A stretch of 44,980 bases of DNA, taken from a virus. The notes under the pieces are model-generated. The model ran no database searches and was not told the origin of the DNA. It saw only the letters and a list, made by a program, of their open reading frames with translations. The position numbers were made by a program, and so were the translations under genes. How positions within the stretch are numbered: the stretch's first letter is position 1; every line of letters starts with the position of its first letter. The stretch spans positions 1 through 44,980 of IMG/VR virus record IMGVR_UViG_3300032296_001139. One strand, given 5' to 3'. Shown here in pieces: positions 1 to 44,980 of this stretch.

Positions 1-92
1 GCGAAACGTATGATTTCAACAACGGCAACGACACGATGGATACGCTCGTGATGCGTATCGAGGATGCAATCAACAAGGACAACAAGCGATGA
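1..92 (+). CDS. 3' part of a 35-aa early protein that spans the sequence ends
   Basis: Open from the first base to a TGA at 90-92. It continues in frame from an ATG at 44,965 if the two ends of the sequence are joined: 16 nt at the end plus 2 nt at the start complete whole codons. The joined product is 35 aa, starts MNHRHRETYDF and has an Asp/Asn-rich middle. No family is recognised. Its stop overlaps the ATG of the next gene (ATGA), as is usual in this tightly packed block. Function unknown. The main value of this gene is as evidence that the genome is circularly closed. Confidence 0.8.
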   Translation, partial: ETYDFNNGNDTMDTLVMRIEDAINKDNKR

Positions 93-280
93 AAGAGTAC
101 GACATTCCGCAGACGGACAACGGCAAGTTGTGGTTTATCTTGGACATGTGGAACAAGGCGATGGACGATCCCTTCCTGACGGACGGTGAGTTCATTGACG
201 AGATGGACGACCTGATCCACCACATTCACACCGTCCTGAATAACGAGGCCAAGGACATGATCAACAAGGAGACCCAGTAA
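89..280 (+). CDS. Small acidic hypothetical protein (63 aa)
   Basis: A 63-aa protein rich in Asp and Glu, with an aromatic N-terminal part (KLWFILDMWNKAMDD) and a predicted helical second half. The start overlaps the previous stop by 4 nt, and the stop codon shares its last base with the next ATG, so it is translationally coupled on both sides. I recognise no domain. Position and size match the small accessory early proteins of T7-like phages that act on the host, but nothing in the sequence shows its target. Confidence 0.75.
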   Translation: MKEYDIPQTDNGKLWFILDMWNKAMDDPFLTDGEFIDEMDDLIHHIHTVLNNEAKDMINKETQ

Positions 281-465
281 TGGACGCACAAACTCTGGTC
301 AGCATGTTGTACAATCGTTGGATGTTGTTGATGACTGACACCAGTCTCTCACACGAGGAGGTTCTCAAGCACTACGACGATTTCATGGACGCAATGTACA
401 ACACTACGCAGTGGCGTAAGTGTGGCATGTGTGAACGGCCCTACCCGGCCAAGGAGAATGTATGA
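280..465 (+). CDS. Small hypothetical protein with a C-terminal CxxC (61 aa)
   Basis: A 61-aa Met- and Asp-rich protein. It ends in a short segment, CGMCERPYPAKE, with one CxxC pair that could bind half a zinc site or form a disulphide. The ATG uses the last base of the previous stop, and its end overlaps the start of the next gene by 4 nt. The N-terminal 45 residues look helical. It resembles 89-280 in composition (acidic, with Trp and Met), so the two could be diverged neighbours, but identity is too low to claim duplication. Function unknown. Confidence 0.7.
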   Translation: MDAQTLVSMLYNRWMLLMTDTSLSHEEVLKHYDDFMDAMYNTTQWRKCGMCERPYPAKENV

Positions 466-605
466 TTCGCAAGTCAGGTAAGAAGTACAAGGTTGTCTCA
501 AAGTCAGGGCGTACGCTGGGTACGCACACCACCCGTAAGGCGGCACTGAAGCAACTTGGTGCGGTCGAGGCAAGCAAGGCACGCAGAAAGAAAGGCAAGA
601 AATGA
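462..605 (+). CDS. Very small basic phage protein (47 aa)
   Basis: A short gene of 47 codons. The product is strongly basic and begins MIRKSGKKYKVVSKSGRTLG, followed by a THTTRKAALKQLGAVEASK segment and a lysine-rich tail. From memory, very similar small proteins (SGKKYKVVSKSGKTLGTH-type) occur in many unrelated tailed phages next to replication or structural genes, with no assigned function. The charge suggests nucleic-acid binding, which is inference only. It overlaps both neighbours by 4 nt (ATGA), so translational coupling explains the lack of a strong ribosome site. Confidence 0.7.
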   Translation: MIRKSGKKYKVVSKSGRTLGTHTTRKAALKQLGAVEASKARRKKGKK

Positions 606-802
606 TTGACGTAAAGCAAATCCTGTTGGACGAGTTCGCTAAGAAGTTGGTTGAGGTTTCGGTCGAGAACGTCAAGTTGGAGGACGAGATCAAGGCACTC
701 AAAGAGTTGCTGATCAAGTCGCAGAACGATGTCACCTACTGGCGTGAGACTTATTACGATGTCCGCAATCTGATCATGCGTGATCCCGGGGAGATTTACT
801 AA
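602..802 (+). CDS. Coiled-coil hypothetical protein (66 aa)
   Basis: A 66-aa protein. Residues about 1-45 follow a heptad-like pattern (LLDEF, KKLVEV, VENVKLEDEIKALKELL), so a dimeric coiled coil is likely. The C-terminal part has an aromatic patch around WRETYYD. It starts inside the previous stop and ends on the ATG of the next gene. No family is recognised. Small coiled-coil proteins of this kind are common in phage early operons and are often adaptors, but no partner can be inferred here. Confidence 0.7.
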   Translation: MIDVKQILLDEFAKKLVEVSVENVKLEDEIKALKELLIKSQNDVTYWRETYYDVRNLIMRDPGEIY

Positions 803-1044
803 TGGCAAAGAAGAAGCGCAAGCGTGGTCCTAACCTGAGTGTTGGTCGTGGCGAGAAGTTGCCTGTGTCCAAGGGTGCAGGGCTGACGGCCAAGGGCCGG
901 GCCAAGTACAACCGTGCCACAGGCTCCAACCTGCAAGCACCGACCAAGGACAAGAACAACCCGAGGCACAAGTCATTCTGTGCCAGGTCAAGGTCATGGA
1001 AGGGCGAGCGCGGTAAGGCGGCCCGTAAGAGATGGGGGTGTTGA
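802..1044 (+). CDS. DUF6321-like basic protein (80 aa)
   Basis: An 80-aa, very basic protein. A central block reads KGAGLTAKGRAKYNRATGSN, followed by LQAPTKD and then SFCARSRSWKGERGKAARKRW. This GLTAxGRxxYNRxTGSNLxAP ... SFCARxxG pattern is one I associate with the phage family DUF6321, found in many tailed phages with no known biochemical role. The single Cys in SFCAR is part of the family pattern. The start overlaps the previous stop by one base and the next gene begins directly after the stop. The high Lys/Arg content suggests DNA or RNA binding (inference). Confidence 0.75.
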   Translation: MAKKKRKRGPNLSVGRGEKLPVSKGAGLTAKGRAKYNRATGSNLQAPTKDKNNPRHKSFCARSRSWKGERGKAARKRWGC

Positions 1045-1452
1045 ATGAAGGCGAAGTACTACCTTGTGTTTGGTGACGCTAATAAGACAAAGGCGTGGGG
1101 TGTGCTTGCCGTCAAGCACCGGAACCGTGGCATCCACCACGAGTACCGTATCAACCCCAATGTGGTCGAGTGGACAGTGGCACACGGTAGGGTGACTTCG
1201 GTTCGGTGTGATTCGGATGTCGCACTGATCAAGTCACAGGGACTCAGGTACGAAACGATTGACATCGGAGTGCCTGAGAACTGTGTTACTCCACACTTTT
1301 TGCACAGAAGATGTAAACCCATAGGAAGTCAGGAGTTAGGTGCAGTGTTGATGGTGAGCAATTGTTCAAAACTTGTGGAATGGTTACAGCCGGAGTTGTA
1401 CACGGAGTGTCCCATCGGGAACATCTACCACCCTGACTACCCTGCGAGTTGA
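1045..1452 (+). CDS. Hypothetical protein (135 aa), last gene of the early block
   Basis: A 135-aa protein starting MKAKYYLVFGDANKTKAWG. The N-terminal half reads like a small beta-rich domain with alternating hydrophobic strands (YYLVFGD, WGVLAV, EYRINPNVVEW). There is a later cluster CVTPHFLHRRCKPIGSQE. I recognise no family. It follows the DUF6321-like gene without a gap, preceded by a purine run (GATGGGGG). Its last codons lie within the conserved 40-nt element at 1441 that is a candidate phage promoter, so it marks the end of the early transcription unit. Confidence 0.75.
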   Translation: MKAKYYLVFGDANKTKAWGVLAVKHRNRGIHHEYRINPNVVEWTVAHGRVTSVRCDSDVALIKSQGLRYETIDIGVPENCVTPHFLHRRCKPIGSQELGAVLMVSNCSKLVEWLQPELYTECPIGNIYHPDYPAS

Positions 1453-1480
1453 AATATCGAGTGCGCTTTCGACCCACTAG
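1441..1480 (+). promoter_or_regulatory. Candidate phage-RNA-polymerase promoter, copy A
   Basis: One of three copies of an element with the pattern CCTGCGARYTGA, a 10-11 nt less conserved spacer, then GCGCTTTCGAYCC; the others are at 16,242 and 34,398. The TGA in this copy is the stop codon of the preceding gene. The spacer is one base shorter than in copies B and C. It sits between the early block and the SGNH/RNA-polymerase block, directly ahead of an AT-rich stretch. T7-like polymerases use long promoters scattered between modules, which is why I favour this role, but the start site is not known. Confidence 0.5.
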
Positions 1481-1560
1481 AGTATATCTTATAGTGTATA
1501 CATTGTAGTATACTTACTGATATACACTAATAACTATATACTAATACCTTGTATACACTA
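1481..1560. repeat. AT-rich repeat block, candidate replication origin
   Basis: An 80-bp, strongly AT-rich, gene-free block. It holds a perfect 10-bp inverted repeat (TAGTGTATAC at 1492-1501 against GTATACACTA at 1551-1560), further GTATAC/ATACACTAA copies between the arms, and the word TATATACTAATA. In T7 the primary origin is a phage promoter followed by an AT-rich stretch between the early region and the replication genes; promoter-like copy A at 1441 gives the same arrangement here. Parts of the block recur in order at 39,640-39,720. The role is inference. Confidence 0.4.
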
Positions 1561-1596
1561 AAGAGGTCTGTATGTAGCACATATATCGGAGTGGTT

Positions 1597-1752
1597 ATGT
1601 TGGACGATTCACTAGAGAAGTTGATTATGTCGCCTGAATACTGGGAGTATGTCTTAATGACAATGGAAGAAGACTCTGTTTCAGTAGAGGCACACAACTT
1701 CACTGATGTAGACGTAAACCAAAATGAAATTATTGATCCACAAAGTCTTTGA
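1597..1752 (+). CDS. Small acidic hypothetical protein (51 aa)
   Basis: A 51-aa acidic protein (MLDDSLEKLIMSPEYWEYV...). The frame is open further upstream to 1549, but the ATG at 1597 is preceded by GGAGTG at a proper distance, the same ribosome-site context seen before many genes in this genome, so I use that start. First gene after candidate promoter A and the AT-rich block. No domain recognised. AT-rich relative to the early genes, like the next gene's first codons. Confidence 0.55.
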   Translation: MLDDSLEKLIMSPEYWEYVLMTMEEDSVSVEAHNFTDVDVNQNEIIDPQSL

Positions 1753-1773
1753 TTGTTAGAAAGGATTTAGATT

Positions 1774-2130
1774 ATGTCATCTCAAACTGGTTATGATGTT
1801 ACTCACAGTATTCCTGATCAACCTGGATTTGATCCGGGTGTTGTAATCTTTGATTCAGAAGCAGACGGATATCCTCCTGCTCCTGCTATGCGCTTTCAAG
1901 TTGTGCCTGGAGTTACTGAGAGTTGTTTCATTCACATCGACGGCTTCCACGAGAAGCCTGATCCCAATACTCCCTCCTCGTGGGAGAAGACACTTGTTCG
2001 ATGGGATATTCCTGTTGACATCGTGTTCCGTAACCCCTCTAACCCTTCGATGGGATACATCTCCAAGGTCACTGCGTGGTCCGCAGATGGCAGTGCAGGT
2101 TTGAACTGGACTCCCCTCGTTCGCTATTGA
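1774..2130 (+). CDS. Hypothetical protein (118 aa) paired with the SGNH-like gene
   Basis: A 118-aa protein with an AGAAAGGA ribosome site about 9 nt before the ATG. It is rich in Pro, Gly and aromatic residues and in short beta-strand-like segments (GVVIFDSEA, AMRFQVVPGV, DIVFRN, SKVTAWSADG), consistent with a beta-sandwich. No signal peptide and no recognised family. It is separated from the SGNH-like gene by only 12 nt and the pair lies between promoter-like copy A and the terminator at 3533, so the two products may act together, perhaps as virion or cell-surface components (inference). Confidence 0.65.
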   Translation: MSSQTGYDVTHSIPDQPGFDPGVVIFDSEADGYPPAPAMRFQVVPGVTESCFIHIDGFHEKPDPNTPSSWEKTLVRWDIPVDIVFRNPSNPSMGYISKVTAWSADGSAGLNWTPLVRY

Positions 2131-2142
2131 TCGGAGGTACTA

Positions 2143-3525
2143 GTGCCGAAAGTTTATAACAGGTCTGTTCTGAAGAACATCGTTGACAAGGCATCCAGTC
2201 AGCGTGTTGATATCGTTGGCATCTACAACTCAGAAGGTCTACAGGGTGGCAACGGCTGGGACACAGCCGTACAAGAAAGCCTGAACCCTACATTCGGTGT
2301 GTACGGTACTGCAGTCTATTCGTTTCTTGAGAACAAGGCGTTGGGTGCTGGCGTTGGCTACTGGGACTCAACAACCACAAGCAAGGTCGTGCAGTACATC
2401 GCCAACTCCGGACTTGGAACCGCAACAGGCGGACAAGTCACCACTGCGGCGGCTCACCTGCTTCAACACATGAACTGGTCGTCAGCACCGAGTGCCGATG
2501 TCGGCCCCGTGTGGCCCTTGCATGTGACTGCCGCACAGAGTTTGACTACACCTACGGGATTGCAGATCAACGAGTCGTCCATCATCCCTGTGAATGATGC
2601 ACTCACCTTCAACTTCTGGGGTGTCAACAACGATCCAGAAACAGGCGGCTCGATCAAGCCGATCATTCGCCGAGCCAACTCACCGTTCACATCGCTGTAC
2701 AACTTTCCGACCATCGGATATCTTGGTACGGCAGGCTCGATCCGAAAGACAACCTACAATCTTGCGGCGGCCACGAGAAACTATCCGATTGAGTTTCGTA
2801 CTCACGAAGGATGGAATCCTGCCACAATGTCTGGCCCGTTGTTCCTGACCTACATGCGTGTGGCACGAACAAACACAACCAGCGGCATCGCCATGAGTCC
2901 GTTCTACTCGATGGGTGGACGCTCTGCGTACGACATGTACATGGTACTCAATGCGTTTCCGACCACATCGTGGAACCACTACTTCGATGTGTTGACTGAG
3001 TACCAAGGTGTCGATAAAGCACAGCACACTGCGGTGTTTGATATCTATGAAGGCTCAAACCAGACTACAGAAACAAACGTGGCCGCAGGCGCACCCGTGC
3101 AGGGAACTCCGGCCCACGTCAACAACTACGTTTGGTACATGCAACAACTTGTTGCGATCATCGAAGCCAAGTGGACGGCATCTGGTCGTGATGTCAACAA
3201 CATTGCGTTCCGCATGACATGTTCTCACCCGGTCAATGCACCTGCAACAGAGTCTCCGCTGATCACCTACCGTGCGGCCCTCAAGAGTCAACTTCGATTC
3301 AACGCTGAGGAACAGCGTGTGTGCTTGGTTGACTACTCCGAGATCACCACGCTTGGTGACATGGTTACGGCAGGTTACTTCAGCGATACGATCCACCTGA
3401 CACGAGCAGGATACATCGCTCTCGACGCAATGTCGTGGTCCGAAATCCTCGCGGCTTCCAACACGGTGGCTAGACCAGGTATTGCCTCGCCCGTCAGTGT
3501 ATTCAACATTGACGATTTCATTTGA
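2143..3525 (+). CDS. SGNH/GDSL-hydrolase-like protein (460 aa)
   Basis: A 460-aa protein that begins with GTG, with a good ribosome site (CGGAGG) 5 nt upstream. Near residue 25 is the segment VGIYNSEGLQGGNGWD. It aligns by eye with the block I of SGNH hydrolases (GDSNxLxGGHGWD-type) with the Ser kept but G-D changed to Y-N. Near the C-terminus SDTIHLTRAGYIALD matches block V, the DxxH that supplies the catalytic Asp and His. SGNH enzymes cleave ester bonds, often acetyl groups on polysaccharides, so a role in removing acetyl groups from capsule or cell-surface glycans is plausible. It lies outside the tail module, directly upstream of RNA polymerase and ahead of its own terminator. The altered block I leaves activity in doubt. 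Confidence 0.65.
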   Translation: MPKVYNRSVLKNIVDKASSQRVDIVGIYNSEGLQGGNGWDTAVQESLNPTFGVYGTAVYSFLENKALGAGVGYWDSTTTSKVVQYIANSGLGTATGGQVTTAAAHLLQHMNWSSAPSADVGPVWPLHVTAAQSLTTPTGLQINESSIIPVNDALTFNFWGVNNDPETGGSIKPIIRRANSPFTSLYNFPTIGYLGTAGSIRKTTYNLAAATRNYPIEFRTHEGWNPATMSGPLFLTYMRVARTNTTSGIAMSPFYSMGGRSAYDMYMVLNAFPTTSWNHYFDVLTEYQGVDKAQHTAVFDIYEGSNQTTETNVAAGAPVQGTPAHVNNYVWYMQQLVAIIEAKWTASGRDVNNIAFRMTCSHPVNAPATESPLITYRAALKSQLRFNAEEQRVCLVDYSEITTLGDMVTAGYFSDTIHLTRAGYIALDAMSWSEILAASNTVARPGIASPVSVFNIDDFI

Positions 3526-3532
3526 CAACATA

Positions 3533-3558
3533 CCCCGGATGTATACCATCCGGGGTTT
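3533..3558 (+). terminator. Rho-independent-type terminator after the SGNH-like gene
   Basis: A perfect 9-bp stem (CCCCGGATG at 3533-3541 with CATCCGGGG at 3547-3555), a TATAC loop and a short T-rich tail. It lies 7 nt after the stop of the SGNH-like gene and 19 nt before the next start. It closes the cassette that begins at 1441, so polymerase genes downstream would depend on read-through. Confidence 0.75.
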
Positions 3559-3576
3559 ATTTCACAGGAGTGTAAG

Positions 3577-3840
3577 ATGCCGAAGAAGCAAACGAAGATG
3601 GATACTCCCCTTGAATGGGCGACCTTTGACGAACTGTGTGAAGAGATCCAACGTCGAAGCAAAGAGTTTGCCATGGTCGCCTTGGTTCCTGACACCAAGG
3701 AAGGCGGAGTCGAAACCAAACTTAGGTTCAGCGGATCTGAAGGCAACGCCATCCTGTTGTTGCAACACGCCGAAGCCTGTTGCATGGCGATGTACGAGAT
3801 GCGCCTGTTCGGTCAACCGAGGATCAAAGATGACGACTAA
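3577..3840 (+). CDS. Hypothetical protein (87 aa) ahead of RNA polymerase
   Basis: An 87-aa protein preceded by CAGGAGTG at a good distance. Charged N-terminus (MPKKQTKMD), then an alpha/beta mixture with KEFAMVALVPDTKEGG and a helix QHAEACCMAMYEMRLFG. The pattern of an aliphatic strand, a turn with conserved-looking Gly residues and a Cys-rich helix does not match a family I can name. It ends 11 nt inside the next gene. It is the first gene after the terminator at 3533 and is probably co-transcribed with RNA polymerase. Confidence 0.7.
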   Translation: MPKKQTKMDTPLEWATFDELCEEIQRRSKEFAMVALVPDTKEGGVETKLRFSGSEGNAILLLQHAEACCMAMYEMRLFGQPRIKDDD

Positions 3841-3994
3841 TAAAGAAATCAAGGAAGCAAACGAGCGTTCGCTGAAATACATGGCGGAGACCTATGCACT
3901 GGTGAATGACATCAAACGCAACATACCTGACTGGCGGTCACGCCTGTCACCGAACACCGTGAAGTTGATCAAATCAATCAAGGAGAGCAAGTGA
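3830..3994 (+). CDS. Small helical hypothetical protein (54 aa)
   Basis: A 54-aa, mostly charged helical protein (MTTNKEIKEANERSLKYMAE...). It ends in a segment, DWRSRLSPNTVKLIKSIKESK, that looks amphipathic. The ATG lies within the last codons of the preceding gene and its stop overlaps the GTG start of RNA polymerase by 4 nt, so it is coupled on both sides. No known family. It could be a polymerase partner by position alone; nothing else supports that. Confidence 0.65.
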   Translation: MTTNKEIKEANERSLKYMAETYALVNDIKRNIPDWRSRLSPNTVKLIKSIKESK

Positions 3995-6492
3995 TATTCG
4001 ATACTCACTCCAAGGAAACGAAGGACTGGTTGTTCGTCTCTCAGAAAGAATTGGAGATCGAGTCCATTGATCGCGGTGTCTCAAGATACCGTGAGTTGGT
4101 GGCACGCAAGAAGCAAGGCGAGAAGCCTGGTGATCTGAAACTGATGAGTCGATGGATGCCGTACTTGATCAAGGCCATCGAACTTGAACAACAGCAGATT
4201 GAAGATCGTCTGCTGAGTGGACAGATCCGATCCAACGACAGCCACGAGTTGATGATGCTGTCGATGGACCCTGATAAACTTGCGTACATCACGCTTGTGT
4301 CGCTGTTTCATGTGGCACAGAAACCCAACGACTGTCCCGTGCTGACGGCGGCGTTGTATGTTTCATCGAACGTCAAGTTGCAGAAGTATCTTGACACGAT
4401 GCGTAAACAAGATCGAGACGTTCTCACGATGCTGATGTCGAAGCGCAAGCGTATCGACAAGGCATCCATCCAGATGTGCAAGCGCAAGATGGGCATCGCT
4501 AACATCGAGTGGCCCAAGCGCAGGCGCATCGAACTCGGAGCCGCACTGATCGGGCTTGCCGTCGAATGCACGGACATGTTTGACATCGTGTATGTCAAGT
4601 CAACCGAGCGTGGCAACGGTGGCCGGACGGCAGGCTTCGGATACAAGACCACGAAGCACATTGTCCTCAAGCCCAAGACACGACAGATGATGGAGAAATA
4701 CCATCTCGACATGGAGACCATGAATCCCTACGGTCTTCCGATGGTCGTTCCTCCGAACCCTTGGACAGCCGAGGGAAGCGGCGGATACCTGTGCCTCAAG
4801 AACACGGTAGTCAAGGGGACATTCGAGCAGATGATCACGAAGCCGTCACCGCAACTGATGGAGGCGTTGAACATCTGCCAGAACACCGAGTGGCGCATCA
4901 ACAAACGCGTGGCCGATGTGATGCAGGCCGTGTGGGAGGCGGGCGGAGACAAGGCCGGAATCCCTGGCCGTGAACTGAAGAAGATTCCGCCCAAGCCCAA
5001 GGGCTTCAACCCCAAGGCCAAGCGCAAGAAGCGATGGGAGTCAGTGTCCAAGGAAGACAAGGACCGTTGGCTTGCCGATGCCGAGGCGATCCACGACTGG
5101 AACAACAAGACCATCGGGTTGCGCTATCAGATGCTGTTCAAGTTAGACATCGCCCGACGATTCGCTAAGTACCCGGCCATCTACTTCCCCTACCAAGTCG
5201 ATTGGCGTGGCCGTGCGTACCCCATCCCGGCGTTCGTACACCCTCAAGCCGACGACTCAGGCCGTGCGCTGTTAGAGTTTGCCCAGCCCATTGCGCTCGG
5301 GCATTGGGGATTCTACTGGTTGGCCGTGCATGTGGCTAACCTGTTGGGTGCGGACAAAGACAGCCTCGAAGGTCGCCTGCGAGTTGTCAAAGACATGTGC
5401 GCTTGTGACCAACTACAGCGGTGGGCAAGAGACCCGCTTACCCACAAGGAGTGGATGGACTATGAAGACCCGTTCAAACTGCTGGCCGCCGTCATGGAGT
5501 TCGTGGAATGTATCACCGTCCATGGTGTGCCTGGGGATTGGTCTCGGGCTGGCCTGGAGTCTTATGCCAAGACATTCCAGTCCCGTACTCCTGTGGCTAT
5601 GGACGGAAGTTGTAACGGCCTACAACACTACTCGGCAATCGGCCTTGATCCTGTGGGTGGTCGGGCTACCAATCTGGTGCATGGCGATAAACCACAAGAC
5701 ATCTATTCGATGGTTGCTGATGTCGTCAATGCCACCATCGAGCAGGACTGCAAACTGACCGAGGACCAGACCATGCCGTGTTGGGCGTGGCGCGGCCATG
5801 TGTCACGCAAGACCGTCAAGCGTGCCGTGATGACCACACCATACGGTGTGACTAAGCAAGGCATCCTGAGGCAGTTCATTCAGGACCGCCACACGGACGG
5901 CTTGCAAGGCATGGCCTACAAGAACGCCAACTACCTAAAGCAGGTCGTGTACGATGCGGTGTCACAGGTTGTCGTGGCCGCACGACAGTACATGGACTGG
6001 CTACAGAATGTGGCCAAGATCCTTGGCGAACACGGTCTGCCTGTCGAGTGGCAAACTCCTGCAGGATTCATCGTGTCCCAAGCCTACACGTCGAAGAACC
6101 GCCGACAGGTGTATACCGCTGTCGGCAACATCGACTACAAGGTGTCGGACGACGACCCCGACATTGTTATCACCAAGCAGGTTCGCGGTGTTGCGCCAAA
6201 CGTGGTTCACTCGCTTGACGCAAGCCACCTGTTCCTGACGATCTTGGCTCTGCAGAAGAAAGGCATCAGTAACTTCGGGCCTGTGCATGATTCGTACGCC
6301 GTTCACGCTGGCTTCGTCGCCACGATGAACTACGAGATCCGTCATCAGTTTGTGCAGATGCACAAGCAATCCGTGTTGGAGACCATGAAGACGTATCTCG
6401 AAAGCAAGTACGGTATTGCGCTTCCCTCTTTGCCACCTCGTGGCAGTTTGGATTTGTATGAAGTCTACCAGTCAGAATATTTCTTTCATTGA
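3991..6492 (+). CDS. T7-like single-subunit DNA-directed RNA polymerase (833 aa)
   Basis: Transcribes the middle and late phage genes from phage-specific promoters. The product is 833 aa against 883 in T7. Motif A is AMDGSCNGLQHYSA, with the metal-binding Asp at residue 538 (T7 Asp537). Motif B is RKTVKRAVMTTPYG, giving Lys610 and Tyr618 as the equivalents of T7 Lys631 and Tyr639. Motif C is VHDSYAVHA with the second catalytic Asp at 767. The C-terminus ends SEYFFH; T7 ends in an aromatic FAFA foot, so an aromatic foot may be kept here. The GTG start has AGGAG upstream and overlaps the previous gene. Its likely targets are the three 40-nt elements at 1441, 16,242 and 34,398 (inference). Confidence 0.97.
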   Translation: MIFDTHSKETKDWLFVSQKELEIESIDRGVSRYRELVARKKQGEKPGDLKLMSRWMPYLIKAIELEQQQIEDRLLSGQIRSNDSHELMMLSMDPDKLAYITLVSLFHVAQKPNDCPVLTAALYVSSNVKLQKYLDTMRKQDRDVLTMLMSKRKRIDKASIQMCKRKMGIANIEWPKRRRIELGAALIGLAVECTDMFDIVYVKSTERGNGGRTAGFGYKTTKHIVLKPKTRQMMEKYHLDMETMNPYGLPMVVPPNPWTAEGSGGYLCLKNTVVKGTFEQMITKPSPQLMEALNICQNTEWRINKRVADVMQAVWEAGGDKAGIPGRELKKIPPKPKGFNPKAKRKKRWESVSKEDKDRWLADAEAIHDWNNKTIGLRYQMLFKLDIARRFAKYPAIYFPYQVDWRGRAYPIPAFVHPQADDSGRALLEFAQPIALGHWGFYWLAVHVANLLGADKDSLEGRLRVVKDMCACDQLQRWARDPLTHKEWMDYEDPFKLLAAVMEFVECITVHGVPGDWSRAGLESYAKTFQSRTPVAMDGSCNGLQHYSAIGLDPVGGRATNLVHGDKPQDIYSMVADVVNATIEQDCKLTEDQTMPCWAWRGHVSRKTVKRAVMTTPYGVTKQGILRQFIQDRHTDGLQGMAYKNANYLKQVVYDAVSQVVVAARQYMDWLQNVAKILGEHGLPVEWQTPAGFIVSQAYTSKNRRQVYTAVGNIDYKVSDDDPDIVITKQVRGVAPNVVHSLDASHLFLTILALQKKGISNFGPVHDSYAVHAGFVATMNYEIRHQFVQMHKQSVLETMKTYLESKYGIALPSLPPRGSLDLYEVYQSEYFFH

Positions 6493-6691
6493 CAACCGTC
6501 TTGCTGACAAGGCGGTGGTCTTGTCACGCTCGATCTTGGACATCATGGAACAGTACGACATCTCGAATGACGCACAACTCAAGACTTTGAAGACGATGTG
6601 CGAAGACATCCAGATGTTGTATGCCGAGCGTTGTCTCAACCTTGTTCGCAAGTCAGACAACTATCAGGCCGGAACATTCGTGAAAGGATGA
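6458..6691 (+). CDS. Hypothetical protein (77 aa) between RNA polymerase and ThyX
   Basis: A 77-aa helical protein. The ATG at 6458 overlaps the last 35 nt of the RNA polymerase gene. An in-frame ATG further upstream at 6416 would make the overlap longer, so I take the shorter form; neither has a strong ribosome site, so coupling to polymerase translation is likely. The product reads as two or three helices (LADKAVVLSRSILDIMEQYD, QLKTLKTMCEDIQMLYAERCLNLV shown in parts). No family recognised. It ends one base before thyX. Confidence 0.6.
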   Translation: MKSTSQNISFIDNRLADKAVVLSRSILDIMEQYDISNDAQLKTLKTMCEDIQMLYAERCLNLVRKSDNYQAGTFVKG

Positions 6692-6692
6692 T

Positions 6693-7490
6693 ATGATCAA
6701 GGTACTTGACCATGGGTTTGTGGAACTGGTTGATCAGATGGGCAACGACGATACCGTTGTCGATGCGGCACGAGTGTCGTACGGCAAGGGAACGAAGTCC
6801 GTGTCTGACAATCGAACATTGCTCAGGTATCTCATGCGGCATGGTCACACATCGCCGTTTGAAATGGTGGAGTTTGTGTTTCATGTGAAGTTGCCGTTGT
6901 TCATCGCACGGCAATGGGTGCGTCACCGTACCGCATCACTGAATGAAGTGTCGGCTCGATACTCGGATATGGGGGATGTCGAGTTCTATCAGCCGGACTT
7001 CCGTCTGCAGTCAATGACGAACAAACAATGCTCGACAGATGAGCGTGTGTCAGAAGAAACAATGGACCGACTGACACACCTGTACAATGACGCAACACAG
7101 AAAGCGGTTCATGCGTACCGTGAAGCGTTAGACGCAGGAGTAGCCCGAGAAGTTGCACGAACAATCCTGCCCGTGTCGATGTACACGGAATGGATCTGGA
7201 AGTGCGATCTTCATAACCTGCTCAACTTCATTGAGAAGCGTTCACACCCGAACGCTCAGTACGAAATCGTCCAGTACGCCAACGCAATCTACGACATAAT
7301 CAAACCGATTGTGCCGCACACGATTGAGGCGTACGAGGACTATCGGAAGAACTCCATCAGGCTGACCGCACTTGAGTGCGATGTCCTGAAGGAGTCTGTT
7401 GTCGGTACTGTCACACTCATAGATACCAACAACAAGAGAGAGCAAGATGAGTGGATCTCCAAGAGAAAGGCTTTGTTTGTACGGGCCTAA
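6693..7490 (+). CDS. thyX: Flavin-dependent thymidylate synthase ThyX (265 aa)
   Basis: Makes dTMP from dUMP using FAD, NADPH and methylene-tetrahydrofolate, independent of the ThyA route. The ThyX signature RHRx7S is present as RHRTASLNEVS at residues 77-87, with the flanking FIARQWV before it and ARYS after it. Length (265 aa) is in the family range. The ATG is preceded by AAAGGA. The 3' end overlaps the ribonucleotide reductase gene by 44 nt, so the two enzymes of deoxynucleotide supply are coupled. Phages carry ThyX to raise the dTTP supply during replication. Confidence 0.96.
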   Translation: MIKVLDHGFVELVDQMGNDDTVVDAARVSYGKGTKSVSDNRTLLRYLMRHGHTSPFEMVEFVFHVKLPLFIARQWVRHRTASLNEVSARYSDMGDVEFYQPDFRLQSMTNKQCSTDERVSEETMDRLTHLYNDATQKAVHAYREALDAGVAREVARTILPVSMYTEWIWKCDLHNLLNFIEKRSHPNAQYEIVQYANAIYDIIKPIVPHTIEAYEDYRKNSIRLTALECDVLKESVVGTVTLIDTNNKREQDEWISKRKALFVRA

Positions 7491-9297
7491 GAATCAAGCG
7501 TGTTTGGAAATCGGCGGTGCAAAGCATCGTCTCCCTGGTGAGTCATTCGTTGAAGCCAAGAAGCGTGAAGCACGTTGGTTGGCTGATGACGAGAAGCACT
7601 ACGAACAATACCTCGACATCCTGTTGAACCAACGCTTCCTTGCGGCTGGTCGTATCCAATCAGGAGCAGGCCGTCCCGAGGTGACTGCATTCAATTGCTA
7701 TGTGTCAGGAACGATTGCTGACTCGTTCGTTGAGGACGAGAACAACATCATGGACATGGCAAAGGAAGCGGCTACAACCATGCGTCTTGGCGGTGGTATC
7801 GGATATGACTTCGGTACACTGCGACCCAAGGGCGCACCGATCAAGAAGATCAAGTCACAGGCAGGTGGCCCTGTGTCCTTCATGCCGATCTTCGCAGGAG
7901 TCTGCAGTGCAACATCGTCGTACGGCAATCGCCGTGGCGCACAGATGGGCGTGCTTCCTGTGTGGCATCCCGACATCTTCGAGTTTGTTCATGCCAAGTG
8001 TCCTCCCGCTACGGCAGGCGCAATCATGGACGAGATGCGAAAGATCAAGGAGTCCAAGGAACCGGACGAAGGAAGGTTCTGGCAGTTGTACTCTGCGCTT
8101 CAAAGCACTTTGAAGTTGACCGAGTTCAACATCTCTGTCGGATGCACCGACAAGTTTATGGATGCCGTGACAAACGGCTGGACAAAGTTCGAGACCGAGT
8201 TCCCCAAGGGTACGCCTTACGGTGAGATTGATCCGCAGACATTGTGGGACATGATCATGCGTAACACCTGGGACTGGGCCGAGCCGGGTGTGTTGTTCTT
8301 GGACACGATCAACAATAACAACAACCTGTGGTACTGCGAGAAGATCGCCGCCACGAATCCGTGCGGAGAGCAACCGCTACCACCGTATGGCGCATGTCTG
8401 TTGGGTTCATTCAACCTGACGGCATACATCACGCTGGATCGCTGTAGCAACTATCAGTTTGACTACGAGCAATTCATCAGGGACATCCCTGTTGTCGTCC
8501 GTGCGATGGACAACGTGATTGATCGAACGACCTATCCCTTGCCACAGCAGGAAGCCGAGGCAAAGGCCAAGCGTCGAATGGGTCTTGGAGTTACAGGCGT
8601 TGCCAACGCACTCGAAGCGATGGGCCATTCGTATGGTTCAGAAAGTTTCTGCAAGCAACTTGGCAATATCCTGCAATTCCTGACGACTCACTCTTACGAA
8701 GCAAGTATCAATCTCGCAATCGAAAAGGGACAGTTCCCTGCGCTCGACCGAGATTTGTATGTGCAGTCCGGATTCTGCAAGCGTGCGCTTCCCGAGCGTC
8801 TGCGTAATGCCATCAAGAAGTACGGCATCCGCAACTCTCACCTCACCAGTATCGCTCCGACAGGTACGATCTCGTTTGCGGCTGACAACATCAGCTCGTC
8901 AATCGAGCCTGTGTATTCGTACACACAGAAGCGTTTGGTGAACACACCCGAGGGACAGATCGAAGTCGTTATTCCTGATTACGGCTTCTCTAAGTTCGGT
9001 GTGCGTGGTAAGCGTACCAAGGATGTGACCGTCGATGAACACCTCGATGTGTTGATCGTCGCCTCTCACTGGGTTGACAGTGCCGTCAGCAAGACGTGCA
9101 ATGTTCCGCCCACCACCAAGTGGGAGGACTTCAAGAACATCTATATCCGAGCATGGAAGCATGGTTGCCGTGGTTGCACCACGTTCAACTCAGGGGGCAT
9201 GAGAGCTGGCATCTTGAAAGATGTCGATGATGAGCTACTCGGCAGTGATGCCTCCTGTACTATTGATCCCGTAACGGGAAGGAGAAGCTGTGAATGA
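7447..9297 (+). CDS. nrdJ: Class II (B12-dependent) ribonucleotide reductase (616 aa)
   Basis: Reduces ribonucleotides to deoxyribonucleotides with adenosylcobalamin as radical source. No small (NrdB-type) subunit gene lies nearby, which fits class II. FNCYVSG carries the first redox Cys at residue 84. NISVGC is followed by ATNPCGEQPLPPYGACLLGS, with the radical Cys306 and catalytic Glu308 (NxCxE: Asn304, Cys306, Glu308). GCTTFNSGGMRAGIL lies near the end, and the C-terminal tail has two Cys (SCTIDPVTGRRSCE) able to shuttle electrons to the active site. The start lies 44 nt inside thyX and the end overlaps the phosphoesterase. No intein is seen. The class assignment is firm; cofactor supply by the host is assumed. 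Confidence 0.93.
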   Translation: MSGSPRERLCLYGPKNQACLEIGGAKHRLPGESFVEAKKREARWLADDEKHYEQYLDILLNQRFLAAGRIQSGAGRPEVTAFNCYVSGTIADSFVEDENNIMDMAKEAATTMRLGGGIGYDFGTLRPKGAPIKKIKSQAGGPVSFMPIFAGVCSATSSYGNRRGAQMGVLPVWHPDIFEFVHAKCPPATAGAIMDEMRKIKESKEPDEGRFWQLYSALQSTLKLTEFNISVGCTDKFMDAVTNGWTKFETEFPKGTPYGEIDPQTLWDMIMRNTWDWAEPGVLFLDTINNNNNLWYCEKIAATNPCGEQPLPPYGACLLGSFNLTAYITLDRCSNYQFDYEQFIRDIPVVVRAMDNVIDRTTYPLPQQEAEAKAKRRMGLGVTGVANALEAMGHSYGSESFCKQLGNILQFLTTHSYEASINLAIEKGQFPALDRDLYVQSGFCKRALPERLRNAIKKYGIRNSHLTSIAPTGTISFAADNISSSIEPVYSYTQKRLVNTPEGQIEVVIPDYGFSKFGVRGKRTKDVTVDEHLDVLIVASHWVDSAVSKTCNVPPTTKWEDFKNIYIRAWKHGCRGCTTFNSGGMRAGILKDVDDELLGSDASCTIDPVTGRRSCE

Positions 9298-10048
9298 TGA
9301 AAAGCATCTTGTTATCAGTGACTGTCATGTGACAGCAGACCAGAACCTAGACAGGTTTGATTGGTTGGCCGAGTTGATCAGAGACATCGAGCCTACTAAG
9401 ATTATCTGCATAGGTGACTTTGCTTCACTTGATTCATTGTCAACACACCACAGCCCAGGCTCTAAGACGGACCACGACCTTCCGTCATTCAGAGCCGAAC
9501 AAGCCGCAGTTTCTACTGCGCTTGAGAAGATGTTTAAGTACGATCCGATGTGTGATACCATCATGCTGATGGGAAACCACGAACAACGATGGGACAGATT
9601 CAAGGAACGATTCCCGAAAATCTTGGACCATGTTGACATCGAGGAATGGCTGGGGTACACTGGGTACTGGGATTTCATCCACCCTTACAAGGACTGGGCA
9701 GAGATCGACGGACTTATGTACACGCACGTTCCTCACACGATCATGGGCAAACCGATTGGCGGAGCAAACGCCTGTCGCTCGGTGGCGATGCAGTCCACCA
9801 AGTCCGTGATCTTCGGACACACGCACACGCTGAATGTGGCAACCATTCCGTTTATCAACGGCACTGGTCAGCGTATGGCGATGTCGGTTCCCGCCTTTAT
9901 GAATGACGGGAATGTGGAACCTTATGCACAAGGATTGCCAACTGGTTGGGCGTACGGCGTTATGCTGATTCGCCCTCAAGGACCGGAGCGTCTCCCGTCC
10001 TATGAGTATGTTTCGATGCAAGATCTTAGGAGTGAATACGAAGTATGA
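9290..10048 (+). CDS. Calcineurin-like metallophosphoesterase (252 aa)
   Basis: A 252-aa two-metal phosphoesterase. The motifs are in order: SDCH (Asp11, His13), IGDF (Asp43), GNHEQR (Asn96, His97), YTHVPH (His146) and FGHTH (His177, His179). The fold and metal ligands are therefore complete. The substrate cannot be read from sequence; phage relatives near ribonucleotide reductase and ssDNA-binding genes are usually annotated as putative nucleotide or nucleic-acid phosphatases or nucleases. Start is a GTG overlapping the nrdJ stop by 8 nt, preceded by GGGAAGGAG; an ATG 4 nt later is in another frame. The end overlaps the next gene by 4 nt. Confidence 0.85.
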   Translation: MNDEKHLVISDCHVTADQNLDRFDWLAELIRDIEPTKIICIGDFASLDSLSTHHSPGSKTDHDLPSFRAEQAAVSTALEKMFKYDPMCDTIMLMGNHEQRWDRFKERFPKILDHVDIEEWLGYTGYWDFIHPYKDWAEIDGLMYTHVPHTIMGKPIGGANACRSVAMQSTKSVIFGHTHTLNVATIPFINGTGQRMAMSVPAFMNDGNVEPYAQGLPTGWAYGVMLIRPQGPERLPSYEYVSMQDLRSEYEV

Positions 10049-10797
10049 AGACTGTAAACAAGAACAACAACAAGCCCGCCTCTAAGCCCGTGACCAAGCC
10101 CAAGTCTTCGGCCTACCCGATTCCGTCCTACGACGAGATCGAGGTTGCCGAGAAGGGCAAGCCTACGTTCGATCCAGCCGGATCAGTCGCAACGCCTATC
10201 GGTGTCGCACTGTGGGCGTGGGTCGGTACGAAGGCTGACACCGCATTCCAGAAGGAACCTCAGCAGAAGATCACTGTCGTGTTCGACGCAAACGAACCCG
10301 ACATGGAATCCTTCACCGCTCGATTGCTTGCCTTCGAGAATGCTTACCGCAGTGCCATCGGCAAGGAGGAGGCGACCGAAGTCCGCATCATCAAGGAACC
10401 GAACGAGAAGATCGCCGCTGAGTACAACAAGCTCACAGGCGGTACGGCAGGTTCCTACATGCTGATCACCCGCAAGGCACGAGTGGACGACGAGGGCAAC
10501 GCTAGCCCCGTCCCGCTGTTCGATGCCAACGCCGATTCGATGGAAGGTTCCATCTGGTCTGGCGACAAGGTTGTTGTTGAGTTCTCCCTTGGCGCATACA
10601 CCTCACCGAACAAGGCCATCGGCACTGGCATCAAGCCCTACCTTCGGGCTGTGCAGTTGATCGAGGAAGGCCCCAACCGTGAGGGAGGCACTGGTGGCGG
10701 AGTCGGCAAGGCTTTCAAGAGCCGAGGCACTCCGACGAAGCCCGCCGCCAAGGAAGAGGATAGCGTCGAGGAATCTTCTGATGATATCCCCTTCTAA
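10045..10797 (+). CDS. ssDNA-binding protein, T7 gp2.5-like (250 aa)
   Basis: Coats single-stranded DNA and recruits the replisome. The N-terminal 30 residues are basic and Lys/Asn/Pro-rich. The body contains GDKVVVEFSLGAYTSPNKA followed by GTGIKPYLRAVQLIEEG, which matches the end of the OB-fold in T7 gp2.5 relatives (a strand pair, then a 'gVraglxaVQ' strand). It ends in a strongly acidic tail (EEDSVEESSDDIPF) with a terminal Phe, the hallmark of gp2.5 and SSB proteins, used to contact polymerase and helicase. T7 gp2.5 is 232 aa. It sits between the phosphoesterase and the junction endonuclease, as in T7 where gp2.5 precedes gp3. Confidence 0.85.
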   Translation: MKTVNKNNNKPASKPVTKPKSSAYPIPSYDEIEVAEKGKPTFDPAGSVATPIGVALWAWVGTKADTAFQKEPQQKITVVFDANEPDMESFTARLLAFENAYRSAIGKEEATEVRIIKEPNEKIAAEYNKLTGGTAGSYMLITRKARVDDEGNASPVPLFDANADSMEGSIWSGDKVVVEFSLGAYTSPNKAIGTGIKPYLRAVQLIEEGPNREGGTGGGVGKAFKSRGTPTKPAAKEEDSVEESSDDIPF

Positions 10798-11305
10798 TGT
10801 TTGGATTGATTGGAATCCAAACACGATGTTTACCCTGTGGATTCCCCACTCTCCCGTCCCAGCCAGTCGGCCTCGGGTCGGGAGATGGGGAGCCTACTAT
10901 ACAGGGGCCTACGAAAAGTACCGTAAGGAGATGCCTGACTTCATCGAGGACATCCTTGTTGAAGAAGGCATCAACAAACCGTTGTTCGTGAATCAGCCGA
11001 TTGTCATTCGCATGGCTTTCATTCTTGATAAGCCGAGAACAACCACGCTGTCGTATCCTGATTGTGATATCGACAACCTGGAGAAAGCGATCTACGATCA
11101 GCTAACAAGTCTGTTGTGGGACGACGATTCACGAATTGTCAAGCACGAAGTACACAAACGGTGGTCCAGTGAGGACTGTCCACCGGGTGTGTTCATGCAA
11201 GTAGGAACCAATGGCGAAGCCTTCAAGAAAGAGACCAAACGGCAAGCAAGTCGGAAGAGAGCCGTGTCCGCAGTGTCGTCAAAACGGACGAGACGAAAGC
11301 GGTAA
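10781..11305 (+). CDS. rusA: RusA-like Holliday junction endonuclease (174 aa)
   Basis: Resolves branched DNA. The RusA pattern is clear. An N-terminal substrate loop, PHSPVPASRPRVGRWGAYYT, resembles the 'P.pKgRPR' opening of the family. An acidic core, DCDIDNLEKAIYDQL (Asp96, Asp98, Lys102), is followed by WDDDSRIV (Asp114-116), matching Asp70, Asp72, Lys76 and Asp91 of the E. coli enzyme. It takes the place of T7 endonuclease I (gp3), needed to debranch concatemers before packaging. The ATG at 10,781 has GAGGA upstream and lies in the ssDNA-binding gene; an in-frame ATG at 10,826 is the alternative. The last 95 nt overlap the primase-helicase in another frame and encode a Lys/Arg-rich tail. 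Confidence 0.85.
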   Translation: MISPSNVWIDWNPNTMFTLWIPHSPVPASRPRVGRWGAYYTGAYEKYRKEMPDFIEDILVEEGINKPLFVNQPIVIRMAFILDKPRTTTLSYPDCDIDNLEKAIYDQLTSLLWDDDSRIVKHEVHKRWSSEDCPPGVFMQVGTNGEAFKKETKRQASRKRAVSAVSSKRTRRKR

Positions 11306-13010
11306 CAACCTTGTTCTCTTCGATAACGACAGTACATACTGCTTTGCCTGTGGGTACACTGAATACAAACGAGGAGAAGCGGTGGTAAGAGAAGAACAAC
11401 CTGAGCAAGAAACCGAAGTCAAACAATCCAAGTTAGTCACGCCAGAACTGAAGGCCATCCCCACACGCAATCTGCGTGAGGCGACATGTGCCAAGTTCGG
11501 ATACGGTGTCGTCAAGAAGAACGGTGTGCTGTACCATGTCGCTCCTTATACCGTCAAGGGTGAGGTAGTGGCTCAGAAGATTAGATCTCCTGACAAGAAG
11601 TTTCGATGGATCGGCGCACCGAAAGGTGTCGAACTGTTTGGTCAGCATCTGTGGAAGGCCGGAGGCAAGCGTCTGATTATCACCGAAGGTGAGATCGACG
11701 CACTGTCTGTCTCACAGGTGCAGGACAACAAGTGGCCTGTCGTGTCCGTTCCCAACGGTGCGGCAGGCGCAGAGGAATCCGTGCGTCTCCAACTGGAGTA
11801 CGTCAGTTCCTTCGAGCGTGTTGACATCTGCTTCGACAGCGACGATGCGGGACGCAAGGCCGCCATTGCGGTAGCCCTGCTGTTGCCTCCAGGCAAAGCC
11901 CACATCACACACCTGTCGAAGAAAGATCCCAACGAGTACCTGAAAGAAGGTCTCGATCAGGATCTGCGTACGGCACTGTGGAACTCACAACCGTACCGTC
12001 CTGACGGCATCATCAGCGTGACCGATGTCAAGGCTGATGACTCCGTGGTAACAGAGATCATGGACTATCCGTGGGCCTGTCACACTACGGCACTGTTCGG
12101 TAGACGCTTTGGTGAGTTGTGTATCCATACGAGTGGATCGGGCATGGGTAAGTCAACCGTCATGCGTGAGATGGTCCACTACGACATCTACGCAGGCAAC
12201 CGACCCGGCCTGATGTTCTTGGAAGAGAACGCAACTCAGACTGTTCAGTCTCTTATCTCGTTGGAACTGAACAAACCTGTCCGTAAGATTCTTGCGGCTA
12301 GAGCGGTCAATGCTAGTCGTCTCAAGTCAGGCAAGAAGGCTATCCCCTTCGATGTCAAAGACGACTTGACCGACGAGCAGTATCAGGTCGCACTTCAGAA
12401 ACTGAGAGACACAGGTCTCGCCTTGTACGATCACTTCGGATCTGTCGATTCAACGGCACTGATCCAGAAGATGGAGTACATGGTCAAGGCGTTGGGTTGC
12501 AAGGTGATCTACCTTGACCACCTCAGCATCGTGATCTCAGGTCTCGAATCAGGCAACGAGCGTAAGGACATCGACGTTCTTATGACCAACCTGAGATCGT
12601 TTGTAGAACGTACCCAGTGCCGTGTTGAGGCTGTGTGTCACCTGACCAAGCCTGACGGCACACCCTACGAAGAAGGCGGACAGATCTCCCTGAAGGATCT
12701 GCGTGGATCAGGATCGCTGTACCATCTTGCCGATGGTGTTCTCGGTTACGAACGTGACCAACAGAATCCTGATCTCAATATCGCAAACACGATTGCCGTC
12801 CGATCCCTCAAGGATCGCTTCAGCGGTGTCACAGGAATCGTCAACGCACTTCGGTTCTCGAAAGAGACAGGACGCTTGGCGGAGATCCCGTGGGACCGTG
12901 ACGAAGACGGCAAGCTGTGCTTCGAGGGCGCACCGTCCGTAGGTAAGACTTTCAAGAATGCTTTAGCTGAAGATGATGTCGAAACTGATGTTGACATCCT
13001 TGGAGATTGA
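11211..13010 (+). CDS. Primase-helicase, T7 gp4-like (599 aa)
   Basis: Bifunctional replication protein that makes primers and unwinds DNA 5'-3' as a hexamer. An N-terminal four-Cys zinc finger (Cys19, Cys22, Cys44, Cys47) recognises primase sites. The TOPRIM fold has ITEGEIDALS (Glu159) and an acidic DSDDAG loop. The RecA-like helicase has Walker A GSGMGKST (Lys314, T7 Lys318), Walker B VIYLDHLSIV and the DNA-loop/arginine-finger region LKDLRGSGSLYHLAD. T7 gp4 is 566 aa. The start lies 95 nt inside the rusA-like gene; no later start would keep the zinc finger. I see no internal start positioned to make a short helicase-only form like T7 gp4B. Confidence 0.96.
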   Translation: MAKPSRKRPNGKQVGREPCPQCRQNGRDESGNNLVLFDNDSTYCFACGYTEYKRGEAVVREEQPEQETEVKQSKLVTPELKAIPTRNLREATCAKFGYGVVKKNGVLYHVAPYTVKGEVVAQKIRSPDKKFRWIGAPKGVELFGQHLWKAGGKRLIITEGEIDALSVSQVQDNKWPVVSVPNGAAGAEESVRLQLEYVSSFERVDICFDSDDAGRKAAIAVALLLPPGKAHITHLSKKDPNEYLKEGLDQDLRTALWNSQPYRPDGIISVTDVKADDSVVTEIMDYPWACHTTALFGRRFGELCIHTSGSGMGKSTVMREMVHYDIYAGNRPGLMFLEENATQTVQSLISLELNKPVRKILAARAVNASRLKSGKKAIPFDVKDDLTDEQYQVALQKLRDTGLALYDHFGSVDSTALIQKMEYMVKALGCKVIYLDHLSIVISGLESGNERKDIDVLMTNLRSFVERTQCRVEAVCHLTKPDGTPYEEGGQISLKDLRGSGSLYHLADGVLGYERDQQNPDLNIANTIAVRSLKDRFSGVTGIVNALRFSKETGRLAEIPWDRDEDGKLCFEGAPSVGKTFKNALAEDDVETDVDILGD

Positions 13011-13011
13011 T

Positions 13012-13239
13012 ATGTCTGATGAAAATGACAATGACTTGATTCCGTCTGCAACGCCCGTGTCGGCCATGCAGGTTCACATTCCTCGTCTCGCAAAGGAACA
13101 TTACGAGACGCGAGAGTACCTTCGACAGATTCAGAAACAACTTCTGAAGCTGACCGAAATTGTCGATGAACTTGTTGAGTCGATGGCGGATGAGCAGATT
13201 GCCGAGCTTGAAAAGGCTCCGGCTAAGAAGACCAAGTAA
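13012..13239 (+). CDS. Small coiled-coil protein between helicase and polymerase (75 aa)
   Basis: A 75-aa protein starting MSDENDNDLIPSATP, one base after the helicase stop, with TTGGAGA upstream. The frame is open further upstream but only within the helicase gene. An acidic N-terminus is followed by a long helix (EHYETREYLRQIQKQLLKL, then TEIVDELVESMADEQIAEL) with heptad spacing and a basic tail. No named family. Position between gp4 and gp5 equivalents matches the small accessory genes 4.1-4.7 of T7. Confidence 0.65.
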   Translation: MSDENDNDLIPSATPVSAMQVHIPRLAKEHYETREYLRQIQKQLLKLTEIVDELVESMADEQIAELEKAPAKKTK

Positions 13240-13248
13240 CACGCACTG

Positions 13249-13278
13249 CCACCGTCACCCCGGGGGCGGTGGTGGTTT
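13249..13278 (+). terminator. Hairpin before the DNA polymerase gene
   Basis: CCACCG at 13,249-13,254 pairs with CGGTGG at 13,267-13,272 around a CCCC/GGGG-containing loop, followed by TGGTTT. The stem is GC-rich but short and the T-run weak, so it may attenuate transcription or be a processing site and not a full stop. It fills the gap between 13,239 and the polymerase start. Confidence 0.45.
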
Positions 13279-13292
13279 ACACAGGAGTGTCT

Positions 13293-15104
13293 ATGGTATT
13301 CTTTGATATCGAAACAGATGGTCTTGGTGTGGATGCAAACAACGTATGGTGCGTTGGAGTGTCCGATCTTGAACAAGAAGGGGCTGATGTTTATGGACCG
13401 AATGAAATCGAGCAAGCCGTGGAACGTCTTGCACAGGCTGAGTATGTCGTTGGTCACAATATTCTTATGTTTGACTGCCCTTGTTTGGAGCGTCTGTACG
13501 GTGCTAGTTTCAACAAGCGGCTGGATACTCTGGTTGTCGCTCGGCTTATGTATCCTGATCGCCATTCAAGTCCTGTTGGTGGTAACAGCCTTGGTGAATG
13601 GGGAAAATTCCTGAAGTTCCCCAAGGGCGACCACAAAGACTGGTCGAAGTACTCTGACGAAATGGCTGAGTACTGCGGCAATGACGTATTGCTGACCAAA
13701 CAAATCTACAAGTATCTGTCCAAGCGATGGAACGGATGGAAGCAGTCAATCCAACTCGAACACAAGGTTGCCGAGATCGTCTCTCGCCAGCATTGGAACG
13801 GTGTGACGATTGACGTACAAGCCGCTACACATCTGTACACCTTGGCGAACCAAGAACGCACAAGTCTGTTGTCCCAACTGCAGGCATCGTTCCCTCCCGC
13901 CATCGAGTACATGAAGACACCGCAGTACTACTTCATCGAAGGTATCTCCAACCAATTCGACCGCAAGTCCGATGCAAAGGACTGGGCCAGAAAGAACGGA
14001 CTCAAGGCTCCGATCATCGGTGACGGTCCTATGAAGTTCAAGGAGATCCCTTTCAATCCTGCAAGCGGCGATCAAATCGCCGAACGTCTTATATCCAAGT
14101 ACAACTGGAAACCCAAGGTCACGACCGAATCAGGCAAGCCATCGACCGAGGGTGACGTGCTTGAGAAACTCTCTGACAAGTACCCTGAGGCCAAGATGAT
14201 TGTTGATTGGCGTATGTGTCAGAACCGAGCCAACATTGCCGAGACGTGGATGACCTCCATATCTCCCAACACAAATAGACTGCATCACTCGGTCAATACC
14301 AACGGCGCAGTGACCGGACGCATGACTCACAGCGATCCGAATGTCAACTGTCCTAAGATACGCAAAGGTAAGAACAAGGAGATCTTGTATGGATTTGCTG
14401 GGGAGTATGGGTATGAGTGTCGGGCTTGCTTCACTCCGAGGAAGACGTGGTATCAAGTTGGTGCTGACGCTAGTGGTCTTGAGCTTCGTATGCTTGCTCA
14501 TTACATGGCTCAGTACGATGGAGGAGAGTACGTCAAGCAAGTCACAGAAGGCGATGTCCACACCTATAACCAGAAAGCAGCAGGTTTGGACAACCGTGAT
14601 CAAGCCAAGACCTTCATCTATGCCTTTTTATATGGTGCGGGGGATGAGAAGATAGGCAAGATCGTCAAGGGTACGGCCAAGGACGGCAAGCGTCTCAAGG
14701 AGAAGTTCCTTGAAGGACTGCCTGCATTGGCTGAACTCAAGCAGTTCTGTAATGACTGTGTATTGACGGGACATATCGTCGGACTCGACGGTAGAAAGAT
14801 CCCCATCAGATCACAGCACGCCGCATTGAACACGCTGTTGCAAAGCGGTGGTGCGCTTGTGATGAAGCAGGCGTTGGTGTTCAGATACAACACCATCAAC
14901 GAACAATATGTGTACGGCACTGATTGGGCCGACATGCTTAATGTGCATGACGAATACCAATCGGAAGCCCGTACGATGGATATCGCAAAGTTCATCGGCA
15001 CAACCAGTGTCGAATCAATCAAACAAGCCGGATCGCATTTCAGTCTAGCGTGTCCGCTGGACGGCGAATATAAGATCGGCAAATCTTGGGCGGAGTGTCA
15101 CTAA
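13293..15104 (+). CDS. Family A DNA polymerase with 3'-5' exonuclease, T7 gp5-like (603 aa)
   Basis: Replicative polymerase. The proofreading domain starts at the N-terminus: Exo I FFDIETDG (Asp5, Glu7), Exo II VGHNILMFD (Asn56, Asp61), Exo III YCGNDVLLTKQIY. Polymerase motif A is GADASGLELRMLAHYM (Asp392), motif B is RDQAKTFIYAFLYGAGDEKIG in part (Lys439, Tyr443), motif C is NVHDEYQ (Asp553, Glu554). Tyr443 equals T7 Tyr526 and E. coli Phe762, a residue tied to fast, low-discrimination synthesis in lytic phages. At 603 aa it is about 100 residues shorter than T7 gp5, so the thioredoxin-binding loop may be missing (inference). Start at 13,293 has ACAGGAGTG; an upstream in-frame start would add 8 residues before a normal Exo I. 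Confidence 0.96.
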   Translation: MVFFDIETDGLGVDANNVWCVGVSDLEQEGADVYGPNEIEQAVERLAQAEYVVGHNILMFDCPCLERLYGASFNKRLDTLVVARLMYPDRHSSPVGGNSLGEWGKFLKFPKGDHKDWSKYSDEMAEYCGNDVLLTKQIYKYLSKRWNGWKQSIQLEHKVAEIVSRQHWNGVTIDVQAATHLYTLANQERTSLLSQLQASFPPAIEYMKTPQYYFIEGISNQFDRKSDAKDWARKNGLKAPIIGDGPMKFKEIPFNPASGDQIAERLISKYNWKPKVTTESGKPSTEGDVLEKLSDKYPEAKMIVDWRMCQNRANIAETWMTSISPNTNRLHHSVNTNGAVTGRMTHSDPNVNCPKIRKGKNKEILYGFAGEYGYECRACFTPRKTWYQVGADASGLELRMLAHYMAQYDGGEYVKQVTEGDVHTYNQKAAGLDNRDQAKTFIYAFLYGAGDEKIGKIVKGTAKDGKRLKEKFLEGLPALAELKQFCNDCVLTGHIVGLDGRKIPIRSQHAALNTLLQSGGALVMKQALVFRYNTINEQYVYGTDWADMLNVHDEYQSEARTMDIAKFIGTTSVESIKQAGSHFSLACPLDGEYKIGKSWAECH

Positions 15105-15105
15105 C

Positions 15106-15495
15106 ATGTTGAATGAGAATGTTCCTAATCAGTCGTTTGCGTCTGGTGCTGTTCGTGGTTCACAGACAGGTAAGGGTCGTTACGACCTAATCTCCACATA
15201 TGCCACTTGGCGTTTGGCGCAAGTCCTTGAGCGAGGAGCGGCACGCTACGGCGACCGCAACTGGGAGAAAGGTATTCCTCTGATGCGTCACATCGACAGC
15301 CTGAAGAGACACCTCGATCAATTTATCGAAGGATATACGAACGAGGACCACCTTGCCCACATGTTTGCCAACGCCATGATGTTGGTACACACCGAGGAGA
15401 TGATCCGAAAGGGTGCGTTGCCGAAACAACTTGACGACCGACCTAAGTACAACTTTACTGAACGACAGCTATGGGAGTGTACAGATTGTGATTGA
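15106..15495 (+). CDS. dATP/dGTP diphosphohydrolase-like protein (DUF5664 type, 129 aa)
   Basis: A 129-aa protein with the DUF5664 pattern: GKGRYDLISTYATWRLAQV, ERGAARYGDRNWEKGIPL, then RHIDSLKRHLDQF and EDHLAHMFANAMMLVHTEEM. The helical EDH and RH motifs belong to the all-alpha NTP pyrophosphohydrolase type (MazG relatives) that are annotated as dATP/dGTP diphosphohydrolases. A role in trimming the deoxynucleotide pool is likely. It starts one base after the polymerase stop, with GGAGTG 10 nt upstream, and ends 8 nt inside the exonuclease gene. Substrate is inferred from the family name only. Confidence 0.75.
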   Translation: MLNENVPNQSFASGAVRGSQTGKGRYDLISTYATWRLAQVLERGAARYGDRNWEKGIPLMRHIDSLKRHLDQFIEGYTNEDHLAHMFANAMMLVHTEEMIRKGALPKQLDDRPKYNFTERQLWECTDCD

Positions 15496-16237
15496 TCACA
15501 TCCTGATTGACGGCGATTACCTGGCATACCGATGTGCGTTCCTTAACATCGGAGACCGCCTTGATCTTCTCAGCATGTTGCAAGGCACGGTCCACCAATG
15601 GCAAACAGAGGTTGTCAGTGCCTTCGATCTTAAGAACCCCCAGGTTACTTTGTGCCTATCCAAGTTCAAGCAACCTAACTTCAGGCACGAACTGTACCCT
15701 CAATACAAACACATCCGAAAGGGTAGAACATTGCCCGATGATCTTGCACCCTCGTATCAAATCCTCGAAGACCCGAGTACTATCGGGTATCCGTATCGAG
15801 CGCAAACAGGTCTAGAAGCTGACGACATCATGGGCATCCTTGGGACAGTCTACGAGTCCACGGTCATCGTGACCGTCGATAAAGACCTGCAGTCTATCCC
15901 AGGCAGACACTACAACCCTGTCAAGCAGAAGGCTGTTATCGTGTCTCCTGACCAAGCCAACCACAACTTTATGACACAGTGGCTGACAGGCGATGCGACT
16001 GACTGCGTGCCTGGTATGTACCGTGTCGGTCCTGCCAAGGCCGCCAAGATCCTAAGTCAAGACGGTAACAAAGAGGATCTTGTCCTGCAAGCCTATGAAA
16101 AAGCAGGATACTCGTACAACTACTGCGTTCAGCAAGGTCAGTTGGTCAAGATTCTAGACAACCAACACATCATCGGTCCCGTGGACACGACCATCGAATA
16201 CCAATCGTGGCAACCCACAAGCACATATAGGTGGTAA
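15488..16237 (+). CDS. 5'-3' exonuclease, T7 gp6/FEN-like (249 aa)
   Basis: Removes RNA primers and degrades host DNA. FEN-family metal-binding segments are present: LIDGDYLAYR (Asp8, Asp10), a basic arch YPQYKHIRKGR, GLEADDIMGIL, VIVTVDKDLQSIPG, and the helix-hairpin element TGDATDCVPGMYRVGPAKAAKIL in parts. 249 aa against 300 in T7 gp6. I choose the GTG at 15,488, which has GGGAG 10 nt upstream and places the first Asp pair at the N-terminus as in the family; an upstream in-frame ATG would add 25 residues encoded inside the previous gene. Last gene of the replication block. Confidence 0.88.
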   Translation: MIDHILIDGDYLAYRCAFLNIGDRLDLLSMLQGTVHQWQTEVVSAFDLKNPQVTLCLSKFKQPNFRHELYPQYKHIRKGRTLPDDLAPSYQILEDPSTIGYPYRAQTGLEADDIMGILGTVYESTVIVTVDKDLQSIPGRHYNPVKQKAVIVSPDQANHNFMTQWLTGDATDCVPGMYRVGPAKAAKILSQDGNKEDLVLQAYEKAGYSYNYCVQQGQLVKILDNQHIIGPVDTTIEYQSWQPTSTYRW

Positions 16238-16840
16238 ATGGCCTGCGAACTGAGAAGCGACCTTGCGCTTTCGATCCCTCTAAGGATTGTTTTTTATACA
16301 GCAGATGATTTGCTGAAGATGGAAGACATCTCACTAGTATCTAAGATCTGGTGGTGGATCAGAGCGCGATTGATTGAAGTACTGACAGGGTGGAAGTACT
16401 GTCATGTACAAGCGTTTTATGACGAGATGACTCACTACACACCGTATCATGGTACTACGTTTGCCATGTACGCCTCTAGTGACGATAGACCATGGAGTGT
16501 TCAGTATCTCTTGTATGATATTTGGTTCCATGACTTTCCGTATACTCCGACAGAGATCTCATTCTGGAAGAATCTACGATGGTGGTGGAACAACTACCGA
16601 GGCCGCAGACCAAGAAACTGCATGGCCGAGGTCGAATACATCATGCGAATGATGCTGACAAAGGAAACTGATTATGCCTGTAAACTTCGGTGTAAGTTCA
16701 AATCAATTGAACAAATTGAAAAGTCGATTCTTCGGGGCGAGTGGGGGAGATTCCTCCAGCGATTGCCCTGTGACCCTGACCCCAGAGTTTGTTCAATGGC
16801 TCCAAAAGAAGGTGGACTCTTTGGAGTGGAGCAGATCTGA
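16238..16840 (+). CDS. Putative permuted NlpC/P60-like cysteine hydrolase (200 aa)
   Basis: A 200-aa protein directly after the exonuclease stop. Two segments suggest a circularly permuted papain-like fold: GWKYCHVQAFYD (His56), comparable with the 'YSHV' histidine site, and RPRNCMAEVEYIM (Cys128), comparable with the later nucleophile. Such proteins hydrolyse amide or ester bonds in cell wall or lipids. Many Trp residues lie between the two sites. The first codons coincide with the conserved 40-nt element at 16,242, so translation may really start at the ATG at 16,319 (residue 28) when transcription begins there. The last 167 nt overlap the next gene in another frame. Family call is tentative. 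Confidence 0.5.
   Translation: MACELRSDLALSIPLRIVFYTADDLLKMEDISLVSKIWWWIRARLIEVLTGWKYCHVQAFYDEMTHYTPYHGTTFAMYASSDDRPWSVQYLLYDIWFHDFPYTPTEISFWKNLRWWWNNYRGRRPRNCMAEVEYIMRMMLTKETDYACKLRCKFKSIEQIEKSILRGEWGRFLQRLPCDPDPRVCSMAPKEGGLFGVEQI
16242..16281 (+). promoter_or_regulatory. Candidate phage-RNA-polymerase promoter, copy B
   Basis: Second copy of the 40-nt element: CCTGCGAACTGAGAA, spacer, then TTGCGCTTTCGATCCCTC. It is nearly identical to copy C at 34,398, apart from the spacer. It lies just after the exonuclease gene at the switch from replication to virion genes, within the first codons of the frame opening at 16,238. Confidence 0.55.
16272..16295 (+). terminator. Short hairpin with T-run inside element B
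   Basis: CGATCC (16,272-16,277) can pair with GGATTG (16,284-16,289, one G-U) around CTCTAA, followed by six T residues. Copy C of the element runs into a much stronger terminator at the same relative place. It may end replication-block transcripts reading in from upstream, but only 6 bp support it. Confidence 0.35.
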
Positions 16841-16958
16841 CGGAAAGAACTCGGTGTCACCCGAGGATATTGCATTCATTACCGGACAACAGAAGATTGT
16901 CCGTATCATTGAAAACGAAATGGAGAAGCAACATGGGCATGGGCGGCAAAGCACCTAA
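16674..16958 (+). CDS. Hypothetical protein upstream of portal (94 aa)
   Basis: A 94-aa protein with AAAGGAA about 9 nt before the ATG. The second half is convincingly protein-like: TLTPEFVQWLQKKVDSLEW, then VSPEDIAFITGQQKIVRIIEN, a helical pattern. The first 167 nt overlap the end of 16,238-16,840 in another frame, which is unusually long for this genome; either the upstream protein ends as shown or one start is mis-chosen. No family recognised. Location just before the portal suggests a small virion-assembly factor (inference). Confidence 0.55.
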   Translation: MPVNFGVSSNQLNKLKSRFFGASGGDSSSDCPVTLTPEFVQWLQKKVDSLEWSRSDGKNSVSPEDIAFITGQQKIVRIIENEMEKQHGHGRQST

Positions 16959-17130
16959 GCCTCCGCCTCTTCCTCCCGCACCTAAGCGTGAGGAGCTGGC
17001 CGCTGAGGACTACGCCAAGAAAGCTGCCGAACTTCGTGCGCTTCGAGAAGCTTCTATGGCGAGAAACGAACAGCTCACACAGCGTGGGCGACAATCATTG
17101 ACCAACCCCGGACTGGGGATTCCGGAGTAA
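16933..17130 (+). CDS. Proline-rich small protein before portal (65 aa)
   Basis: A 65-aa protein starting MGMGGKAPKPPPLPPAPKRE, with GGAGAAG upstream of the ATG. The Gly/Pro-rich head is followed by a charged helix (LAAEDYAKKAAELRALREAS) and a tail ending in NPGLGIPE. Small proteins with a polyproline N-terminus directly before the portal gene are frequent in T7-like and other podoviruses, function unknown. It ends 3 nt before the portal start and overlaps the preceding gene by 26 nt. Confidence 0.7.
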   Translation: MGMGGKAPKPPPLPPAPKREELAAEDYAKKAAELRALREASMARNEQLTQRGRQSLTNPGLGIPE

Positions 17131-17133
17131 GCA

Positions 17134-18696
17134 ATGACAGAACAAACACTTGAACAACGGTTTGACACACTCGAATCAGAACGACTGATCCTGTTGGATC
17201 GCAAGCGTGAGTGTGCCGAATATACATTCCCCATCATGTTGCCTCCCGAGAACTGGGACGAGCAAGATGAACTTGATACCCCTCTGAACTCAGCTCCTGC
17301 TATCGGAGCCGCAGCCTTGGCCGCTAAGATTGCCAACGCTGTGTTGCCCACCAACGGATCTCCCATCGTGTCTCCGAACGTGATGGTTCCGATGGGTGTG
17401 CCTGCCGCCGCGTACGAGCAAGTTCAGAATACGATCTCGATGTATGATGCCGAGATTATGACCCGTCTTCAGTCAAGCAACTTCCGACCCGAACTGCACA
17501 ATGTGTGTTTGGATCTGGTTGTAATTGGAGACACCTTGTTGGAGTTGTTGCCTAACGGTAACTTCCGCAAGCATCGGCTTGATAACTATGTCGTAATCCG
17601 CAAGGAAGACGGCTCGATCTATGAGTTGGTTGTGCGCACCTGGGTTGATCCCGAGACGCTTCCTGACCGACTCAAGAACAGACCCGGACCGTCAGGTTCG
17701 TACAAGCAGGGCAATCGACTGCTCGAACCCAAGTACACACGCTGTGTGTGGAACGAGGGCAAGAAGCGATACGATGTCACGGACGAATTCCGTGGCGAAC
17801 CGATCAACAGCAAGACCTACTACACGGTGTTGCCGTACTTTGCCCTGAAGTATGGAACCTCCGCCAGTAACAACTACGGCCTGAGCATCATTGAATCCCT
17901 CCTGGGTGACATTAGATCGCTTATGGCGCATTCCCTTGCCTTGTTGCAGGGTAGTGCCGCCAACTCAGAGTTCCGCCTGTGCGTCAATCCTGCCGGAGTT
18001 ACAGACCTCGGTCGTATGGCAAACTCTGCCAACGGTGACTGGGTGTCCGCCCGCCGAGAAGACGTGTTCGTCATGCAACTTGGTAGTCCTGTTCAGGTGC
18101 AAGTCACCATGGCGGCTGTCGATAAGTATGAGCAGACGATTCTGAAGGCGTTGCTGTACAACTTGGCCTATACGGGCCAGAACCGTGAACGTGTCACGGC
18201 TACGGAAATTAATGCCACCATTCAATCCATTGAAGGCGGCTTGTCAGGTATCCTGAGTGCCATCACCCAGGAGTTGCATGTGCCGCTTGTGAAGCGTTTG
18301 TCATTCAACATGGCGAACGACGAGAACACGGATCAGAACGTGCGTGTCCTTGCTCAGGGTGTCGTCAATGACGTTGCACCTCTGAAGTTGCGTTCGGGTA
18401 TTGAAGCGTTGCATCGTGAAATTCAATCCATGCGTCTGATGCAGGGTGTCCAAATCATTGGCTCTCTGCCTCCGACCGCAGTACAAGATATCAAATGGCG
18501 TAATGTTGTGTTTGACTTGATGGCTGGTCTCGGCTTCGTGGGTGATCGTTATCTCCTTACCGAAGAAGAGAAGATGCAAGCACAACAGCAGGCAATGCAA
18601 ATGCGTGTTGCCGAGGAGACCGCTACATCAGCAGGTGTCGCCGCTGGCGAACAGATGATGCAGCAGCCACAAATGCCGCCTGAAGGAGTTGCTTAA
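17134..18696 (+). CDS. Portal (head-tail connector), T7 gp8-like (520 aa)
   Basis: Forms the dodecameric ring through which DNA enters and leaves the capsid. 520 aa against 535 in T7. The N-terminus (LEQRFDTLESERLILLDRKRE then CAEYTFPIMLPPE) and the segment following it, with AIGAAALAAKIANAVLPTN, match the family opening of a helix, a conserved aromatic-Pro strand and an Ala-rich helix. Towards the end, NRERVTATEINATIQSIEGG is the typical clip/stem region, and the C-terminus is Gln/Met-rich. Placed directly before the scaffold and capsid genes, with the stop overlapping the scaffold start. Confidence 0.92.
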   Translation: MTEQTLEQRFDTLESERLILLDRKRECAEYTFPIMLPPENWDEQDELDTPLNSAPAIGAAALAAKIANAVLPTNGSPIVSPNVMVPMGVPAAAYEQVQNTISMYDAEIMTRLQSSNFRPELHNVCLDLVVIGDTLLELLPNGNFRKHRLDNYVVIRKEDGSIYELVVRTWVDPETLPDRLKNRPGPSGSYKQGNRLLEPKYTRCVWNEGKKRYDVTDEFRGEPINSKTYYTVLPYFALKYGTSASNNYGLSIIESLLGDIRSLMAHSLALLQGSAANSEFRLCVNPAGVTDLGRMANSANGDWVSARREDVFVMQLGSPVQVQVTMAAVDKYEQTILKALLYNLAYTGQNRERVTATEINATIQSIEGGLSGILSAITQELHVPLVKRLSFNMANDENTDQNVRVLAQGVVNDVAPLKLRSGIEALHREIQSMRLMQGVQIIGSLPPTAVQDIKWRNVVFDLMAGLGFVGDRYLLTEEEKMQAQQQAMQMRVAEETATSAGVAAGEQMMQQPQMPPEGVA

Positions 18697-19478
18697 TGTC
18701 TATCAGTGTGGAACAACTTGAGGATTATTACAAGAACAATCCCGAGGCCATGGAACCTAAGTTCAATGGTGATGCTAAAAAAGCGGCTGAGGCTTACAAG
18801 AATCTTGAATCGGCTCTGACCAAGACGAAGCAAGAGTTGGCCCAGCTTAAGAATTCGACCGAAGCACGTTCGGCTACGGAGAACAAGGTAGTGACTACGG
18901 ACTCCTCAAGGAACGAGCCTGTACCTACCAGTATCCAGCCCTTGGATGGTCTGAAGATCCCAGACCCTCCCAAGTCCAACGTGTGGGACAAGGTTGACAC
19001 CGACATCCGCGACAACGGCGTGATCTCCGAGGAGACAGCCGCTGAACTCAAGGCGAACGGTGTCCCGGATCATTTGATTCATAACTTCCGTGAGGTTATG
19101 AATTACGCCGCCAAGTCCAAGCAGGAGCAGGCAATGAAGTTGCTCGGAGGCCAAGAAAACTACGAGGCCACGGTCAAGTTTGCCATGTCTCTACCTGAGG
19201 CTGAACGACGAGAAATCAATAAGGCGTTGAAGACCGATGCTTGGTCCACAGTACTGAGCGGTCTTCAGTCTCGACGGCTTGCTACTACAGCAAACGAACC
19301 CGTCAGGGACATCGCCGTCACTTCTTCATCTGGCACTGTCGCCAATCGCATTGACTTCAAGTCACACAATGACCTGATGCGTGCTATGGCGAATCCTCGA
19401 TACCGATCTGATCCCGATTATCAGAACATGATCGTGGAAGCCAGCAATCGCTTCTATGCAAAGAAGAACAAGAAATGA
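18696..19478 (+). CDS. Scaffolding (capsid assembly) protein, T7 gp9-like (260 aa)
   Basis: A 260-aa acidic, helical protein between portal and capsid. The N-terminus starts SVEQLEDYYKNNPEAMEPKF with a coiled-coil stretch (AEAYKNLESALTKTKQELA) and a disordered Ser/Thr/Pro region. The C-terminus has a short basic helix (NRFYAKKNKK), as scaffold proteins use to grip the coat protein. T7 gp9 is 307 aa. Identity rests on gene order and composition, since scaffolds diverge fast. Starts on the last base of the portal stop. Confidence 0.85.
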   Translation: MSISVEQLEDYYKNNPEAMEPKFNGDAKKAAEAYKNLESALTKTKQELAQLKNSTEARSATENKVVTTDSSRNEPVPTSIQPLDGLKIPDPPKSNVWDKVDTDIRDNGVISEETAAELKANGVPDHLIHNFREVMNYAAKSKQEQAMKLLGGQENYEATVKFAMSLPEAERREINKALKTDAWSTVLSGLQSRRLATTANEPVRDIAVTSSSGTVANRIDFKSHNDLMRAMANPRYRSDPDYQNMIVEASNRFYAKKNKK

Positions 19479-19483
19479 AGAAC

Positions 19484-19511
19484 GCACCTGTAGCCCACAG
19501 GTTACAGGTGC
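19484..19511 (+). other. Hairpin after the scaffold gene
   Basis: Perfect 9-bp stem GCACCTGTA (19,484-19,492) with TACAGGTGC (19,503-19,511), 6 nt after the scaffold stop, followed by ATTT but no real T-run. Together with the hairpin at 19,557 and a small stem TCGTC/GACGA near 19,660 it fills the 271-nt gap before the capsid gene, the longest gap in the virion block. No gene or tRNA is convincing there. It could be a processing site that gives the capsid mRNA its own 5' end. Confidence 0.5.
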
Positions 19512-19556
19512 ATTTACCACCATTCATCTGCGTGCAAACGTCGATGACACACTCCG

Positions 19557-19590
19557 CTCACCCAAGTGCCACAACCCTTGGGTGGGTTTC
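19557..19590 (+). terminator. Terminator-like hairpin between scaffold and capsid
   Basis: CTCACCCAAG (19,557-19,566) pairs with CTTGGGTGGG (19,577-19,586; one G-U) around a 10-nt loop and is followed by TTTC. A moderately strong intrinsic-type terminator 79 nt after scaffold. Because capsid must be highly expressed, its promoter may lie between here and 19,750, but I see no third-type promoter element in that stretch. Confidence 0.55.
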
Positions 19591-19749
19591 TCGATATGTC
19601 CCTGCCTGAGGGCGGTTGACCTCTATCGACGGTTCGATGTCGGCTGTCTGTGGCTCGTCGCGTTGACGAACAACCCGTAATGACAACAACCAACTGAGGC
19701 CGTTGTGTACTTATATTATTTTTGGTTTTATTAGACAAGGAAATTACAC

Positions 19750-20826
19750 ATGGCAATTTTTCGTCCCGGCTCAGACACCGCTAGTGGTGATCTGAATCCC
19801 AATGAACTTTGGCTCCCGATCTTCTCGGGCGAGACCTACCTCGCCTTTGAAGAGAACAACATCTTTGGCGGCATGGTGTCCATGCCCGTGATGCAGAAGG
19901 GTCTCGAATTCATCTTCAACTACTTTGGTACGGCCTCCAGCGAAACGCACGAGTCCGGCGCGACCATCGTTGGTACTGGCATCGCCAAGACCCAGCGTTC
20001 GGTGCACGTCGATGAGCGTCCGCTGTTCACGGCTGCCGAGTTCGATGATGTCGATGAACTCTTCGCTCAGTGGGAATACCGCTCCAACGTGGCCCTTGAG
20101 CATGGTCGTGAACTCGCTCGTCAGCTCGACAAGCGTACGGCCAAGCTGATCGTCAAGGCTGCTCAGACTCAGCGTCCTGGTGCGCTTACGGAATTCCGTG
20201 GTGGTAACCCCAACGGAAACGGCGGATATGTGTTGCTTGCCAACGGCGGTAACATCCTGACTGGTTGGAACGCCGCAGGCAACAACCGTGATCGTGCGGT
20301 GTTGATCCTGAAGGCGATTGACAACTACAACGTCAACGCCGATCAGATCAACCTGCCCGAGGGCGAGCAGACCTACTGCGTGGTTACGCCCGCCGTGTGG
20401 CACGCTATGCGTGACATTCAGAGCGTGATCTATGTCCCCGGATCTAACGGCTATAACGGTTCGCCGATGGCCGCTGATATGACGATCCCCGGAAACCCGA
20501 ACCCGGGTATCCATGCTGGTATGATGCGTAAGGACTACCTCATGTACAAGGGCGTCCACATCTACCAGAGCAACAACATTCCGACCACGAACACCACGTC
20601 CACCGAACCCACGAACACCTGGGGCGGCGACTTCACGAACACGGTCGGCATGATCTGGAAGAAGTCCTCGGTCGGTCTTGCCATCGTTCGCGGTGTCAAG
20701 GTCGAGACGGGTCGCAACGTCAGCACCCAGAGCGATCTCCTCGTGTCCTCCATCCACACTGGCGGTGGCGGCTTGCGTGTGGAAGGCGCATGGCAGTTGG
20801 TTAACGATAACGTTAGCCCGAGCTAA
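19750..20826 (+). CDS. Major capsid protein, T7 gp10-like (358 aa)
   Basis: The HK97-fold coat protein of the icosahedral head. 358 aa against 345 for T7 gp10A. It reads as T7-group coat: an N-terminal arm, a block with PVMQKGLEFIFNYFGTA, then VHVDERPLFTAAEFDDVDEL, and HAGMMRKDYLMYKGVHIYQSNN late. Codons are strongly biased to C-ending forms compared with its neighbours, as expected for the most abundant protein, and this leaves a long spurious frame on the other strand. AAGGAAA lies before the ATG. I see no slippery site near the stop that would give a longer second form like gp10B. Confidence 0.93.
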   Translation: MAIFRPGSDTASGDLNPNELWLPIFSGETYLAFEENNIFGGMVSMPVMQKGLEFIFNYFGTASSETHESGATIVGTGIAKTQRSVHVDERPLFTAAEFDDVDELFAQWEYRSNVALEHGRELARQLDKRTAKLIVKAAQTQRPGALTEFRGGNPNGNGGYVLLANGGNILTGWNAAGNNRDRAVLILKAIDNYNVNADQINLPEGEQTYCVVTPAVWHAMRDIQSVIYVPGSNGYNGSPMAADMTIPGNPNPGIHAGMMRKDYLMYKGVHIYQSNNIPTTNTTSTEPTNTWGGDFTNTVGMIWKKSSVGLAIVRGVKVETGRNVSTQSDLLVSSIHTGGGGLRVEGAWQLVNDNVSPS

Positions 20827-20867
20827 TTCATAATTTTACTTACACACACATATAGGAGATATAACTC

Positions 20868-21296
20868 ATGGCAGTTTACGATAATAAAGCTCAAGAGTTC
20901 GTTCTTGATGACGATTGCTCATACTCGAATGCGGCTGCAACAGGCGAATACGGCGTTTCGTCGTCGTCCGGCTTGTATGTTACCCGCATTAACCAGAAGG
21001 CTGTTCTCGGCACTCTCTGGGCTGTGATGCATCTCGGTACGGTGGATAACACTGGAATTATTCAGATCAACGATGACGGCACTATCGGCGTGGTGGATGC
21101 CGGTGGCCTTGCCCTGTCTACGGCTACGGGACAGGCTCTTGTTGATACCTCGACTGGTAACTCCAGCACGACCGACAACAAGTTGAACCTTGGTTGGTTT
21201 ACGGGAACTGATGGCAACAAGTATCTTGCCGTTTGTAACCGTCTTGACAGCACTAGCGTTGCCGCTGGCAAGATCAAGATCGCTCGCGTTGCTTGA
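20868..21296 (+). CDS. Putative head decoration or capsid-associated protein (142 aa)
   Basis: A 142-aa protein just after the capsid gene, with TAGGAGAT before its ATG and a strong terminator after its stop, so it belongs to the high-expression capsid unit. It is rich in Gly, Ser, Thr and Ala and in short beta-strands (GLYVTRINQKAVLGTLW, GIIQINDDGTIGVVDAGG), with few charged helices. Composition and place fit a decoration protein that binds the outer capsid, or a head fibre, but no family is recognised. Confidence 0.6.
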   Translation: MAVYDNKAQEFVLDDDCSYSNAAATGEYGVSSSSGLYVTRINQKAVLGTLWAVMHLGTVDNTGIIQINDDGTIGVVDAGGLALSTATGQALVDTSTGNSSTTDNKLNLGWFTGTDGNKYLAVCNRLDSTSVAAGKIKIARVA

Positions 21297-21311
21297 TATT
21301 TAAATACAACA

Positions 21312-21350
21312 AAACCCCACATTCAGAAATGGATGTGGGGTTTATTTCTT
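21312..21350 (+). terminator. Strong terminator after the capsid unit
   Basis: A 13-bp stem (AAACCCCACATTC at 21,312-21,324 with GGATGTGGGGTTT at 21,331-21,343, one G-U) with loop AGAAAT, followed by ATTTCTTT. This corresponds in place to the T-phi terminator of T7, which lies just after gene 10, and would set the capsid level above the downstream tail genes. Confidence 0.85.
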
Positions 21351-21365
21351 TAATCAGGAGATTAT

Positions 21366-21995
21366 ATGTCTAACATGAGATTCTCTCGTCTCACCGCCGT
21401 CAATCGCATTCTGATGTTTGCAGGTGAACAACCCGTTAACTCTCTGTCCGATGACGGCATCAATGACACAACCTTGGCAGAAGCCGCCTTGGATCAGTGT
21501 ACCGCAGAAATCCAGAAGGAAGGTCTTACCGTCAACACGGAGATCCACACCTATACGCCCGATGTCGAAGGTAACATCTATCTTCCCACCGGTACTTTGA
21601 GAGTCGATGCCGTCAAGTTCAACCGTAACGTGACCCAACGTGGGTATCAGCCCACTCGACTGTATGATCTTGACAACAACACCTACACCTTTACGGATGA
21701 GATTGAAATCAATCTTGTTGTTGGTATTGCGTTTGAAGATCTGCCGATGGACATTCAGTTTGCCATCGTTGACAAAGCCGCCCGCATGTATCAGATGATC
21801 ACTGTCGGTGATACCAACATGGATCAGATCCTGGCTGAACAGGAGCTTCGTTCCCGTATGGGAATGATGCGAGCCAACGAAGAACAAGGCGACTTCAATC
21901 TGTTTAAGAACATGAACAACAATGCGTACTGGGCCGTCACAAGATTGCGTAAACCCAGTGCCAAGTACAAGGGGCTGATTGACAATGGCTACTAA
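21366..21995 (+). CDS. Tail tube protein A, T7 gp11-like (209 aa)
   Basis: Forms the ring between portal and tail nozzle. 209 aa against 196 in T7. Opening RFSRLTAVNRILMFAGEQPV matches the 'aVNxiLxaiGexPv' start of gp11 relatives. GYQPTRLYDLDNNTYTFTD, then VVGIAFEDLPMDIQFAIVDKA and ITVGDTNMDQILAEQE, carry the family pattern of a late helix with DLP and an acidic end. ATCAGGAGAT precedes the ATG. First tail gene after the capsid terminator. Confidence 0.93.
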   Translation: MSNMRFSRLTAVNRILMFAGEQPVNSLSDDGINDTTLAEAALDQCTAEIQKEGLTVNTEIHTYTPDVEGNIYLPTGTLRVDAVKFNRNVTQRGYQPTRLYDLDNNTYTFTDEIEINLVVGIAFEDLPMDIQFAIVDKAARMYQMITVGDTNMDQILAEQELRSRMGMMRANEEQGDFNLFKNMNNNAYWAVTRLRKPSAKYKGLIDNGY

Positions 21996-24408
21996 TCCAT
22001 TTCCTATTCCGTCCTTTATCGGTGGCGTATCTACCCAGCCCGAGTCTCAGCGTGTCATGGGACAGACTTCTGAATCCCTGAACACCGTGTTGCCTATTGA
22101 GAAGGGACTGTCAAAGCGTAATGGTACGCTCCCGATCATCCCTCCCGGACGAGCCAACCACAGTCTTGATCTCACTGAAAGCAGTAAGATGTACTTTCAT
22201 TGGATCGACCGAGACACAAGCAGACGCTTTCTTGTTGTTATTAGATCTGATGCCGCGACAAACAACAACGACATGATTCAGATCTATGATGCTTTGACGG
22301 GTGCTAAGAAGACTGTTACCTACGACACTACGAATGGCAACCCAAGAGTCTATCTTAACACCAACAACAGCACAAGCTCGATCAAGTGCATCAGCTTCGG
22401 TGACACCACATTTCTGTTGAACACTGAAGTGACTGTCGCCACGGCAGGTACGGCAAACAGCTATACCTACACCAGCGAACACGAGATTGATGCAGCATCT
22501 TCCGGCTCAGTAACTATCAGCGGCGTGGGAGCTAATCGCTTTGTTCCTGTTGGTACAAAGTTTAATGTCTATGATCAAAACAATGTGCTTCAAAACGGAA
22601 CATACCGAACAACCCACGATGCCTATGTTGACGTAACACAAGATCACGTTGTTCTAAAGTATGTACTCGATAGTGGAACATCTTACAACTTTCAGACAAC
22701 TGACAAAGTAAGATTTGTCAATACCGACATCAGTTCCCCTGAAAACTACAGATATCGTGAATCATATCTCGACTTTCCTGAGAAACCTACCGCAGACAAC
22801 CAGTATTGGTATGCGGCAGGAGACACTGTTGGTCATCCAGCAGGATACTATAAGACACAGAACACGGCCAACGCAGGGCCTAAGTATGTTCGTGTTCCCG
22901 CTGTTGAAGCGGGGTGGAAGCTTGATGCGGCTACGATGCCTGTCAAGTTGTTCTACAATGCAAACGATACATTTACCTTGTCATGTTATGACTGGGTTCC
23001 GAGATACTCAGGAGACACGCTGACCAACCCTGCCCCTAAGTTTGTGGGTAAGAAACTCAGCTCCATGGTGTTCCATCAAGATCGCCTGTGGTTGTCGTGG
23101 GACGAGTTTGCCATGTCATCGGCTATCAGTGACTACGGTAACTTCTTCTTGGACAACTGGCGACAGGTGGGTGACAGCGACCCGGTTGATATTGCTACAT
23201 TCGGTACGACCGTGACGCAGATCAAGCACATGGTTTCGTTCGGTGTCAGCCTGGTGTTGTTCTGTACCGGTGCTTACCAGTACGAAGTGCGAGGCGGAGG
23301 AGACGGAGCGTTGACTCCCAGCTCTGTCAATGTATTCTCTACGACACGACACTCGGTTGACCACTCCTGTCCTCCTATCTTCATGGGAGGACGACTGTTC
23401 TTCCTGAGCAAGGAAGATCCTTCACGACTGTACGAATACTTCTATACGGATACCTCAAACGGCAATACCGCCGTTGATATCTCGTTGCATGTTCAGGGAT
23501 GGTTGCCTAACTCTCCTAAAGAACTTCGATCAATTGGTACGCAGAACATGGTCATGGCCACATTCGAGGACGATCCCTCAAGTGTTTATGTACACTACTG
23601 TGTGATTATGGGTAACGAGAAGGTGCAGGCAGCTTGGTGTAAGTGGCGATTCGGTGTTATCAATAATCCCAACGGAACTGAAACACTGGTCGATACGATC
23701 AAGTCGTTCAACACCTTTGATTCGTGGGTCTACGCCTTGATTAAACGAGGCTCTAGTTACTATCTTGACAAGATGTTTATCGGCGACGAGGCCAACGACT
23801 CCGGTCTTTCATTCGCCAACAAACTTGACAGACGCTTTACAGTCACTGGCAGCTACAACGCCAACACCAAGATAACTTCTTGGACTCTTCCGTTCCTGGA
23901 TGCCTCGATTAACAAGGTAATCCTTGGATCTGCCTTCGGCTCCAAAGCCGGATTCGAGCGTGTTGTAACAAACACCACGGTCGGAGGCGTTACGGTGCTG
24001 ACGTGTGCGGGACAATTCACCGCAGGCCCGTGCTTTGTGGGACGGTCTTACAACATGGTGGTTGAATTGACACCTCCATATGTCAAAGACCAGAACAACC
24101 GTGTGATTCCTGGTTCAATCTCGGTCATGGGACTACGGTTGATTCACAAGAACACAGGGTACTACAAGGTCGAAGTACAGCCGTACAAGAGAGAAACAAG
24201 CACTCACATCTTTAATCCGCTTCGTGTCGGTTCTGCGGTTGCAGGATCTATCGTAATCGAGAAGGACGGTGAGTTTGCCTGCAAGCCCATGGTTTCTTCC
24301 AAGAATATGTCAATTAAAATCACAAGTGATTCACACCTTCCGGCACGATTGATTTCGGGAACGATGTTAATTAGATTCGTTCCGCTCAAGCGTAACCCGG
24401 CTAAATAA
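21985..24408 (+). CDS. Tail nozzle (tail tube protein B), T7 gp12-like (807 aa)
   Basis: Forms the hexameric nozzle of the short tail. 807 aa against 794 in T7. The N-terminus (PFPIPSFIGGVSTQPESQR) is the family hallmark 'NGVSqQP'-type opening, followed by SLNTVLPIEKGLSKRNGTLP. Later features of the family are KLSSMVFHQDRLWLSW and VNVFSTTRHSVDHSCPP. ATG at 21,985 is preceded by AGGGG; a TTG two codons earlier is an alternative. It overlaps gp11 by 11 nt. Confidence 0.95.
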   Translation: MATNPFPIPSFIGGVSTQPESQRVMGQTSESLNTVLPIEKGLSKRNGTLPIIPPGRANHSLDLTESSKMYFHWIDRDTSRRFLVVIRSDAATNNNDMIQIYDALTGAKKTVTYDTTNGNPRVYLNTNNSTSSIKCISFGDTTFLLNTEVTVATAGTANSYTYTSEHEIDAASSGSVTISGVGANRFVPVGTKFNVYDQNNVLQNGTYRTTHDAYVDVTQDHVVLKYVLDSGTSYNFQTTDKVRFVNTDISSPENYRYRESYLDFPEKPTADNQYWYAAGDTVGHPAGYYKTQNTANAGPKYVRVPAVEAGWKLDAATMPVKLFYNANDTFTLSCYDWVPRYSGDTLTNPAPKFVGKKLSSMVFHQDRLWLSWDEFAMSSAISDYGNFFLDNWRQVGDSDPVDIATFGTTVTQIKHMVSFGVSLVLFCTGAYQYEVRGGGDGALTPSSVNVFSTTRHSVDHSCPPIFMGGRLFFLSKEDPSRLYEYFYTDTSNGNTAVDISLHVQGWLPNSPKELRSIGTQNMVMATFEDDPSSVYVHYCVIMGNEKVQAAWCKWRFGVINNPNGTETLVDTIKSFNTFDSWVYALIKRGSSYYLDKMFIGDEANDSGLSFANKLDRRFTVTGSYNANTKITSWTLPFLDASINKVILGSAFGSKAGFERVVTNTTVGGVTVLTCAGQFTAGPCFVGRSYNMVVELTPPYVKDQNNRVIPGSISVMGLRLIHKNTGYYKVEVQPYKRETSTHIFNPLRVGSAVAGSIVIEKDGEFACKPMVSSKNMSIKITSDSHLPARLISGTMLIRFVPLKRNPAK

Positions 24409-24418
24409 GGAAACACCT

Positions 24419-24973
24419 ATGGGAGTAGACCCAATATCACTGTCGCTTGGCATTGGAATGGCCGCCTTTGGTGCGGCTTCCAGTGCATCACAAGCCTCAG
24501 CTCAGAATAGAAACGCAAGACGACAGATGCAAATGTCTGCGGCTGCGGCCAAAGCCAACGAACTGTTGAACGATCAGGCCACTCAATCTCAAATCAGGAA
24601 GCTGTCCGCTCAGTTTGCTCAGTACAGCAAAGCCGTTGATGCGTCCTCCGCATTCAGAAATGTGGCAGGAAGTCAAGCATCGGAGGCAATCAGACGAGCC
24701 TCGCTTGCATCCGCCCTTGAGGATGTCACGAGTATTCAAAGACAAAGCGCAGCACAAGAAGCCAACATCTTTATTCAAGCCCAAAGCGAGATCAACCGAG
24801 CAAGATCCATGATTCAAAGTCCGTGGATGGCAGGCATCGGAGGAGGACTGCAGGGTCTTCAGGCAGGGTTGGCACTTAGTAGTTCACTGAGTGCTGCCGG
24901 TATTGGATCAAACCCTGCAGCACAAGGTTCAAACTTCATCGGACCGCCCGCCCCCAAATGGGCTGTGGGTTAA
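24419..24973 (+). CDS. Internal core protein, T7 gp14-like (184 aa)
   Basis: Ejected virion protein expected to form a pore in the outer membrane. 184 aa against 196 in T7. It has an N-terminal hydrophobic Gly/Ala-rich segment (SLSLGIGMAAFGAASSASQA), a long Gln/Ala-rich helix with NRNARRQMQMSAAAAKANEL, and a second Gly/Ala-rich hydrophobic stretch near residues 140-165 (GIGGGLQGLQAGLALSSSLS). Position after the nozzle gene and before the two large core genes is the same as in T7. Few strict motifs, so gene order carries much of the call. Confidence 0.8.
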   Translation: MGVDPISLSLGIGMAAFGAASSASQASAQNRNARRQMQMSAAAAKANELLNDQATQSQIRKLSAQFAQYSKAVDASSAFRNVAGSQASEAIRRASLASALEDVTSIQRQSAAQEANIFIQAQSEINRARSMIQSPWMAGIGGGLQGLQAGLALSSSLSAAGIGSNPAAQGSNFIGPPAPKWAVG

Positions 24974-24985
24974 TAGGAACACAAT

Positions 24986-27910
24986 ATGTCACGAATGCCG
25001 ACATTCGGTCCTGGTCCAGGCCAGTACCAAAGTCAAACCACATTCAATCCTGCGTTGCAGCCGACTCTACAGGTTGAACAACAGCAGTCATTGTTTGCTC
25101 AAATTGCAGGATTAGTCCCTGTGGCCGCAGAAGCAGCCGCAGGTGTAATTAACTTGCAAACCAAATCCAAGATTCAAGACTATCAAGAACGAGAAGCCGC
25201 CGCAAAGTTGGAAGCGACCAACAACAGCGACCTCAGTATTCTTGAAAACTTCTACCAAAACGAGATGGCAACAACGGGAATCCAACCGCCTGCCATTCGT
25301 ACTGCCGCAACCGAAAGCCTTGTCGGTGTAAAGCAGACTATTAACCGATACAACGAAGAGTTGCAAAAGACGGCTGCCAAAGAACAAGAAGATCTATTGA
25401 AACGTCAGGCTGAAACAGATCTTCAAATCCTTGATGTCAACTTAGAAACTATTGAGCATATGTACAAAGTTGACGGTAATTTCGCTGTTGCAGGAGAAAA
25501 ACTGGCAGAACTTTATGAACAGAATAAAGACAATTTAAAGGGTCTAGAAAAGATTATTGCTGCTCAAACTCAATTTGGTTTAGCTCAGAAAGATATTGTC
25601 AATAAACAAATCGAACAAAACAGGACAAATCTTTTAGATAGCCAAAAGAAAGCAGGAGAGCTTGTTGATGGTTCTATCAAAATTTTGGATGAAAGATTTA
25701 AAGTAGACCAAAATACCAAAAACCTTGTAAAAACACAAGGCGTTGACGGAATAGTTTTAACAATTGGAACCATTCTTCAGCAAACAAGCCCAGACCCTAG
25801 AATTATTTGGAACCGAGAAACAGGTCTTCCTGAAAATGATAATATATTGCGAGAGTCCATAGTCAAAAAAGCACTATATCAAGCGCAACTATATAATGTT
25901 GAAATTCAAAAAGATGCCCTTAAAGCGCAGAGGGATATGCGTGTAGAAAATATCGAAAAGTCTATGAAGCTTGGTGTACCATACTTTGTAAATGCTTTAA
26001 AAAATGCCGACGAATTTGCGAAAACACTCGATCTCGGCGAACAAGTGACATTCAGAAGTGATATTGAACGGGCCATCAATAAGGTTATTACAGGTGTGTC
26101 TGCTGAAATTTCCATGGCAAGCACTCCTCAACAGATCGCTGTAGCAGCGTATAATATTACCGGGGCTTTGAATGCTACTCAATTCGCTACCAGAACTGCC
26201 GCTACATCTGAGGCATTGAACCGAACTCAAAGCAATGCAGTTTCAGCAATGACAAACATGGTTCTTGCATCAGCGGCAAGAGCATTCAGTGGCGCACAGC
26301 CGACTGAACATGTAAAAGAATGGTTGACAAATACGGATGGCACGCCGTCGAATATTACGTTCGGTGACTTTGCGTTGGTTGAGCAACTTAAGGTAATGGT
26401 CAATCCGACTGATGGATATCCAATCTTTACTGAGCAAGAACTGAACAAGATCATCGCAACAGGTGACTTTTCTACTGCTCTTACTTTCGGTCAAGACGAC
26501 ACCAAGGATCAGATTCTTACTGCCGCTATTGACGTTAGTAAGTCATTCCGGGATAAAACAAACACTGATAAAGACGGAAAGCCGAAACAGACTGGCCCTA
26601 CTGTTGAACAGATTATGCGATCCATGCAAAGTGGTGTCAAGGTGGGCGCACTGGTAGACAAAGTTATTCTTCCAAGTCAATTGACTCGAAATCCTATTAC
26701 AGTCAATGATGGTATTACTGGATATGAGGGAGCCAATTTTACGGCGGATGGTATTAAACAACTGGTAAACAGTCGAGAACCTAGGGATCAGAATGAACAG
26801 TTGCGTCTTGCTACCATTATGGCTATGCAAGATAAGCAAATGCTGAATGGAGATAATCCAACTCTCAAGTATGTGCAAGATATTGCCCGTGATTTATCAT
26901 CAGGCAATCAGTTTGACATCATGCGTGGTATTGCATTATTCAATGCTTGGGGTGGATTCAAAAATCCTGCTATTAGATCTTATCTTCGCAATACAACTGA
27001 AAGTCAGTTGACTGATGTTCAACTGATTCAACTTGCACATATTGCAAACATTGTTGACAAAACAGGTAAAGTTTCTGTTCCTGATGGTATGCCTATTACT
27101 CAGTATCTTCAACGTGTTGCCGCTGCTGCCGATCCCAAGGGTGCAGGAAGACAAACAGTAGGCGTTAAGGAATTTACAGAAGTTCTTAATGCGCTTAATC
27201 TATCAGGTGTTCATCTGTTTGCGCGAGAAGCTGACTTTATAAAAACTTCTTTTGAATCTACAAAGGCGTTGTACCCTAATGCCGATGCAACTGCAGTTGT
27301 AAAATCAATGCTAGATAAGAACGGATTTCAGGTTGTCAATCAACCTGATGGATCTAAAGATCTATTTGTAGATCCTTATGGATATTATGTCGAGGAAGAT
27401 AAGCGTCAAAAAGTTATTACAAACGCCTTTAACAGACAGATACCTGAACAACATAAAGAATCTTATCGAAAATACTTTGGTGTTGGACCAGGAGTAAAGT
27501 TTGATAACATGGCTGATTTGATTGCAATCAAATTTGCACGACAAGGTGTATCAAAACAAGACATGTATGATCTTACATGGAACTTGTCGTATGATGAAAA
27601 CAATTTACTTTCATTCTTTGATACCGCTCCTGGCAACATGAGTCCGAACTATCAACTAATGAGAGGAGGGGTATTGCAGTTCTGGAATGACAGAACATCT
27701 GCTTGGGAAACTATCTATGCAGCAGACGGTTTCACAGAAATCAGGCTCACCGAAGGAAGTCTTGATTTCCCGAGATTGTCCGATGTTCCAGAATCAAGTG
27801 CTCCAATGGTTAAGGCAATGACTCCTCAAGAAAAACAAGCTGCAAAAGCCGTATCAACCTTTAATAAAGCTTACAATCCTATTGTATCGGTCGGAACACG
27901 ATCACGATAA
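24986..27910 (+). CDS. Internal core protein, T7 gp15-like (974 aa)
   Basis: A 974-aa soluble helical protein at the position of gp15 (747 aa in T7), which builds the ejection channel with gp14 and gp16. The first 80 residues are Gln/Ala/Pro-rich with a weak hydrophobic patch, then long charged helices (KIQDYQEREAAAKLEATNN, EELQKTAAKEQEDLLKRQ). A segment near residue 830 (KVITNAFNRQIPEQHKESYR) and a structured C-terminal part follow. Base composition falls sharply within the gene: from about 25,440 it is visibly AT-rich with A/T-ending codons, unlike the genes before 24,900. Confidence 0.8.
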   Translation: MSRMPTFGPGPGQYQSQTTFNPALQPTLQVEQQQSLFAQIAGLVPVAAEAAAGVINLQTKSKIQDYQEREAAAKLEATNNSDLSILENFYQNEMATTGIQPPAIRTAATESLVGVKQTINRYNEELQKTAAKEQEDLLKRQAETDLQILDVNLETIEHMYKVDGNFAVAGEKLAELYEQNKDNLKGLEKIIAAQTQFGLAQKDIVNKQIEQNRTNLLDSQKKAGELVDGSIKILDERFKVDQNTKNLVKTQGVDGIVLTIGTILQQTSPDPRIIWNRETGLPENDNILRESIVKKALYQAQLYNVEIQKDALKAQRDMRVENIEKSMKLGVPYFVNALKNADEFAKTLDLGEQVTFRSDIERAINKVITGVSAEISMASTPQQIAVAAYNITGALNATQFATRTAATSEALNRTQSNAVSAMTNMVLASAARAFSGAQPTEHVKEWLTNTDGTPSNITFGDFALVEQLKVMVNPTDGYPIFTEQELNKIIATGDFSTALTFGQDDTKDQILTAAIDVSKSFRDKTNTDKDGKPKQTGPTVEQIMRSMQSGVKVGALVDKVILPSQLTRNPITVNDGITGYEGANFTADGIKQLVNSREPRDQNEQLRLATIMAMQDKQMLNGDNPTLKYVQDIARDLSSGNQFDIMRGIALFNAWGGFKNPAIRSYLRNTTESQLTDVQLIQLAHIANIVDKTGKVSVPDGMPITQYLQRVAAAADPKGAGRQTVGVKEFTEVLNALNLSGVHLFAREADFIKTSFESTKALYPNADATAVVKSMLDKNGFQVVNQPDGSKDLFVDPYGYYVEEDKRQKVITNAFNRQIPEQHKESYRKYFGVGPGVKFDNMADLIAIKFARQGVSKQDMYDLTWNLSYDENNLLSFFDTAPGNMSPNYQLMRGGVLQFWNDRTSAWETIYAADGFTEIRLTEGSLDFPRLSDVPESSAPMVKAMTPQEKQAAKAVSTFNKAYNPIVSVGTRSR

Positions 27911-27916
27911 TTACAC

Positions 27917-27944
27917 TGTCGGACGATAGAAATGTCGTTCGACA
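27917..27944 (+). other. Stable GAAA-tetraloop hairpin between core genes
   Basis: A 12-bp stem with two G-U pairs (27,917-27,928 against 27,933-27,944) closed by a GAAA tetraloop, 6 nt after the gp15-like stop. It is followed by ATTTAG, not by a T-run, and then by AAAGGAGG and the next ATG. It looks more like an RNA-processing or stabilising site than a terminator. Confidence 0.6.
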
Positions 27945-27962
27945 ATTTAGAAAGGAGGCATC

Positions 27963-30900
27963 ATGCCTACTGATAGTACGCAAGACGGATCTCTTGCAGG
28001 TGGACTTAAGAAAATGACTAAGGCGGCTGAGTTGTTTGACAGACTCAGACAATCAACTAGAGACGATTTTCCTGATACGCCTTTGTACGAAGAACCTCAA
28101 TCAGATATTCCTTTGCCTGTTGAATCTGGTGAACGTGATACTGGTTCGTATGCTCCTGTTACAAGAATCTACGGTCCTCCGATATCTCCGCGATATGCGA
28201 TGGGTGCTACGGACTTTACTCCACGCTTGCCGGAGTTTTCTCCAAAACTTGGGTTTAGCAATCCGACACTGACATTTGTAAACGATCTTTCAAACTCATT
28301 GATCGAGCAAAACACCATCATTGGCGGCGGTGGTTACAACGTCATCAACGTGTTTCGTCCCGTGGCCGAAGCAATGGCTCGGTCTAATTCTTACGAAAGA
28401 ATCAAAAACGGCTGGAACATTGATCCTGATGACTGGCGAAAACTTGATAGCGGTGAAGCCGTTATTAAAGCAGTTCCAAAAGAAATCATGGAACGTATCC
28501 AAAGCCAAGGATATAATCCTACGGGATATCAGCAGACAGCGGATGAGGCTGTGGACACCTTACTGGAAGTGTACGGTACTTTGAATGCTATGGAAGAAAG
28601 TGCCGATGTGTTTGAAAACGGCTGGTCATGGATTACCGGATCAGTAGCACTTGCTGTAAATATTGGTGCAGATCCCAGCACTTGGCTTGGAGGAGGGTTG
28701 ATTACAAAATCAGCAACAAACCTTGCAAAGGCTGCTGGTAAACTATCGGTTGTTCGCGGAGCGTACGGAATAACAGCACGTCAGGGTGCTGGCGCATTTA
28801 TGTTTATAGCAGAACATGCCGACAACGCAGCCAAGTTTGCTGATGATGTATTCAATTTGACCAACAAGAATCTTCCTACAGCCTTGGCTACAGGCGCAGG
28901 TACTGTTGTTGCTCAGAACATTCTGTCAACACCGATTACCTCTGCGTACTTTGAAGAAGCGGGACGTACCTATACGCCGCTTGAACAAGCGCAGGAAATA
29001 GCGTATGGCTCAGTATTGGGTGCTGGGTTTGGTGCTGTACTTGCTGGCGCATTTGCTGGATCAAAGTATGTAATTCCTAAAGTTAGAGATAAGATTCCAG
29101 TACCTAAGGTTGTTGCGGACACTGTTTCAAAGATGTCCGGCATTGTTACGCCTCCCGTCAAACGAGTCGATCCTAAGTTAGAGATTCCTGAATTTGTTAA
29201 GATTGAAAAGAGAGCTGAACTTGCTGAAGAGATTGCTTATCAGCTTCAGCGTCTTACAAACAATCCGTGGAGTAGTGCATTCTATCACAGAGAACGCATC
29301 CTAAATCAAAACTGGTGGGACAGTGTTGACGATTCCGGAATAGATCAATCTATGTTCTTAGATTGGATTGTCAAAAACAATCCGAACGAAGTTGAGATTG
29401 CTCGAATGGCTGTGGATATCGAAGAACTGGCCAAATATAATAAGAACAAAGAACTTAATGAGGGACGTATTCCGTCTCTTGAAGAAAAGTTCGATATGTT
29501 CATTGAAAACGATTTGGTTATAAACGGTGTTCCGATTACCTTCGGATCGTCATCCAATCCTAAACGCAATAGTGCGTGGTTCTTGTCTAACATCAGACAA
29601 GCACTGTCAACAGGACAACCTGTTACAGTGGCAATCGGTAAAGACATATCTACCAGTATTGGAGCAGTATCTTATGACGATACCGCCAAAGTCTTTACAA
29701 TGAAGGATGGAACCAAGTCAACAGTAGAACAGTTATTTGGATCTGATGCGCGTCTGATCTTTGTGTTGAAAGAAGAGGCAGATACCCTCAATCGACTCAA
29801 CGGTAAGGCAGTACTGGCTGACGGGATTGTTACACGAGAAAGCAAAGAATTCAGTTACGCCACAACTCCACAAGAAGATCTTGTCGGCGTTGTTGTTAAT
29901 GCTGCCGACGACAAAACCAAAGTTATCGGTGTTGTTACAAAAACAGAGCAGCCTAAAGGCGTGGCTGTAGACGAGAAACTGTTGGATGACCAAGCACTGA
30001 CACTGCTGACGTTGGTTGCTCATAGGGCCAGCGCACTTGGTTTGACAACGGATCAGTATATCGCCAGACGAATCGGTGACTTTATTATTGATCCCAAGTC
30101 TCCGGACTTTAGAACCGCAGCTTTGGAAAAGATGAAAGTCGATCCGAAGATGCGAGAAGCGTGGGCTGATACTTCCAAAGGCAAGGCCATTATCTACGCC
30201 TTCAAGGATCAGACCAACTTCTCTTCTTTAGTAAAAGAACTGTCTACGGTATTCTATAAAGATCTGCCGTCCTCTCAAAAGGTAAAGTTAGCTAAATGGC
30301 TTGGAACTGAGGATATGGAAACATGGTCTCAGGTTTCTAAAGACAAGTTTGCCGATGCGTTTCTTGCGTATGTTGAACAAGGTCGAGTTCCTACCGAAGG
30401 TCTTAGATCTGTCTTTGCCAAGATGCGTTTCTGGTTGGCCAATCTGTATCAGACAATTACAAAATCGCGTCCTGATATTATCTTGAATGATGACATCATC
30501 AAGATCATGGACACGATGTTTACTCCGAGACCTTTGTCAACGGTCGGTCCTGACGGTCTTACCTATAACTACACAATCAAACCTAAGATTCCTGAAAATA
30601 TAGATGTTGATTCTATTTCAGCACCGATTGGTGCAGGATCTCGTGCGGGATATGTTGAAGTTCAGGTAGACGGTATTATCAATCGAGCATTGATTAAATT
30701 GATGAACGCTTCTGACCACGAAGAACGAGTTGCCATGATGCAATTCATTCGTGAAAACACCAACATGGATGATGCCACTATTATGTACATGGCATCTGAA
30801 TTGAACAAACGAGTGTATGAAGCCGTCAAAACCGGTAAAAAGAAACTTCGTCAATCATCACATCCTATTGTTCGCCTTTCGGTCGAAGACTATGAAAAGA

Positions 30901-33900
30901 TGTTGATGTATAACGATGCTGTTGGCATGGCTCCAAAAACAAAGGTGGATGGAGAAATGTCGGCACGGGCTAAGGCTTTGTCTAAAAAGAATGCCTATGC
31001 CTTGGACATTCTAGCACAGCGTATCTACGCCCGCTACAATGCAATGATCTTGTTTCATAAACTGGATCTTCGACCAGAGTCTACCAGTATGTCTTGGGTA
31101 TACGAAGAGATTGCTGATCAACTGCGGAAGAAAAAGAAGATTGGCAATACTTCAGAGTTTATTACAAAGATTCTGAAGAAACGTCTGACTCGGGATATGA
31201 AAGAAGAACTTGCTGGTATTTCACAGTACTATATTGCATCGAATGCCGAGTTTAACAAGATACTGAATCAAATGTATTTCGGATTTGAGTCCGATTTAAA
31301 ACTCAATCAAAAGACATGGAAAGACCTTGATCCTGAATTTCCTAATCAGCCTGTTGAGGGCGTTACCTATGCTCCCGGACAGTCACCTAAGGTTATAGTT
31401 CGAGGTGATGATCTTGTTCCTCTTTTGCTGCCATCAAATAAAGAACTGAACAAGTTGGTTATTCCTGTTACGGATTTCAAGAATCCTACCAGTGCGTATG
31501 CCAGAGCGGTTAAGGCTGTCGATGAGGCGCGAGCAGCAAGAGAGAAGGCAGATGCTGGAGGTAATCTGGAAGAGATCAACGCTTCTCGCGCTGAGATGCG
31601 AAGATCTTTGAGAAAATTGCATGAAGTATTTAACAGATACTATGGTCCTGCAAATAGTAAGGTCAAAGTAGAAGTTCCTGCTACTCGTGAAAAGATATTT
31701 GAATTCGGTGTTCCCGAGAAACTTCCTGGCAATCGAGCCGATTCCAATGAAGTTACAAAAATTCTTGTCAATGCTTCCGAAGACGGAACGCTGAATAAAG
31801 GAAACAACAACTGGCTTGTGTATGCGTCCAGCGATTCTGTTCGCAATTTGCGAAAGATAGGTGGATTGTTTGATCAAGGTTCTTTGGCTACAGTAGGATC
31901 TGAGATTCCTATTATCGCCAGAATGAGCCAACTTGTTTCGTCTCACAACCTCTACACAGCCTCGTTTGGGTACAACAGTCTTGTTGGTCCAGGTCTTCAG
32001 CAACGCAAACAGCTTGCTGTTACCAAGATCAGTAGAACTATTGACCAAGTTAACAAGGTTCTAAACAACGTCGATGATGCCACAAGAGAGCTGGTAATGA
32101 AGACAGCGATGGCAAAGATCAACGATGTTGTTCTTCCTACCTCCTCCAGTCCTCAGATCGAACGACTTGCAGACCAAGTTGTTCCGATTGTTCAAGGACT
32201 GTACAAAGAGATGGAACGACGAGGAGTAGCATCAGGCTACTTCCGAGGAACGCTTGACTCTTACTCAGGTACGTTTGTTGTTAGAAATGATCGTAGAGAT
32301 TTACGAGGACTTGCAGATGGTCTGTTTAAATTCTTTGACGAAAAGTTTAGCGGACCTAATGCGGTCCTGCATAAGAAAACACTTCAATCTATTGAAGGTA
32401 TGTGGACCAGGAATACCGATACTGGTGAGTACATATTTGCTGGTCTAGGTCGTGGCTATACGGAACAACCGAAGTTGGTTTCCGATCTATTGCCAGCAGA
32501 TAAGATTCGATACTTTGAGATTCTTCGTTCCGACAAGGTTGATTCGGATGGAGTTCCTGTAGAGGGTCTCCGAAGAGAAGCCCACCTTGCTGCACGAAAC
32601 AAACTTGGAATGCCTATCGAAAAGGCTCAACAGGATTTGGCCTTAACTAGACCTGACGTGACCCTTGAAAGAGCTGTTCAGGTTGACGCATGGTTCCATC
32701 CTGAGGTATCTAAGTTTATCGACTTCCGGCCTGGTGAAAGTCTTAACCAGTATACCAGAACCGTGTACCGAATCTCTGAACAAGAAGCAATCAACGCTTT
32801 TGTAAAGCAGTTGCTTGGTGTTTCAAGACGAGATATCGGTGCATTGGAACTGGTAGACGGAATCGAAGACATGCTTCTTCGCCGCGCTGATTTGGACGAG
32901 AAGGCTAGAGACGCTATTAAAAACAGTGCTCAGTATCTTCGTAACCAGTTGAACTCTCTCAGAGATTCTAGTTATTCCGACATCACTAGAAAGCAAGGCA
33001 TTACCGACGATCTTGCTGACATCGTTACAACAGCGGCAAGAATTCCTGTGTCGGCTAGAAGTGCGTTGGCATCCAGCGTTACTGAAGTCCCAATGATCTT
33101 GATCAATACCGCAGTCAAAGACGGAGCGCACGGCTTTAGTCGTTTGATTCGTGATACTTTGAGAGGTATGACCAAGGATGAGCTTAAAGGTATTACCGCA
33201 GGATACTTGTGGATGCGTAACAGATTGCCGCATACGTTGGCATCGTCTGTTGACTCTGTTACAATCAATCGTAACTGGCTTGAGCGTACGTTTATTAATC
33301 CGTCACGAGTCGTTCTTGGCTCGGAGGGTTTGATGAATAAAACCAAGTCAATTGTCGCATGGTTGCATCATACAACAAGCGGTATTGCTGGTGAAGACTT
33401 GTTGCAAGGATTTGCTTCAGCAATGGCGGTTCACGCCTCGTCAGTCAGACTGATTCGTTTGTTTGATAATCTTGAGGCTTTGGCTAAGACTCACGCAGCC
33501 TATAACTGGGCTGACGAAGTTGATCCCGAAGCAGTCTTTAAAAAGATGGCAAGCGATCACGGATTCGGTGAGGATATTACTTTCGCAGCCCGACTGAATC
33601 AAGCCGGTCTGTTGAACCCTGATATCATTCAAAAAATTCGTGAGATGGATGCCAAGACCGGTGGACGGTTGTTGGATAAAGAAAACGGTGCTTTGGATTA
33701 TGATCTGCTCGAAGAGTTCAAACTAAAAGATCCTAAGTACGCCGATGCTGTCGATATTATTAACGCATACAAAGAGACCGAACTTACTCGACATGTAGTC
33801 ACTCCTGGCGTTCAGGATGTCAACACGCCAATGGGAGGTATTGATCCTTGGACTAAACTAAAGAACCAGTTTACTGGATTTGCACGAGCATGGTTTAACA

Positions 33901-34409
33901 ACATCATGCTTAATAACATTGCAAACGAGAAACTTGCTTACGGTTTGTTCTTGATCAGTGTTGCTTTGTTTGGTGAAACTTTGTATAACGTGGCTCTCCG
34001 TTCTTTGTATGGACAAGAGTCCGTCGAAGAAGTGCTTGATGACTGGGCAGAAAACCCTATTACAAATATGATGTTGACAGTCGGACGTTCCAACCTTATT
34101 GGAACATCCAACATCATTCCTATGACAGTTGTTGAGTTGATGTCTGATCGTCCTGCTGGACAGGTCAGTGCCGCAACAATCTATCCTCTTAGTTCTACGG
34201 TAAGAACATTTAAGTCTATTGCAAATCTGATGAAAGACTCGGTAAATTCAACAGAACAGATAGATGTAAAGGATGCTCAACGTATTGAAAGTAACATTCC
34301 TTTGTTTAACGCCTGGTGGATGAAGTCGTTGACAGAATCCACAGGATACAACGGAATTGCTGACTATATGTTTGGCAAGAATCCTAACGAATTTAAGCCT
34401 GCGAACTGA
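27963..34409 (+). CDS. Giant internal core protein at the gp16 position (2148 aa)
   Basis: A 2,148-aa protein, against 1,318 for T7 gp16, that should be ejected first into the host and span the envelope. Preceded by AAAGGAGG. T7 gp16 starts with a lytic transglycosylase; I find no such motif here. Instead the N-terminal 100 residues are low-complexity and Pro-rich. Residues about 240-390 hold Ala/Gly-rich membrane-like segments (GSVALAVNIGADPSTWLGGG, GSVLGAGFGAVLAGAFAGSK). A central region (VKELSTVFYKDLPSSQKVKL, then KFADAFLAYVEQGRVPTEGL, FAKMRFWLANLYQTI) resembles modules of large polyvalent phage proteins. The C-terminal part is helical and ends DYMFGKNPNEFKPAN. AT-richer than the early genes. 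Confidence 0.85.
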   Translation: MPTDSTQDGSLAGGLKKMTKAAELFDRLRQSTRDDFPDTPLYEEPQSDIPLPVESGERDTGSYAPVTRIYGPPISPRYAMGATDFTPRLPEFSPKLGFSNPTLTFVNDLSNSLIEQNTIIGGGGYNVINVFRPVAEAMARSNSYERIKNGWNIDPDDWRKLDSGEAVIKAVPKEIMERIQSQGYNPTGYQQTADEAVDTLLEVYGTLNAMEESADVFENGWSWITGSVALAVNIGADPSTWLGGGLITKSATNLAKAAGKLSVVRGAYGITARQGAGAFMFIAEHADNAAKFADDVFNLTNKNLPTALATGAGTVVAQNILSTPITSAYFEEAGRTYTPLEQAQEIAYGSVLGAGFGAVLAGAFAGSKYVIPKVRDKIPVPKVVADTVSKMSGIVTPPVKRVDPKLEIPEFVKIEKRAELAEEIAYQLQRLTNNPWSSAFYHRERILNQNWWDSVDDSGIDQSMFLDWIVKNNPNEVEIARMAVDIEELAKYNKNKELNEGRIPSLEEKFDMFIENDLVINGVPITFGSSSNPKRNSAWFLSNIRQALSTGQPVTVAIGKDISTSIGAVSYDDTAKVFTMKDGTKSTVEQLFGSDARLIFVLKEEADTLNRLNGKAVLADGIVTRESKEFSYATTPQEDLVGVVVNAADDKTKVIGVVTKTEQPKGVAVDEKLLDDQALTLLTLVAHRASALGLTTDQYIARRIGDFIIDPKSPDFRTAALEKMKVDPKMREAWADTSKGKAIIYAFKDQTNFSSLVKELSTVFYKDLPSSQKVKLAKWLGTEDMETWSQVSKDKFADAFLAYVEQGRVPTEGLRSVFAKMRFWLANLYQTITKSRPDIILNDDIIKIMDTMFTPRPLSTVGPDGLTYNYTIKPKIPENIDVDSISAPIGAGSRAGYVEVQVDGIINRALIKLMNASDHEERVAMMQFIRENTNMDDATIMYMASELNKRVYEAVKTGKKKLRQSSHPIVRLSVEDYEKMLMYNDAVGMAPKTKVDGEMSARAKALSKKNAYALDILAQRIYARYNAMILFHKLDLRPESTSMSWVYEEIADQLRKKKKIGNTSEFITKILKKRLTRDMKEELAGISQYYIASNAEFNKILNQMYFGFESDLKLNQKTWKDLDPEFPNQPVEGVTYAPGQSPKVIVRGDDLVPLLLPSNKELNKLVIPVTDFKNPTSAYARAVKAVDEARAAREKADAGGNLEEINASRAEMRRSLRKLHEVFNRYYGPANSKVKVEVPATREKIFEFGVPEKLPGNRADSNEVTKILVNASEDGTLNKGNNNWLVYASSDSVRNLRKIGGLFDQGSLATVGSEIPIIARMSQLVSSHNLYTASFGYNSLVGPGLQQRKQLAVTKISRTIDQVNKVLNNVDDATRELVMKTAMAKINDVVLPTSSSPQIERLADQVVPIVQGLYKEMERRGVASGYFRGTLDSYSGTFVVRNDRRDLRGLADGLFKFFDEKFSGPNAVLHKKTLQSIEGMWTRNTDTGEYIFAGLGRGYTEQPKLVSDLLPADKIRYFEILRSDKVDSDGVPVEGLRREAHLAARNKLGMPIEKAQQDLALTRPDVTLERAVQVDAWFHPEVSKFIDFRPGESLNQYTRTVYRISEQEAINAFVKQLLGVSRRDIGALELVDGIEDMLLRRADLDEKARDAIKNSAQYLRNQLNSLRDSSYSDITRKQGITDDLADIVTTAARIPVSARSALASSVTEVPMILINTAVKDGAHGFSRLIRDTLRGMTKDELKGITAGYLWMRNRLPHTLASSVDSVTINRNWLERTFINPSRVVLGSEGLMNKTKSIVAWLHHTTSGIAGEDLLQGFASAMAVHASSVRLIRLFDNLEALAKTHAAYNWADEVDPEAVFKKMASDHGFGEDITFAARLNQAGLLNPDIIQKIREMDAKTGGRLLDKENGALDYDLLEEFKLKDPKYADAVDIINAYKETELTRHVVTPGVQDVNTPMGGIDPWTKLKNQFTGFARAWFNNIMLNNIANEKLAYGLFLISVALFGETLYNVALRSLYGQESVEEVLDDWAENPITNMMLTVGRSNLIGTSNIIPMTVVELMSDRPAGQVSAATIYPLSSTVRTFKSIANLMKDSVNSTEQIDVKDAQRIESNIPLFNAWWMKSLTESTGYNGIADYMFGKNPNEFKPAN

Positions 34410-34440
34410 GAAACATCTTCGCGCTTTCGATCCCTCAATA
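34398..34440 (+). promoter_or_regulatory. Candidate phage-RNA-polymerase promoter, copy C
   Basis: Third copy of the 40-nt element: CCTGCGAACTGAGAA (the TGA is the stop of the preceding gene), spacer, then GCGCTTTCGATCCCTC. Its 3' end forms the left arm of the terminator at 34,429. It heads the tail-fibre, lysis and packaging unit. Confidence 0.55.
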
Positions 34441-34462
34441 AGAAATTATTGGGGGATCTTTT
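34429..34462 (+). terminator. Strong terminator after the giant core gene
   Basis: A 13-bp stem (GATCCCTCAATAA at 34,429-34,441 with TTATTGGGGGATC at 34,446-34,458, one G-U), a GAAA tetraloop and TTTT tail. The left arm is shared with element C. If element C is a promoter its start must lie so that this stem is either within the leader or not formed; otherwise the element itself may be a regulatory end signal. Confidence 0.85.
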
Positions 34463-34489
34463 CCCGTTACCATTTATGGAGATTCTAGT

Positions 34490-36640
34490 ATGGCTTACAG
34501 TAAAGTGAAGTATACTTATACTTCGGGTGGCAGTACCACCTTTAGTTATTCTAACGTAGATGTCCTTGGCGCAGGAGCCGATCCTGTGTCTGAGCAACTT
34601 GACGTGTATCTGAATGATGCCCTGTTGGTGCTGACCTTGGACTACACCGTCAACACCGGAGCAGAGACGATTACGCTTACGTCTCGTGTTACTTCGGGTA
34701 TGGTTACAGGAGACGTGGTTGTCATTCAACGCGCTACAAAGCTGAATGATCGCTATGTTGACTGGACCAACAACGCAGGTATCGACGAGGCGGACCTCGA
34801 TCTTGAGGGCGATCAGCACTTGTTCATCGAACAAGAATTGTCTGACGAACTCGACCTTGCGTTGAAGAAGAATGTGTCAGAAACCTATTGGGACGGTCAG
34901 TTCCTTCCCAGTGCCAACTGCTCTCCCGCTACTGACGGCAGTGGTTGGACCACATTGAATCAGGTTCAGAACTTGTTGGCAGGAGGAGAGACGGCCAGTC
35001 TTGGCACGATCAATGTGTGGTGTTTCGATGGAACAGGCTCACAGTCTTCGTTCTTGTTAAACGGTGCAGCATCTAACACAAACGTAAACAACTTGTTTGT
35101 TTCGCTTGATGGCATTACTCTTTGTCCGTGTGATGATGATGTTCCCTTCAGTTTGTTGTTGGAACGAGCGGCTACTGCTGCGGCTACTAGAGAAACAACC
35201 TTCAGTAGTTTAACTGGCGCAATTAATTCCGCTTGGGATTCCGCATTGACAGGTGAAATCGACGGAATCAACCAACTATTTGGTCGTCCGTACACAGGAA
35301 ATCCTGCAAACAACGACAAGTTTCCTGGCATTGTAGTTTACTACGAAGTTAAGGTTACTAGCCGAGATGCTGGTTCAGGTCCAGTTCCTACCATTCCGAC
35401 TACCTTTGTTGGAACCGCTAGCGAATGTCAAGCGTTTCTTGATTCTTGGACAGATCAAGGTGCAACCGACACTCACTCAGGAACGATTCGCTATCACCAC
35501 CTAGAAGCACCTGAGTTTGGTTATACCTACGATGCTGCAACCAGAGCGTTGACCATTACACCTGCACCGCCGCAAGGCGTTGGCATCTGTGTTCGTCAGC
35601 TTACGGGAACCGTGGCTGTTGACTTGGGCAACCTGAGTCTTGACGGCAGTGAGCTGCAGGATGATGCAATCGGACTTCGCCATATTGATATGGCAGGAGA
35701 GACGTACTACACCGGAGACGAAAGCAGTGCCACAGCTAGTAGCTGGCCTGCAGGAACAGATAAGATTCTGTTGATCAATACCGATGGAAGTCCGTATCTC
35801 GGACTGATTAACAGTTCGTTTATTACGAACTTTACATCGGCTGTGACTGCTATTCGTTTGAATCAGTTGACTGTTCCTAATGCTTCTGTTAACATGAACA
35901 CCAACAAGATTACCAATCTGTTGGCAGGAACGTCAGCATCAGACGCTGTTAACTGGACGCAGTTGAACACGGTTCAGACTTCCGCAAATACTACCGCAGC
36001 ACGCACCGTTTATGGTGGCTCCACTGCAGGCAATATTGCTCCTGACTTGTACTACAACTCTGCGTCCAACATTCGATTGACATACAACGGAGATATCAAC
36101 GACTATCTTCGATTGACGTTGAATCAGAACTGTCCTCCTGTTCGTATGGTGGAGACGGCTGCTGCAGGATTTACCGACAACAACTGTCTGTTGCGTGCCG
36201 CATTCCGTCCTCGATGGCTGAAGTTTATTGCCGCCGGAGAGTGGTTTGAAAAGAACACCTCAACCGGCAACTTACAAAACGGTGACGGTGGTACGACCTA
36301 CACCTGGCTGTGGGATATCGACTTGTGGGAAGCGGAAAACGGATTTACCCCGTACTCTACAACCACCTTGAACGGTAACTCTGTTCGTGTGTATACGCTA
36401 CCCAAACCCAAGAGAACTACGATTTCAGACGGCGATATTTCGGATTCGTATCCGATGTCATTGACCCGAGCCAATGCTAAGTTGTATGTTGAAGATCAGG
36501 CTGGATCTACATTCCGTGTGTGGTTGGAGTTCAAAAAGTCAACAGGAGAGTATTACGTTCTTCGTAATCCTGCAACGGTAAACGGAACTGATACCTTGAA
36601 CTACGGTTCGATCCAGTTGATCGCATGTAAGGGATTCTAA
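34490..36640 (+). CDS. Tail fibre protein with T7 gp17 N-terminal domain (716 aa)
   Basis: Receptor-binding protein. The first about 130 residues are the T7 tail-fibre N-terminal domain that attaches to the tail: VKYTYTSGGSTTFSYSNVDV, then LDVYLNDALLVLTLDYTVNT, GDVVVIQRATKLNDRYVDW and DLEGDQHLFIEQELSDELDL. The middle (residues about 400-520) contains NASVNMNTNKITNLLAGTSA followed by SDAVNWTQLN, the common fibre motif for a repeated shaft. The C-terminal 200 residues are beta-rich with no family I recognise and should carry host specificity. 716 aa against 553 in T7. TGGAGATT precedes the ATG. Confidence 0.92.
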   Translation: MAYSKVKYTYTSGGSTTFSYSNVDVLGAGADPVSEQLDVYLNDALLVLTLDYTVNTGAETITLTSRVTSGMVTGDVVVIQRATKLNDRYVDWTNNAGIDEADLDLEGDQHLFIEQELSDELDLALKKNVSETYWDGQFLPSANCSPATDGSGWTTLNQVQNLLAGGETASLGTINVWCFDGTGSQSSFLLNGAASNTNVNNLFVSLDGITLCPCDDDVPFSLLLERAATAAATRETTFSSLTGAINSAWDSALTGEIDGINQLFGRPYTGNPANNDKFPGIVVYYEVKVTSRDAGSGPVPTIPTTFVGTASECQAFLDSWTDQGATDTHSGTIRYHHLEAPEFGYTYDAATRALTITPAPPQGVGICVRQLTGTVAVDLGNLSLDGSELQDDAIGLRHIDMAGETYYTGDESSATASSWPAGTDKILLINTDGSPYLGLINSSFITNFTSAVTAIRLNQLTVPNASVNMNTNKITNLLAGTSASDAVNWTQLNTVQTSANTTAARTVYGGSTAGNIAPDLYYNSASNIRLTYNGDINDYLRLTLNQNCPPVRMVETAAAGFTDNNCLLRAAFRPRWLKFIAAGEWFEKNTSTGNLQNGDGGTTYTWLWDIDLWEAENGFTPYSTTTLNGNSVRVYTLPKPKRTTISDGDISDSYPMSLTRANAKLYVEDQAGSTFRVWLEFKKSTGEYYVLRNPATVNGTDTLNYGSIQLIACKGF

Positions 36641-36642
36641 TT

Positions 36643-37353
36643 ATGAATAAATTTGTGAATATTCTGTGTATTGTCCTTGCCGTTATTGCGGTTGGCTGTA
36701 AGTCATCTTCGGTCGGCAAGTATCAGAACTCGCTCTACAAGGAGTCCGATAACATTCAGCAGGCTATGGTGCAGGCCAAAGAGCAGGCTACCAATGTGTC
36801 TGTGAAGTTGGACAAGATCGAGGAATCGTCCCAGACAGCCTACAATGCCATTAGCAGCGTTCTGCTGGTGACCCCTGCCGTGGGTAGCCCCCAGGTCCAG
36901 GAATCGCTTAAAACGTCTCTAAAGGCAAATGCGGACATTCTGGTGGACGTGCAGGCGGCCAAGCAATCTACGGATGCCATCCTTGGTGTTACCAAGGAGG
37001 TTACGGTGTCCGCCAAGGAGGTTGGCAAGGCGGCTAACAATGTGCAAGATGTCGTCGGGTTCTGGGAATCCCTGGGTTCAGGTATCCGTAAGGTCGTTAC
37101 CCTGTTGACGCTGGCTCTTGTGGTCATTGTCGGATGGCGGTTCGGTTTGGATACGTTGGTCAAGTCGGTCCTTGGATTTGTCTCCAAGGGCATCATGGTT
37201 GTCAGCAATTGGTTCTACGCCAAGTATGACGGTCCCGTGAAGTTGATCAAAGAAGGCAAGGTCAATGAAGGCATTGCCGCGCTCAGGTCCGCAGTACCCG
37301 GTCTGAATCGTTCGTTCAGCAAGACCGGAGGTAAAGATGGACCAGGGACCTGA
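36643..37353 (+). CDS. Candidate unimolecular spanin / membrane lipoprotein (236 aa)
   Basis: A 236-aa protein with a lipoprotein signal (hydrophobic N-terminus and lipobox AVGC, Cys19), a long helical periplasm-like region (residues 20-145, Gln/Ala/Val-rich with heptads), and one clear membrane segment at about 151-168 (VVTLLTLALVVIVGW). After it come a weaker hydrophobic stretch and a basic tail. A lipid anchor plus a membrane helix in one chain is the layout of u-spanins, which fuse outer and inner membranes at lysis, and its place beside a holin candidate fits. The about 65 residues after the membrane helix are longer than usual. No RBS stronger than AGGGA. An alternative is a virion membrane lipoprotein. 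Confidence 0.6.
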   Translation: MNKFVNILCIVLAVIAVGCKSSSVGKYQNSLYKESDNIQQAMVQAKEQATNVSVKLDKIEESSQTAYNAISSVLLVTPAVGSPQVQESLKTSLKANADILVDVQAAKQSTDAILGVTKEVTVSAKEVGKAANNVQDVVGFWESLGSGIRKVVTLLTLALVVIVGWRFGLDTLVKSVLGFVSKGIMVVSNWFYAKYDGPVKLIKEGKVNEGIAALRSAVPGLNRSFSKTGGKDGPGT

Positions 37354-37534
37354 CAGTTGGGAATCACATCGTCGGTGGGTTGTTCATACTCTTGAGGAGT
37401 TGACGCGAGACGTGAAATGTCTCACCAATCAAATGGCTGTCAACAACACAAAGAACCATATCTTGTCCGTGGCTATTGGTATGTTTGCCAGCGGATGTAT
37501 TGCACTTGGGGTGAAACTTGTTGCCGGAAGTTAA
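37337..37534 (+). CDS. Candidate holin (65 aa)
   Basis: A 65-aa protein with a charged N-terminal helix (SWESHRRWVVHTLEELTRDV) and one C-terminal membrane segment at about 41-63 (NHILSVAIGMFASGCIALGV). This single-span layout, length and place (after the fibre, before terminase) match the T7 gp17.5 holin (67 aa), though I see no sequence identity with it. The ATG lies 17 nt inside the preceding gene; AGGTAAAGATG makes a weak ribosome site, so translational coupling is likely. The end overlaps terminase small subunit by 17 nt. Confidence 0.55.
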   Translation: MDQGPDSWESHRRWVVHTLEELTRDVKCLTNQMAVNNTKNHILSVAIGMFASGCIALGVKLVAGS

Positions 37535-37808
37535 TGAATTGATTGACATGTTGTCTGACGATCAGTGTGTTGCTATGTTGCCGTTGCTGCAGATGCGTCT
37601 GCGTAAGTTCGACGGCTCACAGAACGACACCCTCAGGCGTAAGTTGGTGGGTAACATCATTCGAGATCTTGATGATCCCGAGAAGTGTACCCCCGGCCTG
37701 TACCAAGCGGCACTGCGTCTGCTTGGCGAGGATACCGCCATGATTGATCAGCCCATGGTTCCGGGAGCTAGAGTGGCTGAAATCGCCTCTCAACTCCCAT
37801 TCAAGTAA
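37518..37808 (+). CDS. Small terminase subunit, T7 gp18-like (96 aa)
   Basis: DNA-recognition subunit of the packaging motor. 96 aa against 89 in T7. It has a helical first half (ELIDMLSDDQCVAMLPLLQM) and then RDLDDPEKCTPGLYQAALRLLG, a 'tPglyxaAlrll' pattern that I associate with small terminases in T7-like phages. The start is a TTG at 37,518 with GGGGTG just upstream (a second TTG follows directly); an ATG at 37,548 has no ribosome site. Immediately upstream of the large subunit. Confidence 0.72.
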   Translation: MLPEVNELIDMLSDDQCVAMLPLLQMRLRKFDGSQNDTLRRKLVGNIIRDLDDPEKCTPGLYQAALRLLGEDTAMIDQPMVPGARVAEIASQLPFK

Positions 37809-37812
37809 ACAC

Positions 37813-37849
37813 AGGAGCATTCGGTCGAAAGATCGGATGCCTCTTTATG
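37813..37849 (+). promoter_or_regulatory. Hairpin between the ribosome site and start codon of terL
   Basis: AGGAG (37,813-37,817) lies 29 nt before the terL ATG (37,847). Between them GCATTCGGTC (37,817-37,826) pairs with GATCGGATGC (37,831-37,840; two G-U) around a GAAA tetraloop. Folding leaves only CTCTTT between the stem and ATG, bringing AGGA to a normal distance of about 6 nt. No other good ribosome site is present. It could also be read as a terminator (tail CTCTTT). Confidence 0.55.
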
Positions 37850-39589
37850 ATTATTCCTGAAATCGCTAATGACTTTAGAAACTTTCTGTATCTCTCTTGG
37901 CAGGCTATGGGTCTGCCTGAGCCTGATTACATTCAATACGACATCGCTGACTGGTTGGCCAATGGCCCCGCAAAGCGACAGGTACGAGGTATGCGTGGCG
38001 TAGGCAAGTCCTACATCACGGCGGCCTATGCCAACTGGAGGTTGTACAAAGATCCCGATATCTCAATCATCGTTGTGTCGGGTGTCGCTAATCTTGCTCA
38101 GGACTTTATCGGTCTGAGCCGCAAGATGCTGGACTCGATGGACATCTGCCAACACCTGAGACCGGGTGAGTGGGACAAGGACGGAGCCTTTCAGTTCGTG
38201 TCACGAGCAAGAAGCAGACCGCAGAAAGATCCCACGGTGTGGTCCTGCGGTATCGGCACAAGTAAGACAGGGCATCACGCCCCGTTGATTATCTGTGACG
38301 ATATTGAGACACCTGAGAACTCAGATACCGTCGAGAAGCGAGAATGGCTGTTACGACAAATCTTTGAACTGGAAGATATCCTGAATCCCGGCGGAGAGTT
38401 GGTATTCCTGAATACACCACAGAGTACAGACTCTGTGTACATCAATCTCGAAAGGCGAGGGTATGAACCCAGGCGTTGGCCTAGTAGGTATGTGAATCAC
38501 CTTGAGGAAGACGAGGCAAGGTGGGTGTCTCCTGTAATCTTGGAACCCGTAGCAAAGGGCGATAAGTTACCGGGTCAACCTACGTTGCCTCAGAGATTCT
38601 CCGAGGAATACCTGCTTGAGAAAGAAGCCAAGTACGGTCCAGCCAGGTTTGCAATGCAGATGCAGTGTGATCCTAGGTTGGCTGATAAGGACAAGTACCC
38701 ACTGAAGTTGAGAGACTTCATGGTTATGGAGACACACAGAGATATTGCTCCTGCACGAGTAGTCTGGGGAACCAGTGAACCCGTGCAGGATATACCCTCT
38801 GTAGGCTTTGGTAACGATAGATTCTATCATCCTATCATGGTTGATAAAGACAGTTGGGACCAGTATGACACAGGTGTTATGTTTGTAGACCCTAGTGGTG
38901 GTGGCACAGTATCAGGAGATGAACTAGGATACTGCATCGCTAAAATTCGCGCTGGTACGATTTACGTTCTTGAGAGCGGCGGTCTTGTAGGTGGACACTC
39001 AACGAGGAACCTGCAGACGTTGGCGGAGCGTTGTGCTGAATATGAGATCTGCAGGGTGGTCGTTGAGGAGAACTACGGTAAGGGTATGTTCTCTAAATTG
39101 CTTGCTCCTGTTATGGGCGATATCAACGGACCTACTGAGATCACTGATACTCCTAGTGGTAATACACAAAAAGAAAAGAGAATCATTGATACCCTGCTAC
39201 CTGTATTGGGATCTCACAGAATAGTCCTAGATCCCAGAGTCGCCAAGGACGAAGTACTTACTAAACAAATTACTCATATCACCTACAACCGTGGTTCTCT
39301 CAGGCATGATGACCGCATTGATGCCTTAGCGGGAGCCATTGCAGCTCTTGCGGTGGATCTGCCTGCAGTAAGTTGGGAATCCAAGGCTGAAGAGATGGCG
39401 ATGGAACGTAAACGTAAAGCTTATGAAGAATGGATCTCAGGTTCTACCTTAGGTCTTACTAACTCTAGAGTTATGTTTGCTGATTCCAGTGACTTCAATG
39501 TAATAAAGAAATACAATACAAAACCTAAAGACAATAAATCTAAGGTTCTTGACAATTGGAAGACCATGCGGAAACGCATGAAGTGGTAA
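37847..39589 (+). CDS. terL: Large terminase subunit, T7 gp19-like (580 aa)
   Basis: ATPase and nuclease that fills the head. 580 aa against 586 in T7. N-terminal ATPase: Walker A RGMRGVGKS (Lys54), Walker B LIICDDIE (Asp151, Asp152, Glu154), and a coupling segment VFLNTPQSTDSVY. C-terminal RNase-H-fold nuclease: VMFVDPSGGG (Asp348), VVVEENYG (Glu407/408) and RHDDRIDALAGA (Asp488, Asp489, Asp492). The T7 type of terminase makes direct terminal repeats, so the phage probably has short terminal repeats that vanished on circular assembly. Translation may depend on the upstream hairpin. Confidence 0.96.
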   Translation: MIIPEIANDFRNFLYLSWQAMGLPEPDYIQYDIADWLANGPAKRQVRGMRGVGKSYITAAYANWRLYKDPDISIIVVSGVANLAQDFIGLSRKMLDSMDICQHLRPGEWDKDGAFQFVSRARSRPQKDPTVWSCGIGTSKTGHHAPLIICDDIETPENSDTVEKREWLLRQIFELEDILNPGGELVFLNTPQSTDSVYINLERRGYEPRRWPSRYVNHLEEDEARWVSPVILEPVAKGDKLPGQPTLPQRFSEEYLLEKEAKYGPARFAMQMQCDPRLADKDKYPLKLRDFMVMETHRDIAPARVVWGTSEPVQDIPSVGFGNDRFYHPIMVDKDSWDQYDTGVMFVDPSGGGTVSGDELGYCIAKIRAGTIYVLESGGLVGGHSTRNLQTLAERCAEYEICRVVVEENYGKGMFSKLLAPVMGDINGPTEITDTPSGNTQKEKRIIDTLLPVLGSHRIVLDPRVAKDEVLTKQITHITYNRGSLRHDDRIDALAGAIAALAVDLPAVSWESKAEEMAMERKRKAYEEWISGSTLGLTNSRVMFADSSDFNVIKKYNTKPKDNKSKVLDNWKTMRKRMKW

Positions 39590-39594
39590 ATGGG

Positions 39595-39630
39595 ATACCC
39601 ATTTAGATAACTCTAAATGGGTATTCTTTA
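39595..39630 (+). terminator. Terminator after terL, with an alternative hairpin
   Basis: A perfect 13-bp stem (ATACCCATTTAGA at 39,595-39,607 with TCTAAATGGGTAT at 39,612-39,624), TAAC loop, tail TCTTTA. An alternative stem, AAATGGG (39,588-39,594) with CCCATTT (39,598-39,604), uses the same left arm and would exclude it. Ends the last coding unit. Confidence 0.85.
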
Positions 39631-39720
39631 TCTATATTATATATACTATATAGTATATACTAATAGTATTAGATATTTAGGTGTTATAACAAGTAGTAAC
39701 TAAATACCTTGTGTACTCAT
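39631..39720. repeat. AT-rich block with a 20-bp palindrome
   Basis: Contains a perfect palindrome at 39,640-39,659 (TATATACTAT and its complement), then TATATACTAATA, and further on AATACCTTGT. The last two words also occur in the same order in the block at 1481-1560. Strongly AT-rich, with no gene. A second origin or a terminus-related element is possible. Confidence 0.45.
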
Positions 39721-39954
39721 CAAGAGACACTTAGGGTTAACCATACCGAAACCCGAAATGCCCTACGATTCGTTTATAGGCGTTCTTAGCCCTGACCTAG
39801 GTCGATGTACCCCTAGACGCTAGAAGTCGCTCTAATAGGCTTTAAACCCATCTGTGGCCATTCCAAGAGTAAATCGACTAGGGGTCGCAAATTTAAACGG
39901 GGGTACTGAACTATAGCGCGATTCTGAAACCCCCCTGGCCCCCTACCCCGCGAG

Positions 39955-40208
39955 CAAATCGGATAACTCTCTCCAGTATCCCGTTCAAATCGGATATCGG
40001 GGTCCACTATCGCCAATCAAATCGGATAGATTTGTCCGCAATACCGCCTATTCTGGATAAAAAGATCCAAATATCGGGATACCTGTCGTTTTCGGATAAG
40101 ATTGTCCGATTTGTCGCCCTTTTCGGATACACTTGTCCGATTTGATCCGAATATCGGATAGGCTTGTCCGATTTGGACTCGTCAAATCGGATACGCTTGT
40201 CCGATTTG
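39955..40208. repeat. Array of imperfect dyads at about 31-bp spacing
   Basis: At least seven copies of CAAATCGGATA or TCGGATA, four of them followed 4-5 nt later by TGTCCGATTTG. The best unit (40,183-40,208) is a 9-bp inverted repeat, CAAATCGGA and TCCGATTTG, with an 8-nt centre. CGGATA starts at 39,960, 39,991, 40,023, (CTGGATA 40,053), 40,093, 40,124, 40,155 and 40,188, so steps are 31-33 bp, except one of about 39. Each step equals about three helical turns, so bound proteins would sit on one face. Confidence 0.75.
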
Positions 40209-40350
40209 CCGTGGTCGCGTCTGGATTCCCATAGGCGCGTTCGTTCGTGGGGGTGGCCGAGGGTATGGGTGAAGCCCTGAAACGCGCCACAACGAATCGT
40301 AGCCGTTAGGGTATTTGGTCAAATCCGTTCGGGTTTCGTTCACAAATCTG

Positions 40351-40417
40351 ATCGAAAAAAGAAAAAAAGATGCGCAAACCGCTTGACACTGCCGATGAGA
40401 AGGGTATACTTGTGGTG
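40351..40417 (+). promoter_or_regulatory. Host sigma70-type early promoter with A-rich upstream tract
   Basis: TTGACA at 40,383-40,388 and TATACT at 40,405-40,410, 16 bp apart: a near-consensus sigma70 promoter. An A-rich tract (about 40,354-40,369, AAAAAAGAAAAAAAG) lies just upstream of -35 as an UP element would. Transcription would start near 40,417 and read into the early genes. It is the only near-consensus host promoter I see in the window. Confidence 0.8.
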
Positions 40418-40418
40418 T

Positions 40419-40458
40419 CGGGATTCGAGTTTGCGAACGGTTCGCCGACCGAATCCCG
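40419..40458 (+). other. Structured 5' leader of the early transcript
   Basis: CGGGATTCG (40,419-40,427) pairs with CGAATCCCG (40,450-40,458), 9 bp, and an inner hairpin GCGAA/TTCGC (40,433-40,445) stacks inside. It starts at the predicted transcription start and ends 27 nt before the first ATG, so it would protect the 5' end or be cut by RNase III. Confidence 0.6.
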
Positions 40459-40485
40459 CGAAGGTTTGAAAGTCTGGAGCGTATC

Positions 40486-40806
40486 ATGAATAAGTCTGAA
40501 GCATTGGCCGAAGCATTTGCCGAGTACCGTGCAATCCGGATGCCGAAGGGCTTGAATGCCCTCACCCTTGACAGGGTGGCGGTTGGGCATTTGGATGCCG
40601 AGAAGATTCTGGCCGAATACACTGCGCGTGTCCGTGAGTCTATCGACCGAAGAAACTCGGCACTGGCGAAGATTGCATCCTATCCCGCATCCGTCAATAT
40701 TCGCATAATCACGCCCAATGGTCGGACGATCGACGCAAACGGCGCGCGCATCGTTTCGGCTATCATCCGTGAGGATGCCGACATTGTAAAGGGTGAAGTA
40801 GTCTAA
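40486..40806 (+). CDS. First early protein, hypothetical (106 aa)
   Basis: A 106-aa protein with CTGGAGC upstream of its ATG. First gene after the sigma70 promoter, hence probably the first phage protein made. N-terminal half helical (KSEALAEAFAEYRAIRMPKG, DAEKILAEYTARVRESIDRR); C-terminal half beta-rich (SVNIRIITPNGRTIDANGAR). Nearly neutral with many Arg and Ala. No family recognised. By position it might play a role like T7 0.3 (anti-restriction), but it is not an acidic DNA mimic, so no function is proposed. Confidence 0.75.
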   Translation: MNKSEALAEAFAEYRAIRMPKGLNALTLDRVAVGHLDAEKILAEYTARVRESIDRRNSALAKIASYPASVNIRIITPNGRTIDANGARIVSAIIREDADIVKGEVV

Positions 40807-40845
40807 TACCATCCGCGCGGGTTGGAACATATCCGCGCGGGTATT
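40805..40845 (+). other. GC-rich stem-loop after the first early gene
   Basis: AATAC (40,805-40,809) with GTATT (40,841-40,845) and, after a 3-nt bulge, CCGCGCGG with CCGCGCGG (40,813-40,820 and 40,833-40,840), 12-nt loop. It overlaps the stop codon of the first early gene and is followed by GATCTTTG. Possible partial terminator or processing site. Confidence 0.55.
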
Positions 40846-41183
40846 GATCTTTGACAAGTAAAGAACGCGATACCCTACCGATACGGTCTAGGGAAGGGGT
40901 ATCGTCCGCACTCAATATGCGCGCAGTGCGGCGCGTAGGGTATTCGGCGGATTTGCGCGGATACGGTGCAAGTGTACGGGATATCGGCCCGATAGGTTAT
41001 ATACCTTATCGGCGGACGATATCGGCGGACACGCTTCAGAGCGTACCATATTCGGCGCGGATTCAATACCGAACCCGATTCGATACCATCGGCATAGCAC
41101 CCCGATACGGCATCGGATTATCGTAGAACACTGGAAAGAAACCCCAAACAACCATCCGCGCGGATATCCGTGCGGTTATATTG
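40846..41183. other. Dyad-rich stretch without a convincing gene
   Basis: About 340 nt dense in CGATAC, GATATCGG and GCGGAT words and their complements, e.g. CGATACCC near 40,869 with GGGTATCG near 40,899, and a near-palindrome CCGATAGG...CCTTATCGG near 40,990-41,012. A 91-codon frame (TTG at 40,851 to 41,126) is open on the + strand, but both other-strand frames are open too and its ribosome site is poor, so I do not call it a gene. ATCCGCGCGG recurs at 41,153. It may be a structured RNA leader or a protein-binding region. Confidence 0.4.
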
Positions 41184-41213
41184 CACGTCCGTGCGGGACA
41201 CCGTGCGGACGTG
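41184..41213 (+). other. Stem-loop in the leader of the 122-aa gene
   Basis: Perfect 8-bp stem CACGTCCG (41,184-41,191) with CGGACGTG (41,206-41,213), 14-nt loop. Immediately upstream of the duplicated leader segment at 41,216. Confidence 0.6.
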
Positions 41214-41215
41214 TA

Positions 41216-41266
41216 TTTCCTACGGGTACTGTCGGCTGTCGCCGCCGCCGTGGGTATCGGGAGTGT
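41216..41266 (+). repeat. Duplicated early-gene leader segment, copy 1
   Basis: TTTCCTACGGGTACTG followed by a GC-triplet run and CGCCGTGGGTATCGG, ending in a GGGAGTGT ribosome site. About 46 of 50 positions match copy 2 at 41,680-41,729. CGGC (41,233) can pair with GCCG (41,241 or 41,244); in copy 2 the same arms are CGAC and GTCG. Confidence 0.7.
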
Positions 41267-41271
41267 GTGTC

Positions 41272-41640
41272 ATGCGTGATTTGTTTGCGGCTATCGTTCG
41301 TGCGGTTTCGTCCAACCAATCGGGCGGAACATTTGATCGGGACGGCAAGCCCGCGCAATATCGTACGGGCTACCAGGTCGGGCTGTGGGGCCAGGAGTTA
41401 CGGTTCAAGTGGCTGGACGCAAGCGAAGTGTTTGACGTAGTTTCGTGGCTGGGTCGCGTTCGCGGCGATCTGGACGGCGGGGCGTTCGTGGGTCTGTGGT
41501 TTGACACGGACACGGGCGAGTACTGTTTGGATGTTTCGGTGTACATCGCCGAGCGTGAGCGAGCCTTGCGGTTGGGCAAGTACAACACCCAGAAGGCTAT
41601 CTGGGACTGGGCTAACAGCGAGTCTGTGGCTGTCGTGTGA
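41272..41640 (+). CDS. Early hypothetical protein (122 aa)
   Basis: A 122-aa protein. The start is the ATG at 41,272 with GGGAGTG 8 nt upstream; the frame is open further 5' but only through the structured leader. Helical N-terminus (RDLFAAIVRAVSSNQSGG), then a mixed domain with GYQVGLWGQELRFKWLD, DLDGGAFVGLWFDTDTGEYC and DVSVYIAERERALRLG, the last reading as a strand then a helix. Trp-rich. No family recognised. The stop codon is the first base triplet of the structured element that leads the next gene. Confidence 0.72.
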   Translation: MRDLFAAIVRAVSSNQSGGTFDRDGKPAQYRTGYQVGLWGQELRFKWLDASEVFDVVSWLGRVRGDLDGGAFVGLWFDTDTGEYCLDVSVYIAERERALRLGKYNTQKAIWDWANSESVAVV

Positions 41641-41690
41641 TTGTCCGTACCGTGCGTGTGGAATACCATGCACGGTGCTTTTCCTACGGG
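41638..41690 (+). ncRNA. Structured cis-acting leader with GGAATACCAT loop, copy 1
   Basis: ACCGTGC (41,649-41,655) pairs with GCACGGT (41,670-41,676); the loop holds GGAATACCAT and the stem is followed by GCTTTT. It starts at the TGA of the preceding gene and ends in the leader segment of 41,680. A paralogous copy stands at 43,263. Between the two, loop and flanks are conserved while stem bases change in pairs (CCGTGC/GCACGG here, CCACAC/GTGTGG there), so the fold is under selection. Type ncRNA is used for a cis leader; no ligand is implied. Confidence 0.6.
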
Positions 41691-41729
41691 TACTGCCGAC
41701 TGTCGTCGTCGCCGTGGGTATCGGAGTGT
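41680..41729 (+). repeat. Duplicated early-gene leader segment, copy 2
   Basis: Second copy of the 41,216 segment, TTTCCTACGGGTACTG ... GCCGTGGGTATCGG, ending in GGAGTGT before the ATG at 41,736. It follows the structured element at 41,638. Confidence 0.7.
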
Positions 41730-41735
41730 TTGGCT

Positions 41736-42269
41736 ATGGACTATGTGACATTGTTGGGCTATGTTCGTTCGGGCATGGAAGTTGACGGTCACCTGTGGTA
41801 CGCTCGTGCGGGGCGTACGATTCGTTCCTACGCACGCCGTCACAAGGTGGACTTCGGCACGGTGTGCGGGGTGTTGGCGGTCACCTCGCCTCGTGTCCCT
41901 GTCGCACGCAATGTGCGGCTGACTCGGGCGTGGCTGGAGCACTTCAGCACGGACGGGATGATGCGGGGTGTCCGCACGTCCCTGGTAAACTACCTGATCG
42001 ACGGGCGCATCCGTGGCCTCAAGACAGGCCCGTTTGCGGCGGCCCTGAGTGGGGACGAGGAGGCCATCGTCCTCGACACTTGGATGGCCAAGTGTTTCGG
42101 CGTGGATCAGAAGGTGTTCGGCACGAAGAAGGGTATCGCCGAGTACTCGGCGCACATCCGTGAGTTGGCCCGCATGACGGGGCTGACACCCGCACAGACG
42201 CAGGCCGCCCTGTGGTGCGGGTACATTCGGTCGGTCGGACGTACTCCCGCCGACCTGTCGATGGATTGA
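41736..42269 (+). CDS. DUF7178-like / helical DNA-glycosylase-type fold protein (177 aa)
   Basis: A 177-aa helical, basic protein with ATCGGAGTG before its ATG. Several segments recall a family I know as DUF7178, common in actinobacterial phages and plasmids: YARRHKVDFGTVCGVLAVTS (the 'vCgviAalSP' segment), SPRVPVARNVRLTRAW, FAAALSGDEEAIVLDTWMAK (the 'vDrha' position with an Asp), and LTPAQTQAALWCGYIRSVGR (the 'LTPaQvQAvtWv' end). That family has a predicted helix-hairpin-helix base-excision-glycosylase-like layout; a DNA-binding role is plausible. Remote match by eye only. Followed by a strong terminator. Confidence 0.6.
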   Translation: MDYVTLLGYVRSGMEVDGHLWYARAGRTIRSYARRHKVDFGTVCGVLAVTSPRVPVARNVRLTRAWLEHFSTDGMMRGVRTSLVNYLIDGRIRGLKTGPFAAALSGDEEAIVLDTWMAKCFGVDQKVFGTKKGIAEYSAHIRELARMTGLTPAQTQAALWCGYIRSVGRTPADLSMD

Positions 42270-42280
42270 TTGACGCTCCG

Positions 42281-42314
42281 CTCGGGGTGCGGCGAAAGCC
42301 GTGCCTCGGGTTTT
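42281..42314 (+). terminator. Strong early terminator with GAAA tetraloop
   Basis: A 13-bp stem including five G-U pairs (CTCGGGGTGCGGC at 42,281-42,293 with GCCGTGCCTCGGG at 42,298-42,310), GAAA loop, TTTT tail. It lies 12 nt after the 177-aa gene and would end or reduce the first early transcript. Confidence 0.8.
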
Positions 42315-42337
42315 GACGGACACGCCGTGTGTCTGTC
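42315..42337 (+). other. Stem-loop ahead of the 51-aa gene
   Basis: GACGGACAC (42,315-42,323) pairs with GTGTCTGTC (42,329-42,337; one G-U) around GCCGT. It begins directly after the T-run of the preceding terminator and lies 32 nt before the next ATG. The following CTGTCTGTCTG is a short slippage-prone repeat. Confidence 0.55.
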
Positions 42338-42369
42338 TGTCTGTTGGTTTGTGTACAGGAGTGTATGCT

Positions 42370-42525
42370 ATGCGTTATTCTGAGGCTGAGGTAGGTTTGT
42401 ATTGGGAAGATTGGGAGAGGGTGTTGGCTGACTGCGAGACACGGTACTCGGTCGATGCCGAGACCTTCACCGATGCGGGGATTGTGGATGTGTTGGACAA
42501 CAGACAGGAGGTGTCGCGTGGATGA
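42370..42525 (+). CDS. Small acidic hypothetical protein (51 aa)
   Basis: A 51-aa acidic protein, MRYSEAEVGLYWEDWERVLA followed by a Thr/Asp-rich helix. ATG at 42,370 has ACAGGAGTG 8 nt upstream; another ATG 5 nt earlier is in a different frame. It ends 8 nt inside the next gene and carries that gene's AGGAGG site. No family recognised. Confidence 0.7.
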   Translation: MRYSEAEVGLYWEDWERVLADCETRYSVDAETFTDAGIVDVLDNRQEVSRG

Positions 42526-42766
42526 CGGATTCGACAAGGTTGTGTTATATTTCGATCAGTTTTGGGGCGGATGTGAACACTATCCCAGTGCGGTGCGTGA
42601 GCAGACATACTTCGTAGATGTCTGCGGCCCGTTTCACCCCAGTGATTTTGACATCATCTCCGAGGAGTGCTATGCTCTTGGGTGGGAGGTGAAGTCGGTG
42701 GCCGCCGCCGACAAGTCTGGATACCTGGAGTTTATGTTGATTCCAAGGGAGGATTACGATGGCTGA
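42518..42766 (+). CDS. Small acidic hypothetical protein (82 aa)
   Basis: An 82-aa acidic protein that starts with GTG, preceded by AGGAGG at 7 nt. Rich in aromatic residues and Asp/Glu (KVVLYFDQFWGGCEHYP, TYFVDVCGPFHPSDFD) with a C-terminal part EVKSVAAADKSGYLEFMLIP that reads as strand-helix-strand. Could be a small alpha/beta fold. Not recognised. Overlaps the next gene by 8 nt. Confidence 0.7.
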   Translation: MDDGFDKVVLYFDQFWGGCEHYPSAVREQTYFVDVCGPFHPSDFDIISEECYALGWEVKSVAAADKSGYLEFMLIPREDYDG

Positions 42767-43037
42767 TTGGCATTTCCCTAGTGTCGGTGTGAAAGAGATT
42801 GACATGGATGTGTTCGATGTGTGGGCATCGGGCGACTACCACTGGGATTCTTCAATCGAGGTCGATAACATCGACCAACTGTGGCAAGCCTTTGTAGATG
42901 ACTGCAAGGCCGGAGATCCTGACTATAAATCAGGAGATCCTACGGTGATCTTCGGCGACGATGCCGAGGTGATGACCAAGGCACAGTTTGCAGACGCTGT
43001 GTTGCGTGCTGTTGTTCGTAAGATCTATGACAAATAA
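42759..43037 (+). CDS. Acidic hypothetical protein (92 aa)
   Basis: A 92-aa, strongly acidic protein (Asp-rich: KEIDMDVFDVWASGDYHWDS, IDQLWQAFVDDCKAGDPDY) with a helical end AQFADAVLRAVVRKIYDK. GGGAGG lies before the ATG, inside the preceding gene. High negative charge and small size recall early host-takeover proteins or DNA mimics; that is a guess from charge alone. No family recognised. Confidence 0.72.
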   Translation: MADWHFPSVGVKEIDMDVFDVWASGDYHWDSSIEVDNIDQLWQAFVDDCKAGDPDYKSGDPTVIFGDDAEVMTKAQFADAVLRAVVRKIYDK

Positions 43038-43049
43038 GGAGATGTTAGA

Positions 43050-43265
43050 ATGTACACGGTGAAAAACTATCGTACAAAGAAGGCGATCAAGGAAGACCTG
43101 GCGCAGGGTATCAAGGTCGAGGTGTTCCAACCCAACGCCGACCTGACGGGTGCGACTGTGCCTGACAACGGCACGGTGTACCTGGAGGGGCCGCATTACC
43201 CTGAGCCGCATCGGTGGTACGCCACGGGTAAGATGGTGAACGGCGTGCTTGTTTCGATAAAGTGA
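43050..43265 (+). CDS. Small conserved phage protein (71 aa)
   Basis: A 71-aa protein with AAGGAGAT before its ATG. N-terminus MYTVKNYRTKKAIKEDLAQG then IKVEVFQPN, followed by a beta segment TVYLEGPHYPEPHRWYATG. This 'KnfktKKalKeAv..G..V.vfqPg...........G.v.lEGPHYPePHkWYA' pattern is one I have seen in small proteins of many tailed phages of aquatic bacteria; it has no assigned function. The compact fold is probably beta-rich. Its stop is the first triplet of the structured element at 43,263. Confidence 0.78.
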   Translation: MYTVKNYRTKKAIKEDLAQGIKVEVFQPNADLTGATVPDNGTVYLEGPHYPEPHRWYATGKMVNGVLVSIK

Positions 43266-43310
43266 TTTGACTGTGCCACACATGCGGAATACCATGTGTG
43301 GTGCTTTGTG
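43263..43310 (+). ncRNA. Structured cis-acting leader with GGAATACCAT loop, copy 2
   Basis: CCACACATG (43,276-43,284) pairs with CATGTGTGG (43,293-43,301), a perfect 9-bp stem; loop CGGAATAC, followed by TGCTTTG. Shares flanks GTGATT... and GGAATACCATG...GGTGCTTT with the element at 41,638, while the stem bases differ in compensating pairs. A second hairpin, TGCGGAC with GTCCGTA (about 43,309-43,331), follows before the AGGAG site of the next gene. Confidence 0.62.
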
Positions 43311-43362
43311 CGGACGCATCGTGTGTCCGTAGGTTTGTGTCCTTGTAGCAGGAGTTTGTGTT

Positions 43363-43713
43363 ATGACGTACGCAGATTTGGCTGATGCTCTTGTTCGTGC
43401 TGTCGATCAGGCCCGTGAAGTCTACACCGCCAGCAACTTTCGGCGACACTCGCACCTGGTTGACGGCGGCGGCAACCTGATTGCCTCTGGTTCTGGCCCG
43501 TTCGATACCTACATGTACAAACTTGGTGTGTGTGCCAACACCCTTGCGGTGTGTATTCCCGAGGGCAAGTCCGTGCCTGTCAACCTGATCAGTGCGTGGC
43601 TGTGTATGTTGCCCGAAGGCACGGTGTCTGCCGACACGATGTACAACCTGTCCGTGTCGTCGCAGTATGTCAGCATTCACACAACCAAGGCCAAGGCCGG
43701 AGGTGCTCAGTGA
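43363..43713 (+). CDS. Early hypothetical protein (116 aa)
   Basis: A 116-aa protein with GCAGGAG 8 nt before its ATG. N-terminal helix (LADALVRAVDQAREVYTASN), a Gly-rich turn (DGGGNLIASGSGPFD), then small-residue strands and a Ser/Thr-rich end (YNLSVSSQYVSIHTTKAKAG). Two Cys in GVCANTLAVC could be redox active or structural. No signal peptide. Not recognised. The end overlaps the endolysin start by 4 nt, so the two are co-translated. Confidence 0.72.
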   Translation: MTYADLADALVRAVDQAREVYTASNFRRHSHLVDGGGNLIASGSGPFDTYMYKLGVCANTLAVCIPEGKSVPVNLISAWLCMLPEGTVSADTMYNLSVSSQYVSIHTTKAKAGGAQ

Positions 43714-44111
43714 AACGATACTTTGTGTACTACCTTGCGATCCTGTGCTACGGTGAGCCACACGCTCAGGCACAGCCGTCTGACAAGTTGCTTGACGCGA
43801 TCAAGCAGGTTGAATCGGGCGGACACACAGGTAAGATTGTGGGTGACAACGGTAAGGCCATCGGGCCTTATCAGATTCACAGAAGTTACTGGTTGGATGC
43901 GTGCGCTTATGATCCATCACTCGGATCACGCCCGTATTCCGCCTGCTTCGAGGAAGCGTATGCCCGTAAGGTTGTGGTGGCATACCTGACTCGATACGGC
44001 AAGGGCCGGAATGCTGAGCAACTCGCCCGCATTCACAACGGCGGGCCTCAGGGGTATAAGAAGTCAGCAACTAAACAGTACTGGGTCAAGGTACAGAAGG
44101 AGATGGACTAA
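43710..44111 (+). CDS. Secreted i-type (destabilase) lysozyme-like endolysin (133 aa)
   Basis: A 133-aa protein with a Sec-type signal peptide (MKRYFVYYLAILCYGEPHAQA, cut after about residue 21). The mature part follows invertebrate-type lysozymes: LLDAIKQVESGG (catalytic Glu35), VGDNGKAIGPYQIHRSYWLD (Asp46, 11 residues later, at the place of the second catalytic acid), CFEEAYARKVVVAYLTRY and ARIHNGGPQGYKKSATKQYW. It should cleave the glycan strand of peptidoglycan and be exported by the host Sec system instead of waiting for a holin. GTG start overlapping the previous stop; AGGTG upstream. Early placement resembles T7 gene 3.5 but the enzyme type is unrelated. Confidence 0.82.
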   Translation: MKRYFVYYLAILCYGEPHAQAQPSDKLLDAIKQVESGGHTGKIVGDNGKAIGPYQIHRSYWLDACAYDPSLGSRPYSACFEEAYARKVVVAYLTRYGKGRNAEQLARIHNGGPQGYKKSATKQYWVKVQKEMD

Positions 44112-44353
44112 TGCTAGATGTTCGTGACTTACAGTATGTGGGATTCATGGATCTCGTGGACGGCTTGCCTATGGATGACATCGACGATATACTCCGGTCT
44201 CTCGATGGCGCACACACCTGGGGCGGTGCGGTACACACGCTGATTGATATCCGTGTGTTCTTAGATAATCATAAGGACAGCAAGTGGTACGGCTTTCTTA
44301 CCAACAAACTCAAGCATTACGATTACCATGTTCTAGTTTGTCTTGAATCATAA
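44111..44353 (+). CDS. Small acidic hypothetical protein (80 aa)
   Basis: An 80-aa acidic protein whose ATG shares a base with the endolysin stop; AAGGAGATGG supplies a ribosome site. Reads as a compact helical protein (LQYVGFMDLVDGLPMDDIDD, GGAVHTLIDIRVFLDNHKD). No membrane segment, so it is not a holin partner for the endolysin. An anti-lysozyme or regulatory role is possible only by proximity. Not recognised. Confidence 0.7.
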   Translation: MLDVRDLQYVGFMDLVDGLPMDDIDDILRSLDGAHTWGGAVHTLIDIRVFLDNHKDSKWYGFLTNKLKHYDYHVLVCLES

Positions 44354-44364
44354 GGAGATGAGCG

Positions 44365-44961
44365 ATGAGCAACACACATGACTTCAATGACGGCAACGGC
44401 CCAGTCCCGGCACACCGCCATAGCAACGGCGGAGGCTGGGTAGCAGACACAGCGAAGGTAGACGCAAGCGCATACGTTGGGCCTCATGCGCAGGTCTTCG
44501 GCAATGCGCGTGTCTACGGCTATGCTCAGCTCTACGGCTATGCTCAGCTCTACGGCTATGCTCAGCTCTACGGCAATGCGAGGGTCTACGGCTATGCTCA
44601 GCTCTACGGCAATGCGAGGGTCTACGGCAGTGCGAGGGTCTACGGCAAAGCGGGGGTCTCCGGCGATGCGCAGGTCTTCGGCAATGCATGGGTCTTCGGC
44701 AATGCGCATGTCTACGGCGATGCGAAGGTCTCCGGCGATGCGTGTGTCTTCGGCGATGACAACGCCGCAAAGATCGCTGAACTGACTCGCAAACTCGATG
44801 CACTTCGTAACGAGGTTCGGGCATGGCGTGATTGGGATGCCAACTGTGGCGTTGAATTGCATCCAGATAATATCGAAGGATGTTCGTGCGAAGGCGTGAA
44901 TCGTGTGGAAAATGTGCTGAATGCACGACAAGCCACCGATGCGGCAAAAGGATTGGAGTAA
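44365..44961 (+). CDS. Hexapeptide-repeat left-handed beta-helix protein (198 aa)
   Basis: A 198-aa protein with AAGGAGATGA before its ATG. Residues 46-129 are fourteen hexapeptides of the types GNARVY, GYAQLY and GDAKVS, with a further partial turn. The small residue-aliphatic pattern every six residues is that of left-handed beta-helices, giving about five turns of 18 residues. The N-terminal 25 residues are His/Gly/Asn-rich. Residues 132-160 (NAAKIAELTRKLDALRNEVR) form a coiled coil, so the protein is likely a trimer or dimer. No active-site His typical of acyltransferases is seen, so a scaffold or binding role is more likely than an enzyme. Unlike pentapeptide Qnr proteins it is not a DNA mimic by sequence. 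Confidence 0.82.
   Translation: MSNTHDFNDGNGPVPAHRHSNGGGWVADTAKVDASAYVGPHAQVFGNARVYGYAQLYGYAQLYGYAQLYGNARVYGYAQLYGNARVYGSARVYGKAGVSGDAQVFGNAWVFGNAHVYGDAKVSGDACVFGDDNAAKIAELTRKLDALRNEVRAWRDWDANCGVELHPDNIEGCSCEGVNRVENVLNARQATDAAKGLE
44500..44751. repeat. Fourteen in-frame 18-bp tandem repeats
   Basis: Fourteen uninterrupted units of the type GGCAATGCGAGGGTCTAC. Units 2, 3, 4 and 6 are identical (GGCTATGCTCAGCTCTAC) and units 5 and 7 are identical, so the array has been copied recently and probably varies in length between relatives. All units keep the frame. Confidence 0.9.
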
Positions 44962-44964
44962 CAA

Positions 44965-44980
44965 ATGAATCACCGACACC
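44965..44980 (+). CDS. 5' start of the 35-aa protein that continues at position 1
   Basis: ATG at 44,965 followed by five codons and one base (MNHRH), with TTGGAGTAAC upstream as a ribosome site. It continues in frame at base 1 to the TGA at 90-92. See the entry at 1-92. Confidence 0.78.

Follow-up and report, generated by a model that had tools for sequence, protein, structure and literature searches.

A covarying hairpin pair in a T7-like virus belongs to a genome-wide set of hairpins that follow stop codons

The window, by which we mean the whole 44,980-nt stretch of viral DNA analyzed here, represents a T7-like virus. It carries a single-subunit RNA polymerase gene (3991-6492) that shares no more than about 33% identity with named phages, a T7-type terminase gene (37847-39589), and a strong sigma-70-like promoter (40383-40410). 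Downstream of this promoter, small genes form a block that we infer to be the host-transcribed early region. Two IMG/VR contigs belong to the same phage group (RNA polymerase 93% identical), and the early region is present in just one of them (L004/L005, termed g1), which serves throughout as the relative for comparison. Intermediate relatives of this phage may exist, since a search by RNA polymerase alignment missed even the known relatives.

Several other features of the window lie outside the hairpins described below. Positions 40089-40210, ahead of the early promoter, hold repeated TTGTCCGATTTG / CAAATCGGAT units that also occur in the relative and that, by analogy with the short repeats of T7, may lie near the genome end. 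The AT-rich segment at 1500-1570 contains TATACACTAA-like repeats, also preserved in the relative, which are candidate phage-polymerase promoters at the early/middle boundary. A repeat-rich gene at 44471-44760 (YG-A type repeats) matches a gene of Acidovorax phage AP1 with 82% DNA identity over 290 bp and has weaker matches in unrelated phages, and the small protein beginning MYTVKN (gene 43050-43265) is related to proteins encoded on at least 118 viral contigs and matches nothing in Pfam.

Within the block of small genes are two similar hairpins, as follows.

Hairpin A, 41647-41678, plus strand: GTACCGTGCGTG-TGGAATAC-CATGCACGGTGC, a 12-bp stem with loop TGGAATAC (read as a GAAUA pentaloop next to a bulged U), 7 nt 3' of the stop codon of gene 41272-41640, tail UUUUCC.

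Hairpin B, 43273-43304, plus strand: GTGCCACACATG-CGGAATAC-CATGTGTGGTGC, a 12-bp stem with loop CGGAATAC, 8 nt 3' of the stop codon of gene 43050-43265, tail UUUGUG.

Both are GC-rich and stable, with predicted folding energies of -20.3 (A) and -18.2 (B) kcal/mol and z-scores of -3.3 and -2.9; equally good folds arose in 0 of 200 shuffled sequences for A and in 1 of 200 for B. Within the window, the pattern GGAATACCATG is found free of mismatches at A and B only, and a covariance model built from the two hairpins and their two counterparts in the relative gives 63.8 bits for A and 60.3 for B, the next-best match in the window reaching 17.6. The original prediction placed two RNA elements here, each starting with the stop codon of the gene before it, and the TGA codons at 41638-41640 and 43263-43265 are indeed where they begin. 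The six-base arms that it quoted are present but form only the middles of the stems, which extend over 12 bp; the GTGATT that it listed as shared is likewise present in both, but consists only of the stop codon and its neighbors and is absent from the copies in the relative. The three compensatory pair changes between A and B are as it described; two further pairs are altered on one side, and pairing is intact throughout. When A and B alone are compared, 6.7% of randomizations leave no pair broken, a moderately unlikely outcome, and their covariation on its own is weak evidence.

The relative adds two copies, C (L004:2503-2534) and D (L004:3514-3545). Across A to D, all 48 pair cells are standard (12 of 12 pairs form in each copy) and three pairs are changed on both sides. 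The tail GGTGCTTT is retained in three of the four copies. Seven loop positions are invariant over the four, and nine stem positions are variable (P = 0.05).

Searches farther afield recovered little else. The RTGYGGAATACCATGYRYGG pattern was found in IMG/VR in the known relative only, and a 15-base loop pattern matched 41 stretches there, none convincing outside the relative. The covariance-model search that had been proposed for finding further copies returned C and D along with A and B, but no other homologues among 163 sources, some of them the neighborhoods of MYTVKN-protein and RNA polymerase relatives. The best match of the pattern scan of GTDB is a fully paired CCTACCGTG-TGGAATAC-CACGGTAGG shortly after infB in Rhodovulum sp. 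PH10 (L225:2205-2230); because 60 related genomes gave matches at background score only (21 to 28 bits), we regard this hairpin as probably due to chance rather than as a homologue. Within the sources searched, the exact element thus appears to be found only in this phage group. No Rfam family matched the window at gathering score, and relaxing the threshold produced chance-level matches, none of them on A or B.

A and B had been put forward as a singular paralogous pair, but hairpins of this kind recur along the whole window. Intergenic gaps of 25 nt or longer number 16; in 13 of them there is a hairpin whose predicted energy is -12 kcal/mol or better, and 12 of these hairpins are strong, with stems of 10 to 16 bp that start 2 to 19 nt past a stop codon (the one after 6492, at -12.1 kcal/mol with a 9-bp stem, is marginal and was left out of the set). 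Besides A and B, the hairpins are the following.

3532-3556, plus strand: post-stop hairpin with loop UAUAC (CUAAC in the relative) and a strong terminator score (31.7).

13245-13276, plus strand: post-stop hairpin ahead of the DNA polymerase gene that starts at 13269, identical in the relative.

19484-19511, plus strand: post-stop hairpin with a 12-bp stem and one two-sided pair change in the relative.

21312-21343, plus strand: post-stop hairpin with a GAAA loop and a strong terminator score (36.3), following the gene next after the major capsid gene.

27917-27944, plus strand: post-stop hairpin with a GAAA loop.

34429-34458, plus strand: post-stop hairpin with a GAAA loop, between a 2148-aa gene and a tail-fiber-like gene.

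37817-37840, plus strand: post-stop hairpin with a GAAA loop, preceded by a CAGGAG that resembles a Shine-Dalgarno sequence and followed by the start of the terminase gene at 37847.

39592-39627, plus strand: post-stop hairpin after the terminase gene, with a 16-bp stem and a UAAC loop.

40811-40842, plus strand: hairpin after the first early gene (40486-40806), with a 12-bp stem and loop TGGAACAT, identical in the relative.

Hairpin P, 41182-41215, plus strand: same kind, with a GACA loop and tail UUUCC, closing a 339-nt noncoding stretch.

Hairpin Q, 42280-42311, plus strand: same kind, after the DUF7178 gene (41736-42269), with a 14-bp stem and a GAAA loop (GAAUA in the relative, where two pairs are altered on both sides).

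Two places in this series deserve separate mention. Looping out of 37817-37840 (within region 37809-37849) would leave a spacing of about 6 nt between CAGGAG and the start codon, and its stem is kept in the relative. The 339 nt at 40843-41181, which lie between two hairpins and contain no convincing gene, are well conserved in the relative; a matching hairpin folds in both phages from differing stems (CCGATAGGT/ACCTTATCGG in the window, GCCTGGGG/CTCTAGGC in the relative), and because it is matched despite quite different stem sequence, this stretch may be a structured noncoding RNA.

Comparison of ten of the hairpins between the window and the relative shows that 23 of 122 pairs differ and that all 23 still pair, five of them through two-sided changes, whereas the null expectation for 23 differing pairs is a mean of 7.2 broken, with none broken in 0 of 20,000 randomizations (a statistic that is somewhat favorable, as the hairpins were picked for folding and their arms matched by hand). 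The conclusion that the RNA fold is what is kept thus draws far stronger support from the genome-wide set than from A and B alone; A and B are real hairpins whose RNA fold is under selection. In a set of thirteen, made up of the twelve strong post-stop hairpins and P (which follows a noncoding stretch), the 8 nt after the stems contain on average 4.1 T. The average is 2.1 in intergenic DNA, where none of 20,000 samples reached 4.1, and 2.0 before the stems.

The gene to which each hairpin belongs can be read from differences in gene order. The order is RDLF gene, DUF7178, and RYSE in the window and DUF7178, RHLF, and RYTE in g1, and the first hairpin of a gap keeps its upstream neighbor in every informative case, even though different genes come next. 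In both phages, a GGAATAC hairpin lies after the RDLF-type gene (A and C), hairpin Q after the DUF7178 gene, and a GGAATAC hairpin after the MYTVKN-type gene (B and D). The match of A to C rests mainly on position, since the similarity of A to C (28) barely exceeds that to D (26). We therefore consider the first hairpin to be a 3' element of its upstream gene. The second hairpin of a gap, in contrast, tends to accompany the gene 3' of it (two of three); these hairpins are as follows.

Second hairpin downstream of A, 41683-41719 (end approximate), plus strand: CCTACGG...CCGTGGG, tracking, in the window and the relative alike, the DUF7178 gene that lies 3' of it.

Second hairpin downstream of Q, 42315-42337, plus strand: GACGGACACG-CCG-TGTGTCTGTC.

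Second hairpin downstream of B, 43309-43331, plus strand: GCGGACGCA-TCG-TGTGTCCGT, not terminator-like.

The position of the first hairpins, together with the U enrichment, resembles that of intrinsic terminators. Terminator scores, which combine the hairpin and the U tract with a cutoff of zero, are 21.8 for A, 8.1 for B, 30.7 for Q, 22.2 for P, 31.7 for the hairpin at 3532, and 36.3 for that at 21312, and A scores like the T7 controls TE (20.8) and Tphi (20.2); C and D of the relative fall slightly under zero (-6.3 and -2.8, respectively). U occupies five of the 8 nt after the stem in A, four in B, and, by eye, three in the relative's copies. A alone passes a stricter terminator pattern scan, which the known T7 terminator TE also fails. 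Further information comes from LUZ100, a T7-like phage that is only distantly related and for which transcript ends were mapped experimentally (PMC10134795). Three of its post-stop or intergenic hairpins end 4 to 6 nt before mapped termination sites (named T7, T16, and T19), including one with a 12-bp stem and a GAAA loop 18 nt past the stop of the major capsid gene (T16) and one between the internal virion protein D gene and the tail fiber gene (T19), placed like the hairpin at 34429 here. One of the three scores just 0.1, and most LUZ100 gene ends are without such a hairpin. As in TE, Tphi, and these LUZ100 sites, a GC-rich post-stop hairpin is here followed by a short U-rich stretch; what differs from the intrinsic terminators of T7-like phages is that the U tracts are only 3 to 4 nt long, that C and D score below the cutoff, and that several copies lie within one early operon. 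Any termination in the early region must be leaky, because strong termination would cut off the later early genes.

T7 offers a second precedent in its RNase III processing sites, at which cleavage gives the upstream RNA a stable stem at its 3' end. T7 hairpins follow the stops at 1433, 5822, 6394, 11161, 13853, and 36822, which we take to be the places of sites R0.5, R1.1, R1.3, R3.8, R4.7, and R18.5, and these are likewise intercistronic, post-stop, and 10 to 13 bp long in the mRNAs of a T7-like phage, where processing occurs in the host-transcribed early region. The folds, however, are different: five of the six T7 sites folded (R0.5, R1.1, R1.3, R4.7, and R18.5) form an additional lower stem on the far side of an internal loop and have stem sequence in common, whereas A to D, folded with their flanks, show a single 12-bp stem without an internal loop. 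Nor is U enrichment after the stems expected of processing sites, and we consider ribonuclease processing unlikely as the role of A and B.

The terminator scores, the LUZ100 transcript ends, and this difference in fold together make leaky termination or 3'-end protection the most likely function, and we infer that A and B probably act as leaky terminators or as hairpins protecting the 3' ends of their upstream genes, as members of a phage-wide set. Under this model, host RNA polymerase would transcribe through the hairpins in the early region, and the GC-rich 12-bp stem with its short U-rich stretch would stop a fraction of the polymerases; alternatively, the stem would form or shield the RNA 3' end against 3'-to-5' exonucleases. 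The GNRA-like cap would let the hairpin fold fast and stay folded, and the hairpins, starting 2 to 19 nt past a stop codon, would mark the boundaries of gene blocks, each of which would be made in graded amounts and as stable RNA.

The elements had originally been viewed as 5' leaders of the downstream early genes, which would control the translation or stability of those genes. They do lie 57 to 58 nt ahead of the next start codon and are followed by a second hairpin that mostly (two of three) tracks the gene downstream, but the first hairpin accompanies its upstream gene even where the two phages differ in gene order, and inspection by eye revealed no consistent complement of the loop near the start sites. 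That view is not borne out by the gene orders, and a leader role for A and B now seems quite improbable.

Another reading turns on the loop. In the minimum-free-energy fold of A and B, GAAUA is closed by a G-C pair and the preceding pyrimidine is bulged, the alternative being an open 8-nt loop. Hence, although the loop had been thought undescribed and indeed has no match in Rfam, it can be read, on the predicted fold, as a pentaloop of the known GNR(N)A type, members of which adopt GNRA-like folds in phage boxB hairpins (PMC12550061). Lambda boxB belongs to this class, and N peptides bind GNRA-like pentaloops (PMC12550061), so that GGAAUACC might be a sequence-specific site read by a phage or host protein, as in boxB-like read-through control; the seven invariant loop bases of A to D, expected by chance in about 5% of cases, are in its favor. 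A to D are nevertheless closely similar and may share recent ancestry, no further homologues turned up in the searches, and no boxA-like (CGCTCTTA-like) sequence was seen by eye between the stop codon and the stem. Loops are also exchanged between the two phages: the GAAA loop of Q in the window is replaced by GAAUA in g1, which suggests that loop stability matters rather than loop identity, and the UAUAC loop of the hairpin at 3532 is replaced by CUAAC. The exchange at Q, together with the GAAA loops in five hairpins of the set, indicates that the loop of A and B most plausibly belongs to a class of stable caps, in which UAAC and UAUAC probably replace each other as well. On the predicted fold, A and B share with the boxB hairpins of lambda, P22, and phi21 a loop of GNR(N)A type (UMAC-type loops also occur) on a phage RNA hairpin (PMC12550061), but differ in the extra bulged pyrimidine and in having no upstream boxA-like sequence and no N-like protein identified.

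We therefore hold a sequence-specific binding site to be very improbable, and the specific proposal that the YGGAAUAC-capped hairpins are bound by an RNA-binding protein of the phage or its host, which would set the read-through of one early gene block after another, to be slightly more so. The boxB stem is about 5 bp, compared to 12 bp in A and B, and we know of no boxB-like read-through control described for the T7-like phage group. A parallel in organization is with the intercistronic hairpins of T4, likewise a phage-wide set with unusually stable loop caps; those carry CUUCGG, whereas the loops of this phage are GNRA- or UMAC-like (GAAA, GAAUA, UAAC, and UAUAC).

A DNA element in the form of a sigma-70-like promoter (TTGACT/TTGACA, 17 nt, TACCAT, the -10 region being the kept GGAATACCAT) merits hardly any credence: B matches 9 of 12 positions and, by eye, copy D carries a complete TTGACA with the same spacing, but the corresponding bases are TTGTCC in A and CTTCCA in C, and the two-sided stem changes and the other post-stop hairpins would be left unexplained. 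Also dropped were a promoter of the phage's own polymerase type (no other copies in the late region), a tRNA, a CsrA site (the loop has GGA but not the ANGGA context), and mimicry of 16S rRNA, despite the shared GGAAUACC, which in 16S rRNA is presumably not a hairpin loop.

Most likely, then, A and B are ordinary in kind, namely, terminator-like 3' hairpins, capped by GNRA-like loops, in a T7-like phage. Gene blocks that end in a conserved 3' hairpin, which moves together with its gene, constitute a general layout that explains the covarying pair, and the hairpins provide a clean natural case of tetraloop and pentaloop caps (GAAA and GAAUA) replacing each other. If leaky termination is the true function, short U tracts may tune the dosage of early genes in such phages.
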